DNA of 50,000 nt from Paenibacillus curdlanolyticus YK9. GTDB lineage: Bacteria; Bacillota; Bacilli; Paenibacillales; Paenibacillaceae. A program made the translations under genes and the position numbers. Where the stretch lies: contig NZ_AEDD01000005.1 of the NCBI RefSeq assembly GCF_000179615.1, positions 53,428 through 103,427 of the forward strand, read 5' to 3'. Below the pieces are notes generated by a model. The model had not been told where the DNA came from. It was given only the letters and a program-made list of their open reading frames with translations, and made no database searches. Positions 1-50,000 of this stretch are shown one piece after another; position 1 is the first letter of the stretch, and every line of letters begins with the position of its first letter.

Positions 1-248
1 GAAGACCACATTGCAATTATTTATAATCGTATCGTTCTAGACGAAGTTCACTTGTTCCAACCGTTGCTCGATTATTGGCTCGTTATTGTAATTGTCAGCT
101 TGGCGTTGTTTCCTTCATCCAGCAGTTCCATCAATCTAGGCCGACTTACAACCGGTTAGCGATAATGTACAGTTTCGTCTTGACGATCATGGTCCACAAT
201 ATAGCAAATCCGCCATTAGCGTCCGTGGAAAGGAATGCACTCGAGCTG
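1..248. other. Left edge, no supported gene
   Basis: Nothing convincing is coded here. Frame 1 of the plus strand is open from the window edge to a TAG near position 157 (52 codons), so the tail of a gene starting outside the window cannot be excluded. The translated residues match no family I recognise, and there is no terminator-like hairpin after it. Confidence 0.3.
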
Positions 249-1154
249 TCAGCTCTCGCAGTCATTCGTGGACCTATTCGTAGCTGCATCAGAGCCCATG
301 CTTTTAAGAAAGGTAAACAGCCTCTCGTACATACCGTCGGCACCCGTTCCGAGCCAAATCAAATGGCCCCATGAATCCAACTCCCATAGCTGAGAATCGT
401 TAATTTGTTGATGCGCATTTCGAGCGTGTTCCAACGGTACGGCCGCATCGTGAATGCTGTGCAGGATCAGGGTGGGACAATGAATGGAAACGAGTACAGA
501 CGTTAAATCATGACCCGTCTGCGCCAAGTCCATCAGAAATCCATGTCCCGATCTCTGTCGGTTTAACATTCTCCTAAATTGCCTACGATCATCGCTACTG
601 ATTTGCGGCAATACCTTCTCCTTCGGCAACTTGCTTAAAGAAGCAATCATAGTCTTGAACAAAAACGACGGAAATAACCTGTTCACGACTCGAATGACTC
701 CCCACACATACCTTTCAATGGATGGTCGAAACATAATTTGTGAAAATTTATACAATTGGTCGTCGGGAGTCAACCAGCATTGGGCCACAGCCGATTGCAA
801 AACCAGACTCTTCACCCGAGTTGGATATCTTGAGGCAAGATGAATACCGCTTGGGCCTCCAGCGGAAATCGCAATGACGTGCACCTGAGCAATGTGCAGC
901 GCATCCAGCAGCTCAATATAGGCATCGCAAGCAGTCATAATTGTTCTGCCAAGTTCCTTGGACGTTCTGCCATAACCCGGTCTCGAAGGAGTAATGACAG
1001 CGTAACCGTGTGCTATGAGCTCGTTGTAACCAAGCTCTTCATCGCAGTTTGAATGGCCCCCGTGCAGGACTAGGACCGGCTCCCCCTCTCCTACGATGCT
1101 ATACTCCACGCTGAAACCATCTTTATTGGTAGATTGGCGGTTGCGATTTTCCAT
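249..1154 (-). CDS. Alpha/beta-fold hydrolase
   Basis: A 301-residue cytoplasmic alpha/beta hydrolase of unknown substrate. Visible parts are the oxyanion-hole motif HGGHS (residues 31-35), a nucleophile elbow A-I-S-A-G-G with Ser97, the acid Asp236 in the segment HSIHDAAVP, and catalytic His264 in WGHLIW. The full triad is therefore present. The nucleophile elbow has Ala where the first Gly of G-x-S-x-G usually sits, which occurs in some family members. The start chosen is the ATG at 1154, because GGAGGAGG lies just upstream of it; the longer reading would start at a TTG inside that ribosome site. It is a single gene, divergent from the TerB-like gene. The family includes esterases, haloperoxidases and lactone hydrolases, and the sequence does not separate these. 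Confidence 0.85.
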   Translation of the reverse strand: MENRNRQSTNKDGFSVEYSIVGEGEPVLVLHGGHSNCDEELGYNELIAHGYAVITPSRPGYGRTSKELGRTIMTACDAYIELLDALHIAQVHVIAISAGGPSGIHLASRYPTRVKSLVLQSAVAQCWLTPDDQLYKFSQIMFRPSIERYVWGVIRVVNRLFPSFLFKTMIASLSKLPKEKVLPQISSDDRRQFRRMLNRQRSGHGFLMDLAQTGHDLTSVLVSIHCPTLILHSIHDAAVPLEHARNAHQQINDSQLWELDSWGHLIWLGTGADGMYERLFTFLKSMGSDAATNRSTNDCES

Positions 1155-1314
1155 TTGCCCCTCCTCCAAAAATGAATTTCGAAAAATCCTTGCCTCCGTT
1201 TACTTATGGTTTATAACGAAACCTGCCGATATTCGCAATTGCTACCTTCATTCACTAATTGTACAATTTGACTAAGAAAAATCGACAACTTTAACCGATA
1301 AGGGAGCTGGCAGC

Positions 1315-1719
1315 GTGTTTTTACACTTTTTGCAACAAAACGAGCATAAAAAAGCTTTCTTGGAGCTGGCGAATATCGTAGCGAACGCCGATGGCTTCGT
1401 TAACCTCAAAGAGAGAGGCGGGCTGCGCATGATTGCGGCGGAGCTGGGATTGCCTGCGGCTGCTGCGGCGACATCGCGCTCGCTTAGGGATATTCTCGGC
1501 TGTGTGCAGGATGAGCATGTGCAGCATATTTTCATAGTAGAAACTTTGCTGCTGTGCTATGCCGACGGCGATTACAATGACGACGAGAAAGAGCTCATTA
1601 TGGAGATGAAACGACTGTTTGGCATCTCTGAAGAGAAATACGAGGCAATTAAGGACTGGGTTATTCGTGTGGATAAGCTGAAGACCGAGGGCGTTAAGTT
1701 GATTTTGAACATGCCTTAG
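1315..1719 (+). CDS. TerB-like tellurite-resistance family protein
   Basis: A 134-residue all-helical protein with the duplicated acidic pattern of the TerB/DUF533 fold. An N-terminal A-D-G-F-V segment (about residues 25-29) is matched by A-D-G-D-Y-N-D-D-E in the second half (about 82-90). In TerB proteins these acidic clusters bind metal ions. The GTG start at 1315 is preceded by AAGGGAG about ten bases away. It is a lone gene with none of the ter operon (TerC, TerD, TerZ) beside it, so a direct role in tellurite resistance is not supported. Stand-alone TerB proteins are common in Bacillales and their function is unknown. A weak GC-rich hairpin (1744-1780) follows. Confidence 0.7.
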   Translation: MFLHFLQQNEHKKAFLELANIVANADGFVNLKERGGLRMIAAELGLPAAAAATSRSLRDILGCVQDEHVQHIFIVETLLLCYADGDYNDDEKELIMEMKRLFGISEEKYEAIKDWVIRVDKLKTEGVKLILNMP

Positions 1720-1743
1720 TTTTGGAAGTTGAATAATAATTGA

Positions 1744-1780
1744 GGGTCGGGGGTTCACGTAGATTGAGCTTACCCGGCCC
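1744..1780 (+). terminator. Weak possible terminator after TerB-like gene
   Basis: The arms GGGTCGGG and CCCGGCCC can pair with one G-T wobble across a 21-base loop, followed by TTATT. It sits between two convergent genes. The loop is long and the T-run poor, so this is tentative. Confidence 0.3.
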
Positions 1781-1811
1781 TTATTGCTGCCCGAATTATT
1801 AATGGGACAAA

Positions 1812-2141
1812 TCAGAGAGATTTCACTCCCCAATTGATTCCCCATTCACGCATCCGTACAAGCACCTCGCTATACGCCATTCCACTCTCAGTTAGTGAAT
1901 ATTCGACCGTTACCGGTACGGTTGGAAACACTTTGCGAGCAATGATGCCGCGTTGCTCTAAATGACGAAGCGTGTCAGTAAGCGACTTGATGCTAATGCC
2001 GGCTAAACTACGATGAAGTTGATTGAACCGTTGCGCCCCTTGGCATAGCTGAGAAATCACGGAATACGACCACTTACCACTAATAACTTCAATTGCTGCT
2101 ACAATTGCTGAGTAGCAAGGCTGCTCACTAAGCTCATTCAT
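1812..2141 (-). CDS. HxlR-family winged-helix regulator
   Basis: A 109-residue HxlR/DUF24 DNA-binding protein. It has the typical course of the family: an N-terminal Cys (Cys9), the signature I-S-G-K-W-S-Y-S-V-I (about residues 20-29), the F-N-Q-L-H-R-S-L-x-G-I-S recognition helix region (39-50), then L-T-D-T-L-R-x-L-E and the wing ending in Y-S-L-T-E-S-G. In characterised Bacillus members (HypR, YodB, CatR) the N-terminal Cys senses reactive electrophiles or oxidants. It is transcribed divergently from the NADP-binding reductase at 2278, and an inverted repeat lies between them (2153-2167), so control of that reductase and of itself is likely. No effector can be inferred. Confidence 0.88.
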   Translation of the reverse strand: MNELSEQPCYSAIVAAIEVISGKWSYSVISQLCQGAQRFNQLHRSLAGISIKSLTDTLRHLEQRGIIARKVFPTVPVTVEYSLTESGMAYSEVLVRMREWGINWGVKSL

Positions 2142-2152
2142 GACAATCCCTC

Positions 2153-2167
2153 CTTACAAAACGTAAG
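2153..2167. promoter_or_regulatory. Candidate HxlR operator
   Basis: Inverted repeat CTTAC-AAAAC-GTAAG in the gap between the divergent HxlR gene and the reductase gene. Operators of HxlR/DUF24 regulators such as YodB are similarly short dyads with TTAC/GTAA arms. The assignment is inference from position and shape. Confidence 0.5.
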
Positions 2168-2277
2168 TTGAACTAGAAAAGTAGCGTATGGCAAAAAAAT
2201 TTGCGTTCTTTTCGAGAGAACAGTATCTGACTTATGCTGTTTCCAAGGGTTTCACAAACTACCCTAGGAGGCGAAGA

Positions 2278-2934
2278 ATGCAAATGAAGATTGGAATTAT
2301 TGGGGCCGGCAACGCCGGCAAAACGTTAGGATCTGCATTGGCTAGTCAGGGCTATTCCATTATGCTTGGATCCCGGCGACCAGAGAAGCTTACGGATTGG
2401 GTTCAAGTAGAGCAAGCGGACAAAAAAACAATTTTCCTTGGAACACTTAGTGAGGCAGCTGCTTTTGGCGATTTTCTCATTCACGCGGTAACTGGCCGTG
2501 AGGCGATTGAGGCGCTCAAGCAGGCTGGAGAAGAAAATCTGCACGGAAAAATCCTCTTGGATGTGTCACTGCCAATTGATTTCAGCGAAGGTCGAATGCG
2601 GCTGTTTACGTCAACAGGAGAATCGTTAGGGGAACGCATTCAATCAACATTTCCTGACGCTAAAGTGGTCAAAGCAATGAATCATATTGCCGCCGGAGTG
2701 ATGGTGAATCCCAATAGGATAGCTGGTGGGGATCATGATCTATTTATGTGCGGAAACGATGGCACTGCCAAACAAGCAGTTTCTGCCCTGCTTAAACAGG
2801 CGTTCGGTTGGAAACAAATACACGACATTGGTGATATATCGGCTGCGCAAGCAACAGAAGGGCTCGCCTTACTAGCCTCTCGTGTCGCTTCTGTCCTTGG
2901 ACACGGAATGATGAACTTCAAGGTCTCGCATTAA
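2278..2934 (+). CDS. NADP-binding reductase, F420-NADP oxidoreductase-like
   Basis: A 218-residue Rossmann protein of the type often annotated NADPH-dependent F420 reductase or NAD(P)-binding dinucleotide reductase. The N-terminus K-I-G-I-I-G-A-G-N-A-G-K-T-L-G (residues 3-17) is a classical GxGxxG fold, and the following G-S-R-R-P suggests NADPH preference. An H-A-V-T segment and K-A-M-N-H-I (the family's K-A-F/M-N motif) follow. The ATG at 2278 is chosen because AGGAGG ends about seven bases upstream; an upstream in-frame ATG at 2188 has no ribosome site. Regulated presumably by the divergent HxlR protein. In Bacillales, which generally lack F420, such proteins more likely act on other substrates. 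Specific reaction unknown. Confidence 0.8.
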   Translation: MQMKIGIIGAGNAGKTLGSALASQGYSIMLGSRRPEKLTDWVQVEQADKKTIFLGTLSEAAAFGDFLIHAVTGREAIEALKQAGEENLHGKILLDVSLPIDFSEGRMRLFTSTGESLGERIQSTFPDAKVVKAMNHIAAGVMVNPNRIAGGDHDLFMCGNDGTAKQAVSALLKQAFGWKQIHDIGDISAAQATEGLALLASRVASVLGHGMMNFKVSH

Positions 2935-2971
2935 AACTTTCCTTGACTATATAATAGTTGACTCCGTCCCG

Positions 2972-3021
2972 AAAATACAGAGCAGGGTAAAGGCGTTCAG
3001 CCTTGCCCTGCTCTGTATTTT
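2972..3021 (+). terminator. Strong terminator after reductase gene
   Basis: The 16-base arms AAAATACAGAGCAGGG and its exact complement close a loop that itself contains AGGC/GCCT. It begins about 38 bases after the reductase stop. The A/T-rich outer arm can supply the U-run. Confidence 0.85.
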
Positions 3022-3144
3022 CTTAGTGGATGCAAACATTGGCCTCACTTGTGGTCACTTTGGCGTATACACTCAGTTCTACCTGCCATCATGACTATTG
3101 ATGCTGTTACTTCTGCTGCCCCCCCAGAATAGAGCCTTCGAGTT

Positions 3145-3187
3145 AAAAAACATCATAGGGCGTATAGACGACCTAGTGATGTTTTTT
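3145..3187. terminator. Bidirectional terminator hairpin
   Basis: AAAAAACATCA and TGATGTTTTTT pair across a loop that extends the stem with AGG/CCT. T-runs are available on both strands, so it could end the unknown minus-strand gene at 3336. The rest of the 2935-3335 gap shows no convincing gene; the 87-codon plus-strand frame at 3098 has no ribosome site and would read through this hairpin. Confidence 0.6.
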
Positions 3188-3335
3188 CGAGAAAGTCTGC
3201 TTTCAGCATTACTTAACTGTAATCCTCAATTATCGATATTTTGCCTTCTTGAATCGCAAATACAGACTTCCCTTGAAGCTGAATCTTATATATTGTTCAA
3301 TGAGGTCTTAGCTGTTCTCACTTATATTCATAAGC

Positions 3336-3830
3336 TTAGCCGGATTCCTTCATGCTTCTGAGACCCAGCACGATTCGCTCCTTGACCGTCTCCTGCAGTG
3401 CGTAAATCACCGGTGCCGAAGGGATGTCGAATTTCAGATGGGAGTGGGGAATTTCCGTGAGCAGGGTGCCGATCGGGTTGCCTTGCTTGTTATGGATGAC
3501 GTTCCAGAATATTCTCGACCGGTTGTCTTCCGCACCCCATTTTTCAAGAGAGTTTCGGAAAATCAAGCGCTTGGCGATCACAAAATCATTCTCTTCGAGC
3601 TTCTCCATCGTGCTGAAGCCGGCATCCTCCAGCTGTTCGAATATAATCGGCATAAGCCGATCTAAATAAAGGCCATAGGCCGCATCTTCAATCTCAGCGA
3701 AAGCAGCCGTCAATTGTTCATGCATGGATTCGTACAGGGACCTCCACTCCGACTCGATGTAACGATTGGCCACCTCACTAATCTCTTCGATCACCATGTC
3801 TTGTCGGAAAACCGGGAATCCTTTCTCCAT
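3336..3830 (-). CDS. Unknown conserved-type protein
   Basis: A 164-residue soluble protein that I do not recognise. It is acidic, Glu-rich and largely helical in its first 90 residues (repeated E-E-I, E-S-E-W, E-I-E-D). A Phe/Ile/His-rich C-terminal half includes R-I-F-W-N-V-I and P-H-S-H. There is no signal peptide or membrane segment. The start is the ATG at 3830, nine bases after AAGGAGG; a TTG two codons upstream is too close to that site. Its promoter region (3831-3986) is shared with the divergent double-HTH MerR regulator, which makes it the natural candidate target of that regulator. Confidence 0.6.
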   Translation of the reverse strand: MEKGFPVFRQDMVIEEISEVANRYIESEWRSLYESMHEQLTAAFAEIEDAAYGLYLDRLMPIIFEQLEDAGFSTMEKLEENDFVIAKRLIFRNSLEKWGAEDNRSRIFWNVIHNKQGNPIGTLLTEIPHSHLKFDIPSAPVIYALQETVKERIVLGLRSMKESG

Positions 3831-3986
3831 TAACAAACGCCTCCTTAACTTTATTTAAATTCATTGTACAACTTGCAAGCCAATTGGAAGGTTAAGTGAA
3901 GATTTAAAAGGAATATCAGTTATTTATACAGAAAAGCTTATAATTGAGTTCAACCTTTATCTATTGTCATGAGGAGCGATAACGAG

Positions 3987-4688
3987 TTGACGAACCCCAA
4001 AAAAATGGCTGCTAAATTCAGAATTAGCGCCAGTACGATAAGAAATTACGAAGCTAAAGGTCTAATACCTCCCGTTGAACGGTCAGCAAATGGCTACCGT
4101 ATTTATACGGACCAGCACGCAGCCTATCTATCGTGTATCCAGGCCATGGCCCCGGCATTCGGAATGGAGGTAACAACTGAGGTGCTGCGTTGTGTCCAAC
4201 AGGACAAGCCGCAAGTTGCAATGTGGATCATCAGGGAAAAGGAAGTCGCTTTGTACGAGAAAAAAGTGACGTTAGAGAGGTTAATCCAGGATATCCGGAT
4301 ATACGCGAGCGGAAGTGCGTCTCCGCATGCCGAGGGGCCATTCACCATCAACGAAGCATCCACATTGACGCAGGTTCCCAAGTCGGCGATTCGCTACTGG
4401 GAGCAAGCAGGATATGTAACGGCAGATCGCGATCCTGACAATCGATATCGTCAATATAACGGAGCCCATTTGCTTAAGATCCGGTTGATTCAAGCGCTGC
4501 AAAGCTCTGTGTATTCAGAGGATACCGTAGGTTTTAAACAAGCTATTGCTGCTGTTGACCATACGGATCTTCAGGGGGTTTTGAGGGTGGCTCAGAATGT
4601 TAGGGGTTATTTGGATAAGATTATTGAGGCTCAGATGGGTGGGGTGGGGTGTTTTTATCAATTGATTCGGTTTACAGAAGCCACTTGA
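3987..4688 (+). CDS. MerR-family regulator with two HTH domains
   Basis: A 233-residue regulator with two separate MerR-type winged HTH modules. The first is K-M-A-A-K-F-R-I-S-A-S-T-I-R-N-Y-E-A-K-G followed by R-S-A-N-G-Y-R-I-Y (about residues 6-45). The second is I-N-E-A-S-T-L-T-Q-V-P-K-S-A-I-R-Y-W-E-Q-A-G followed by D-N-R-Y-R-Q-Y (about 120-160). Both keep the R-x-Y/W-E and N-x-Y-R signatures. Ordinary MerR proteins have one HTH and dimerise through a C-terminal helix, so this one may bind its operator as an intramolecular pair. The TTG at 3987 is preferred because GAGGAG is about ten bases upstream; the in-frame ATG at 3969 overlaps that site. Divergent from the unknown gene ending at 3336. 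Confidence 0.8.
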   Translation: MTNPKKMAAKFRISASTIRNYEAKGLIPPVERSANGYRIYTDQHAAYLSCIQAMAPAFGMEVTTEVLRCVQQDKPQVAMWIIREKEVALYEKKVTLERLIQDIRIYASGSASPHAEGPFTINEASTLTQVPKSAIRYWEQAGYVTADRDPDNRYRQYNGAHLLKIRLIQALQSSVYSEDTVGFKQAIAAVDHTDLQGVLRVAQNVRGYLDKIIEAQMGGVGCFYQLIRFTEAT

Positions 4689-4744
4689 GTTTGGTGCAGC
4701 TCCTTATGAGATATGCAGTTTTTACTAGGTGCTCCACATCTCCT

Positions 4745-5158
4745 TTACTTACAGATAGTAGTCGGCAAGCCAGTACTCAGCTTCTCCGGCTTTCCAAGCA
4801 ACTCACCTTGGTTGCCTATCCGATCTTCGGGGAGCAAAGGTATCGAAAGTAACTGTGAGTGCCACTTTGAATATTTGAGCATATTGCGTCACGTCTGAAT
4901 TCTCAAAAGAATAAAATCGACTTCTAACGTCCACACCCTCTCTCCATTTAAAGGAGAAACCAATATCCGCAGTATTTCCAAGATAGTCAGCATCAATCGC
5001 TCCATCAACATTGAATTTTAAGATTTCGATGGGTTCCACACCCAGAGCAAGCAAAAAACCTGTTGTCTCACCGCGAAAATAAATCCATTTGGACGCGGTG
5101 GGGACCAGCCGGGGTGCCCAGCCGTTATTTATTTGCACCGGGGAACCGTTGGTATATC
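4745..5158 (-). pseudogene. Decayed gene remnant with frameshift
   Basis: Minus-strand coding-like sequence without a good start. From about 5158 it reads ...S-P-V-Q-I-N-N-G-W-A-P-R-L-V-P-T, then W-I-Y-F-R-G-E-T-T-G-F-L-L-A-L-G. It reaches T-F-D-T-F-A-P, where a run of four C (4829-4832) separates it from a better-looking continuation P-E-D-R-I-G-N-Q-G-E-L-L-G-K-P-E-K-L in the next frame, ending at a TAA at 4745. Unshifted, the frame stops at 4803. A stop lies just upstream of 5158 and no ribosome site is present. I do not recognise the parent family. It sits beside the sulfurtransferase fragment at 5338-5400, so this stretch looks like a zone of gene decay. A small intact gene starting at the GTG at 5138 is the alternative. 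Confidence 0.4.
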
Positions 5159-5280
5159 AGCAGTCTCTCTAACAACAGAATTTTAATGTATTTATTTTCC
5201 CGTATTCAGATGCTGCATGAGTTGTTAAAGGGGCAAGTGATGTGATGCTGTAGTAGTGCGAATCTAGGTACAAAGCAAAA

Positions 5281-5307
5281 AGTACATCGTCTCTTGAATG
5301 ATGTACT
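5281..5307. terminator. Hairpin beside sulfurtransferase fragment
   Basis: AGTACATC and GATGTACT pair around an 11-base loop and are preceded by AAAAA on the plus strand (a T-run on minus). It lies downstream of the sulfurtransferase 3' fragment, just as a related hairpin (8046-8085, also an ACATCGTC stem) lies downstream of the intact gene. Confidence 0.55.
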
Positions 5308-5337
5308 CCAAGCCTGATAATGATATGCCTTCAGCGC

Positions 5338-5400
5338 TTACTCTTCTCCTGTCACAATCGGATTCTCCTCATGAGAAATCCAATCGCTCCAGTTAAAGAT
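5338..5400 (-). pseudogene. Fragment of sulfurtransferase gene 3' end
   Basis: Read on the minus strand, these bases encode N-W-S-D-W-I-S-H-E-E-N-P-I-V-T-G-E-E followed by TAA. The intact sulfurtransferase at 8116-8952 ends S-W-S-D-W-I-S-Y-G-E-N-P-I-A-V-K-D-E. The DNA of the two segments is also clearly alignable, including CAATCGGATTCTCC and AATCCAATCGCTCCAG, but not identical. Upstream of N-W the match stops. So this is a partial second copy of the gene's last 19-20 codons, 2.8 kb from the intact gene and on the opposite side of the AT-rich cassette. Such 3'-end copies are typical scars of elements that integrate into, or recombine at, gene ends. Confidence 0.7.
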
Positions 5401-5413
5401 AAAACAACTTATA

Positions 5414-5433
5414 GTACGGTTTCGTACGGTTTC
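5414..5433. repeat. 10-bp tandem direct repeat
   Basis: GTACGGTTTC occurs twice in direct succession between the sulfurtransferase fragment and the AT-rich cassette. It marks the left edge of the compositional shift. I found no matching copy on the right side, so a role as an attachment site is unsupported. Confidence 0.4.
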
Positions 5434-5491
5434 CCTTAACTATTTTAACACCAAAACAAATATGAATAATTAAGTCCAACCTTCCTATAGG

Positions 5492-7177
5492 TTATCCTGA
5501 AATATATTCAATTGTTGCATTAAAAGCAGTATTAAATATTTTTCTAGACTTGACCGGACCAATTAAATATGCCCTTTGAAGATCCTTCTCTTCTGCATTC
5601 AGGACATCTTCAAGAGTATTAAATCCAGCATCTTTAAGTGTCTGACACTGGAAATTTGTAATATCCAAATTATCTATAGATGCACTCAAAAGACTTTTTA
5701 ATACAGCTGCCGAGTCAAACTCAGTACTAATATCTCTTAAAGACTCAGTATTCTCATATGCAGGAGAATTAATCCCGTATTCCGTATATAACTTCACTGA
5801 TAGTCCGGTTATTATTTCTTTATATCTATTTATTGGTGTACTTTTTGATTCGGATGCTAACACAACGCCAAAGTTAATTTGGTATCTATCATAAACCTCG
5901 GTTCGCACTTTTGTACCTTCCGTATGCAATGATACTATTCCGGAGTACTGAAGAATTCTAACCGCTTGTTTTATAACTTCCGGCGCGTCCCTATGGATTG
6001 CAAAATAAATGGTTTGTTGATTTTTTTCTTCTACGACTCTCTTATCATTCTTAATTAAAGTCTCTGCAAGTACTTTGTTCTCAACAAACCATCTACCCCA
6101 ATCAATTAGTTTTTTGTGTCCGTTATATGTTTCTCCAAGCTTTGTATGCTCATTCCAAATATTAGTCCTATAAAAATTTTTAATTGTAGAATTAACCGTA
6201 TTAGTTTTAAGACTTTTTAAGTCCTCACTTGCAATAAAGAGACTTTTCAACAATAATCTTGGATTTCCAGAAGCTGCATAGATCAACGAATTAAAATTCT
6301 CTCCACTTTGCTCAAATATTTTATATACTTTATGATCCACCTGGTTTTTTACAATTTCCCTCATTTTAACGAGGTAATCTTCACTTGTAATATCCCTTTC
6401 TACTTTTTGAACGATTGCATCATGAAAAGATTGAAAGGTTCCATATGATGTTATTCCAGGATAAACTGCTGCCTTGCAACTGATATACGGACATCTTAAA
6501 TCCCTAAACATTGTAAAAAACTCTCGTTGTTGAAGAGGAATTAAATTATGACACGCCTCATCAAAAAGTAATACAATTCGGTTAATTTCACAGGCCTCAC
6601 AAATATCTTCTACAAGCGCTTTAAAGTAATCTGTTTCTTTTAGAACCCCCACTCTACTAGGGTCCACACCAAATAAAGTTCCAATTTGGTCAAATTCACC
6701 TTTTGATTTACTATGCCAAGAGTTCTCTAGTATATATATAAATTCATCAAGTTTTTTTATTATCTCATCTTTGTCCTCAATAAAATTAAAGTATTTACCT
6801 ATTATCCCTGAATTAGTTAATGCAACTCCCTTTTTTTCTAATTTTCTTTTTAATGCAAATAATATCTTTGAAAACATCCAGTTTCTAAAATGGGTTATTT
6901 CATTAGTGGCATCTACAAAAATTGCTTTGCTAAAGCTTACAAACACTGCGAGCTCTCTCTTAGAATTAAAATCATCATCTAACTCTTTTTCAGCAACTCT
7001 TAAAAGCATTGTTTTACCCGTTCCACGACTGCCTTCTAGCAACACAGGTGATTTTCCTTTGAGATAATTAAGATTATCCCTGTCCATCTTGGTTTCAACA
7101 AAGATGTTTGTTAGATCTTTTGGTTTTATATCTTCAGTTCGAAATATAAACTCTTCGTCATAATTATAATTAGACAT
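5492..7177 (-). CDS. ORC/STAND-like P-loop ATPase with C-terminal HhH
   Basis: A 561-residue ATPase. Walker A is G-S-R-G-T-G-K-T (49-56) and Walker B is I-V-L-L-F-D-E-A (201-208). G-N-P-R-L-L-L (304-310) is the sensor-2-like motif of ORC/CDC6 and STAND NTPases. The middle region (about 340-460) looks like a winged-helix or alpha-helical arm. The last 50 residues (L-K-D-A-G-F-N-T-L-E-D-V-L-N-A, then L-I-G-P-V-K-S-R-K-I) form a helix-hairpin-helix module of the kind that contacts DNA. It overlaps the upstream gene by one base (TAATG), so the pair is translationally coupled. The DNA is strikingly AT-rich (lines sampled by eye are about 25-35% GC, against more than 50% nearby), pointing to horizontal transfer. 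Likely role: sensor or switch of a defence or toxin-antitoxin module. Function is inferred, not shown. Confidence 0.8.
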   Translation of the reverse strand: MSNYNYDEEFIFRTEDIKPKDLTNIFVETKMDRDNLNYLKGKSPVLLEGSRGTGKTMLLRVAEKELDDDFNSKRELAVFVSFSKAIFVDATNEITHFRNWMFSKILFALKRKLEKKGVALTNSGIIGKYFNFIEDKDEIIKKLDEFIYILENSWHSKSKGEFDQIGTLFGVDPSRVGVLKETDYFKALVEDICEACEINRIVLLFDEACHNLIPLQQREFFTMFRDLRCPYISCKAAVYPGITSYGTFQSFHDAIVQKVERDITSEDYLVKMREIVKNQVDHKVYKIFEQSGENFNSLIYAASGNPRLLLKSLFIASEDLKSLKTNTVNSTIKNFYRTNIWNEHTKLGETYNGHKKLIDWGRWFVENKVLAETLIKNDKRVVEEKNQQTIYFAIHRDAPEVIKQAVRILQYSGIVSLHTEGTKVRTEVYDRYQINFGVVLASESKSTPINRYKEIITGLSVKLYTEYGINSPAYENTESLRDISTEFDSAAVLKSLLSASIDNLDITNFQCQTLKDAGFNTLEDVLNAEEKDLQRAYLIGPVKSRKIFNTAFNATIEYISG

Positions 7178-7875
7178 TAGTTCAATATACCTCCAAGATG
7201 ATAATCAACAAGCATTTCCTTTAAACTTAATTTTTTATCCTCACTAAAGTTATTTGCAACATCTTGAAATCTTATAACTAATATAATATTCACTAATTTA
7301 GCGACCTGCATAAACACACTTGACCAGGCAACAAATTTATCTTGTTGATGTAATATCTTTTCCCCTTCCGTGGTATGCATATATTGAAATTTACCGTGTA
7401 CATATTCAGAACACATTCTATATGTATCTTTAACATTTTCAATAAACTCTTGTACATCATAATCTCTTAAAAATAGGGATAAATATTTCCTTGACAGCAC
7501 ACCAGTGTTCTCATCCTTAAGTGTCGACCACTTTATATCGTAGTCATTCACCTTCCATAATAAATACTCATAATTACTATCAACAAAATAAATGAAACTT
7601 AGACCAAGCTCTAAGGCACTTCGTAGACATATATACGCATTTCTATACATTCCCTGAGCAGATATATATAAAGATGAAAGCATATCATAGCATACTTCTT
7701 TTAAGACAACATTTTGATCTAGATTATTTAAACCCATTTCCCAATGATTAAGCATTTCTAATGCTAACATCATTTCTGAAAATATTGCAGAGTTCTCATT
7801 GAATGCAACTATTGCATTTTCAGATAATTCCCCAGACGATTGAATCATAAAATCTCGAATATTTATTTGCATCAT
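7177..7875 (-). CDS. HEPN-like candidate RNase, partner of ATPase
   Basis: A 232-residue, largely helical protein with no signal peptide. Helix Y-R-N-A-Y-I-C-L-R-S-A-L-E-L-G (77-91) is followed by T-Y-R-M-C-S-E-Y-V-H-G, in which Arg153 and His160 are separated by six residues. That fits the R-x4-6-H catalytic motif of HEPN nucleases, and the Y-V-H-G context resembles HEPN-like proteins that carry an R-x-A-x-E-x-G helix before the motif. An ATG at 7875 (a second is the next codon) follows AGGAGAACTTA. The gene ends in TAATG shared with the ATPase start. It is AT-rich like its partner. A possible promoter is TTGTAG-N17-TAGTAT in the 7900-7950 region. The HEPN call rests on one motif and the helical pattern, so it may be only a structural HEPN or an unrelated helical protein. 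Confidence 0.65.
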   Translation of the reverse strand: MMQINIRDFMIQSSGELSENAIVAFNENSAIFSEMMLALEMLNHWEMGLNNLDQNVVLKEVCYDMLSSLYISAQGMYRNAYICLRSALELGLSFIYFVDSNYEYLLWKVNDYDIKWSTLKDENTGVLSRKYLSLFLRDYDVQEFIENVKDTYRMCSEYVHGKFQYMHTTEGEKILHQQDKFVAWSSVFMQVAKLVNIILVIRFQDVANNFSEDKKLSLKEMLVDYHLGGILN

Positions 7876-8004
7876 TAAGTTCTCCTATATGGAAAATGTC
7901 ACTATTACTATACTATCATTTCCTTTTAGGCCCTACAATTACTAATAACATTTACATCATTGACAAAAATCCGTGAGGTTGATTTTCAATCAACATGCTA
8001 ATAA

Positions 8005-8037
8005 AAGAAGCCAATTGTAAATCCGCATTGGCTTCTT
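8005..8037. terminator. Hairpin, possible terminator
   Basis: AAGAAGCCAAT and ATTGGCTTCTT form a perfect 11-base stem around an 11-base loop. It lies between the AT-rich cassette and the sulfurtransferase gene, with no plus-strand gene ending nearby. It could be a second barrier against read-through from the sulfurtransferase, or a relic of the cassette's own border. Confidence 0.5.
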
Positions 8038-8045
8038 GGTATAAA

Positions 8046-8085
8046 AATACATCGTCCAATGCTAGCACCTTCATGACGATGTATT
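8046..8085 (-). terminator. Terminator after sulfurtransferase
   Basis: AATACATCGTC and GACGATGTATT form a perfect 11-base stem about 30 bases after the sulfurtransferase stop, with AAAA (T-run on minus) beyond it. Its stem core ACATCGTC recurs at 5283, beside the sulfurtransferase fragment. Confidence 0.7.
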
Positions 8086-8115
8086 CAAACTTTACATTTT
8101 TTGAACCCTTATCTC

Positions 8116-8952
8116 TTACTCGTCCTTCACCGCAATCGGATTCTCCCCATAACTAATCCAATCGCTCCAGCTCCCCGCATACAACCGCACCTTCTCAAAG
8201 CCCGCTTCCTGCAGCGCCAGCACGTTCGGGCAAGCCGTCACGCCTGACCCACAATACACGATCGTCTGCTTCGCACGATCCAACCCTTCAAATCTTGCCG
8301 CCTGCTCCTCCACACTCTTCCACTTACCGTCCGCGCCGCGGCCTTCGGCCCAGAAGCGGTTTATCGCGCCGGGGATGTGGCCTGCCACGCGGTCGATGGG
8401 CTCAACCTCGCCGCGATAACGAGGCGCTTCGCGGGAATCGATCAGCGTGATGCTCTCATTGCCGAGGTTCTCGCGCACTTCGTCGACTTCAACGAGCATG
8501 CTGTGCTGAACGGTCGCGTAGAAAGGCGATTGAATGCTCACCGAAGGCTCGTTCGATACCGGATAGCCTGCCTTTTCCCATGCTGCGAAGCCTTCGTCTA
8601 AAACGTATACTTCCTCGTGTCCGAGGTATTTCAACAGCCACCACAAGCGCGATGCCATCGCTCCGCCTTGGTCATCATACGCGACAACACGCGTTGTATT
8701 GCTGATGCCGACACGGCCCAAAGTTCCCGTCAGCTGTGCGATGTCCGGCAGCGGATGGCGTCCGCCATTCTCTTCGATCGGCGAGGATAGATCCTTTTCC
8801 AGATCTAGATAAACAGCCCCTGCAATATGCGATGCTTCATAGGCTTCGCGGCCTGCATCCGGCTTGCCCAGCTGGAATCGGCAGTCGACGATAACGACAT
8901 CAGAATCTTCCTTATGATCAAGCAGCCATTGCAGCGATACGATATTTTTCAT
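8116..8952 (-). CDS. sseA: Sulfurtransferase, 3-mercaptopyruvate type
   Basis: A 278-residue cytoplasmic protein with two rhodanese domains. The N-terminal inactive domain has V-I-V-D-C-R-F and H-I-A-G-A-V-Y-L-D; the C-terminal domain has I-D-S-R-E, H-I-P-G-A and the active-site loop C-G-S-G-V-T-A (Cys234). The loop C-G-S-G-V-T is typical of 3-mercaptopyruvate sulfurtransferases, while thiosulfate sulfurtransferases usually have C-R-K-G-V-T. The enzyme moves sulfur through a Cys persulfide. The start at 8952 (M-K-N-I-V-S-L) matches the family N-terminus; an ATG three codons earlier crowds the ribosome site. A diverged copy of its last codons lies at 5338-5400. The substrate call is from the loop only. 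Confidence 0.88.
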   Translation of the reverse strand: MKNIVSLQWLLDHKEDSDVVIVDCRFQLGKPDAGREAYEASHIAGAVYLDLEKDLSSPIEENGGRHPLPDIAQLTGTLGRVGISNTTRVVAYDDQGGAMASRLWWLLKYLGHEEVYVLDEGFAAWEKAGYPVSNEPSVSIQSPFYATVQHSMLVEVDEVRENLGNESITLIDSREAPRYRGEVEPIDRVAGHIPGAINRFWAEGRGADGKWKSVEEQAARFEGLDRAKQTIVYCGSGVTACPNVLALQEAGFEKVRLYAGSWSDWISYGENPIAVKDE

Positions 8953-9024
8953 AACATTCATCCGCCTCTCTAAACTTGTCCTTATAGCAGAATTATACAA
9001 CATTCCAGGGGCAGAGATGCAAAA

Positions 9025-9058
9025 AAGGACCGCCAGACAATAAAGTCTGACCGTCCTT
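9025..9058 (-). terminator. Terminator after first MFS gene
   Basis: AAGGACCGCCAGAC and GTCTGACCGTCCTT pair with few mismatches around AATAAA. On the minus strand the stem is followed by a run of T, placed about 36 bases after the MFS stop. Confidence 0.8.
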
Positions 9059-9093
9059 CCATTCTGCATGATCCCTGCATCTGAGCGCTGCTA

Positions 9094-10293
9094 TCACGCA
9101 GACGTCGCATCCGCCAGCTTGCGCGTCTTACGCGAAGCGATTATTGCCCAGGCAATGACGGCCAACATTGCAACAGCGAAAACAACGAATAGCCATCGCA
9201 TGTCCTCAACGCCATTGCGGTCAATGAACCAGCCCGTCAGCTTCGGCATGAACGCCCCGCCGACGCCGCCGAACATCATCAGGAAGCTGATCGTTTTCTC
9301 ATTCGAGCCCGGCAGAGCCCGGCTGGAGAAGACAATTGCAATCGAATACATTCCCGACATGACAAGTCCCATACCGAATGCGAGAGCAAACATACCTCCG
9401 GTGCTTTCGGTAATGCCAAGGATCAGGAACAGCACTGCGGATGCCGAGCACGTAACCAACATATATGGCGCGCCGCCCCAACGATCGGCGATGTGTCCGG
9501 ACACAAGCCGACCAAGCACCATCGCGCCCCAATACACGCTAAGCGACAGCGATGCCGACGCATCGCTCAGCCCGTTGTTAACGAGCAGCGATGGGAAGTA
9601 GTGTACGAGACTGATTTCGAACCCGACATACACAGCGATGAAAAGTCCGCAGGCGAGCATGATAATATTTCGGCGCGACCGGCTGATGCTGGCTTGTGCC
9701 TGCGCGCTCTTGAGCTCAGCTTCCTTCGCCTCTTCCTTGGATTGGTCGAGCTCACGCGGCCAGAATACCAGCCATAGGATAAGGGTAACGATGGCAAGCA
9801 CGCTTACGACAGCAAATCCCGTCATCCAGTTGCCGCTGGATATGAGCGGAGCGCCTGCGAACGGCATGAGCAGCGCGCCTACGCCGAACGAAACCTCGAC
9901 TCTGCTCATCGCCACGTTGGCGTTATTGCCTGCAGTCAGAATAATGAATGAAGCCACGACCGCCTCGGTCGTACCGAAGCCGAAGCCCGCGATCGGCCCC
10001 GTAATGAGCATCATCAGCCACGGCGGCTGGAACGCATAAATACTTTCGGCTAACACCATGCAGGCGAGCGCCGTTAACAGCAGCTTCTTTTTGCCCAGCA
10101 GTCTCATTAGCCACGGCGCGAGCAGTACCCCTGCCACGCCTCCGAGAAACTGGTTCATGACGAGCTGCCCGCCATCCCCATACTGTACGCCATATGCATG
10201 AACCATCGGCTCCATGACGGTTCCGACGACGAGTTGTCCAAGCCCGACGACCAAAAATGCAATACAACCCAAGATGACTAGTCTGGTCATCAT
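9094..10293 (-). CDS. MFS transporter
   Basis: A 399-residue major facilitator with about 12 hydrophobic segments. It has a charged central loop (about residues 185-210, rich in Glu, Lys and Ser) and the inter-helix motif G-R-L-V-S-G-H-I-A-D-R-W-G in the second half. The closest look is to FucP/YfkF-like sugar or drug MFS proteins, but the substrate cannot be read from sequence. The ATG at 10293 is preferred over the track's GTG-type start 15 codons upstream because GGAAGGGG precedes it. It is a paralogue of the next gene, in the same orientation, sharing the N-terminal pattern L-x-I-G/L-G-C-x-x-x-L-x-x-G-L and the G-x-G-F-G-x-x-E-A-x-V motif. The two are separated by a terminator, so they are independent units. 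Confidence 0.85.
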   Translation of the reverse strand: MMTRLVILGCIAFLVVGLGQLVVGTVMEPMVHAYGVQYGDGGQLVMNQFLGGVAGVLLAPWLMRLLGKKKLLLTALACMVLAESIYAFQPPWLMMLITGPIAGFGFGTTEAVVASFIILTAGNNANVAMSRVEVSFGVGALLMPFAGAPLISSGNWMTGFAVVSVLAIVTLILWLVFWPRELDQSKEEAKEAELKSAQAQASISRSRRNIIMLACGLFIAVYVGFEISLVHYFPSLLVNNGLSDASASLSLSVYWGAMVLGRLVSGHIADRWGGAPYMLVTCSASAVLFLILGITESTGGMFALAFGMGLVMSGMYSIAIVFSSRALPGSNEKTISFLMMFGGVGGAFMPKLTGWFIDRNGVEDMRWLFVVFAVAMLAVIAWAIIASRKTRKLADATSA

Positions 10294-10463
10294 CTTAACC
10301 CCTTCCGCTTGTCTGTGCCTAGAATAGTTAACAACCACCCTATCCTAACACACTTCTCTTACGCTAGGGTCGGATGCAGCAACATCACCAACGAAGGAGT
10401 AGTATACGCCAAAATCGCACAATTCATCGGCTCCTCTCCACCCAACGCTTGGCATTTGAGCCA

Positions 10464-10505
10464 CAAAAAAATAACCGGCAGCTCCCGTGCCCGAGAGTTA
10501 CCGGT
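10464..10505 (-). terminator. Terminator after second MFS gene
   Basis: On the minus strand ACCGGTAACTC pairs with GAGCTGCCGGT (two imperfect positions), followed by TATTTTTTT, 14 bases after the MFS stop. Confidence 0.8.
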
Positions 10506-10518
10506 CTTCTATAGATCC

Positions 10519-11763
10519 TTAGCTCGCCTTCAAACCTTTTCCAGCCATCGCCATCAGCAGGAATACGACAACCATGAACGCCGCCATGCCAGCGATCGAC
10601 CACATCGTCGCCGTCGTGCCGTAGCTGTCCATCAGCCATCCCGAAATCCGAGGGAATACGGCGCCGCCGATCCCGCCTGCTGCCACCATAAGGCTTGTCG
10701 TCCGCTCCGTCATTCCCGCCGTTGTGCGGCTGTTCACGTACACAAGCCCGACGGCGAACATGCCCGACATCGCCAGCCCCGCTGCGCAAGTCCAGATGAC
10801 CAGCCAACTGAATGGCATCGTCAGCGCCGACACGATCAATACGACGACCGTGCTCGCAGCGGCAAGGATCAGATACACCGGAAAGCCGATTCGATCCGCG
10901 ATTCGCCCGACGAACAGCCGTCCAATGACCATGAACAGCCAGAAGACGCTTAGGATCGAGGCGGCGCTTGTCTCTTCAGCCCCCGTACGCTGCATGAGGA
11001 AGGACGGCAAATAATTGGAGAAGCTCATCTCCATCCCTACATACGCTAGGAAGAACAGCATGCCGAACAACAAGAACGGGTACACGCTACGGTCATATTT
11101 ACGTTTCTCCCCATGTGTGCGTACCGGCTTATCCGACTTCGAGCCCGCATGCGAAGGCGCTCCGCTTCCCTGCTCTGCCGCTGCTTCCATACGCGATGGC
11201 CAGCCAATCTGGTCATCCGCCTTGCCGAACGAGAGCGTCAGCCACAGCAGCATCGTAATGCCTGCGATTGCCGTCAGAATCGGGAACGTCACTTGCCACA
11301 CGCCCATATGGATCAAATAAGCCGCGCCAATCGGCATAATAAGGGCGCCTACGCCGAAAAATACTTCGAGCATCGCCATATTCGAAGCTTTCTTATTTTC
11401 CTCGCTCAGCTCGATGATCGTTGCTCCGACGATAGCTTCCGCAGCACCGAAGCCGATTCCCGCCAGCGGCGCGACGATCAGCATCAGGCTCCATGGGAGA
11501 AGCATGCTATAAGCAGCCTCCGCCACGGTTAAGCAGCCAAAAGCAATGACCAGCGTGCTGCGCTTGCCGATCCGAGAAGTCAACAGCGGCGCTGCTAATA
11601 CACCGATCATATAACCGACGAATTGGTCTGTAATCCACAAACTTCCCATTTTATAATCAAGCCCGTAGTGGGCAATTACCGGCTCCAGCACGGCCCCAGT
11701 CAGAACCATCGCCAACCCGATCAACAGGTAGGACAAACAGCCGATGGCAATCAGTTTACGCAT
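10519..11763 (-). CDS. MFS transporter, paralogue of neighbour
   Basis: A 414-residue 12-helix major facilitator. The second-half motif G-R-L-F-V-G-R-I-A-D-R-I-G and the first-half G-I-G-F-G-A-A-E-A-I-V-G correspond to motifs in the gene at 9094. The central loop (about residues 185-225) is longer and richer in charged and small residues. The ATG at 11763 follows AAGGAG with a five-base gap, a strong site. Gene pair plus shared motifs indicate an old tandem duplication with divergence. Substrate unknown; sugar/proton symport or drug efflux are both open. Confidence 0.85.
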   Translation of the reverse strand: MRKLIAIGCLSYLLIGLAMVLTGAVLEPVIAHYGLDYKMGSLWITDQFVGYMIGVLAAPLLTSRIGKRSTLVIAFGCLTVAEAAYSMLLPWSLMLIVAPLAGIGFGAAEAIVGATIIELSEENKKASNMAMLEVFFGVGALIMPIGAAYLIHMGVWQVTFPILTAIAGITMLLWLTLSFGKADDQIGWPSRMEAAAEQGSGAPSHAGSKSDKPVRTHGEKRKYDRSVYPFLLFGMLFFLAYVGMEMSFSNYLPSFLMQRTGAEETSAASILSVFWLFMVIGRLFVGRIADRIGFPVYLILAAASTVVVLIVSALTMPFSWLVIWTCAAGLAMSGMFAVGLVYVNSRTTAGMTERTTSLMVAAGGIGGAVFPRISGWLMDSYGTTATMWSIAGMAAFMVVVFLLMAMAGKGLKAS

Positions 11764-11906
11764 AAGGACTCCTTATTCATTGCTCGCTTGTTGAAGCATA
11801 CTATCTTCCCATCATATCATGACGCTTATGGCTTTGTTATAATGGGTGCGAATGTTTCGTGACAATTTCCAATCTCCCAGTGCTGGGAAAAGACAGGAGC
11901 ATCATC

Positions 11907-12422
11907 ATGGGACACGATCCGACAAAATCCGAGATTCCCGCCGCTTGGCAGTTCCATATCATGAGCCGAGAGCAAGCGCAGGAGCTTTGCCGCTGGCGTT
12001 ATGAAGCGCCGTTCGACTTGTATGGCTGGTCCGATTGGGACCGCATGTTGGCCGAAAGCATGGAGTTCGGCGACGATGCGATTCGCGTCAGCCAGTACGT
12101 CGCTGCCGTAGACGAGCATGGCCGCATGATCGGCTTCGCGCAATTTTTCCCGCTGCTCGGCGTCACTCGGCTCGGCCTCGGACTGCGTCCCGACCTATGC
12201 GGCTTCGGGCTCGGTCCTGCCTTCGCTCGCTCCGCAGCAGAAGAGGCGCGCAAGCGCGCGCCCCACGATGAGATCGACCTCGAAGTGCTTGCCTGGAACA
12301 CGCGCGCGATTCGGGCCTACGCCAAGGCAGGCTTCACAGTAACCGACACCTATGACCGCCAGACGCCGACTGGTCCTGCCGAATTTCATTGTATGGTATA
12401 CGAAACGGATGGATCAGACTAA
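11907..12422 (+). CDS. GNAT-family N-acetyltransferase
   Basis: A 171-residue acetyltransferase. The acetyl-CoA binding region L-G-L-R-P-D-L-C-G-F-G-L-G-P-A-F (motif A, the usual R/Q-x-x-G-x-G/A being G-F-G-L-G) and the C-terminal E-V-L-A-W-N-T-R-A-I-R-A-Y-A-K-A-G-F (motif B) are both clear. The ATG at 11907 is chosen because CAGGAG lies eight bases upstream. The N-terminal part (W-R-Y-E-A-P-F-D-L-Y-G-W) matches the common W-x-Y-x-x-P-Y-x-x-Y group of small GNATs, whose acceptors are mostly unknown. Single gene, divergent from the MFS gene and convergent with the next. Confidence 0.85.
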   Translation: MGHDPTKSEIPAAWQFHIMSREQAQELCRWRYEAPFDLYGWSDWDRMLAESMEFGDDAIRVSQYVAAVDEHGRMIGFAQFFPLLGVTRLGLGLRPDLCGFGLGPAFARSAAEEARKRAPHDEIDLEVLAWNTRAIRAYAKAGFTVTDTYDRQTPTGPAEFHCMVYETDGSD

Positions 12423-12488
12423 CGGCTATGCCAAGCTGCCTAGCCGATTCCCGTTTTCCATCTGATCTGTTCCGATTCAATCTAATCC

Positions 12489-12534
12489 GATCTGTTCCGC
12501 ATGCAGCGTCCCAACTGCTGCACGGAACTAGATC
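12489..12534. terminator. Hairpin between convergent genes
   Basis: GTTCCG and TGCAGC pair with GCTGCA and CGGAAC around a short loop, with outer GATC arms. It overlaps the end of the minus-strand gene at 12528. There is no T-run, so termination is uncertain. GATCTGTTCCG also occurs 25 bases earlier (12464-12474) as a direct repeat. Confidence 0.4.
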
Positions 12535-12821
12535 AGGCGCACAACCTGCGTTACATTGTCGCCCTGCACGACCTCGATGACATGATGCTTCGCCGCATAA
12601 ACGACGGCCCCGTCTCCTACGCGAATATCCGTCTGCTGGCCGAGCCCGTAGAATACGTCGTCAGCCAGCGCCTCCATCACCTCGGCACGCTCCTCTTCGC
12701 CGAGCTCCTCCCACTCTTCCTTCGTCATCTCAAAGAAAGTGAAGCTGTTCGGAATTGCGCTTACCGCTTCCGTCAAATCCCGCAATATATCAACATATTC
12801 ACGTGCGTGCTTAACGCCCAT
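12528..12821 (-). CDS. Small acidic hypothetical protein
   Basis: A 97-residue soluble protein, strongly acidic in the middle (T-K-E-E-W-E-E-L-G-E-E-E-R-A-E-V-M-E-A-L-A). Its first half is helical, and the end looks like a beta-rich segment (V-G-D-G-A-V-V-Y-A-A-K-H-H-V-I-E-V-V). The ATG at 12821 lies behind AAGGACGGATCACTT; longer in-frame starts run through that site. I do not recognise a family. It is a monocistronic gene upstream of, and pointing away from, motAB. Confidence 0.6.
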   Translation of the reverse strand: MGVKHAREYVDILRDLTEAVSAIPNSFTFFEMTKEEWEELGEEERAEVMEALADDVFYGLGQQTDIRVGDGAVVYAAKHHVIEVVQGDNVTQVVRLI

Positions 12822-13140
12822 AAGTGATCCGTCCTTTCGCATCGCCTGATGCCTGCTTGTATCCCATGATGCACCGCATTTCTCTTCCATCCAATCACCG
12901 CGCATGCCGCTGGGGTCCCTCCATTTTACACCAAATCATGCCCGCTTTCACCGCTGGCAAGCCATATTGCCTCGAATCTCAACAAAAGATGATACTTTTC
13001 GACGCTATCCCGACAAAAAGGGCTAAAATCTCTAATTTCTGCCCCCTCTTTTGACGATATAAATAGAAATGGAGCGCCTGGCGCATCACAGGAAACTAGG
13101 GAAAGCTTCGATACTTTCTACTATCTGGACGGGGTGTATT
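12822..13140. promoter_or_regulatory. Intergenic region upstream of motA
   Basis: No gene seen. GACGATAT at 13053-13060 differs in one base from the sigma-D minus-10 element GCCGATAT. However, I find no TAAA at the normal 15-base spacing upstream (only TAAT nearby), so a flagellar-type promoter is possible but weak. The leader from there to motA is about 80 bases. Confidence 0.25.
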
Positions 13141-13944
13141 ATGGAGAAATCAACTGGAATCGGTATTGGACTTGGGCTAGTCGCCATCGTAGTCGGTATG
13201 TATCTCAAGGGAGCGCCGATTGTCAACCTGGTGAATAACCCGGCAGCTTACATCATTATTCTAGTCGGCACGGCTGCATCATTATTCGTCGGCTTCCCAT
13301 TGGTGGAAATCAAGAAGTTCCCGACATTGATCAAAATCATCTTCTCAAATCAAAATTTACCCGCTCGCCAAGACCTGATTCGCTTATTCATGGAATGGGC
13401 AACGATCACGCGTCGTGAAGGCCTGCTCGCGCTCGAAGCAAAAGTGGATGAAATCGAAGATGCGTTCCTTCGCAACGGTATGCGCATGATTATCGATGGT
13501 AACGATCAGGACTTCGTCCGCGACGTTCTGCTTGAAGATATCTCGGCAACAGAAGATCGTCACAAGTCGGGGGCACTAATCTTCTCCCAAGCCGGCATGT
13601 ACGCCCCTACACTCGGGGTACTCGGCGCCGTCATCGGTCTGATCGCGGCTCTCGCCGACATGAGCGACATGGAGAAGCTGTCCCATGCTATCGCAGCTGC
13701 CTTCATTGCAACGCTGCTCGGTATCTTTACCGGTTACGTGCTCTGGCATCCGATCTCCAATAAGCTGAAACGCCTGTCCAAGCGCGAGACGGAAATCCGC
13801 CTCATGATGGTTGAAGGCTTGCTATCGATTCAAACGGGTGTATCGACGATCGCGATCAACCAAAAGCTGTCGGTATACTTGACGCCTACGGAGCGTGCTA
13901 ACATGCTAGCGAAGGAGGAGGGGAACGTTGAGCAGAAGGCGTAA
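13141..13944 (+). CDS. motA: Flagellar motor stator protein MotA
   Basis: A 267-residue inner-membrane stator subunit. Two N-terminal membrane helices (about residues 5-23 and 34-50) precede a large cytoplasmic loop carrying the charged R-R-E-G-L-L-A-L-E motif that contacts FliG. The last two helices include A-P-T-L-G-V-L-G-A-V-I-G-L with the conserved proline. The ATG at 13141 matches the family N-terminus. The gene overlaps motB by 17 bases, a typical coupled stator operon. With MotB it forms the ion channel that drives flagellar rotation. No other flagellar genes are nearby, as is usual for motAB in Bacillales. Confidence 0.95.
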   Translation: MEKSTGIGIGLGLVAIVVGMYLKGAPIVNLVNNPAAYIIILVGTAASLFVGFPLVEIKKFPTLIKIIFSNQNLPARQDLIRLFMEWATITRREGLLALEAKVDEIEDAFLRNGMRMIIDGNDQDFVRDVLLEDISATEDRHKSGALIFSQAGMYAPTLGVLGAVIGLIAALADMSDMEKLSHAIAAAFIATLLGIFTGYVLWHPISNKLKRLSKRETEIRLMMVEGLLSIQTGVSTIAINQKLSVYLTPTERANMLAKEEGNVEQKA

Positions 13945-14764
13945 ACATGAAGAGCATGAGGAACATGCTGACGAATCTTGGCTGATTCCTTACGCAGACT
14001 TAATGACCCTGTTGCTGGCCCTGTTCATCGTCTTATTCTCGATGAGCTCTGTGGACGCCAAAAGGTTCGATGAGATGAGCCGCGCATTCAATATGGCGCT
14101 GGATGGCGGCGTCGGCGTGCTCGACAACTTCCGCTCCGTCCAGACAGGCAAAGACCTGAATGACGAGAAAGAACGAGAAAAGTCGAAGCAAGAGCAGAAG
14201 CAGCAAACCGTCACGAAGACGCAACAACAGCAGCAGCAAGACGATCTTGAGAAGCTCCGTAAGAAAGAGCAAGAGGATCTCGAGAAGCTGAAGAAACAGC
14301 TGGATCAATATATTAAATCGATGGGCCTGACCACGCAGCTGGATACGAAGCTCAATCAGTCCCAGCTGCTCATCACGATCAGCGATAATGCGCTCTACGC
14401 GTCAGGCAGCTCGGCCGTTAAGCCGGAATCCCGCAAGCTGGGCCAAGCCATCGCGAAGATGCTCAAGCAATATCCGGGCTATGAGATTATTGTTGCCGGC
14501 CACACGGACAATCAACCGATCTCCAACAGCGATTTCCGCGACAACTGGGATCTAAGCTCCGATCGGGCACTTAACTTCATGCAGATTCTGCTCGCGAGCG
14601 CACAGCTCGATCCGAAGCTGATCAGTTCAACCGGTTATGGCGAGTTCCGCCCGCTAACCTCGAATGCTACTGAAGCAGGCCGCTCGAAAAACCGCCGTGT
14701 CGAAGTATCCCTCATGCGCAAATACATCGATCCGAGCAAAGCGGCAACCGCAGCTGCAAAATAA
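13928..14764 (+). CDS. motB: Flagellar motor stator protein MotB
   Basis: A 278-residue stator subunit. The single membrane helix follows W-L-I-P-Y-A-D-L-M-T-L-L-L-A-L-F, and Asp24 is the ion-binding residue. A long Gln/Lys/Glu-rich linker (about residues 78-125, with runs of Gln) looks like a coiled coil. The C-terminal OmpA-like peptidoglycan-binding domain has G-H-T-D-N-Q-P-I and K-N-R-R-V-E-V. The start is a TTG preceded by GGAGGAGGGG inside the end of motA. Whether the motor is proton- or sodium-driven cannot be settled from the helix alone. The gene ends before a clear terminator. Confidence 0.95.
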   Translation: MSRRRKHEEHEEHADESWLIPYADLMTLLLALFIVLFSMSSVDAKRFDEMSRAFNMALDGGVGVLDNFRSVQTGKDLNDEKEREKSKQEQKQQTVTKTQQQQQQDDLEKLRKKEQEDLEKLKKQLDQYIKSMGLTTQLDTKLNQSQLLITISDNALYASGSSAVKPESRKLGQAIAKMLKQYPGYEIIVAGHTDNQPISNSDFRDNWDLSSDRALNFMQILLASAQLDPKLISSTGYGEFRPLTSNATEAGRSKNRRVEVSLMRKYIDPSKAATAAAK

Positions 14765-14784
14765 CCGCATAACCTATACAACGT

Positions 14785-14841
14785 AAAAGGCTGGACCACC
14801 GGGATCGCGCTTCACGCGATTCTGGCGGTCCAGCCTTTTTT
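14785..14841 (+). terminator. Terminator after motAB
   Basis: AAAAGGCTGGACC pairs with GGTCCAGCCTTTTT across a loop holding a second small stem (ATCGCG/CGCGAT). The T-run is on the plus strand; the A-run on the other side also allows use by rluF on the minus strand. Confidence 0.9.
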
Positions 14842-14852
14842 ATTCATTAACG

Positions 14853-15560
14853 TTAACCATCTTGCGGCTCATAGCGAAGCGTACGGAACAGCTCATCGAG
14901 CTCGTCCTGATGCAGGTCGCGCCAACGCCCGTTAGCGAGATCCCCGAGATGGATGTTCATAATCCGCACGCGGCGCAGCCGCACGACACGATAGCCGAAC
15001 ACTTCGCACATTCGGCGAATTTGGCGGTTTTTGCCCTCGGTCAGTACAATTTTGAATATACGCTCTGCAATACGCGTAACCTGGCAAGGCAACGTCATCG
15101 TGCCAAGTATTCGCACGCCTTCGCTCATCCCTTTAATGAACATTGGGGTGACCGGACGATCTACCGTAACGATATATTCCTTCTCATGCTTGCCTTCAGC
15201 CCGCAGAATCCGATTCACGATATCGCCGTCGTTCGTCATCAGAATCAAGCCCTCTGAATCCTTATCCAGACGCCCGATCGGGAATATACGTTCAGAATGG
15301 CCTACAAAATCGACAATATTGCCCTTAATTTGCGACTCTGTCGTACTCGTGATGCCAACCGGCTTGTTCAGCGCTATGTATACATGCCGCCTAGACGCGC
15401 CGATTCGTTTGCCGTTAATGCGTACATCATCGCCCTGTTCAGCCTGACTACCTAGCTGTGCAACAATACCGTTAATCGTTACGCGCCCTTCGTCGACCAG
15501 CTTATCGGCTTCGCGTCGCGAGCAGAAGCCTGTCTCGCTTATGAATTTATTAATTCTCAC
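14853..15560 (-). CDS. rluF: 23S rRNA pseudouridine synthase RluF-type
   Basis: A 235-residue RNA-modifying enzyme of the RsuA/RluB/RluF group. The S4 RNA-binding domain spans about residues 1-50 (R-I-N-K-F-I-S-E-T-G-F-C-S-R-R-E-A-D). The catalytic Asp99 sits in G-R-L-D-K-D-S-E-G-L. K-N-R-Q-I-R-R-M-C and R-I-M-N-I complete the family pattern. The N-K-P-V-G-I-T-S-T-T-E and N-I-V-D-F-V motifs resemble RluF (U2604 of 23S rRNA), but the exact site is inferred. The GTG start lies six bases after the stop of the SDR gene, so the two form an operon. Confidence 0.88.
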   Translation of the reverse strand: MRINKFISETGFCSRREADKLVDEGRVTINGIVAQLGSQAEQGDDVRINGKRIGASRRHVYIALNKPVGITSTTESQIKGNIVDFVGHSERIFPIGRLDKDSEGLILMTNDGDIVNRILRAEGKHEKEYIVTVDRPVTPMFIKGMSEGVRILGTMTLPCQVTRIAERIFKIVLTEGKNRQIRRMCEVFGYRVVRLRRVRIMNIHLGDLANGRWRDLHQDELDELFRTLRYEPQDG

Positions 15561-15566
15561 CTGTCT

Positions 15567-16352
15567 TCACCCCATCATGCCGCTGTCCGTGCTTTCGTTG
15601 TCATCGTCATTATCACCTGTGCCCAGTGTCGCCGTATCGGAGGAGTTATACACATATACGCCTTCCGCCATGCTTCGCGTACCTGCCCGCAGCATCGCCT
15701 CAGCAACGATATCGCCGCCAATCGGCCGATATCGGCGAAGCCCGCCTAACATTAGCGGCCGAATCGCGATAGCCGCCCATGACCCGAGCAGCTCTGCCAG
15801 CCGAACCTCCTGGCGCTTGCCAAGCAGCAGCGAAGGACGAAAGAGGTGCAGCTCCGGCAGCCTCAGCTCCGCGAGTTCCTCCTCCAGCTCCCCCTTCACC
15901 CGGCTGTAAAAAAACGGCGAAGTCGTCGAGGCGCCCATCGCCGTTACGGCTACATATTTGCGAGCGTGGCGCTGTTTCGCCCACTCCCCAAGAGCTAGCG
16001 GATAGTCGAAGTCTACCATACGGAACGCTTCCTTCGTTCTGGCCTTCCGGATCGTCGTCCCAAGCGCGCAATATACGACGTCTGCCTCGACATCGGACAG
16101 CGCTTCGCCCAGACGGTCGAAATCAGCGACGATAACACGCAGCTTTGCCGCATGGGCCCCTGCTGCCGTGACAATTCTCGCCGATGCGCCATCCAACGGA
16201 CGCCGCGTCAAAACCGTAAGCGTCCGGCAATCCTTATGAGCCAACAGCTTTCGCAGCAGTGAACTGCCGACCAGTCCCGTCGCACCCGCAAGCAGGGCCC
16301 GATATTCAGTTGACGGAGCCGATTGCGCTGATCCCGATAGATGCCGTTCCAC
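15567..16352 (-). CDS. NAD(P)-binding atypical SDR oxidoreductase
   Basis: A 261-residue Rossmann protein. The nucleotide motif is L-L-A-G-A-T-G-L-V-G-S-S-L (about residues 20-32). It is followed by V-V-Y-C-A-L-G-T-T-I-R-K-A, V-D-F-D-Y-P-L-A, A-M-G-A-S-T-T-S-P-F-F-Y-S-R-V-K-G-E-L-E (which contains the active-site Y-x-x-x-K) and H-L-F-R-P-S-L-L-L-G. This matches the HTATIP2/YraR-like atypical SDR group; the substrate is unknown. The start is a GTG with a weak ribosome site. The C-terminus is a low-complexity Asp/Asn/Thr tail. It is cotranscribed with rluF. Confidence 0.82.
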   Translation of the reverse strand: MERHLSGSAQSAPSTEYRALLAGATGLVGSSLLRKLLAHKDCRTLTVLTRRPLDGASARIVTAAGAHAAKLRVIVADFDRLGEALSDVEADVVYCALGTTIRKARTKEAFRMVDFDYPLALGEWAKQRHARKYVAVTAMGASTTSPFFYSRVKGELEEELAELRLPELHLFRPSLLLGKRQEVRLAELLGSWAAIAIRPLMLGGLRRYRPIGGDIVAEAMLRAGTRSMAEGVYVYNSSDTATLGTGDNDDDNESTDSGMMG

Positions 16353-16449
16353 GTCGCGATCCCATCCTTCTTCACCCGCATTCGCCGATGCGATCTGTAA
16401 CGTCTATTGTACCTGATTTTGGGCTGTCAATCGAGACTCCTTCCGTTCT

Positions 16450-18273
16450 TTACAATATGGAGTGAACGGGATCTTGTTCGCCTGGCAATTCCGCCAGCTC
16501 CTCCTCCGCTACATTGCCGGGCAGCGTAATCGTCACGGAGGTTCCCACATCCACCTGGCTAACGATATCCATCGTGCCTCGATGGCTTTGAATGATACGC
16601 TGGCTCACCATTATGCCAAGCCCAGTTCCAGCTTCCTTGCCTGTAACGAACGGGTCGCCAAGCTGAGGGATCATCTCATCCGGTATGCCGCAGCCTTCGT
16701 CCGTAATCGTAATAATCGATTCGCCCCACTTGCTCTTCTCGATTGAGATATGAATGACGCCTCCCTTAGGCATCGCTTCCATTGCATTCTTCAACAGGTT
16801 AATAAATACTTGCTTCAGCTGATTCTCTTCGCAAGCGATATAACAGGTCTCCGAGCTGAAGTGGCTATCAAAAACAATGCCGCACAAATGCGCCTGGCTA
16901 TCCAGCAACGACATCACGTCGCCAAGTACGAACCGAACGTCCTTCACCTCATACTTCGTCGCTTGAGGCTTCGCCAAAATCAAAAATTCGCTTACGATTA
17001 AATTAATGCGATCCAGCTCGCCCAGCATCATATCAACATGGCGAATATTAAGCTTATTCGTCTGCTGCTGCAGCTGTAGAAACCCGCGAAGCGTCGTGAG
17101 CGGATTGCGGATTTCATGCGCGACGCCCGCTGCCAACTGGCCGACCGTCGTCAGCTTCTCGGAGCGGCGCAGCAATTCCTCCATTTTGTTGCGGCTCGTC
17201 ATATCGCGGGTAATGCTCGCTATTGCTCGAACGGCTCCGTTGCTGTCATGAATCGGCGAGGAGGTTACGCTAACCGAAATCCATTCGCCGCTCTTCGTCT
17301 CGCGCATCGTCTCCAGCGGAGGCTGCAGCTTCCCGGACAGCACGGCATCGATTGCTTTCTTCTCCTCGGTCATCCACTGCGGCGGAACAAGCGACAGCTT
17401 ATGCCCGATCGCTTCATGCTCCTCATACCCGAACATCTGCGTAAAAGCACGATTAATCGACGAAATTTGACCGTCCAGATCAACCACATGAATCGCATCC
17501 GTCGTATGATTAATGAATGATTCCAGGTAGTCCTTCATGGACCGATTCTCCTCGAACGCATGCTTCAGTTTGCCCATATAGATGTTAATGTTTTTGGACA
17601 TATTATTCATCTGCAAGGCAAGCTGGCCAAATTCGTCCCGGCTCTTGACCTTGATCATATCGTCGAATTGGCCATGCGCAACCTTCTGGACCTTCCAGAT
17701 AATCGTATCCAGCGGTCGGAAGAAGCGGCCCAACAGCCAATAAGCGATGCTCGTCAATACGACCAGCAGGATCACTGACACGATGAGCTCCTCACGGACC
17801 TGTTGATGCACAAGCCGATCCACGTACTCCAGATTTAGCACAACACGAACCACAAGCGGAACAGGCTGATCATCAATCCTTGCATACCGGATCAAGGCAT
17901 GTATGCCGTCACCTAACCGAATGTCTTTTATTGAAGCCTCACCTTGCTCGGCTTGCTGTATCGACTCCAGTTCTTGGGACAGGTCACCAAGCTCGTATGT
18001 TCCATACTTCAACAGAGGCTGATGATCGACCATCTTAAATGCGCTCATCTCCATGACGCCTTCGACAACGAAACCGTTTCCGGTACTCCTATCATTCATG
18101 CTTTCGGCAAGAGAACGTCCGTCCGCCAGCTTGTGGGTAACGTCTGTCAAATAAAGTCCGGCTTGCCGTTCAAGGATCGTATTCGACATCGTCCATTGAT
18201 GCATCAAATTAGCCGCTAGCAGGACGAATATAATGCCTGCTATAACTAGCGTCAGCTTCTGTTTGACCGACAC
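16450..18273 (-). CDS. Sporulation-type PAS sensor histidine kinase
   Basis: A 607-residue membrane kinase. It has an N-terminal helix (about 8-25) and an extracytoplasmic sensor region to about 160. The second helix (163-182) is followed by HAMP (183-235), PAS (about 250-360), HisKA with H-E-I-R-N-P-L-T-T-L-R-G-F-L-Q-L (phospho-acceptor His386) and HATPase_c with N-L-L-K-N-A-M-E-A, D-E-G-C-G-I-P and G-T-G-L-G-I. The HEIRNPLTTLRGFLQL box is the form found in KinA-KinE kinases that feed the Spo0F phosphorelay. No response regulator is adjacent, which fits that role. GTG start behind AAGGGTG. The target Spo0F is inferred from the box. Confidence 0.85.
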   Translation of the reverse strand: MSVKQKLTLVIAGIIFVLLAANLMHQWTMSNTILERQAGLYLTDVTHKLADGRSLAESMNDRSTGNGFVVEGVMEMSAFKMVDHQPLLKYGTYELGDLSQELESIQQAEQGEASIKDIRLGDGIHALIRYARIDDQPVPLVVRVVLNLEYVDRLVHQQVREELIVSVILLVVLTSIAYWLLGRFFRPLDTIIWKVQKVAHGQFDDMIKVKSRDEFGQLALQMNNMSKNINIYMGKLKHAFEENRSMKDYLESFINHTTDAIHVVDLDGQISSINRAFTQMFGYEEHEAIGHKLSLVPPQWMTEEKKAIDAVLSGKLQPPLETMRETKSGEWISVSVTSSPIHDSNGAVRAIASITRDMTSRNKMEELLRRSEKLTTVGQLAAGVAHEIRNPLTTLRGFLQLQQQTNKLNIRHVDMMLGELDRINLIVSEFLILAKPQATKYEVKDVRFVLGDVMSLLDSQAHLCGIVFDSHFSSETCYIACEENQLKQVFINLLKNAMEAMPKGGVIHISIEKSKWGESIITITDEGCGIPDEMIPQLGDPFVTGKEAGTGLGIMVSQRIIQSHRGTMDIVSQVDVGTSVTITLPGNVAEEELAELPGEQDPVHSIL

Positions 18274-18430
18274 AATACGTCACACCCTTTTTTTACGGTT
18301 TTTCGCTCTATTTCGCTATTTTCTTCTAATAGAATCATACCATAATTACCATGAAATGAAAGCGATCCAAAAGTATCATCTCATCCCGCGCTTGTCTTCG
18401 CATTTGGGTATAAATCCGCAGCCTTCTAAA

Positions 18431-18581
18431 AGTTATCCCAATAATATTGTGGATAACATGTGTATTATTCTTTCGTTGCTCACATTTTGCGCACATTGTT
18501 CACATTAGTTGTACACAGTTATGGATAATCTGTTGATAAAACTGTGGAAAACTATTTGGGATATCCACATAACTATACACA
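18431..18581. promoter_or_regulatory. Cluster of DnaA-box-like sites
   Basis: AT-rich stretch with one perfect DnaA box (TTATCCACA, on minus, 18448-18456). Six one-mismatch boxes occur at 18509-18517, 18520-18528, 18531-18539, 18543-18551, 18561-18569 and 18573-18581; both strands are used. A looser site is at 18433. Spacing from 18509 on is tight (about 10-18 bases). No dnaA or dnaN is in the window, so this is not obviously the origin. Origin-proximal DnaA-box clusters that titrate DnaA are known in Bacillus subtilis. Mechanism here is inference. Confidence 0.6.
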
Positions 18582-18625
18582 AGCTGTTAACAACGAATGT
18601 TTGTTCGCGGCATAATTCGAGGTTG

Positions 18626-18632
18626 TTCGACA
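18626..18632 (-). promoter_or_regulatory. Spo0A-box-like site
   Basis: TTCGACA, the complement of the 0A-box core TGTCGAA, lies between the DnaA-box cluster and tadA. A single 7-mer is weak evidence by itself. Confidence 0.25.
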
Positions 18633-18733
18633 TCCGTGATGCGTCGATTAACGCCGATGAACCTTTAAGCTTGTCGCGAGACGGCCAACGCTCGTCAACA
18701 GCGTCCAAACAAGATACAATAGACGCGAGGTGA

Positions 18734-19234
<501 letters not shown>

Positions 19235-19245
19235 CCTAAGTTGTA

Positions 19246-19419
19246 TTACGTTGAAGCTTTCTTCTTCGCTTGCATCTGCTGCAGTACAATTATGACGCGG
19301 TCAGCTTCCTCGCTGATCGCCAATACATCCGGGTCTGTCAAGTTACCTCGCGCTTCAGCCATCTCATGAAGCTTCTGACGGAGCGCTTGCAGTTGGGTGA
19401 GCAGTTCATTCTTATCCAT
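19246..19419 (-). CDS. Spo0E-like aspartyl-phosphate phosphatase
   Basis: A 57-residue protein beginning M-D-K-N-E-L-L. It forms one helical hairpin: L-L-T-Q-L-Q-A-L-R-Q-K-L-H-E-M, the turn G-N-L-T-D-P-D-V-L, then I-S-E-E-A-D-R-V-I. The S-x-x-x-D signature (Ser36, Asp40) and the L-T-D-P-x-V-L turn are diagnostic of the Spo0E family, which dephosphorylates Spo0A-P and delays sporulation. It is shorter than a 60-codon cut-off and easily missed. The ribosome site is weak: AGGAG lies 19 bases upstream of the ATG, so the true start could differ. Two Spo0A-box cores lie about 100-130 bases upstream (19513-19551). The gene ends convergently with tadA. Confidence 0.8.
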   Translation of the reverse strand: MDKNELLTQLQALRQKLHEMAEARGNLTDPDVLAISEEADRVIIVLQQMQAKKKAST

Positions 19420-19512
19420 GACACACGCTCTAGGCTCGCTCCTATCATGACGTAAACTCTTGTGGTATAACCACTATTATACGCAATGACAGTGTGAGAG
19501 TCTGTTGGAATC

Positions 19513-19551
19513 TGTCGAATATTTTGGACGTTACCATCATATTTTTCGACA
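19513..19551 (-). promoter_or_regulatory. Paired Spo0A boxes upstream of spo0E-like gene
   Basis: Two perfect 0A-box cores TGTCGAA in inverted orientation (19513-19519 and, as TTCGACA, 19545-19551). A TATAAT (within GCGTATAATAG on minus, about 19479-19484) lies downstream of them, with only a poor minus-35 match. That arrangement is seen at Spo0A-activated sigma-A promoters. Inferred feedback control. Confidence 0.5.
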
Positions 19552-19593
19552 TACTCCAAAATTATCTAGGTCTAAATACCTGTTTTTTTACAT

Positions 19594-20841
19594 TTAATGA
19601 CGGCGATGATTGACCCATGCCAGCACTGATAGGATCACGGCAATTGGGATAAATAGAACGAACCATGCGCCAGGATGGGAGAAATCCAGCGTCCAGCCTA
19701 GACCGGATGTTTTGCGGACAAAAATGCCCTGGTCTGCAAATGATGTAATGCCCACCACGAGTAAAATCGGTACGATCAGAATGACCCATGCAAGCGGCTT
19801 GGCCGCATTGATCGTCCACCCTATCCCGACTCGCTTCTCGACCATCAGTGCAGGATCATCTGGATTCCAATATACGCTCCCCAGCTTCCAATGCCGATCC
19901 TCGCCCCGCGAAGGAATATCGAACGCTTCCCGGCCTTTATTCACGCGCATCATGTAGAAAATAGACACCCCAACTAGAACCATAGGAATAACCGCAATGA
20001 ACAGCGATTCCCCTCCCATCGAGCCTTGATAGAGCGCGACTGCCTGCACCCAGCCCAACAGCAGAACGATGAAGAAGCAGAGAATAACCATTATTAGCGA
20101 AATGCCTCGGCGATATTTGCGCTCCGCCTCTGCCGATTGCTCGGGACGGCTCGGATCTAGCCGCACACTGGAGGAACTGATCGCCATATTCGTGAATGCC
20201 AAGCCCGCAATCATCGCAAGCTGAATGAAATTCAGCTGCAGAACGATCCCCCACGACTTGGCATGGGAGGCGATTACGGTGCCATCCCAATCGAATTTGG
20301 TCGGAATGATCGCAGGCATCGTGTCATACGACATAATGGCAATAACAGCACATATTATCGTTACGAGCAATGACGGAATAAACCATAGGATGCCGTACGT
20401 GTTCGGTTCGTTGCGAAAAGAGAGCATAGTCGCCGCTTGCCGCGGCTGCTCCTGCTGCCAGCCTTCCCGTTCCTTGAGCGAAAGCATCCGGCGATGAAAA
20501 GCGATAAATAAAGCGAAGCCCACGAGCAGCAGACCGAGCGTAGCCGCTGAGCCTAATAAAGGAGCAGACGCTTCATCTGCACTGGCTGCAGCGGATGTCG
20601 CGATGCGGCCAACTCCGTTCACATCAAGAAAGCCGACAAGCCCTGCTATCACCACAGCAATAATGAGCAGTAAGAGAGTATGCTGCCGGCGCATACGGGA
20701 AATTTCTGCGTGCTGCCTCTCCTTGCTTGGCACGCTCACGCCGAATGGCGTGCGGAGCGATACAAAGGGTACAGTAGCTAGCGCCAGCAATACGACCAAG
20801 TAAGGAATCAACATCGTCAACCACATGTTAAACGAGTTCAT
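19594..20841 (-). CDS. DUF1648/DUF5808 membrane protein
   Basis: A 415-residue polytopic membrane protein with about nine hydrophobic segments. A DUF1648-like stretch (M-P-A-I-I-P-T-K-F-D-W-D-G) lies near the middle. C-terminally, a DUF5808 unit has W-K-L-G-S-V-Y-W-N-P-D-D-P-A-L-M-V-E-K-R-V-G-I-G-W-T. These domains recur in Bacillales membrane proteins encoded next to YtrA-type GntR regulators. The gene begins exactly where the GntR gene stops (TAAATG), so it is the second gene of a coupled two-gene operon. Function unknown; a role in sensing envelope stress or antibiotics is a guess from that pairing. Confidence 0.85.
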   Translation of the reverse strand: MNSFNMWLTMLIPYLVVLLALATVPFVSLRTPFGVSVPSKERQHAEISRMRRQHTLLLLIIAVVIAGLVGFLDVNGVGRIATSAAASADEASAPLLGSAATLGLLLVGFALFIAFHRRMLSLKEREGWQQEQPRQAATMLSFRNEPNTYGILWFIPSLLVTIICAVIAIMSYDTMPAIIPTKFDWDGTVIASHAKSWGIVLQLNFIQLAMIAGLAFTNMAISSSSVRLDPSRPEQSAEAERKYRRGISLIMVILCFFIVLLLGWVQAVALYQGSMGGESLFIAVIPMVLVGVSIFYMMRVNKGREAFDIPSRGEDRHWKLGSVYWNPDDPALMVEKRVGIGWTINAAKPLAWVILIVPILLVVGITSFADQGIFVRKTSGLGWTLDFSHPGAWFVLFIPIAVILSVLAWVNHRRH

Positions 20842-21243
20842 TTATATCGTCCCCCCTTCACGTCTTGCATGCAACTGCTCGAACGCTTGGCGGCATAACG
20901 CCAGCCATCGTTCCTCTGTCATCCCGCGACCGACTGCCTCCGCAGCCATCGGCCTCAGCTCTCGCTCCAGCCGCTCCTCGAACGCCAAGTCTGCCGGCGG
21001 CATGCCGCCAGCTTGCACGACCGCGCCCTTTTGCCGATGAATCTGGACAAAACCGCTATCCTTCAAAATCGAGTACGCTTTATTCACGGTATGCAAATTA
21101 ATGCCAAGATCCGATGCCAATGCACGCACGGAAGGCAATGCCTGACCGGGCTTCAGCTCCCCTGTAGCAATACCCTCCATGATCTGATTCGTAAGCTGGT
21201 TGTAGATCGGGGTATCGGATTCGAGATCGATGCGAATAATCAT
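20842..21243 (-). CDS. GntR-family regulator, YtrA subfamily
   Basis: A 133-residue regulator. The winged HTH reads P-I-Y-N-Q-L-T-N-Q-I-M-E-G-I-A-T-G-E-L-K-P-G-Q-A-L-P-S-V-R-A-L-A-S-D-L-G-I-N-L-H-T-V-N-K-A-Y (about residues 11-55). A short C-terminal helical region has no effector domain, as in the YtrA subfamily. The ATG at 21243 follows GGAGG by about six bases. Cotranscribed with the DUF1648/DUF5808 membrane gene, probably autoregulated through the dyad at 21271-21295. Confidence 0.9.
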   Translation of the reverse strand: MIIRIDLESDTPIYNQLTNQIMEGIATGELKPGQALPSVRALASDLGINLHTVNKAYSILKDSGFVQIHRQKGAVVQAGGMPPADLAFEERLERELRPMAAEAVGRGMTEERWLALCRQAFEQLHARREGGTI

Positions 21244-21270
21244 AGCTGCACCTCCGTTCTTGACGATGTT

Positions 21271-21295
21271 TCTGTTATACTCGTAATATAACAGA
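21271..21295. promoter_or_regulatory. GntR operator dyad
   Basis: Perfect nine-base arms TCTGTTATA and TATAACAGA separated by seven bases, 28 bases before the GntR start. The arms overlap plausible minus-10 sequence (TATATT/TATAAC), so repressor binding would block transcription. Confidence 0.65.
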
Positions 21296-21340
21296 GTTAA
21301 AGAGGGAGCGCAAAGGGAATCTCTCCTATGAATGCATGTA

Positions 21341-21379
21341 AAAAGCCTTTCCCTTTGAACTTTATCGGGAAAGGCTTTT
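21341..21379 (-). terminator. Terminator beyond decayed gene
   Basis: AAAAGCCTTTCCC and GGGAAAGGCTTTT form a perfect 13-base stem around a 13-base loop. It directly follows the TAA of the minus-strand remnant at 21392, so an expressed gene once ended here. Confidence 0.8.
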
Positions 21380-21391
21380 GTTGCGACATTA

Positions 21392-21660
21392 TTATTGCTT
21401 CTGCGATTGAATGTTATTGTAACCAAGTTGAATTTCATTTCCGCCACTATCCTGCACGCCTGAACGGACAGATAGATGGAGTTCCCTGCTAACAACGTAG
21501 CTGTCGTACCATGCGCCCACATCGAGCTCCACTGCATTGCCCGAAGCCGCATTTACCGTTGGAGGTGTGCCGAACATGCAGCCTTAACCGCTTCAATATA
21601 AGGCAGTGCATTCGACTCCTTCTTAACGAAGTTGCACCGTGCGAATATTCCATGGTAAAA
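21392..21660 (-). pseudogene. Frameshifted 3' remnant of unknown gene
   Basis: The end portion reads F-G-T-P-P-T-V-N-A-A-S-G-N-A-V-E-L-D-V-G-A-W-Y-D-S-Y-V-V-S and ends ...G-Y-N-N-I-Q-S-Q-K-Q at a TAA, just before a strong terminator. Upstream, in another frame, coding-like sequence reads G-I-F-A-R-C-N-F-V-K-K-E-S-N-A-L-P-Y-I-E-A-V-K-A-A; the two join near 21575 if one base is lost or gained. The in-frame ATG of the 3' part has no ribosome site. I read it as the tail of a secreted or surface gene cut short near tRNA-Arg. Family not recognised. Confidence 0.4.
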
Positions 21661-21673
21661 TAATCTTCACCGC

Positions 21674-21750
21674 GCGCCCGTAGCTCAGCAGGATAGAGCG
21701 ACAGTTTCCTAAACTGCAGGTCGTACGTTCGAATCGTATCGGGCGCGCCA
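21674..21750 (+). tRNA. tRNA-Arg (CCU)
   Basis: A 77-base cloverleaf with acceptor stem GCGCCCG/CGGGCGC, D-arm GCTC-AGCAGGATA-GAGC, anticodon loop TTCCTAA (anticodon CCT), T-loop TTCGAAT and encoded CCA. It reads AGG arginine codons. A terminator follows. tRNA genes are common integration sites, and a decayed gene lies 14 bases to its left. Confidence 0.95.
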
Positions 21751-21763
21751 TTACAAAGCCTTG

Positions 21764-21792
21764 AAACCCTTGATATATCAAGGGTTTTTTGT
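21764..21792 (+). terminator. Terminator after tRNA-Arg
   Basis: AAACCCTTGATATATCAAGGGTTT is a near-perfect palindrome followed by TTTGTTTTT. Confidence 0.85.
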
Positions 21793-22019
21793 TTTTCTAT
21801 TTAATAAAACAGCCATATTGGGCACGGACCGGAACATAACCTATACATCCCGTCCACCTACACAAACCGACAGACTTTTCACCCCGGGCTAGCTATAATC
21901 AAATGGTTCAAACGTTTGCACAAATTCAAAAAGGGGGTCTTTCCCCATAGAGAAGCACAACCGGATAGGTGATGAGATCGATACCCTATTGAAATCCCAT
22001 CCCACTGAAGGAGTGATCG

Positions 22020-22550
22020 ATGATGAACAAGAAGTTAAACGGTATCTTACGTAAAAAAGTAGCCTCTGCGACAGCGGCGCTGCTGCTTGCAAGCAGCCTT
22101 AGCGTCATTACTGCGAGCGCCAGCGGCAACATTATCCCGCTCATGACTTCCAATACGAATTCGCTAGGCACGGCATACGCAAGCAGCGAATGGGCAGGCC
22201 ACGAAGCGTATCAAGCATTCGACCATAACGACAGCACGTATTGGTCAACCTCCAGCGGCTCCTACGGCGAGCTAAGATTCTCTTTCAGCAGCCAGAAGAA
22301 AGTAACGTCCTATACGCTCCGAACCTCGTCCCAAGCTGCCGGGAACACGCCGAAGAACTGGACCTTCCAAGCCTCCAATGATGGCGTGAATTGGACCGTG
22401 CTGGACACCGCAGCGTACACGCTGTCCCCGAATTTTACGTATACGTTCTCGATTCTTAACAATTCCTACTACAGTAAATACCGGCTTGTGATTACCGCTA
22501 ACGGCGGGGCTTACTCGACCTCCGTCGCTGAAGTCCAGATGTTCGAGTAA
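22020..22550 (+). CDS. Secreted discoidin (F5/8 type C) domain protein
   Basis: A 176-residue exported protein. The signal peptide is N-terminal (K-K-rich start, A-A-L-L-L-A-S-S-L-S-V-I-T, cleavage after A-S-A, about residue 34). The remainder is one F5/8 type C fold: A-Y-A-S-S-E-W-A-G-H-E-A-Y-Q-A-F-D, then Y-W-S-T, P-K-N-W-T-F-Q-A-S-N-D-G-V-N-W-T-V-L-D-T and a C-terminal A-E-V-Q-M-F. Such modules bind carbohydrate or cell-surface ligands. Nothing catalytic is attached. ATG at 22020 after GGAG. The gene is followed by a terminator that overlaps the end of the convergent TetR gene. The discoidin repeats of the 25412 and 29696 genes are similar in type. Confidence 0.85.
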   Translation: MMNKKLNGILRKKVASATAALLLASSLSVITASASGNIIPLMTSNTNSLGTAYASSEWAGHEAYQAFDHNDSTYWSTSSGSYGELRFSFSSQKKVTSYTLRTSSQAAGNTPKNWTFQASNDGVNWTVLDTAAYTLSPNFTYTFSILNNSYYSKYRLVITANGGAYSTSVAEVQMFE

Positions 22551-22604
22551 GGCAAGCTCGCTTCACAAAGGCTGCATACGAAGCGCAAGACCATGTGCGA
22601 TTCC

Positions 22605-22637
22605 ATCTCCTACGAATTAAGCGTAGGAGATTTTTTT
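22605..22637. terminator. Shared terminator of convergent genes
   Basis: ATCTCCTACG and CGTAGGAGAT around a seven-base loop, then seven T on plus. It lies partly inside the last codons of the minus-strand TetR gene (stop at 22610). Confidence 0.85.
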
Positions 22638-23245
22638 GTGTCATCCGTGCGCTCCGCCTGCTCCGAATAAGGCGTCAACAGCGACAGCTGCTTGGCAAGA
22701 TATTGCGGCGTGTAAGGCATATCATTGCGAAGCCAGCACACAATAGTACCGATGACGGCGGAGGAGCCATGCCAGATCGCTATATCCATAGGCACGCTCA
22801 CAGCCGAAGAAGGCATGAATACCTTCCGCTGCTCAAGCCGATTCGTGATGACATCGGACAACAGCTTTTGAAGCCGTTCCGTGAATACGGGTACGCGTTT
22901 GGATGCAAGCACAACTTTATAGAACTTCGCATGCTCCGCAATGTGCTCCAGAAGCTCGACAAGCTTCGCCCAGCTGCTCTTTAGCTGAAGCTGGCCTTCC
23001 TCCATATGCAAAATCATGCGCAGATTATGAACCATGTCATCTGCCATTTTCTCCATCAAGTCCGGGATGTCCTTATAGTGGAGATAAAATGTAACTCGGT
23101 TAATGGTGGCCCGCTCCGCTATGCGATTGACCGTTATTTTCTCAAGCTCGATCTCCTGCAGCAGCTCAATAAAAGCATCTCGAATCAATTGACGCGTTCG
23201 AATGACACGCGGATCCGTGATCGAAGGCTTGGTGGACATAGACAT
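22610..23245 (-). CDS. TetR-family repressor
   Basis: A 211-residue regulator. The HTH is at the N-terminus: R-T-R-Q-L-I-R-D-A-F-I-E-L-L-Q-E-I, E-K-I-T-V-N-R-I-A-E-R-A-T-I-N-R-V-T-F-Y-L-H-Y-K-D (about residues 13-55). The rest is the helical ligand-binding domain, similar to the DhaS/AcrR-like group in Bacillales. The ATG at 23245 follows AAGGGAAC. It is divergent from a DHA2 transporter, and two copies of a shared operator motif lie between the two genes, so it very likely represses the transporter and itself until an antimicrobial or metabolite binds. Confidence 0.88.
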   Translation of the reverse strand: MSMSTKPSITDPRVIRTRQLIRDAFIELLQEIELEKITVNRIAERATINRVTFYLHYKDIPDLMEKMADDMVHNLRMILHMEEGQLQLKSSWAKLVELLEHIAEHAKFYKVVLASKRVPVFTERLQKLLSDVITNRLEQRKVFMPSSAVSVPMDIAIWHGSSAVIGTIVCWLRNDMPYTPQYLAKQLSLLTPYSEQAERTDDTKKSPTLNS

Positions 23246-23337
23246 TCGTTCCCTTCTGCATTTGACGTTATTCGTGGACGACAATTGCTTGCTTCTGTGT
23301 GGATTTTATCCCATGTGGACGACAGATTCTGTTCATT

Positions 23338-23446
23338 TGTAAACTAATTTACACTTTCGAACTTACTGTTGCTTGTGAAGGAAGGGCTGGCTGTTTATAA
23401 TTCTTTACACCAGTCAATTATACAACATGTTGTAAATTAGTTCACG
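23338..23446. promoter_or_regulatory. Two TetR operator copies
   Basis: Site 1 (23338-23353) is TGTAAACTAATTTACA, an inverted repeat with four-base spacer. Site 2 (23431-23446) is TGTAAATTAGTTCACG, the same motif with a few changes. A separate palindrome TACAACATGTTGTA (23421-23434) overlaps site 2. All sit in the gap between the divergent TetR and efflux genes. Confidence 0.6.
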
Positions 23447-23471
23447 AAGAAACAGAAAGGATTGAAACGGA

Positions 23472-24950
23472 ATGGATACTTTATCAATTAAAAAAGGACC
23501 TCTGCTGTTTGTCATGATTCTTGGGGCATTCATTGCGGTACTGAATCAGACGATTATGAGTGTCGCTCTGCCAGAGCTCATGATCGATTTTGATATCGAA
23601 GCGTCTACAGCGCAGTGGCTGACGACCGGCTATATGCTGGTCAATGGGGTACTCATCCCGATCACTGCATTTCTTATGCAGCGGTTTACGACCCGAGAGC
23701 TGTTCCAAAGCTCGATGCTCATTTTCCTAGCGGGGACCATCGTCTCGGCAATAGCGCCGAACTTTGATATGCTGCTGGTCGGCCGCCTCGTTCAAGCTGC
23801 CGGCGCAGGTATTATTATGCCGCTGCTCATGAACGTAATCCTGACCGTCTTCCCTCCCGATAAGCGCGGAGCGGCGATGGGCATGGTTGGTTTAGCAATT
23901 ATATTCGCTCCTGCTGTCGGTCCTGCGATCGCAGGCTATGTGTTGGAGCATTATGCTTGGCGTACGCTGTTCTATGGCATGATTCCGTTTGCGGTTCTCG
24001 TCATTGGCGTGGCATGGGTGTATCTTAAAAATGTTGCCGAACGCACTTATCCCAAAATTGATATATGGAGCGTACTGATCTCCACCATCGGCTTCGGCAC
24101 GCTGCTCTACGGCTTCTCCAGCGCGGGCAGCAAAGGCTGGTCCGACGCCATCGTTATCGGATCGGTTGTCGTAGGCGCCGTCTCTTTGGCATTATTCACA
24201 TGGCGGCAGCTGGTCAGCAGCAGTCCGCTGCTTGACCTCCGGGCATTCAAGTACAGCATGTTCTCCTTAACGACGATTATCAACATCGCAGTAACGATGG
24301 TCATGTACGCCGATATGATGCTGCTTCCGCTGTATTTGCAAAACGCGCGCGGATTCACAGCATTGGAGTCCGGCATGCTCATGCTTCCCGGCGCATTGCT
24401 GATGGGCCTCATGATGCCCATCACCGGCAGGCTGTTCGACCGGTTCGGCGCAAAATGGCTGTCGGTTATCGGGATGGTCATTACGATTCTGACCACGATC
24501 GGATTCGTCAATTTGACGGACTCTACCAGCTATACGTACTTGGTACTGATGTCTACGGGACGTCGATTCGGTATGGCGATGTTCCTCATGCCAATTACGA
24601 CTGCCGGCCTGAACCAGCTTCCGGCGCGCTTGAACGCGCATGGCACGGCGATTTCCAACACGATCAAGCAGGTAGCTGGCGCAATCGGCACCTCGCTGCT
24701 CGTCACGGTCATGTCGACCCAAACGAAATCGCATCTTAAGGATATGGCTGCTTCCGGCGCATCCGGCACGAAGGAACATATGATTATGGAGGCAACGATT
24801 CAAGGAATTAACGATGCGTATCTGGTCATTATCGGAATCGGCATCGTCGGCCTAGTCCTATCGTTCTTTATCAAACGCGTAGGGCAGGCTGAAGCGGAAG
24901 CAGAAGCTGGCGCGCTTCTGGCGAAACAACCGAAGGTTAGCAAGTCCTAA
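23472..24950 (+). CDS. DHA2-family MFS efflux transporter
   Basis: A 492-residue proton antiporter with about 14 membrane helices, the length and layout of EmrB/QacA (DHA2) drug exporters. Motifs include L-N-Q-T-I-M-S-V-A-L-P (helix 1), W-L-T-T-G-Y-M-L (helix 2), G-R-L-V-Q-A-A-G-A-G (helix 4) and G-P-A-I-A-G-Y-V-L-E (motif C, helix 5). The hydrophilic tail ends in A-E-A-E-A-E-A-G-A-L-L. No HlyD/EmrA-type adaptor is encoded next to it, as expected in Gram-positives. Likely induced by release of the neighbouring TetR repressor. Substrate unknown. Confidence 0.9.
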   Translation: MDTLSIKKGPLLFVMILGAFIAVLNQTIMSVALPELMIDFDIEASTAQWLTTGYMLVNGVLIPITAFLMQRFTTRELFQSSMLIFLAGTIVSAIAPNFDMLLVGRLVQAAGAGIIMPLLMNVILTVFPPDKRGAAMGMVGLAIIFAPAVGPAIAGYVLEHYAWRTLFYGMIPFAVLVIGVAWVYLKNVAERTYPKIDIWSVLISTIGFGTLLYGFSSAGSKGWSDAIVIGSVVVGAVSLALFTWRQLVSSSPLLDLRAFKYSMFSLTTIINIAVTMVMYADMMLLPLYLQNARGFTALESGMLMLPGALLMGLMMPITGRLFDRFGAKWLSVIGMVITILTTIGFVNLTDSTSYTYLVLMSTGRRFGMAMFLMPITTAGLNQLPARLNAHGTAISNTIKQVAGAIGTSLLVTVMSTQTKSHLKDMAASGASGTKEHMIMEATIQGINDAYLVIIGIGIVGLVLSFFIKRVGQAEAEAEAGALLAKQPKVSKS

Positions 24951-25041
24951 CCGAATAACACAAAATCGGCTGTCCTAGAAGTCATTATCAAGAGACTTTG
25001 GGGCAGCCTTCATTTGTCCCAACATGCGATGCAGGACACCG

Positions 25042-25236
25042 TTGCACTTTGTACAACGAGAAAGGCAAGACTGGTCTACTCCGAAGGCTCCCATTGTAGT
25101 TCGTGCAACGAGATACGATTCCAGTAGAGACACGATGTGCTCGAAACGTAGAATACTTCTTTTCCCGTTGTACAATTTGCAATGATACCTCCTCACGTCC
25201 ACGCTCAAGTTGATTCCATTGTATGAACTGCAATGA
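25042..25236. repeat. Four imperfect TTGTA..GCAA intergenic repeats
   Basis: Within an otherwise geneless gap (24951-25411) a quasi-palindromic motif occurs four times. Copies are TTGCACTTTGTACAACGAG at 25042, TTGTAGTTCGTGCAACGAG at 25094, TTGTACAATTTGCAATGA at 25168 and TTGTATGAACTGCAATGAG at 25219. Starts are 52, 74 and 51 bases apart, and intervening sequence is not conserved. The 112-codon minus frame running through here is a by-product. The function is unknown. Confidence 0.5.
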
Positions 25237-25342
25237 GCAGGCTCCTTCACGTACCAACGCCGACTTAAATACACAACTAGACGTACCTTCCCAGTCGGTC
25301 CGCTTTCAAACATAACGCATACCGCGGCAGCGCAACAAAAAC

Positions 25343-25380
25343 AGGGGTGTCCTCAGCCACTATGGCTCTGGGACACCCCT
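25343..25380 (-). terminator. Terminator after first secreted protease
   Basis: AGGGGTGTCC and GGGACACCCCT pair, the loop adding CAG/CTC contacts. On minus the stem is followed by GTTTTTG. Confidence 0.8.
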
Positions 25381-25411
25381 TCCTAATTGCCATCAACATC
25401 GAACCGCTACA

Positions 25412-27856
25412 TCACTGATCCTTCCAACGCGCGACCGTGACGTTCACGGTTTGCGCGCCGCCTGACGTCGTCAGCGTCCGGTTGCTAATGGTAGCTCCGC
25501 TGCTGCTCACTTCCTCGCTCGCCCACGTACCCTTCGTGAACTTGTATTCAATAGATGTGCCAGCCGGCACGCTCAGCTTGATGCTGTACGTTCCGTTTGC
25601 ATTTTTGGTCAGCTTATAGTTCGCATCGCCAGGATTCCAGCCGCCAACATTAGACGCCAGATACACGCTAGCGCCAGATGGCGTATTGGATGGCACCGTC
25701 ACCACGAACGTGATGCTGTCGGGCTGAGGCGTGCCGGATGTAATGGTGCTGCCGACAATCGTGGACGTTCCGGCGGTGAACCGATAATTTTGCCCGCCGT
25801 TGTTATCCCATGTTCCGCTGCCGTTATTGAAAGCAGCCGTAAGTCCGGCGGATGCTCCCAGGTTGATCGTAATTTTGCTGTAGCCCGCGAACTCGGAATC
25901 CGCCAAGGCAACGCCCGGAGCCGTCGTCCATGACCCTCCATCCACCTGATAATGAATGTATGGCGTGGAGAAGCCTCGTTTGTAATAAATCGTTGCCGAT
26001 TGAGCAGCCGAATTCGTCGTCGCCGTTATGGAGCCGCTCATCCCCGATAGGTTACCCGCCGTATCGACAGCCTTGACGGTAAACGCATATGCCGTCGCTT
26101 CACTCAACCCGCTGACGGTATAGCTCGCAGTTGCGGACGTGCCAACCTTGACGTTATCGCGGTAGACCTCATATCCCGCCACGTTCAAGTTATCCGTAGA
26201 TGGCGTCCACGACAAGCTGATGCTCGTATTCGTCTTGCCCGTCACCGCAAGCCCAGTCGGCACGGTCGGTGCGTCATGATCAAGCGAGATTTGATACTCA
26301 TTCCATAACGTATTCACATCGGCTCCCGCCAACGCCGAGAATACGCTCGTCGTCCATGTCGCGCCGTCGAATGAGGACAGGCTCGCGTTAATATCACGCA
26401 GGAAGCCATGATGCTTATGCTCGTCGATCCAACGAATGAAATTGCCCGTCTTGCCGTAGCCGTCCTGCCATGTTCCGCCCACCGGCTCGCTATACCGATC
26501 GTGATAGCCGACCTCGAATCGGACGGCATCCGCTATGCCCTCGACCATATAGCCCGGTGCAGCTCCATTATCGTTATCCTGATAAACATGCGTCAATTCG
26601 TGATACAGGATGCCGATTATTTCGTCGCGAATGGGCTTGCCCCCGTTGTAGACATTGATCAGATGCTGCGAGCTGATAAATACATCGGACTCGCTGCGCG
26701 TGCCGCCAGCGTAAGCGACGCCTTCTGCATCCTCAACTCGGATGTGAATGACCTTAGGCCCGAACTGCGCATCGCCGGGATTCGCATAGAAGAGCGCGTT
26801 GATTTTGCGTACAATAGCCGTCACTTCCTGTTCCGCATCCGGGAACGCTTGATTGATCAGGGCGCCCTTGTAGGTCGTATCCGAATTGTGGTAATCAATC
26901 ACTGGCGCGATTTCATGCCACATATCCTCCTTATAGGAGAATTCAATCTCGCCAATCTGCAAAATGCTGCCGCTATGATTCGTAAAATTAAATTGATAAT
27001 AGCGGTAAGCCGCTGGATTGCTGCTGATGGCGTAGTCGTTCCGCTGATGGCGGCGGTTGAAATTTTCATCGCTCCTGCTATCAATGGCCGTCCAGGAGGC
27101 ACCATCGTTGGAGCCTTGCAGCGTCCAGCTTTTCGGGTCGCGCTCGCTAGCGTCATTCGCCGCCGTTATCGCATAGCCGTCCAGCGTAATGGTTTGTCCA
27201 AAATCAAATCGAACGAAGCCGCTGCTCTGGGAGGTCAGCCACTTGGTCGTGCTTGTGCCATCGTAGATTTGCGCTACGCCTTCATTAGGCGCGTTCTCGC
27301 CGCTTGCCGTAATCGTCGGCGTCAAAGGCGCATACGATTTCGACGCCCCGTCGAATAACTCGATCTCTGCAAGCTGCAAAATCGAGCCGCTATGATTAAC
27401 GAATTCGAACCGGTAGTAGCTGTAAAGGCTCGTGTTCGGGATCGCATATGTCTTAACCTCGTAACGAGCGTTGAAGGTTTGATTTTGCTGCGTATCCACC
27501 AGCGTCCAGTTCGTGCCGTCATTCGAGCCCTTTACCGTCCAACTGGCCGGATCGCGCTCAGGCGAATCGTTGGCAGAACGGATCGTATATTTATTGACCG
27601 CGTATTGGCTGTTCCCGCCGAATTGATATTGAATCCAAGCCGTGCTATTGAATACGAGCCATTTGGTCAAATCATTGCTGTCAAACGCATTGCCTTTACT
27701 CTCGTCAGCGGGGCTGTTCCCATCACTGACCGTAACTATCCCGCCCTCCGACCGGTCGATCGGATATGTCCCTGCCGCCTCGGAAACGCCTTGCCCTGCC
27801 AAGAATAAACTTGCAAATACAGCTATAGCGATCAATACACCATACAGTCTTTTCAT
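25412..27856 (-). CDS. Secreted discoidin/BSP-peptidase/starch-binding protein
   Basis: An 814-residue exported protein. Signal peptide 1-28. Two F5/8 type C domains (about 30-170 and 175-307) each keep S-W-T-x-x-G-S-N-D-G-x-x-W-T and Y-R-x-x-x-N-H-S-G-S-I-L-Q-x-x-E-I-E. A basic secretory protein domain (about 312-525) has the zinc motif H-E-L-T-H (419-423) and G-I-A-D-A-V-R. Fn3 follows (about 529-616), then a CBM25-like module (A-T-I-Y-Y-K-R-G-F, about 620-705) and a CBM20/48-like starch-binding end (about 714-812). It probably acts on surface or environmental protein-polysaccharide material. An extended minus-10 promoter (TGGTATAAT, 27979-27987) is shared in form with the paralogue. Paralogue at 29696 has the same length. 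Protease activity is inferred from the family. Confidence 0.88.
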   Translation of the reverse strand: MKRLYGVLIAIAVFASLFLAGQGVSEAAGTYPIDRSEGGIVTVSDGNSPADESKGNAFDSNDLTKWLVFNSTAWIQYQFGGNSQYAVNKYTIRSANDSPERDPASWTVKGSNDGTNWTLVDTQQNQTFNARYEVKTYAIPNTSLYSYYRFEFVNHSGSILQLAEIELFDGASKSYAPLTPTITASGENAPNEGVAQIYDGTSTTKWLTSQSSGFVRFDFGQTITLDGYAITAANDASERDPKSWTLQGSNDGASWTAIDSRSDENFNRRHQRNDYAISSNPAAYRYYQFNFTNHSGSILQIGEIEFSYKEDMWHEIAPVIDYHNSDTTYKGALINQAFPDAEQEVTAIVRKINALFYANPGDAQFGPKVIHIRVEDAEGVAYAGGTRSESDVFISSQHLINVYNGGKPIRDEIIGILYHELTHVYQDNDNGAAPGYMVEGIADAVRFEVGYHDRYSEPVGGTWQDGYGKTGNFIRWIDEHKHHGFLRDINASLSSFDGATWTTSVFSALAGADVNTLWNEYQISLDHDAPTVPTGLAVTGKTNTSISLSWTPSTDNLNVAGYEVYRDNVKVGTSATASYTVSGLSEATAYAFTVKAVDTAGNLSGMSGSITATTNSAAQSATIYYKRGFSTPYIHYQVDGGSWTTAPGVALADSEFAGYSKITINLGASAGLTAAFNNGSGTWDNNGGQNYRFTAGTSTIVGSTITSGTPQPDSITFVVTVPSNTPSGASVYLASNVGGWNPGDANYKLTKNANGTYSIKLSVPAGTSIEYKFTKGTWASEEVSSSGATISNRTLTTSGGAQTVNVTVARWKDQ

Positions 27857-27978
27857 TGCGATTTCTCTCCCGTTTTTTTATTTTGATCTCTCTCTAAACT
27901 CTCGCTGGCTGGCCAGCAAATAAATGATGTTCCCTCCCTCATCAATAAAAATGGATTTTATTTCCTTTTGGAAGTCCT

Positions 27979-27987
27979 ATTATACCA
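27979..27987 (-). promoter_or_regulatory. Extended minus-10 promoter of 25412 gene
   Basis: On minus, GTTGGTATAAT gives a perfect TATAAT with upstream TGG, about 120 bases before the start. The paralogue at 29696 has the same GTTGGTATAAT at the same distance (32260-32268). The rest of the 291-base gap to the lipoprotein gene shows nothing else. Confidence 0.55.
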
Positions 27988-28147
27988 ACCGAATTTAAAA
28001 ACAACTTAAAGTTTTACATTTTTGATTCTTCCGGCCTCCTCTCCAGATTTTTATGCCTACTTCCCGCGGCCCCGCATATAGTTAAGGTGAACATGCCTCA
28101 TCCGCTGTGACCCTGCGTTAGCATCTCGATTAAAGGAGCGCTCTGCT

Positions 28148-29602
28148 GTGAAAAAACTTATCGTTTGCGGTTTGTTATGCGCGCTGCTGCTGTTAACAGC
28201 CTCTTGCTCCTCGTCATCCCCGGCTTCGGACCCACCGACTGCGGCTCCGAAGCCCGACACGACGAATAGCCCCTCTACTAGTCCGCCCGCTAACCCGGTA
28301 CCCAACACGACAGCACCTGATCCTGATCCCAAGCCTGCGCCCGCTTCTCCCCCGGCCTCTGCATCGCCCTACGTATTCGAGTACCCAGACGCGGTACGCG
28401 GTATTTACGTGACGGGATGGTCCGCCGGCGGCGAGAAAATGAAGACCCTGCTGAAGCTCTTAGACGATACTGAGCTGAATGCCATGGTTATCGACATCAA
28501 GGATGATGACGGCTACATCACCTTTAAACCGGAAGGCAGTCTTGCGGAATTCGGGCAGCCTTACATACGCGATCCGAAGGCGCTGATGAAAACGCTGGAA
28601 GCGCACCGCATTTATCCGATTGCCCGGATCGTTGCCTTTAAAGATACGGTCCTTGCCAAGAAGCGGCCAGAGCTGTCCTATGTGCTCAACGGAAAAGTGT
28701 GGCGAAACGGCAATGGCGACGGCTTTATTAATCCGTTCCTGAAGTCGAACTGGCAGCATAACGTGGATGCGGCGATCCTCGCTGCCAAGCTTGGGTTTCA
28801 AGAGATTCAGTTCGATTATGTCCGGTTTCCCGAAGGGTTCGAACGGAAGGATAAAGTGCTGGCGTACTCGATGGGCGAATACAAAGACAAGAAACCGACT
28901 AAGTTCATCGAGCAGGAAAAGGCGTATGCCCAAGCGACCGCCGCCTACCAAGCAGGGCTCGCTCCCCTGCAAGCCGTTTACGCTTCAGCAACGGCAGCGT
29001 ATAGCAGCAATAACAACGACCTCAACAAAAAAGCGCTCAATGACGCCCAGAAGGCGCTTAGCACATACAAGAAAACCGAGCCAGCGAAGCCGGACTTCAG
29101 CGAAAAAGCGCGCTTCACACAGCTGCGCGTCGATGCCATAACGGACTTCGTACAATTTGCGCGGGAGCAATTAAAGCCTTACGGGGTCAAAGTATCGGTC
29201 GATATATTCGGCTATTCCGCCACGCTGCCTGAGGCACCGGGCATCGGACAGAACTTCAGCCGCATTTCGGCAAATGTCGATGTCATCTCTTCGATGATCT
29301 ATCCGAGCCACTGGAGCGATGGCTACTTCGGCATTAAGCATCCTGACATTGAGCCTTATCGCCTCGTAACGGAATACGCCAAGCGGGAGAAAGAAAAGCT
29401 TGATGCCCTCCCCAAACCGCCTATATCGCGGCCATGGATTCAAGATTTCACCGCATCTTGGCTGGCGAAGGGCAGCTACATCCATTATGGCAAAGCGGAA
29501 GTAGATGCGCAGATAAAGGCACTCAAAGATGCCGGTATCGGTGAATACCTCATTTGGAATGCCAATAATAGGTACACTGCGAAAGTAAATTATACGCCTT
29601 AA
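28148..29602 (+). CDS. DUF4015 glycosidase-like lipoprotein
   Basis: A 484-residue exported lipoprotein. Lipobox L-T-A-S-C makes Cys20 the lipidated residue. It is followed by a Pro/Thr/Ser-rich linker to about 75. The rest is a DUF4015 putative glycoside hydrolase barrel: V-R-G-I-Y-V-T-G-W, N-A-M-V-I-D-I-K-D-D-D-G, A-R-I-V-A-F-K-D, F-D-Y-V-R-F-P-E-G, V-S-V-D-I-F-G and S-M-I-Y-P-S-H-W. An insertion of about 90 residues, Ala/Gln/Lys-rich and probably helical (about 245-330), splits the barrel and is absent from the paralogue at 48139. GTG start behind AAAGGAG. Flanked on both sides by the secreted-protease paralogues. Substrate unproven. Confidence 0.85.
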   Translation: MKKLIVCGLLCALLLLTASCSSSSPASDPPTAAPKPDTTNSPSTSPPANPVPNTTAPDPDPKPAPASPPASASPYVFEYPDAVRGIYVTGWSAGGEKMKTLLKLLDDTELNAMVIDIKDDDGYITFKPEGSLAEFGQPYIRDPKALMKTLEAHRIYPIARIVAFKDTVLAKKRPELSYVLNGKVWRNGNGDGFINPFLKSNWQHNVDAAILAAKLGFQEIQFDYVRFPEGFERKDKVLAYSMGEYKDKKPTKFIEQEKAYAQATAAYQAGLAPLQAVYASATAAYSSNNNDLNKKALNDAQKALSTYKKTEPAKPDFSEKARFTQLRVDAITDFVQFAREQLKPYGVKVSVDIFGYSATLPEAPGIGQNFSRISANVDVISSMIYPSHWSDGYFGIKHPDIEPYRLVTEYAKREKEKLDALPKPPISRPWIQDFTASWLAKGSYIHYGKAEVDAQIKALKDAGIGEYLIWNANNRYTAKVNYTP

Positions 29603-29661
29603 TGGGGATGACATATCCCTCGACTACTAGTCGTTTCACCATGAATAACGGGGGACAAAAG

Positions 29662-29683
29662 AGTCGCAGGAATTCCTGCGACT
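29662..29683. terminator. Terminator between convergent genes
   Basis: AGTCGCAGGAATTCCTGCGACT is a perfect 22-base palindrome, preceded by AAAAG and followed by TTTCC, so it can serve both the lipoprotein gene and the secreted-protease gene that ends at 29696. Confidence 0.7.
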
Positions 29684-29695
29684 TTCCTCACTTGA

Positions 29696-32140
29696 TTACT
29701 GGTCCTTCCAGCGTGCGACTGTAACGTTGACGGTCTGCGCTCCGCCTGACGTCGTCAGCGTTCGGTTGCCGATTGCGGCCCCGCTGCTGCTCACTTCCTC
29801 GTTCGCCCACGTTCCTTTCGTGAACTTATATTCGATATAGGTTCCTGCAGGCACGCTCAAGGTGATGCTGTATGTGCCGTTCGCATTTTTGGTCAGCTTG
29901 TAATTCGTATCCCCCGGATTCCAGCTGCCAAGATTAGAGCTCAGATAGATGCTGGCATTGGATGGCGTATTGGACGGCACCGTCACTACGAACGTGACGC
30001 TGTCGGGCTTAGGCATGCCGGAAGTAACCGTACCGCCGACAACCGTGGACGTTCCGGCCGCGAACCGATAATTTTGCCCGCCGTTGCTATCCCATGTTCC
30101 GCTGCCGTTATTGAATGCGGCCGTAAGTCCGGCTGCTGAGCCTAAGTTGATCGTGATTTTGCTATAGCCTGCGATCTCGGAATCGGCCATCAAGACCCCT
30201 GGCGCGGTCGTCCAGGAACCACCATCCACTTGATAATGAATATAGGGGGTGGAGAAGCCCCGCTTGTAATAAATCGTGGCCGATTGAGCAGCTGCATTCG
30301 TCGTCGCCGTAATGGAACCGCTCATGCCCGATACGTTCCCTGCCGTGTCGACGGCTTTAACGAAGAACGTGTAGGCCGTTGCCTCGCTTAGCCCACTGAC
30401 CGTATAGCTCGCAGATGAAGCTGTGCCAACCTTCACGTTATCGCGATAGACATCGTAACCGGCTACATTTAAGTTATCCGTAGATGGCGTCCACGACAAA
30501 CTGATGCTCGAAGTCGTCTTACCCGCTACCGCAAGCCCGGTCGGTACAGTCGGCGCATCATGATCCAGCGAGATTTGATACTCATTCCACAACGTGTTCA
30601 CATCAGCTCCCGCCAACGCCGAGAATACGCTCGTCGTCCAAGTCGATCCGTCGAACGAGGACAAGCTTGCATTAATATCCCGCAGGAAACCAGGGCGCTT
30701 GTGCTCGTCGATCCAGCGAATGAAATTCCCTGTCGTGCCGTAACTGCCCTGCCATGTTCCGCCTACCGGATGACTATATCGGTCGTGATAGCCGACTTCG
30801 AACCGAACGGCATCCGCTATGCCTTCAATCATATAGCCCGGCGCGGCTCCATTATCGTTTTCCTGATACACATGTGTAAGTTCATGGTACAGGATGCCGA
30901 TGATTTCCTCGCGAAGCGACTTGCCGCTATTGTATACATTGAAAAGATGCTGCGAGCTGATAAAAATATCGGATTCGCTGCGGCTGCCTCCAGCGGAAGC
31001 GACGCCATCCGCATCCTCTATCCGGATGTGGATGACCTTAGGTCCGAACAGCGCATCTCCGGGATTCGCATAGAAGATCGCGTTAATTTTCCGAACGATG
31101 GCCGTTACTTCTGTTTCCGCATCCGAGAAGGCTTGATTGATCAAGGTGCCTTTGTAGGTCGTATCAAAATTGTGATAATCGATAACTGGCGCGATCTCAT
31201 GCCACATGTCATCCTTATAGGAAAATTCAATCTCTCCAACCTGTAAAATGTTACCGCTATGGTTCGTAAAATTGAATTGATAATAGCGGTATGCCGCTGG
31301 ATTGCTACTTACCGCGTAATCTTTCCGCTGGTGGCGGTTGTTGAAATTCTCATCACTTCTGCTGTCGATGGTCGTCCAGGAGACGCCATCGTTGGAAGCT
31401 TGCAGCGTCCAGTTTTTCGGGTCGCGCTCGCTGGCGTCATTGGCCGCCGTTATCGAATAGCTCTCCAGCGCAATCGTTTGCACAAAATCGAAACGGACGT
31501 ACCCGCTGCTCTGCGACGTCAACCATTTGGTCGTGCTCGTACCATCGTAGATTTGCGCCACGCCCTCGTTAGGCGCATTCTCTCCGCTTGCCGTAATCGT
31601 CGGTGTCAAGGGTGCGTACGATTTCGAAGCGCCATCGAACAGCTCGATTTCCGCAAGCTGCAAAATGGTGCCACTGTGGTTGTTAAATTCGAAGCGATAG
31701 TAGTTATAGAGCGTCGTGTTAGAGAACTGGTAAGTCTTAACTTCATAACGATTGGTGAAAGTTTGATTTTGCTGCGTATCCAACAGCGTCCAGCTCGTGC
31801 CATCGTTCGATCCCTTCAGCGTCCAGCTAGCCGGATCACGCTCGGGATAATCTTCGGCGGAGCGAATTGTGTATTGGTTGATAGCGTACTTGTCGCTTCC
31901 GGCGAATTGATATTGAATCCACCCCGTATTGTTAAATATGAGCCATTTGGTCAAATTATTGCTGTCGAAGGCACTGCTCTTGCCCTGGTTAGCAGGGCTG
32001 TTCTCGTTGCTGACCGTTACTGTCCCGCCTTCCGACCGATCGATCGGATATACGCCTGCTGCCTGCGAAATGCCTTGTCCCACAAAGAACAAACTTGCAA
32101 ATACGGCAATTGTAATTAGTACACCATACAGTTTTTTCAT
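29696..32140 (-). CDS. Secreted discoidin/BSP-peptidase/starch-binding protein, paralogue
   Basis: An 814-residue paralogue of the gene at 25412, with the same domain order: signal peptide, two F5/8 type C domains, BSP peptidase with H-E-L-T-H, Fn3, CBM25-like and CBM20/48-like ends. Length is identical and only scattered residues differ, for example D-K-Y-A-I-N-Q-Y here against S-Q-Y-A-V-N-K-Y. Most changes are conservative; both keep the zinc motif, so both appear functional. The upstream GTTGGTATAAT (32260-32268) is also shared. The lipoprotein gene between the copies is on the other strand, so this is not a simple head-to-tail tandem of one gene. Nothing suggests loss of function. Confidence 0.88.
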   Translation of the reverse strand: MKKLYGVLITIAVFASLFFVGQGISQAAGVYPIDRSEGGTVTVSNENSPANQGKSSAFDSNNLTKWLIFNNTGWIQYQFAGSDKYAINQYTIRSAEDYPERDPASWTLKGSNDGTSWTLLDTQQNQTFTNRYEVKTYQFSNTTLYNYYRFEFNNHSGTILQLAEIELFDGASKSYAPLTPTITASGENAPNEGVAQIYDGTSTTKWLTSQSSGYVRFDFVQTIALESYSITAANDASERDPKNWTLQASNDGVSWTTIDSRSDENFNNRHQRKDYAVSSNPAAYRYYQFNFTNHSGNILQVGEIEFSYKDDMWHEIAPVIDYHNFDTTYKGTLINQAFSDAETEVTAIVRKINAIFYANPGDALFGPKVIHIRIEDADGVASAGGSRSESDIFISSQHLFNVYNSGKSLREEIIGILYHELTHVYQENDNGAAPGYMIEGIADAVRFEVGYHDRYSHPVGGTWQGSYGTTGNFIRWIDEHKRPGFLRDINASLSSFDGSTWTTSVFSALAGADVNTLWNEYQISLDHDAPTVPTGLAVAGKTTSSISLSWTPSTDNLNVAGYDVYRDNVKVGTASSASYTVSGLSEATAYTFFVKAVDTAGNVSGMSGSITATTNAAAQSATIYYKRGFSTPYIHYQVDGGSWTTAPGVLMADSEIAGYSKITINLGSAAGLTAAFNNGSGTWDSNGGQNYRFAAGTSTVVGGTVTSGMPKPDSVTFVVTVPSNTPSNASIYLSSNLGSWNPGDTNYKLTKNANGTYSITLSVPAGTYIEYKFTKGTWANEEVSSSGAAIGNRTLTTSGGAQTVNVTVARWKDQ

Positions 32141-32465
32141 TGCGATCTCTCTCCCGTTTTTGTTTTTTTATCTCTCTTTGGATAACTCCGACTTGCCGGC
32201 GAACTAATCACATTCCCTCCTCTGACTAAAAATTGGTTTAAATTACCTGTTGCGATCTCATTATACCAACACAAGGGTATAAATAAATTAAAAATTCACA
32301 CTTTTTATAGCAAAATACTACTGTATTTAACCACTCCTTCGCGTTTAAACAAAAAAAAGCGCCCGGAAACGCCAGAAGACGTTCAGCGCAAAACGCAGCA
32401 TGTGTTTAATAAGGGGATCGGTCACAGCAGCGCATTTCGTGCCGGCAGCAGGTCCCTTCTTCCCC
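32141..32465. other. Gap before AraC gene
   Basis: Contains the conserved extended minus-10 of the 29696 gene (TGGTATAAT, 32260-32268, minus) and, at 32351-32389, a moderate hairpin (GCGC..AACG/CGTT..GCGC) followed on minus by eight T. That hairpin is a plausible terminator of the AraC gene. No coding seen. Confidence 0.5.
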
Positions 32466-33380
32466 TCAGCCCTGCTCCAGCATCCAGCAGTGCAAATGGC
32501 GAAACTCCGCCGGCGTACAGCCCGCATAGTTGCGAAAGCTACGGATGAAGTGGGCATCATCGCTCATCCCAATGCGCGATGCAATCTCCTCGGTAGGCAG
32601 CAGCGTATTGCGCAGCAGCGAAGCGGCGATTTGCATGCGAATGCCCCCCAAATAAGCCATGACCGATTGCCCTGTGCTCGATCGGAAACGGTTGTTTAGC
32701 GTCGTTTTGTTCGTATGAAACTGCTTCGTCAGATGCTCCAGCTTAATTTTATCCCGATAATGGGTGTATAAATGCGTAATGATGGGCTGCAAGCTCTTAT
32801 CCACCGAAGGAAGCGAAAGCTCAGGCGGAGCAATGCCCTGCTTATAAATCCGGCTAAGGAGAAACAGCATCTCCATTAAATACGACCGGCTGCGGCAAGG
32901 CCATTGGTCATCAGGCTGCGTATTCAACATGTCCGCCATCTGGTCCAACATCATGGATACATGGCGCGCGATTGCCATATCGAGCGGGATGCAGCCATAA
33001 TAGTCGTCGGAATGCTCGCGGAACGGCTTTAAGCACCATAAATCGTCATAGTCGCTGCCCGCAAGCGCATTGGGGCTGGATAACCGCTCGAACGTAAACC
33101 GGTGATTAATAATTTCCGGATGAAAATAGACGGTCTTCACGCGCAGTCCAGCGCACTCGCCCATCTCCAAGTCTGCCGACTCATTCATGCAATAGATTGC
33201 TGGCGATGTAAGCGGATAGGCGCGGCCATTCGCGAATACGATACCCGTCCCCTGCTCGACGAGTATGGCTTGGTACCGCGTTCGTACTTTATGCGTATCC
33301 CCCAGTGCCAGCTGCGTTCCGCAGCACATCGCATGCCGGAGACCGGGGAAATGATGCCGCCCTAGCGTAATCAGTTCCAT
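32466..33380 (-). CDS. AraC-family transcriptional regulator
   Basis: A 304-residue regulator with an N-terminal cupin-like effector domain (about 1-150, including Y-Q-A-I-L-V-E-Q-G-T-G). The C-terminal double HTH is I-K-L-E-H-L-T-K-Q-F-H-T-N-K-T-T-L-N-N-R-F-R and I-A-S-R-I-G-M-S-D-D-A-H-F-I-R-S-F-R-N-Y-A-G-C-T-P-A-E-F-R (about 210-300). The second helix pair is typical. The gene stands alone; nothing ties it to a specific target, though the polysaccharide-type genes to its left are candidates. ATG at 33380 behind GGGAGGGGG. Confidence 0.85.
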   Translation of the reverse strand: MELITLGRHHFPGLRHAMCCGTQLALGDTHKVRTRYQAILVEQGTGIVFANGRAYPLTSPAIYCMNESADLEMGECAGLRVKTVYFHPEIINHRFTFERLSSPNALAGSDYDDLWCLKPFREHSDDYYGCIPLDMAIARHVSMMLDQMADMLNTQPDDQWPCRSRSYLMEMLFLLSRIYKQGIAPPELSLPSVDKSLQPIITHLYTHYRDKIKLEHLTKQFHTNKTTLNNRFRSSTGQSVMAYLGGIRMQIAASLLRNTLLPTEEIASRIGMSDDAHFIRSFRNYAGCTPAEFRHLHCWMLEQG

Positions 33381-33500
33381 GCGGGAATATGCCCCCTCCC
33401 TAAACCACTAGCTTTATGCAATAATTAACAGCATATGGGCATTATCGCATACCGGCGCGCCGGGGAACAGAGTCCAAAGGAATACGAAGGGGACGAAGCT

Positions 33501-33635
33501 ATGAGCAATCCTAGAATCAGGCAAGAGAAACGCAAACGCGGAATATACGATAGTTGGTGGGCTGAAATTGCGGGTGAGCTCATCGTACCCTCTATTCGTC
33601 TCATTGCCCGCATCATTAGGGGAGTATTTGATTAA
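33501..33635 (+). CDS. Small protein with amphipathic C-terminal helix
   Basis: A 44-residue protein. A very basic start (M-S-N-P-R-I-R-Q-E-K-R-K-R-G) leads to an amphipathic helix W-W-A-E-I-A-G-E-L-I-V-P-S-I-R-L-I-A-R-I-I-R-G-V-F-D. A GAAGGGG site lies a few bases before the ATG. The pattern resembles short Bacillales membrane-associated proteins of unknown function. Too short for statistics; may be spurious. Confidence 0.45.
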   Translation: MSNPRIRQEKRKRGIYDSWWAEIAGELIVPSIRLIARIIRGVFD

Positions 33636-33644
33636 AAAATCATG

Positions 33645-34787
33645 CTATCTGGCACGCAGCCGCGTCGCCTCTACGAGTCGGTAGGCGAGACTCGGAAGAA
33701 CCCGTCCCAGCCCGAGCAGCACGGGGGATAACCCTCGTTTGCTTAACCCGGCTTGAAGCAGTCCGCCCCACCACAACGGCCCGGCAAAATCCTGCGTCAA
33801 CGCCACATTGTATGCAGCTCGCCAACCGCCAAGCGTCAATGTTCCGCGCAGATAACGATCTGCCAGCGGTGCGCATATCGTCACCGCATGCAGTCCCATC
33901 GCCATGCCGTCGCCGCATAACGGCGGAATAACCGCCGCCGCATCCCCGATATGCGGCACAATGCCCCACGCCTGCGGGCTGCGGCCCAGCTCCACCGTCG
34001 CTGCCGCCGCAGTGCCCGCGACTGGCTTCGCATCCAGCAGACGCTTGCCCAGCGCAGGCACTGCTCGTGCCGCCTCAGCAATAATGCCTTCGACCGACTG
34101 GCCGCAGCGGCGGAATGCTTCCGGCGTCACAAGCGCAGCCGCATTCGCCAGCCCTGCATCAACATCGCTGGGGACAAGCCCCACGTAACCGCCAGAGAAA
34201 AAATAAAGCTCCACCGCAGCATCAGCAGGCACGCCGGATAGCTCCGTGCGGAGGCCCATGAAGGATTTTGCCGGCGCTCGATCGGATAATCCCGCCGGCG
34301 CCATCCGTCCCCACGCGCCAATAACGGCTCTCGCTTGCAGCGTATAGCTCTCCCGTTCGCGGGAACGCACCGTGACCTGCCAGCCCTCTGGCGTCTGGCT
34401 AATCGCCGTCACCGTCGAGCTTGTCCGCACCTGCGCACCGCGCGCGTGCGCCTCCGCCTGCAAGGCAAGGTCAAGCGCATAGCGGCTGACGCTTTGCGCT
34501 TGGGCTGACGCAGGCAGCTCCAGCTTCAGCGGTATGCCAGCAGACGCAGCGATTCGAATACGCGCAATTGGAATAGGGCTAGGCTGCAGCCCGCTCAGCA
34601 CGCTATCTAGCCCAAGCTCTATTAACGATCGACGCGACTCTGGCGATAAATACTCGCCGCACACCTTATGCCGCGGAAACGTGTGGCGGTCGAGCAGCAC
34701 CGTATCCCATCCTTGTCCGGCAAGCGCGCACGCCATACTGGCGCCCGCAATGCCCGCTCCGACGATAATGGCATCGTGAATCGTCAT
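33645..34787 (-). CDS. FAD-dependent oxidoreductase, SrsC-like
   Basis: A 380-residue flavoprotein of the geranylgeranyl-reductase/aromatic hydroxylase type. The N-terminal dinucleotide motif is I-V-G-A-G-I-A-G-A-S-M-A (about 7-18). F-P-R-H-K-V-C-G-E-Y follows (about 36-46), and a second FAD motif near residues 270-290 (G-D-A-A-A-V-I-P-P-L-C-G-D-G) carries the conserved Gly-Asp pair. The ATG at 34787 sits in GGGAGGGGATG, just after the methyltransferase stop, so the gene is the third of an operon. In Streptomyces srsC encodes a flavin monooxygenase that hydroxylates the alkylresorcinol made by SrsA; the same reaction is inferred here. Codons are very GC-rich. Confidence 0.82.
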   Translation of the reverse strand: MTIHDAIIVGAGIAGASMACALAGQGWDTVLLDRHTFPRHKVCGEYLSPESRRSLIELGLDSVLSGLQPSPIPIARIRIAASAGIPLKLELPASAQAQSVSRYALDLALQAEAHARGAQVRTSSTVTAISQTPEGWQVTVRSRERESYTLQARAVIGAWGRMAPAGLSDRAPAKSFMGLRTELSGVPADAAVELYFFSGGYVGLVPSDVDAGLANAAALVTPEAFRRCGQSVEGIIAEAARAVPALGKRLLDAKPVAGTAAAATVELGRSPQAWGIVPHIGDAAAVIPPLCGDGMAMGLHAVTICAPLADRYLRGTLTLGGWRAAYNVALTQDFAGPLWWGGLLQAGLSKRGLSPVLLGLGRVLPSLAYRLVEATRLRAR

Positions 34788-34794
34788 CCCCTCC

Positions 34795-35529
34795 CTAGGC
34801 TGAATGCGGGCGTTTCGCCGCCCAGCAGGCGTACCGGAACAACGGCCGCCATGCATACGCCAGCTGCGCATCGGGGTATGCACGCTTCATCGCTGCCTGC
34901 AAGCGGCGCCAATCGGCGGCGCGAAACCCTTTTGCTACCGACAACGGCCCATCATGTCGGATGTATCGATTGCGCGACACGAGGCGCGCCGCCAGCCAGA
35001 CCGCTGCCCAAGCAATCGGATGGCGATGAATATCGCCCACCGCCACGCCCAAGCGCGCCCCATGGAGCATAGCCGCGAACGCTTTTTCTACATCGCCCTC
35101 GTCAAAATGATGCAGCACCTGCGAAGCGACCACAATATCCGCAGCACCCGCCGGGAGCTGGAACAGATCGAGCTGCTCCACGCTCACGCGCGGCTCATCT
35201 CGGAACAGCTCGCGCGCTTCCGCGCAGGCTTCCGCCGTAATATCGGTCAGCGTCAGCTCCAGTGCAACGCCCTCCCGCTTCGCCCACCGGAGCAGCGCCC
35301 GATTTACATCGCCCGCTCCGCAGCCGATATCCACAATGGCCAGCCGCCGGGGCCGGCCTGCTTCCTTCCACAGCCTTTTGACGCCATACAGAACAGGACC
35401 GGCCGCTGCGAACAACCGATTCAAGCGGCCCAAATGCTGCAACGCTTGACGCAGAGGCTCGCCGCCATCAGCGTAATCGTCCATCAGTTCCGGCAGCTTA
35501 GCCCGTCCTCGCAGCTGCAAGTTAGCCAT
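34795..35529 (-). CDS. SAM-dependent methyltransferase
   Basis: A 244-residue class I methyltransferase. The SAM site is I-V-D-I-G-C-G-A-G-D-V-N-R-A-L (motif I, about residues 65-79). The acidic strand end L-T-D-I-T, then D-L-F-Q-L-P-x-x-A-A-D-I-V-V-A-S-Q-V-L-H-H-F (motifs II to IV) follow. It overlaps the polyketide synthase gene by eight bases and ends ten bases before the flavoprotein start, so all three are one unit. In srsABC and related clusters a methyltransferase O- or C-methylates the alkylresorcinol or pyrone; here the target is inferred to be the product of the adjacent synthase. Confidence 0.85.
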   Translation of the reverse strand: MANLQLRGRAKLPELMDDYADGGEPLRQALQHLGRLNRLFAAAGPVLYGVKRLWKEAGRPRRLAIVDIGCGAGDVNRALLRWAKREGVALELTLTDITAEACAEARELFRDEPRVSVEQLDLFQLPAGAADIVVASQVLHHFDEGDVEKAFAAMLHGARLGVAVGDIHRHPIAWAAVWLAARLVSRNRYIRHDGPLSVAKGFRAADWRRLQAAMKRAYPDAQLAYAWRPLFRYACWAAKRPHSA

Positions 35530-36799
35530 CGTATCCCACAGCTCCCACTCCCGCCGCCGTTTCCGTAGCCATCGCTGTTACGATCCCCTTCTCCGTATCC
35601 GTGTCTCGGGCCAATCCACCTTCGCCTTCCCTAGTTGCGGCAGGCACATACGTCATACGCAGCAGCTCCGCGGTCAGACCCGGCCCGAACGCCACGGCCA
35701 ACCCCTCGCTCGGACCGCCGCCGCTCGCCCGTAACTGCTCCCTCATTCCGCGCAGCACATACAGGATAGTTGCCGATGACATATTGCCGTAGCTGCGCAG
35801 CACCTCGCGGCTTGCGTACGTGTCCGCATCCGATAAGCCGAACAGCTTCTGCATCGCATCAACGATGCCCCGTCCGCCGGGGTGAATGGCCCACCAAGCC
35901 GGCTTATAGCCAGACGCATACCGCTCTACCATCCCGGGCACATACTGCCCCAGCAGCTCCGGCACCCGCGGGGACAGGAACAGATCAAACCCATTGTCCC
36001 CCACAGTCCATTTCATCGCATCAGCCGCTTCGGACGCAAGCTCGGACACCCCTTCATCCAATAGGAAGTGGTCGCCAGCCTGCAGCTCTCCCCCTGCATG
36101 TCCAACGACGCAAGCCGATGCGCCGTCTCCGAAAAAGGCAGCAGCATACAGCGACTCTCGGTCGCCTGATGGCTGCGTATGCAGCGTGCACAGCTCAACG
36201 CAGACGATTAGCGCCACAGCGCTCGCATCGCCTGCAACCAGTTCCCGCGCCGTGCGCATGGCCGTCATGCCCGCCGCGCAGCCAAGGAACGTCAGCGGCA
36301 ATCGACGCAGGCCGCGCAGCAGCCCGAGGCGTTCTGCCAGCTCGGCATCCAGTCCCGGCAAATACATGCCTGTGCAGCTAACGGTAATCACATGCGTGAT
36401 CGCTGCCGCATTCACGCCGCTATCATGCAGCGCCCCCCTTGCCGCCCGCTCCGCCAGCACAGGCGCATGCTCGCGATACAGCGCCATCCGCTCCGACGTC
36501 CGCGGCGCCCGCTCCCATGGCGTGCCCGGCGCGTAGCGGCTTTCCGCTGCCGGACCTGCCAAGCTCGGCACGACGGTATACCGCGTCTCCACCCCGCTCT
36601 GATGAAAAATCCGCTTCGCCCACCTCGCTTGATCGCGCTGGCCGACATCCTCCAACCCCAGCGCCAGCCTCGCGGCCGTGTCACGCTGATCCAGGCGGCA
36701 CTCCGGAGCAGCTGTCCCGATGCCCAGCAGCGCTACTGCTCCCCGCGTCGATTCCTTGCGATCGTCTCCCCTTGCATCTATGCGATCCTCGAATGACAT
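35522..36799 (-). CDS. Type III polyketide synthase
   Basis: A 425-residue chalcone-synthase-fold enzyme, longer than the usual 360-390 because of a C-terminal Gly/Ala/Thr-rich tail. The catalytic triad is complete: Cys174 in F-L-G-C-A-A-G-M, His306 in W-A-I-H-P-G-G, and Asn339 in S-Y-G-N-M-S-S-A-T. Bacillus BpsA and Streptomyces SrsA share this pattern and make alkylpyrones or alkylresorcinols from fatty acyl and malonyl-CoA. The ATG follows GGAGGAGTGG. First gene of an operon with a methyltransferase and a flavoprotein. The region is about 65% GC by eye, well above the window norm. Likely product a phenolic lipid or alkylpyrone, possibly membrane-associated. Confidence 0.9.
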   Translation of the reverse strand: MSFEDRIDARGDDRKESTRGAVALLGIGTAAPECRLDQRDTAARLALGLEDVGQRDQARWAKRIFHQSGVETRYTVVPSLAGPAAESRYAPGTPWERAPRTSERMALYREHAPVLAERAARGALHDSGVNAAAITHVITVSCTGMYLPGLDAELAERLGLLRGLRRLPLTFLGCAAGMTAMRTARELVAGDASAVALIVCVELCTLHTQPSGDRESLYAAAFFGDGASACVVGHAGGELQAGDHFLLDEGVSELASEAADAMKWTVGDNGFDLFLSPRVPELLGQYVPGMVERYASGYKPAWWAIHPGGRGIVDAMQKLFGLSDADTYASREVLRSYGNMSSATILYVLRGMREQLRASGGGPSEGLAVAFGPGLTAELLRMTYVPAATREGEGGLARDTDTEKGIVTAMATETAAGVGAVGYDG

Positions 36800-36905
36800 T
36801 TTCCACTCCTCCTCAATTGGCCAAGCCTACAAACTAGGACAAACTGCTCCTATTGTATTCATGGCCTGCTGGAAGTAGACCGAGCCGTCCAACAGCTCAA
36901 AAAAA

Positions 36906-36941
36906 GCCGCACCCCGCAGCTTACGCTGCTTCAGGCGCGGC
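36906..36941 (-). terminator. Terminator after pentapeptide gene
   Basis: On minus GCCGCGCC and GGTGCGGC pair, with an inner AAGCAGC/GCTGC helix, then seven T. It separates the pentapeptide gene from the polyketide operon. Confidence 0.8.
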
Positions 36942-36969
36942 GATCAACGATCGACGATCGTTCCTTGTT

Positions 36970-37665
36970 CTATGCATCATCCTCATCCCACACATCCTGC
37001 TTCAACACAAGCCCGAGCAAGCCGGCGAATACCGAAGCCTGTTCGCGCCCGATGATACACCCCTGCAAATCCGCAATGGATACGCCCAGCTCCGTAAATT
37101 CGCATACGCTCAAATCAATTCCTTCGAGCTTCGTGCTGCTTAGCTGCGCTTGATCCAGATTCGAGCCGTCGAAGCGGACCTGCTGCAGCTCGCTGCCATA
37201 GAAGTCGGCGCCGCGCAGCGAGCAATCCAAGAAGCTGACCTGCTTCATATTCGTAAACCGATAGGTCGAATAATCGCCCATACAATCCCGCAGCGCTAAA
37301 TTGCGCAGCGTCGCGCCCGTAAGGTCCAGCCCCATGATTTTGCAGTCGCGGAACTCCGTCCGATGAATCGTCGCATCCTGCAGGCTCACGTTCGATAGAT
37401 CGCATTTGTCAAAAATAACATCCGTCAGCTCCACTTTCGCAAGCGTCGTCGAAGCAAACGTCACATTGCGGAAAATAACCTGCTCGAATGCTGCGCGATA
37501 AGCTTCCTGATCCTCGATGACGCAGTCGCTTATTACAAATTGTGAATATTCCGTCTCAGACTGAATCGTCTGATCACCCCATACTAGCTCAGGCAGCTGT
37601 TCGGGCAGCTTAGGCGGCTCCAGCTTGGATTTGCTCTTCGGCTTCTTCTGCTGCTTCGCACACAT
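36970..37665 (-). CDS. Pentapeptide-repeat protein
   Basis: A 231-residue soluble protein. A basic N-terminus (K-Q-Q-K-K-P-K-S-K-S-K) precedes about 30 imperfect pentapeptides of the form A(D/N)LXX. Examples are C-D-L-S-N-V-S-L-Q-D-A-T-I, L-D-L-T-G-A-T-L-R-N-L-A and G-A-D-F-Y-G-S-E-L, which stack into a right-handed quadrilateral beta-helix. Cys and Phe often occupy centre positions. The ATG at 37665 gives a better distance from GGGGAG than the ATG two codons upstream. Family members include gyrase-protecting proteins such as Qnr, but the specific pattern does not support that assignment. Function unknown. Confidence 0.85.
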   Translation of the reverse strand: MCAKQQKKPKSKSKLEPPKLPEQLPELVWGDQTIQSETEYSQFVISDCVIEDQEAYRAAFEQVIFRNVTFASTTLAKVELTDVIFDKCDLSNVSLQDATIHRTEFRDCKIMGLDLTGATLRNLALRDCMGDYSTYRFTNMKQVSFLDCSLRGADFYGSELQQVRFDGSNLDQAQLSSTKLEGIDLSVCEFTELGVSIADLQGCIIGREQASVFAGLLGLVLKQDVWDEDDA

Positions 37666-37778
37666 CTTCATCTCTCCCCTGCTGCGAATGATCTCCCTCT
37701 ATTATAACGAACCTGTCCCCCATAAAAGAAGGCGCACAGCCCGTAAGCCGTGCACCTCGTTAACATCCGTCCGTCGCA

Positions 37779-38576
37779 CTACTTCTCATATTTCAGCGCG
37801 CCGGACTCAATCATCTCTTCGATGCTCTCGATCATCTGGCCATCATCCAGCAGATCGACGCGCATCGCTTGAATTTCGCCAATCTCATCGCTCAAGCGGG
37901 GAACCCCGTCGTCCGATTCGTTCATTTCGAATGCGATTACCGTCTTGCTGTCCTTATAGACGACATAGCTTCCGCCATCCTCGCTGGAGTTATGCAGCTT
38001 GCCTTTGCCGTACGCTTTAATAAGGTCGTTCAACGTGGACTTGCCGCTCGTAATGCCGTTTTCCAGCTCGTAGCCATCCTCATCGAGGTAAAGCCCTACG
38101 ACCTTCCCGTTCTTCACCATAAACTGCGGATCACTCTCGTACTCATAAAGCTTGACGCCATTCTCATTCATATCGTTGCTGATTCCCTCGGCAGGTCCAA
38201 GCTTGTCCTTCAGCAGCTCCAGATCGTCGCCTAGCGACACTCCCTTATAGGATACCTCTGTACTGCTGTTGCCTAACATGAAATAGGCCGCTATTAAGAT
38301 AATGGCGATTGCCGCAAAGCCCATCATCATCTTCCTGCGAGCAGCGGGCGGCCTCAGCTGACCCGTCGCTGCATTTATCGGCGTATCTGGCTGCTGATGA
38401 ACCTGATGAACGGACAACTCCGAAAGCGGCACGCTCGATTGTTCGGCAGCTGTTGCAGCGTAACGGTGATCCGCCGCCTGTTCTTCTGCTGCCTTACTCG
38501 CCACCACCGCAGCTCCGCAAGATGCGCAGAACCGGCTCACCGAATCATTGTGGGCACCGCATGAACGACAATACAC
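37779..38576 (-). CDS. Zinc-ribbon membrane-anchored protein
   Basis: A 265-residue protein. The N-terminal zinc ribbon is M-Y-C-R-S-C-G-x-x-x-x-x-x-S-x-F-C-A-S-C-G (four Cys, residues 3-20). Low-complexity linker, then one membrane helix (about 84-101, M-M-M-G-F-A-A-I-A-I-I-L-I-A-A-Y-F-M-L), and an exterior domain from 105. That domain has repeated K-x-V-x-x-L-x-L motifs of the kind that occurs in extracellular putative PepSY-like or anti-sigma-like regions. GTG start after GAGGAGG. Followed in the same direction and close by a second zinc-ribbon membrane gene, so they may share a job. Function unknown. Confidence 0.75.
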   Translation of the reverse strand: MYCRSCGAHNDSVSRFCASCGAAVVASKAAEEQAADHRYAATAAEQSSVPLSELSVHQVHQQPDTPINAATGQLRPPAARRKMMMGFAAIAIILIAAYFMLGNSSTEVSYKGVSLGDDLELLKDKLGPAEGISNDMNENGVKLYEYESDPQFMVKNGKVVGLYLDEDGYELENGITSGKSTLNDLIKAYGKGKLHNSSEDGGSYVVYKDSKTVIAFEMNESDDGVPRLSDEIGEIQAMRVDLLDDGQMIESIEEMIESGALKYEK

Positions 38577-38615
38577 GGCTCATCCTCCTCGTTCTTCGAT
38601 CCTTTCGCTGCCGCG

Positions 38616-39401
38616 TTACATCACAATCGCCGAAAGCAGTGCAACTAACACGAGATACAACCCCACACTTAGTCCTACAACCGTCAGCCGGCGATCCTCG
38701 CGTACTTGCCATAACGCCACAGCGTGCATAACGGTCGTCACGAGCACCGTCAACAGGTTAACCGACAAAACGATGAACGCAATGCGAAGGTTAATGAAGC
38801 TGCACACCCCTGCAAGAACGAAGCCCGCTCCGAATGTATACTGTGCCGCGCCCAGATACGTGATCGCATCCTTGAATGCGTGCTTGCGCTCGCCTTTCCA
38901 GTTGCCTACGACCCATAATGATCCAAACAACGCGATGATCGAAATAATCCCTAGAACGATCAGCTTGCCCGTAATGGCAGCGCCGATGGACGATCCGTCC
39001 GAGTAATCTCCCAGATCATCGAAGTCTGAGAAGCCCCCAAATAAGCCGCCGAACAAATCGCCTAGCAGGCTCTCCATTTTTTGGCCGAAAATCCATGCCC
39101 AGATAAGGAAGCCAAGGAGCGAAGCTGCGACGCCGAGAACGCCGTAGATAAAATCCTTTGCAGGCTGCAGCTTCAGCGCTTGCTGCGGATTTTTCAATAA
39201 GCTTACGATGACACTCGTATCGATCTGCTTGCTTAGCTGCGCTACCGATTGGAAGCCGCCGCCTTGATTCGAACGATGAGGAGCCCCCGCTGCCCCTCCC
39301 GCGCCGTTCCACGTTTGATTCTCCGCCCCGGCAGCTGCCTGCTGGCACGCATGTGCTTCCCCTTCTATGACCCTCATACCGCATTGTGTGCAAAACGACA
39401 T
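38616..39401 (-). CDS. Zinc-ribbon multispanning membrane protein
   Basis: A 261-residue protein. A short N-terminal ribbon has M-S-F-C-T-Q-C-G (Cys4, Cys7), but the second Cys pair is reduced to H-A-C, so the ribbon is incomplete. Next comes a Gly/Ala/Gln linker, then about five hydrophobic segments between 83 and 260 (for example L-G-V-A-A-S-L-L-G-F-L-I-W-A-W-I-F-G). A Gly/Asp/Phe loop, G-D-L-F-G-G-L-F-G-G-F-S-D-F-D-D, lies between the first two. ATG at 39401 after AGGGGG. It lies directly upstream of the previous zinc-ribbon gene with a 39-base gap and is probably cotranscribed. Function unknown. Confidence 0.72.
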   Translation of the reverse strand: MSFCTQCGMRVIEGEAHACQQAAAGAENQTWNGAGGAAGAPHRSNQGGGFQSVAQLSKQIDTSVIVSLLKNPQQALKLQPAKDFIYGVLGVAASLLGFLIWAWIFGQKMESLLGDLFGGLFGGFSDFDDLGDYSDGSSIGAAITGKLIVLGIISIIALFGSLWVVGNWKGERKHAFKDAITYLGAAQYTFGAGFVLAGVCSFINLRIAFIVLSVNLLTVLVTTVMHAVALWQVREDRRLTVVGLSVGLYLVLVALLSAIVM

Positions 39402-39592
39402 TGATGATTCCCCCTGAAATGGATTATTACAATAAATTTGCGCCATTATAAAATTGTAAAACTATAAATTTTTCTATTTAAATCATATGTATAAATTTAA
39501 CTTTACTTAGACGCAATTCATATCATAGCAGATAATGCTGTCGGAGTGTGTCGAAAGTTGTATGTTGTAGTTCTAAATTCTTATAAAGAATA

Positions 39593-39643
39593 AAGGAAAA
39601 GGATCCCAATAGTCCCTGATGGACTACCGGAATCCTTTTCCTT
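39593..39643 (-). terminator. Terminator after lipoprotein gene
   Basis: AAGGAAAAGGAT pairs with ATCCTTTTCCTT, with an inner AGTCC/GGACT arm, six bases after the lipoprotein stop. The long, strong stem suits a high-expression gene. Confidence 0.85.
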
Positions 39644-39648
39644 AACCT

Positions 39649-40722
39649 TTAAAACTCAGATTCCAAATCTCCGGAGCCGCCAAACATCTGCATAGCGTCT
39701 TCCATCGAAATCGTATCTGTCGGAATGTCATGCTTGAACGTTTGCTTCTTGTTGATATCTTTGTATTCGCTGCGAACATACATATCCACTTTTACTTCAT
39801 CTTCGCTATCCTCTGGCTTCACTGCAATGTTTGCATAGATGCCTTGGTACGTCATGTACTTGTCTTTGACGCCGCCCGTGATCGCGAATTCGTTGATCTT
39901 AACCGCTTTTTTCAGCTCTTTGATCGCGTCTGGGCCATTCTCAGCCAGCTGCTTCTTCGCTTCGTCGAGATCTTCCTTCGTAATGTCAGCCAGCTTCAAG
40001 TAGTCTTCGTCTTTTGCCAGCAGATCAATCACGGCAGGAGCCACTTTGTTCACGATCAGCTCAAGCGCTGGCGCGAACGTTTCGTCCGTAATTTTGAACT
40101 GGACGATTTGGTCATAATCGCCGTCCTTCGGCAGTCCTTGAACCTCTTCCGCCTTCGGCTCGAAGAAGTAGTCCTTCTCGTCGAACGATGTGATGATCGT
40201 GTTCATGATATCCGTGCCGAGCTTCACTTGCTTATCCATATCGTTGAATGGCAGCTCCGTACCTTGCTCCTCAGCCAGCTTCTTCAGATCGATTTTGATA
40301 AACTTGCTCGTAAGCTCTTCCGGAATTGGAAGTCCCGGAATCGTAGGGATTTTCACATACAGATCGTTCTGGTTCATCAGAATCGGAACCTCGAAGGAAG
40401 TTGTGCTCCCATCGCCCTTCACTTCCAGCTTCAGGTTAAGGTCCATCCGGTAAGGCTCTTTCTCATATTGGCCCTCGAACGTCAGCTTCGCGCCCTTCAG
40501 AATGCTCGTCACCATCGAAACGCCAAGCGCATCCGCTTCTTCTGCCGGAATGTTTACATCATCAAAGCCGATCGTACCTGTAAACCCATATGATTTCATT
40601 TCCGACATTTTCGTCATAGAAGTCTCGAGTACTTCCTTCGGCGGTTTACTGCTGCTGCAGCCCGCGGCTACTAACAACATAGCAGCCATAACAATAATGG
40701 CACAACGCTGGATCCATTTCAC
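39649..40722 (-). CDS. Exported lipoprotein, unknown function
   Basis: A 357-residue lipoprotein. Lipobox L-V-A-A-G-C places the lipidated Cys at residue 22, followed by S-S-S-K-P-P-K. The body is acidic and Lys/Glu-rich with repeated short beta segments (L-T-F-E-G-Q-Y, Y-R-M-D-L-N-L-K-L-E-V-K). The layout resembles the LppX/LprAFG-like or DUF6612-like surface lipoproteins of Bacillales, but no match was checked. The chosen start is GTG at 40722, after GGGGGAAC; the track's reading begins 15 codons earlier without such a site. Monocistronic. Confidence 0.75.
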   Translation of the reverse strand: MKWIQRCAIIVMAAMLLVAAGCSSSKPPKEVLETSMTKMSEMKSYGFTGTIGFDDVNIPAEEADALGVSMVTSILKGAKLTFEGQYEKEPYRMDLNLKLEVKGDGSTTSFEVPILMNQNDLYVKIPTIPGLPIPEELTSKFIKIDLKKLAEEQGTELPFNDMDKQVKLGTDIMNTIITSFDEKDYFFEPKAEEVQGLPKDGDYDQIVQFKITDETFAPALELIVNKVAPAVIDLLAKDEDYLKLADITKEDLDEAKKQLAENGPDAIKELKKAVKINEFAITGGVKDKYMTYQGIYANIAVKPEDSEDEVKVDMYVRSEYKDINKKQTFKHDIPTDTISMEDAMQMFGGSGDLESEF

Positions 40723-40812
40723 GAATAAGTTCCCCCTAAATGTATGATGTGTTTTTACGCAACCCATCCATCATACGCGATTTACACCGCGATTAACAGT
40801 TAAAAAACAAAA

Positions 40813-40851
40813 AATCCCGTTTCCAACATTTCTGGAAAACGGGATTTTCTA
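40813..40851. terminator. Terminator beyond SspP-like gene
   Basis: AAATCCCGTTTCC and GGAAAACGGGATTTT pair around an eight-base loop (one asymmetry); poly-A/T runs on both sides. It follows the minus-strand small spore-protein gene. Confidence 0.8.
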
Positions 40852-40869
40852 TGAGGATAAGCGCCTTAT

Positions 40870-41028
40870 TTAGCCTTCGCCATTGTTGTGCCGCGAGTGG
40901 TTTTGCTGCTTCGTTTTCTTCGATCCGGACATCGGCTTTTGCGGCGAATTCCCGCTCCTGTCGCGGGATTGGCTGCGATGGCTATCCGATTCGGGGTTCG
41001 GTACAGGTACGCTATCTGGCTTGCTCAT
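40870..41028 (-). CDS. sspP: SspP-like small acid-soluble spore protein
   Basis: A 52-residue, highly charged, Ser/Asn/His-rich protein without hydrophobic core. The C-terminal M-S-G-S-K-K-T-K-Q-Q-N-H-S-R-H matches the end of Bacillus subtilis SspP (L-S-G-S-K-K-V-K-N-R-N-H-T-R). Its Pro-rich N-terminal half differs. The ATG at 41028 follows AGGAGGGACCCC, a very strong ribosome site; the longer in-frame start is not needed. It is expected to be made in the forespore. A Spo0A-like TGTCGAA occurs at 41111, about 80 bases upstream. Identification rests on the C-terminus and on recall of the B. subtilis sequence. Confidence 0.72.
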   Translation of the reverse strand: MSKPDSVPVPNPESDSHRSQSRDRSGNSPQKPMSGSKKTKQQNHSRHNNGEG

Positions 41029-41128
41029 GGGGTCCCTCCTACTCGTTCCTGGCTTCCAATTCCGGTTCAAAACTTTAACAAAATTTAAGCTAAATTTTTA
41101 CATAGCTTTGTGTCGAAAACCGAGTTTG

Positions 41129-41305
41129 TTAGGTCTCTGGCGTGGACAAATCGGACGGATGATCATGATTCATCGCCGTTTGATTGCGCCGATCATTCGC
41201 ATCCTGCTGCAGCTGCTGCGCATGATGGCTGTTCACCGGATTACGCTCGAGCTGGTCAACGACGTTCGATAAATTTTTGTCGGCTGAGCCCTTTGCCTTA
41301 GTCAA
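41129..41305 (-). CDS. Small hydrophilic protein
   Basis: A 58-residue protein, too short for a 60-codon cut-off. It starts with TTG after GAAGGAGTGGAGC. Sequence is rich in Asn, Gln, His and Asp (D-Q-L-E-R-N-P-V-N-S-H-H-A-Q-Q-L-Q-Q-D-A-N-D). It reads like a helical, hydrophilic protein of the kind found near spore genes. Its neighbours, the SspP-like gene and a 115-residue gene, run in the same direction. I do not recognise a family. Confidence 0.55.
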   Translation of the reverse strand: MTKAKGSADKNLSNVVDQLERNPVNSHHAQQLQQDANDRRNQTAMNHDHPSDLSTPET

Positions 41306-41328
41306 TGTCGCTCCACTCCTTCATCGAA

Positions 41329-41676
41329 TCAGTGATTGGTGATCGACTGTACGGCCTGCGCACATTCGTGAATATGCCGTTTATAATCGAGCGCCAGCTG
41401 TTGAATGATATCGGTCCGCTCATCAACGGATTGGCCTGCCTTCTCGACATCAATCAGCTCCACATGCACCTCACGGCTATCGACGTACCCTACTTTAAAA
41501 TCAAACGAATAATCCTGATGTCCTGCTGTATGAATCGTTACGCGCAAGGCACTCGGATCGCCTTCATCCGGCCATACTTCTGCTTGATCAGCCTGATTAA
41601 TCGTTGTCGGCAGCGTACTTGCCCATGCATTGGCCAGCACCTGCTGATCCATATCCAAAAAATCGCTATGTCCCAT
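41329..41676 (-). CDS. Hypothetical protein next to tRNA-Ser
   Basis: A 115-residue soluble protein. It is acidic, with an alpha-beta mix: L-R-V-T-I-H-T-A-G-H-Q-D-Y-S-F-D-F-K-V-G-Y-V-D and a C-terminal helix L-A-L-D-Y-K-R-H-I-H-E-C-A-Q-A-V-Q. The ATG at 41676 is nine bases after GGAGGTGG. Such a gene next to the origin-proximal tRNA-Ser could be conserved in Paenibacillus, but this was not checked. First gene of the small cluster that runs to the SspP-like gene. Confidence 0.6.
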   Translation of the reverse strand: MGHSDFLDMDQQVLANAWASTLPTTINQADQAEVWPDEGDPSALRVTIHTAGHQDYSFDFKVGYVDSREVHVELIDVEKAGQSVDERTDIIQQLALDYKRHIHECAQAVQSITNH

Positions 41677-41751
41677 CGCTATCCACCTCCACAACCTTTA
41701 AGATGCGAAGCTTTCCCCTATTTTATGCGATGTCGCCATACGCTAAGGGCA

Positions 41752-41785
41752 ACAAAAAAAGGACTGCGCAATAAGCGCAATCCTT
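41752..41785 (-). terminator. Terminator after tRNA-Ser
   Basis: On minus AAGGATTGCGC pairs with TGCGCAGTCCTT around a short loop, then T7, 22 bases past the tRNA. Confidence 0.85.
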
Positions 41786-41806
41786 CGAATGTCGACTATT
41801 AAGAAC

Positions 41807-41895
41807 TGGCGGAGAGGGTGGGACTCGAACCCACGTGGGCTTGCACCCTAACGGTTTTCAAGACCGCCCCGTTATGACCGCTTCGGTACCTCTCC
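41807..41895 (-). tRNA. tRNA-Ser (UGA)
   Basis: An 89-base class II tRNA. Acceptor GGAGAGG pairs with CCTCTCC, the anticodon loop is CTTGAAA (anticodon TGA), a long variable arm follows, the T-loop is TTCGAGT, and CCA is encoded. It lies directly downstream of serS in the same direction, as the tRNA-Ser gene does in Bacillus subtilis. Confidence 0.95.
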
Positions 41896-41948
41896 ACAAA
41901 AGTTGAACATTAAGATTGTACCACAATCGAAATTGAACAAGCAACTAC

Positions 41949-41971
41949 AAAAGGGCCCCAAGGGCCCTTTT
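41949..41971 (-). terminator. Terminator after serS
   Basis: AAAAGGGCCC and GGGCCCTTTT around three bases, six bases past the serS stop. Its A/T ends allow use in both directions. Confidence 0.85.
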
Positions 41972-41976
41972 GTCCG

Positions 41977-43260
<1,284 letters not shown>

Positions 43261-43306
43261 TCATTCTCCTCTCTATATCATCAGCAGCATAATGCCTGTA
43301 TTTCAA

Positions 43307-43891
43307 CTAGCTGCGGCCTGCAGCCGCTTCACGCGCCATATCTACAAAATAAGCATGCAACCGGTAATCGTCCGTCAACTCCGGATGGAAGGAGCAAGCC
43401 AGCAAGTGGTTTTGCCGTGCAGCCACGATCTCATCCTTGTAGGTGGAGATGACCTCAACGCCTTCCCCTACCTCCGCGATAAGCGGTGCGCGAATGAAGA
43501 CCGCACGAATCGGTTCATTGATGCCGGTAACGTTTAGATCGGTCTCAAAGCTTTCCCGTTGGCGTCCGAACGCGTTACGCTGAACCTTCATGTTCATGAG
43601 CTCCAGATGCGCTTCATCTTGCCCTTCAATTTCGCTTGCCAATACGATCAGACCTGCGCATGTGCCGAATACGGCTTTGCCTTGCGCAGAGAATTCACGA
43701 ATCGCCTCGATGAAACCGTATTTCCGCATCAGCTTGCCGATCGTTGTGCTTTCGCCGCCTGGAACGACTAAGCCGTCAAGACCTTCCAGTTCCTCTACTC
43801 GTTTAATAGCAACAGCTTCCGCTCCCGCCAATTCCAAGCTTCTAATATGTTCTACAACAGCGCCTTGCAGCGCCAGTACGCCAATTTTCAT
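43307..43891 (-). CDS. pdxT: Pyridoxal 5'-phosphate synthase glutaminase subunit
   Basis: A 194-residue class I glutamine amidotransferase. It releases ammonia for PdxS in the DXP-independent pyridoxal phosphate pathway. The catalytic Cys78 lies in F-G-T-C-A-G, and His169 and Glu171 in F-H-P-E. The oxyanion region is V-P-G-G-E-S-T-T. The ATG at 43891 starts M-K-I-G-V-L-A-L-Q-G, the family's conserved N-terminus. A terminator-like hairpin (43959-43983) lies between it and pdxS, unusual for a pair whose products are a fixed complex. Confidence 0.96.
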   Translation of the reverse strand: MKIGVLALQGAVVEHIRSLELAGAEAVAIKRVEELEGLDGLVVPGGESTTIGKLMRKYGFIEAIREFSAQGKAVFGTCAGLIVLASEIEGQDEAHLELMNMKVQRNAFGRQRESFETDLNVTGINEPIRAVFIRAPLIAEVGEGVEVISTYKDEIVAARQNHLLACSFHPELTDDYRLHAYFVDMAREAAAGRS

Positions 43892-43958
43892 CACAATCCC
43901 TGCCTTTCCGCCATTACGAAGCTTAACCATGATAAGCTCAGATATCCCTGCATTGCGG

Positions 43959-43983
43959 AAAAGCCCCTGTATAAGGGGCTTTT
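43959..43983 (-). terminator. Hairpin between pdxS and pdxT
   Basis: AAAAGCCCCT and AGGGGCTTTT around five bases, about 50 bases after pdxS. The T-run is short (four), so it may act as an attenuator that lowers pdxT transcription. Confidence 0.65.
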
Positions 43984-44030
43984 CTCTCCGCTATCTTTAT
44001 ATTGCTAACCGAACCGATATAAGCTATTGC

Positions 44031-44912
44031 TTATACGCTGCGGTCTTGCATGCGATCGAAGCCTTGCAGCGTTTTAATGTCGATGCCTTTCATCGGCGTA
44101 CCGAGGTTTTTCGATACTTCCGTGATCAGGCGGTAGTCCGTATAATGCGTAGTAGCTTCTACGATTGCACGAGCGAACTTCTCCGGGTTGTCCGATTTGA
44201 AAATGCCGGAGCCTACGAATACGCCCTCAGCGCCCAGATGCATCATCAAAGCCGCATCAGCTGGCGTTGCTACGCCGCCTGCAGCGAAGTTTACGACTGG
44301 CAGCTTGCCAGCTTCTGCTACTTGAAGCAGCAGGTCGTAAGGCACGCCCAGAAGCTTCGCTTCATGGAACAGCTCGTCCTTCGACAGGTTTTGTACTTTA
44401 CGGATTTGGCCGTGAATGAGACGAAGGTGGCGAACAGCTTCAACCACGTTCCCCGTTCCTGGCTCACCTTTCGTACGGATCATCGACGCGCCTTCTTGAA
44501 TGCGGCGGAGTGCTTCGCCCAGATCTTTAGCGCCGCATACGAATGGAATTGTGAATTCATTTTTGTTGAGGTGGAATACTTCGTCAGCTGGCGTGAGAAC
44601 TTCGCTCTCGTCGATGTAGTCAACGCCCATCGATTCCAACACTTTCGCTTCCACATAGTGGCCGATACGCGCTTTTGCCATTACTGGAATCGAAACCACT
44701 TTCGTTACCTCTTCTACGATCGTTGGGTCAGCCATGCGAGCTACGCCGCCTGCTGCACGAATATCGGAAGGTACGCGCTCCAGCGCCATTACTGCAACAG
44801 CACCTGCTGCTTCAGCAATTTTTGCTTGCTCAGCGTTCATGACGTCCATAATGACGCCGCCTTTTTGCATTTCAGCCATACCGCGTTTAACGCGCGAAGT
44901 TCCCGTTTCCAT
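44031..44912 (-). CDS. pdxS: Pyridoxal 5'-phosphate synthase lyase subunit
   Basis: A 293-residue TIM barrel that builds pyridoxal phosphate from ribose 5-phosphate, glyceraldehyde 3-phosphate and ammonia. Active-site residues are Asp23 (V-I-M-D-V) and Lys80 (V-M-A-K-A-R-I-G-H), and the phosphate loop is R-T-K-G-E-P-G-T-G. The C-terminal region is complete ([11 protein letters not shown]). ATG after AGGAGG. A candidate promoter TTGTCG-N17-TAAAAT lies about 80 bases upstream. No MocR-type PdxR regulator is in the window. Confidence 0.97.
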
Positions 44913-45042
44913 CTCCTGAATTCCTCCTATTTATATGCGGATACATTGCTTGCTCCGAATGTAATTCTAACCACTAATTTTACATGAAGCGCAGCCAATC
45001 GACAACCCTGAAGCTGCCGATTGCTGCATCATTTTGTATAAA

Positions 45043-46356
45043 TTAACCGAATAGATTCGCAATTCCGCTGAACAGGCTCGAGAAGAAGTGCCCGATGCTG
45101 CGGAACAGCAAGCTAAACCAGCCGGCTTTCTTAACATCCTTCGCTGCGATCAGATCAACGGTCTTCGTCAACGATTGTCCGTTATCCGGATTTTTGTACT
45201 CGTACGTAACTGTACCCAGCTTTTGTCCTTGCTTAATTGGCGCGACAAGCTGCTTCTCCGGCAGCAGGTTTGTTTTGAGAACAGTTGCTTTCGCCTCTGT
45301 TCCCTTCTTCACAAGGAAGCTTACGTCCGTTCCCGTAATGACAGGTACGGATTTGGACTTGCCCTTCGTTATTTTAACCGTCTTTACCGATTCTACTTCG
45401 GATTTTGGCGCTACAATCGTTTTCTTTTCAAAGCTTGCATATCCAAAATCATAAAGCTTCGCCGTCTCGCGGAAGCGAGCCTGCTTCGTCTTCGTATTCA
45501 TCACTACGCTCACGTAACGCAAACCGTTCACTTCGACTGTGCCCGTGAAGCAATAGCCAGCTGCGCCGATGTATCCTGTTTTCATACCGTCGACGCCAGG
45601 GTAAGCGAAGGATTTCAGCTCTTCCGAATTTTTATTCGAACCGAGCATCCAGTTGTAGTTAATCAATTCGCCTTGGTCCCGTTCACGGAACTTATAACGC
45701 GGAATGCTGGAGTAAGTTAAAAATTCCGGGTCATTCAAAATAATCGTCGATGCCAGTTTCGCCATATCGCGTGCTGAAATTACTGTCGTTTCTTCCAGAC
45801 CAGATGGCCCTGTAAAATGCGCAGACGTAAGTCCGAGCTTTTGTGCTGTTTCATTCATTTTATCAACAAATCCTGCTGTAGAGCCTCCGATTTGCACCGC
45901 AAGCGCAATCGTCGCATCGCTGGCGGAACCGACCGCCATCGCAATGTAAAGCTCCTTCACCGTATGCTTCTCGCCCTCAGCCAAGTATACCTGCGAGCCG
46001 TCCGGTGGGACCGTTGCAGCTTCAGCCGAAGTAGATACTACTGTATCCCACGTCAACCGTCCTGCCTTAATCTCTTCCAGCACGATATATTCCGTCATCA
46101 TCTTCGTCATACTCGCCGGTGGCAATGCTTCATCCGCGTTAAGCTCATACAGCACTTGACCCGTCGTTGGCTCCATAAGAATGGCTGCTTTCGCATTAAT
46201 GCCCAGCGGATTGCCTGTCCCTGCGGAAGCCGTTGCGTCCGCCGCTTTTCCTTCTGCAAACGCAGCTGTGGAGCCTAACGCCAACATAAACATCCATACC
46301 GCCAACCCTGCCGCTGTCATCGCGCGCAGGCGCCCCAGCTTGAAACTCAATTTCAA
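45043..46356 (-). CDS. dacA: D-alanyl-D-alanine carboxypeptidase (PBP5 type)
   Basis: A 437-residue exported low-molecular-weight penicillin-binding protein that trims the terminal D-Ala of peptidoglycan stems. Signal peptide 1-35. Catalytic S-x-x-K is S-M-T-K (Ser82, Lys85) and K-T-G is at 259-261. The S-x-N motif reads S-A-S (144-146), so its Asn is replaced by Ser. The PBP5 C-terminal domain and a C-terminal amphipathic anchor (S-L-L-F-R-S-I-G-H-F-F-S-S-L-F) are present. The TTG at 46356 with GGGGAG six bases upstream is preferred over an ATG without a site at 46395. Same place relative to guaB and pdxS as in Bacillus subtilis. Confidence 0.94.
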   Translation of the reverse strand: MKLSFKLGRLRAMTAAGLAVWMFMLALGSTAAFAEGKAADATASAGTGNPLGINAKAAILMEPTTGQVLYELNADEALPPASMTKMMTEYIVLEEIKAGRLTWDTVVSTSAEAATVPPDGSQVYLAEGEKHTVKELYIAMAVGSASDATIALAVQIGGSTAGFVDKMNETAQKLGLTSAHFTGPSGLEETTVISARDMAKLASTIILNDPEFLTYSSIPRYKFRERDQGELINYNWMLGSNKNSEELKSFAYPGVDGMKTGYIGAAGYCFTGTVEVNGLRYVSVVMNTKTKQARFRETAKLYDFGYASFEKKTIVAPKSEVESVKTVKITKGKSKSVPVITGTDVSFLVKKGTEAKATVLKTNLLPEKQLVAPIKQGQKLGTVTYEYKNPDNGQSLTKTVDLIAAKDVKKAGWFSLLFRSIGHFFSSLFSGIANLFG

Positions 46357-46418
46357 CGTCTTCTCCCCATTTCCCCATAAGCTATGTCCGTTCATTATTG
46401 TAACATAGTAAGCAGGGT

Positions 46419-46472
46419 ATAAAAAAGCCAGACGAAGGAGATTGCGAGTACCGCTTTCTCCCTATCTGGCTT
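46419..46472 (-). terminator. Terminator after guaB
   Basis: AAGCCAGA pairs with TCTGGCTT, inner GGAGA/TCTCC arms, then six T on minus. Confidence 0.8.
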
Positions 46473-46486
46473 GGCGCTTCTATCGC

Positions 46487-48032
<1,546 letters not shown>

Positions 48033-48041
48033 GCTGACAAA

Positions 48042-48059
48042 CACGCCATTTCAAGGCGT
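48042..48059 (-). terminator. Weak hairpin after DUF4015 gene
   Basis: ACGCC and GGCGT around eight bases, followed on minus by GTTTG. Five-base stem, so weak. Confidence 0.4.
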
Positions 48060-48138
48060 TTTCATTATCATTTTCAACCGGTAGAATTCATTAACTTTAT
48101 TAATTTCGCATGTATAAAATGTACAATTTAGCGAACTT

Positions 48139-49239
48139 TCATGAATTAAAATCGTATTTGCACGAAGCATTCCAAAGTAAGTAATCCTCTAAGCCCTGAT
48201 CATGCAATGCCTTAATCTGCTGCTTGATCTCCCGATCCCCATATTTGAGATGCGGATGCACCCAAGTAGCAGTAAAGCACTGCAGCCAAGGTCGAATAGC
48301 CGCTGGCTTCAAACCGCTTTGTGCCAAATATCCGTTTCTACGCTTCGCATCTGTCATCGCATGACTTACAACCGCATAGGGCGCCATATCCGGGTGAGCA
48401 ATTCCGTACATCCCGTCACTGTAGTGGGACGGGTACACCATTGGAGAAATCGCATCAACCTCCGTGCTTACAGCCCGCCAGCTCTGGCCAATGCCCATAT
48501 CGTCTGAAGTCGATGTTACGAGACCGAATACATCCGCAGAAACCTTTACGCCAAGCCGATGAAGCGGCTGCTTCGCCTCATGCAAGAATTGATGAATCGC
48601 TTTCGAGCGGTTCCACCCTTCCTTATTGGCGAACTTAACCGGCTTCGTCCGAATACCCTCCGGAAATCGAACATAATCAAACTGAATTTCATCAAAACCT
48701 AATGCGGCTGCTTCTTTTGCTACATTAATGTTATAATTCCACACCTCCGTACGGTAAGGGTCTACCCAAGGACGTCCGTGTCCATCCTTCCACACTGAGC
48801 CGTTTTTATTGTGAATCGCTAAGCTCGTCCGTTTTTGGGCCAAATAAGGGTCCTTAAAAACGACTACTCGGCCGATTGTATAAATCCCTTCACGGTGCAG
48901 CCTGTTTATTAAACGTTTTATATTTGTAATTGCGGGCCGCTTGTCTGCGCCTATTTGCTGTATAGCAGGCACTCTAGAACGATAAGTCAATCGACCGAAA
49001 TCATCTTTCACGTCAATCACGACTGCATTAAGCTCGGTTCTTCTCAACAGTCCGATCAATCGATCCATTCGGGCCGGGCTGCCCGCCACCCATCCTGATA
49101 TATATATGCCCTTTACGTGATTGTCTTTTCGAGCCGCCGCAGCAGCGCTTTTCATTGATCCTTGAATTTGACTCACGCCGACCAATAACATGACTACAAT
49201 GAAGAACTTCAAGCCGATTCGATAGCTGTTAGTGAACAT
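48139..49239 (-). CDS. DUF4015 glycosidase-like exported protein
   Basis: A 366-residue exported barrel protein, paralogue of the lipoprotein at 28148. The N-terminal signal-type helix (about 8-25) has no lipobox. Barrel motifs are V-K-G-I-Y-I-S-G-W, N-A-V-V-I-D-V-K-D-D-F-G, G-R-V-V-V-F-K-D, F-D-Y-V-R-F-P-E-G, V-S-A-D-V-F-G and P-M-V-Y-P-S-H-Y. It lacks the roughly 90-residue helical insert of the paralogue. The ATG at 49239 follows GGGGGAGG by eleven bases. It occupies the interval between the rRNA operon and guaB, where Bacillus subtilis has yaaC. Substrate unknown. Confidence 0.84.
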   Translation of the reverse strand: MFTNSYRIGLKFFIVVMLLVGVSQIQGSMKSAAAAARKDNHVKGIYISGWVAGSPARMDRLIGLLRRTELNAVVIDVKDDFGRLTYRSRVPAIQQIGADKRPAITNIKRLINRLHREGIYTIGRVVVFKDPYLAQKRTSLAIHNKNGSVWKDGHGRPWVDPYRTEVWNYNINVAKEAAALGFDEIQFDYVRFPEGIRTKPVKFANKEGWNRSKAIHQFLHEAKQPLHRLGVKVSADVFGLVTSTSDDMGIGQSWRAVSTEVDAISPMVYPSHYSDGMYGIAHPDMAPYAVVSHAMTDAKRRNGYLAQSGLKPAAIRPWLQCFTATWVHPHLKYGDREIKQQIKALHDQGLEDYLLWNASCKYDFNS

Positions 49240-49348
49240 TTTCAGCAGGACCTCCCCCTCTTCGTTCATGCTTGTAGTATGAGCGGAAAGCTGCCCGTGG
49301 TTGAGAAGGAGTTTTATCCAATATGATTTCAAACCAAGGGCACAAACA

Positions 49349-49378
49349 CAAAAAAGCCACTGTCCATGGACAGTGGCT
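49349..49378 (-). terminator. rRNA operon terminator
   Basis: AGCCACTGTCCATGGACAGTGGCT is a perfect 24-base palindrome followed on minus by TTTTTTG, just past the 5S gene. Confidence 0.92.
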
Positions 49379-49384
49379 CATCGT

Positions 49385-49501
49385 GCTTGGCATCTTCCTA
49401 CTCTCCCAGGACCCTGCGGTCCAAGTACCATCGGCGTTGGAGGACTTAACGGTCGTGTTCGGGATGGGTACGCGTGGAACCCCTCCGCCATCGACACCAA
49501 A
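49385..49501 (-). rRNA. rrf: 5S ribosomal RNA
   Basis: A 117-base minus-strand sequence with the Bacillales 5S pattern: GGTGGCGATGGC-like 5' region (here TTTGGTGTCGATGGC), CCGAACACGACCGTTAAG, and the 3' GGGAGAGTAGGAAGATGCCAAGC. Ends were set by pairing and may be off by one or two bases. Followed by the operon terminator. Confidence 0.93.
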
Positions 49502-49627
49502 CGTGCAATCGCTCAGACTAGCTGCTGCGACGCGTGCTGAAGGTTACACCTTCAAAACTGGATGCGAATGATGAATCCTTAGCTTAGTCTTGCTCACGAA
49601 GTTGCGATTTTGGCATTCGCCAAAACG
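49502..49627 (-). other. 23S-5S internal spacer
   Basis: About 126 bases between the two rRNAs; no tRNA is present. It contains GAAGGTGTAACCTTCA (dyad), which probably takes part in the processing stems. Confidence 0.5.

Positions 49628-50000
<373 letters not shown>

Follow-up and report, generated by a model that had tools for sequence, protein, structure and literature searches.

Bacterial defence in which an ATPase gates an effector is already a known kind of immunity, and several described systems stand close to the gene pair analysed here, an ATPase gene and a HEPN-like gene in a 50,000-nucleotide stretch of Paenibacillus curdlanolyticus YK9 DNA (hereafter the window). PARIS is a two-gene cassette found in P4-like satellites and prophages (PMC9122126), and its AriB protein cuts tRNA (PMC12409363). 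It resembles the window pair in consisting of two genes, an ATPase and an RNA-cutting effector, although the effector role of the HEPN-like protein here is a prediction, and it differs in being detected by AAA_15/AAA_21 and DUF4435 models (PMC9122126), whereas the window pair joins an ORC/Cdc6-STAND-type ATPase to a HEPN-like protein. Membership in PARIS was rejected, with no AriA, AriB or DUF4435 match for the window proteins and no PADLOC AriA or AriB match among 78 ATPases of the family. The type IX retron, retron-Kva2, comprises a reverse transcriptase, a winged-helix protein and a HEPN RNase, the HEPN dimer being sequestered in a larger complex, activated on infection and able to cut tRNA (PMC13405049). 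That system needs its reverse transcriptase and msDNA and has a HEPN protein without the canonical motif (PMC13405049), whereas the window pair has no reverse transcriptase and a near-invariant motif.

HEPN domains fused to STAND NTPases are also known (PMC3710099), and the DUF499-centred, BREX-related systems likewise combine a STAND/ORC-Cdc6-type ATPase with HEPN (PMC12839542). In the latter the HEPN forms the N-terminal part of a fusion with a BrxC-like ATPase, within a core that includes a methyltransferase and a helicase (PMC12839542), whereas the window has separate genes and a smaller ATPase with a C-terminal helix-hairpin-helix; reading of the list of open reading frames (ORFs) revealed neither a methyltransferase nor a helicase beside the pair, and we did not place it in this group. 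HEPN-MNT toxin-antitoxin pairs are similar in that a HEPN protein lies beside a regulator, but that regulator is a nucleotidyltransferase and the partner here is an AAA+ ATPase by both Pfam and Foldseek, so the pair was not assigned to them either. Finally, a survey of Dnd and Ssp systems describes Orc/Cdc6-centred counter-invader systems, including SspC, in which ORC/Cdc6 ATPases control mobile conflict loci, and lists HEPN with the endoRNases encoded near Dnd genes and also as fused to DndF (PMC10853773). The Orc/Cdc6 partners given in the available part of that survey are REases, HerA/FtsK, triple-wHTH proteins, a second Orc/Cdc6 and a KAP NTPase, with no separate HEPN gene (PMC10853773).

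A model's earlier account of this DNA, made from the letters without database searches (the sequence-only reading), had recognised no named system with this exact pair, and our searches agree with it. PADLOC-DB 2.0.0 gave no match to the window ATPase at 1e-3 (mad8 came at E 0.0013 over residues 40-109, the P-loop region), the best values over 78 family ATPases were weak (mad8, 1.3e-5, in 19/78; PDC-S01, 2.8e-4, in 14/78), and the available parts of the open-licence literature searched yielded no description of an ORC-like ATPase paired with a HEPN protein that has its own gene. Two NCBIfam candidates were rejected, the Sll1717-family ATPase at 30.8 bits against a curated cut-off of 75 and the DS41_1 antiphage protein at 18.9 bits against a cut-off of 370. 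The two-gene unit is apparently unnamed, and on balance we consider it probable that it is a self-contained, horizontally spread abortive-infection defence module in which the ATPase controls a HEPN RNase.

Both ORFs of the pair are intact and share a TAATG overlap at window position 7177 (Table 1), as had been read from the letters, and Shine-Dalgarno-like sequences precede each start (AGGAG ahead of the HEPN ATG and GGAGG ahead of the ATPase ATG). They occupy a 2.6 kb AT-rich segment of 31.7% GC, against 52% in the remaining window, and form its GC minimum among 477 segments of 2384 bases taken at steps of 100. The low GC earlier estimated by eye is borne out, but the accompanying statement that the surroundings exceed 50% holds for the high-coordinate flank and fails for the low-coordinate one, which has 42-48% GC. 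A promoter scan returned 15 sites against 13.9 expected, which gives promoters no support, and Rfam had no match within window 4500-9200.

Table 1. Features of the gene pair and its insertion site, in window coordinates
Feature	Position	Strand	Details
HEPN-like protein gene	7177..7875	minus	232 aa; first gene of the pair
ORC/Cdc6-STAND-type AAA+ ATPase gene	5492..7177	minus	561 aa; second gene of the pair
R153-x6-H160 motif, RMCSEYVH	7396..7419	minus	R in 72/75, H in 75/75
Walker A, GSRGTGKT, residues 49-56	7010..7033	minus	G49, S50, R51, G52, G54 and K55 in 78/78
Walker B, LFDEA, residues 204-208	6554..6568	minus	D206, E207 and A208 in 78/78
GNPR, residues 304-307, probable sensor 2	6257..6268	minus	78/78
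C-terminal helix-hairpin-helix, RNA polymerase alpha-CTD-like, residues 504-561	5495..5668	minus	weak profile matches plus model helices
AT-rich segment with the pair	5400..8030		GC 0.317 against 0.52 outside
Rhodanese gene 3' end, near side of the pair	8106..8170		rhodanese gene 8116-9069, minus
Diverged duplicate of rhodanese gene 3' end, far side of the pair	5328..5392		75% identical to 8106-8170 over 65 nt

The ATPase carries the features of an AAA+ core, namely Walker A, Walker B and sensor motifs. The three motifs picked out in the sequence-only reading were located and are invariant across the family alignment, which comprised 77/80 loci after L074, L080 and L086, with starts incomplete as called, were left out; the sensor 2 label for GNPR follows that reading and our own assumption. 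Pfam ORC-CDC6-like matches the protein at 41.8 bits (cut-off 27) over positions 6-51 only of a 571-position profile, and the top rows of a Foldseek search were Cdc6/Orc1 (E 1.7e-6); its matches also included RdrA, from the RADAR defence system, and CED-4. Further along, where a winged helix may follow the lid, residues 391-442 show a strand-helix-strand-strand pattern in the predicted model, and the 2qen/2fna alignment with the ATPase runs through residue 444. The helix-hairpin-helix claimed for the C-terminus gains support from weak and mutually consistent matches to the C-terminal domain of RNA polymerase alpha (in Pfam at E 0.0059, short of the cut-off; family profile against PDB 3ihq, E 0.0012) and from helices of the model over this part. 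Positions 461-519 of the family profile also weakly match one 319-aa frame per genome in six genomes (E 0.001), a frame matched by the helix-hairpin-helix part that is presumably rpoA. This C-terminal helix-hairpin-helix suggests that nucleic acid, perhaps phage DNA, may be part of the trigger.

The 232-aa partner is all-helical in its predicted fold, and of its five best structural matches three are titled HEPN domains; the other two we take to be HEPN domains as well. The R-x6-H motif reported earlier (Arg153, His160) was located and falls within the R-x4-6-H pattern of the HEPN superfamily. It is near-invariant, with R153 replaced by H in the remaining 3/75 alignment rows, and S156 and G161 are conserved in 75/75; the alignment comprised 74/80 loci, a 210-300 aa filter having left out L036, L039, L041, L048, L063 and L094. 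Profiles of Pfam, NCBIfam, PHROGs and PADLOC gave weak matches or none, among them the PADLOC Csx1/Csm6 CARF and HEPN model at E 0.0075, and a PDB sequence search with the protein returned nothing useful. The assignment of the small protein as HEPN-like is made on predicted fold and motif and not on overall sequence.

To evaluate the pairing, we scanned GTDB genomes with eight close ATPases, which revealed 109 confirmed relatives, and we retained the best 80 of them. Among these 80 loci, which span 12 phyla, a HEPN-like gene lies directly upstream on the same strand in every case, which answers the earlier call for a search for co-occurring homologues. The gap between the two genes is within 110 bases in 77/80 loci and the ORFs overlap in 40/80, both counts being based on uncurated starts. 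The partner is incomplete in 4/80, cut by a contig end in L036 and L063 and split into two ORFs in L039 and L094; the split genes lie at L039:8101-9985, in a Nostoc with about 0.95 kb between the pieces, and at L094:935-1669. Across 392 genomes of Paenibacillales, the HEPN profile finds 8 genes and the ATPase profile 20 (E 1e-5), with all 8 HEPN genes adjoining an ATPase. The other 12 ATPase matches in the order come without such a HEPN gene. All are distant but the one in G054, which is a fragment of 91 residues at 63% identity that has a stop close to the end of a contig. Distances between HEPN proteins and between ATPases correlate (r 0.757 over 72 pairs, against a maximum of 0.204 in 1000 permutations), as vertical descent of a linked pair alone would also be expected to produce.

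These distributions bear on what kind of unit the pair may be. A housekeeping pair was ruled out because both genes are missing from all five other genomes of the genus searched with profiles and the HEPN gene occurs in only 8 of the 392 genomes of the order. Because the ATPase tree requires 21 phylum changes, against a minimum of 11 and a mean of 44.8 in shuffles, some transfer of the pair between phyla is likely and free mixing is not, as far as the tree can tell. Both genes look to be under purifying selection, as dN/dS was about 0.03 for the ATPase and about 0.08 for the HEPN gene in the one orthologue pair compared (L025/L026; dS about 1.2).

A toxin-antitoxin system would explain part of this pattern, with a HEPN RNase that is toxic alone, the ATPase as a large antitoxin silencing it, and phage defence, if any, secondary. 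The overlapping genes with the toxin-like gene first, the spread between distant hosts, the known toxin-antitoxin pairs of HEPN proteins with nucleotidyltransferases (PMC3710099) and the lack of any HEPN gene without its ATPase in the order (8/8), as expected of a toxin, all fit such a system, but the ATPase, a large protein, has the higher conservation of the two (mean column identity about 50%, against 22% for the HEPN protein), and its fully conserved catalytic motifs would suit a sensor or motor better than an antitoxin. We therefore regard this account as rather doubtful and prefer the abortive-infection module. The earlier proposal of a defence or toxin-antitoxin module built from an ATPase and a HEPN-like protein is partly supported.

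We also evaluated what surrounds the pair. ORFs next to the 80 loci, called with a simple greedy procedure, were scanned at sizes of 80-1600 aa, giving 146 first neighbours and 141 second neighbours (the latter against PADLOC only), and among the first 25 families listed the commonest matched at most 2/146 first and 5/141 second neighbours, the commonest second-neighbour model being PADLOC mad2 (5/141). On Planktothrix agardhii plasmid p2 (L021), the pair sits among genes for DUF4007, a 1170-aa protein, a PAPS-reductase-family protein, a DEAD/DEAH helicase and an ATP-binding protein, surroundings that recall a phosphorothioate Ssp-type locus. The pair might be an accessory of restriction-like type whose action requires that neighbouring genes modify the DNA, as in phosphorothioate or BREX-related systems. 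The DUF4007 and PAPS-reductase-family genes on the Planktothrix plasmid, two plasmid-borne distant relatives that follow a DNA methyltransferase and type I methyltransferase models matching 2/141 second neighbours point in that direction, but no modification gene was read among the ORFs beside the window pair and no family recurs beyond the low counts above among the matches listed, and we find this dependence improbable.

Mobility of the pair was seen in several settings. In IMG/VR, seven contigs carry it, with both genes in 7/7, and in four viral contigs it lies a few kb from phage genes, these being a terminase and a major head gene (L116), a phage-type primase (L115), a portal gene (L112) and lysis genes (L113). 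We take L116 to be P2-like and L115 to be P4-like. The settings of these two contigs recall the P4- and P2-like defence hotspots described in PMC9122126. Elsewhere the pair follows a tmRNA in Paenibacillus sp. RC67 (L025), and in Ruegeria (L051) the segment with the pair is flanked by identical 46-base repeats, one of which is a tRNA-Gln 3' end. Flanking repeats reached 38 bits or more at 8 of the 70 loci, out of 80, that gave a comparison. The control of 70 mismatched flanks from other loci, which offers no guard against repeats dispersed within one genome, had a maximum of 27.4 bits, and at least 15 loci exceed it, with at least seven, at 28.3-30.1 bits, left uncounted at the 38-bit level. 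INPHARED phages gave no match to the ATPase and none to the phage-borne L116 copy as DNA. The same copy used as a DNA query found no match in 5,426 complete E. coli genomes, a search that misses relatives below about 65-70% identity, and this absence may explain why E. coli-centred screens missed the pair.

On one side of the window pair is the 3' end of a rhodanese gene, whose product has its best PDB match at E 2e-40, and on the other lies a diverged copy of this end that scores 51.8 bits, where shuffled sequences reached at most 28.3. A blastn comparison of window 4666 to 8120 with the syntenic congener G003 gave no colinear match, one 77-base stretch matching elsewhere. The rhodanese 3' end or its terminator is copied downstream in 5/5 testable genomes, the window and G001-G004, with scores of 44.6-121 bits where the shuffles peaked at 27.4-30.1. 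The best copy in G001 is the terminator alone (its gene-end copy scores 31.9 bits), the probe for G002 lay a few bases away from the stop codon, and G005, whose sequence ends at a contig edge, stands outside the count. Cargo between the copies differs by genome and measures about 1 to 7 kb: the closest congener, G003, has a lone 565-aa OLD/AriA/NsnB-like ATPase (L118:6318-8015; PADLOC NsnB 7.6e-30, AriA 1.3e-27, Old 1.4e-19), G001 has the PADLOC candidate system PDC-M11A/B (7e-141, 9.9e-49), and G004 has genes that look ordinary by reading, at GC 0.47. Because of these differences, the rhodanese 3'-end site is a hotspot of gene turnover, with matches to defence models in two of the four other genomes examined, G001 and G003, the two whose cargo was scanned with PADLOC; a literature search on the site found no description of it. 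Between the window copies there is no ORF of at least 80 aa beyond the pair and one antisense ORF, and none of recombinase size, and the site looks like a cassette-accepting hotspot served by an enzyme acting from elsewhere.

Such sites raise the question of whether the pair works for its element, with an ATPase that sits on DNA and assists transposition or replication in the manner of TnsC, MuB or ORC, and a helical protein that is its adaptor instead of an RNase. This we judge unlikely, given that the pair is cargo of different elements and sites, that the window repeats enclose so little else, that Phage_integrase and DDE_Tnp_1 each match just 2/146 first neighbours, and that R-x6-H is near-invariant in the small protein, and we retain the reading of a defence module.

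Evaluating the ATPase family further, we aligned nine partners of distant ATPases, from plasmids and the order. Five (L011, L013, L022-L024) are downstream proteins that all carry RH-x2-VH, that is R-x4-H, and two of them match Pfam HEPN_RiboL-PSP below its cut-off, on which grounds a second HEPN-type family seems to be coupled to the same ATPase family. In L023:3697-7636 and L024:3730-7535, from Rhizobium and Cupriavidus plasmids, a DNA methyltransferase comes first, then the ATPase, then the R-x4-H protein. The other four (L012, L014, L015 and L016) form a third partner class of about 260 aa, upstream of the ATPase, with S-K-G-x-H-x-E conserved, no conserved R-x4-6-H in the alignment and no Pfam match in the three scanned (L012, L014, L015). 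A plasmid search matched the ATPase in 5 records, one of which, from Planktothrix, has a HEPN gene of the window type. Taken tentatively, these partners would fit a broader scheme in which one ORC/Cdc6-like ATPase chassis is a general switch that senses DNA and can be combined with one HEPN RNase or another, turning foreign DNA into RNA cleavage and translation arrest, and the upstream R-x6-H and downstream R-x4-H types, the latter sometimes behind a methyltransferase, are two variants of one unnamed defence superfamily. The C-terminus, a putative winged helix with an alpha-CTD-like helix-hairpin-helix, would bind DNA, the ATPase would form on invading DNA, and its rearrangement would license RNA cleavage; we hold this scheme to be possible and less probable than the plain two-gene module.

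For the abortive-infection module itself, the HEPN-like protein would be the effector RNase, probably a dimer, that cuts tRNA or other RNA, and the ATPase would be the controller. Probably an oligomer, the ATPase would hold or license the HEPN protein and sense infection, the simplest route being nucleic acid that binds to the winged-helix-like and helix-hairpin-helix parts of its C-terminus. Infection would set off an ATP-dependent rearrangement that frees or activates the HEPN protein, RNA would be cut and growth would stop. If this is true, the pair would be a widespread bacterial immune module, present in 12 phyla among the best 80 of 109 loci and unrecognised by the PADLOC library, it would couple an ATPase of the replication-initiator type to an effector that cuts RNA, and with its two genes it would be a clean case in which to test how an ORC/STAND ATPase converts sensing into RNA cleavage.
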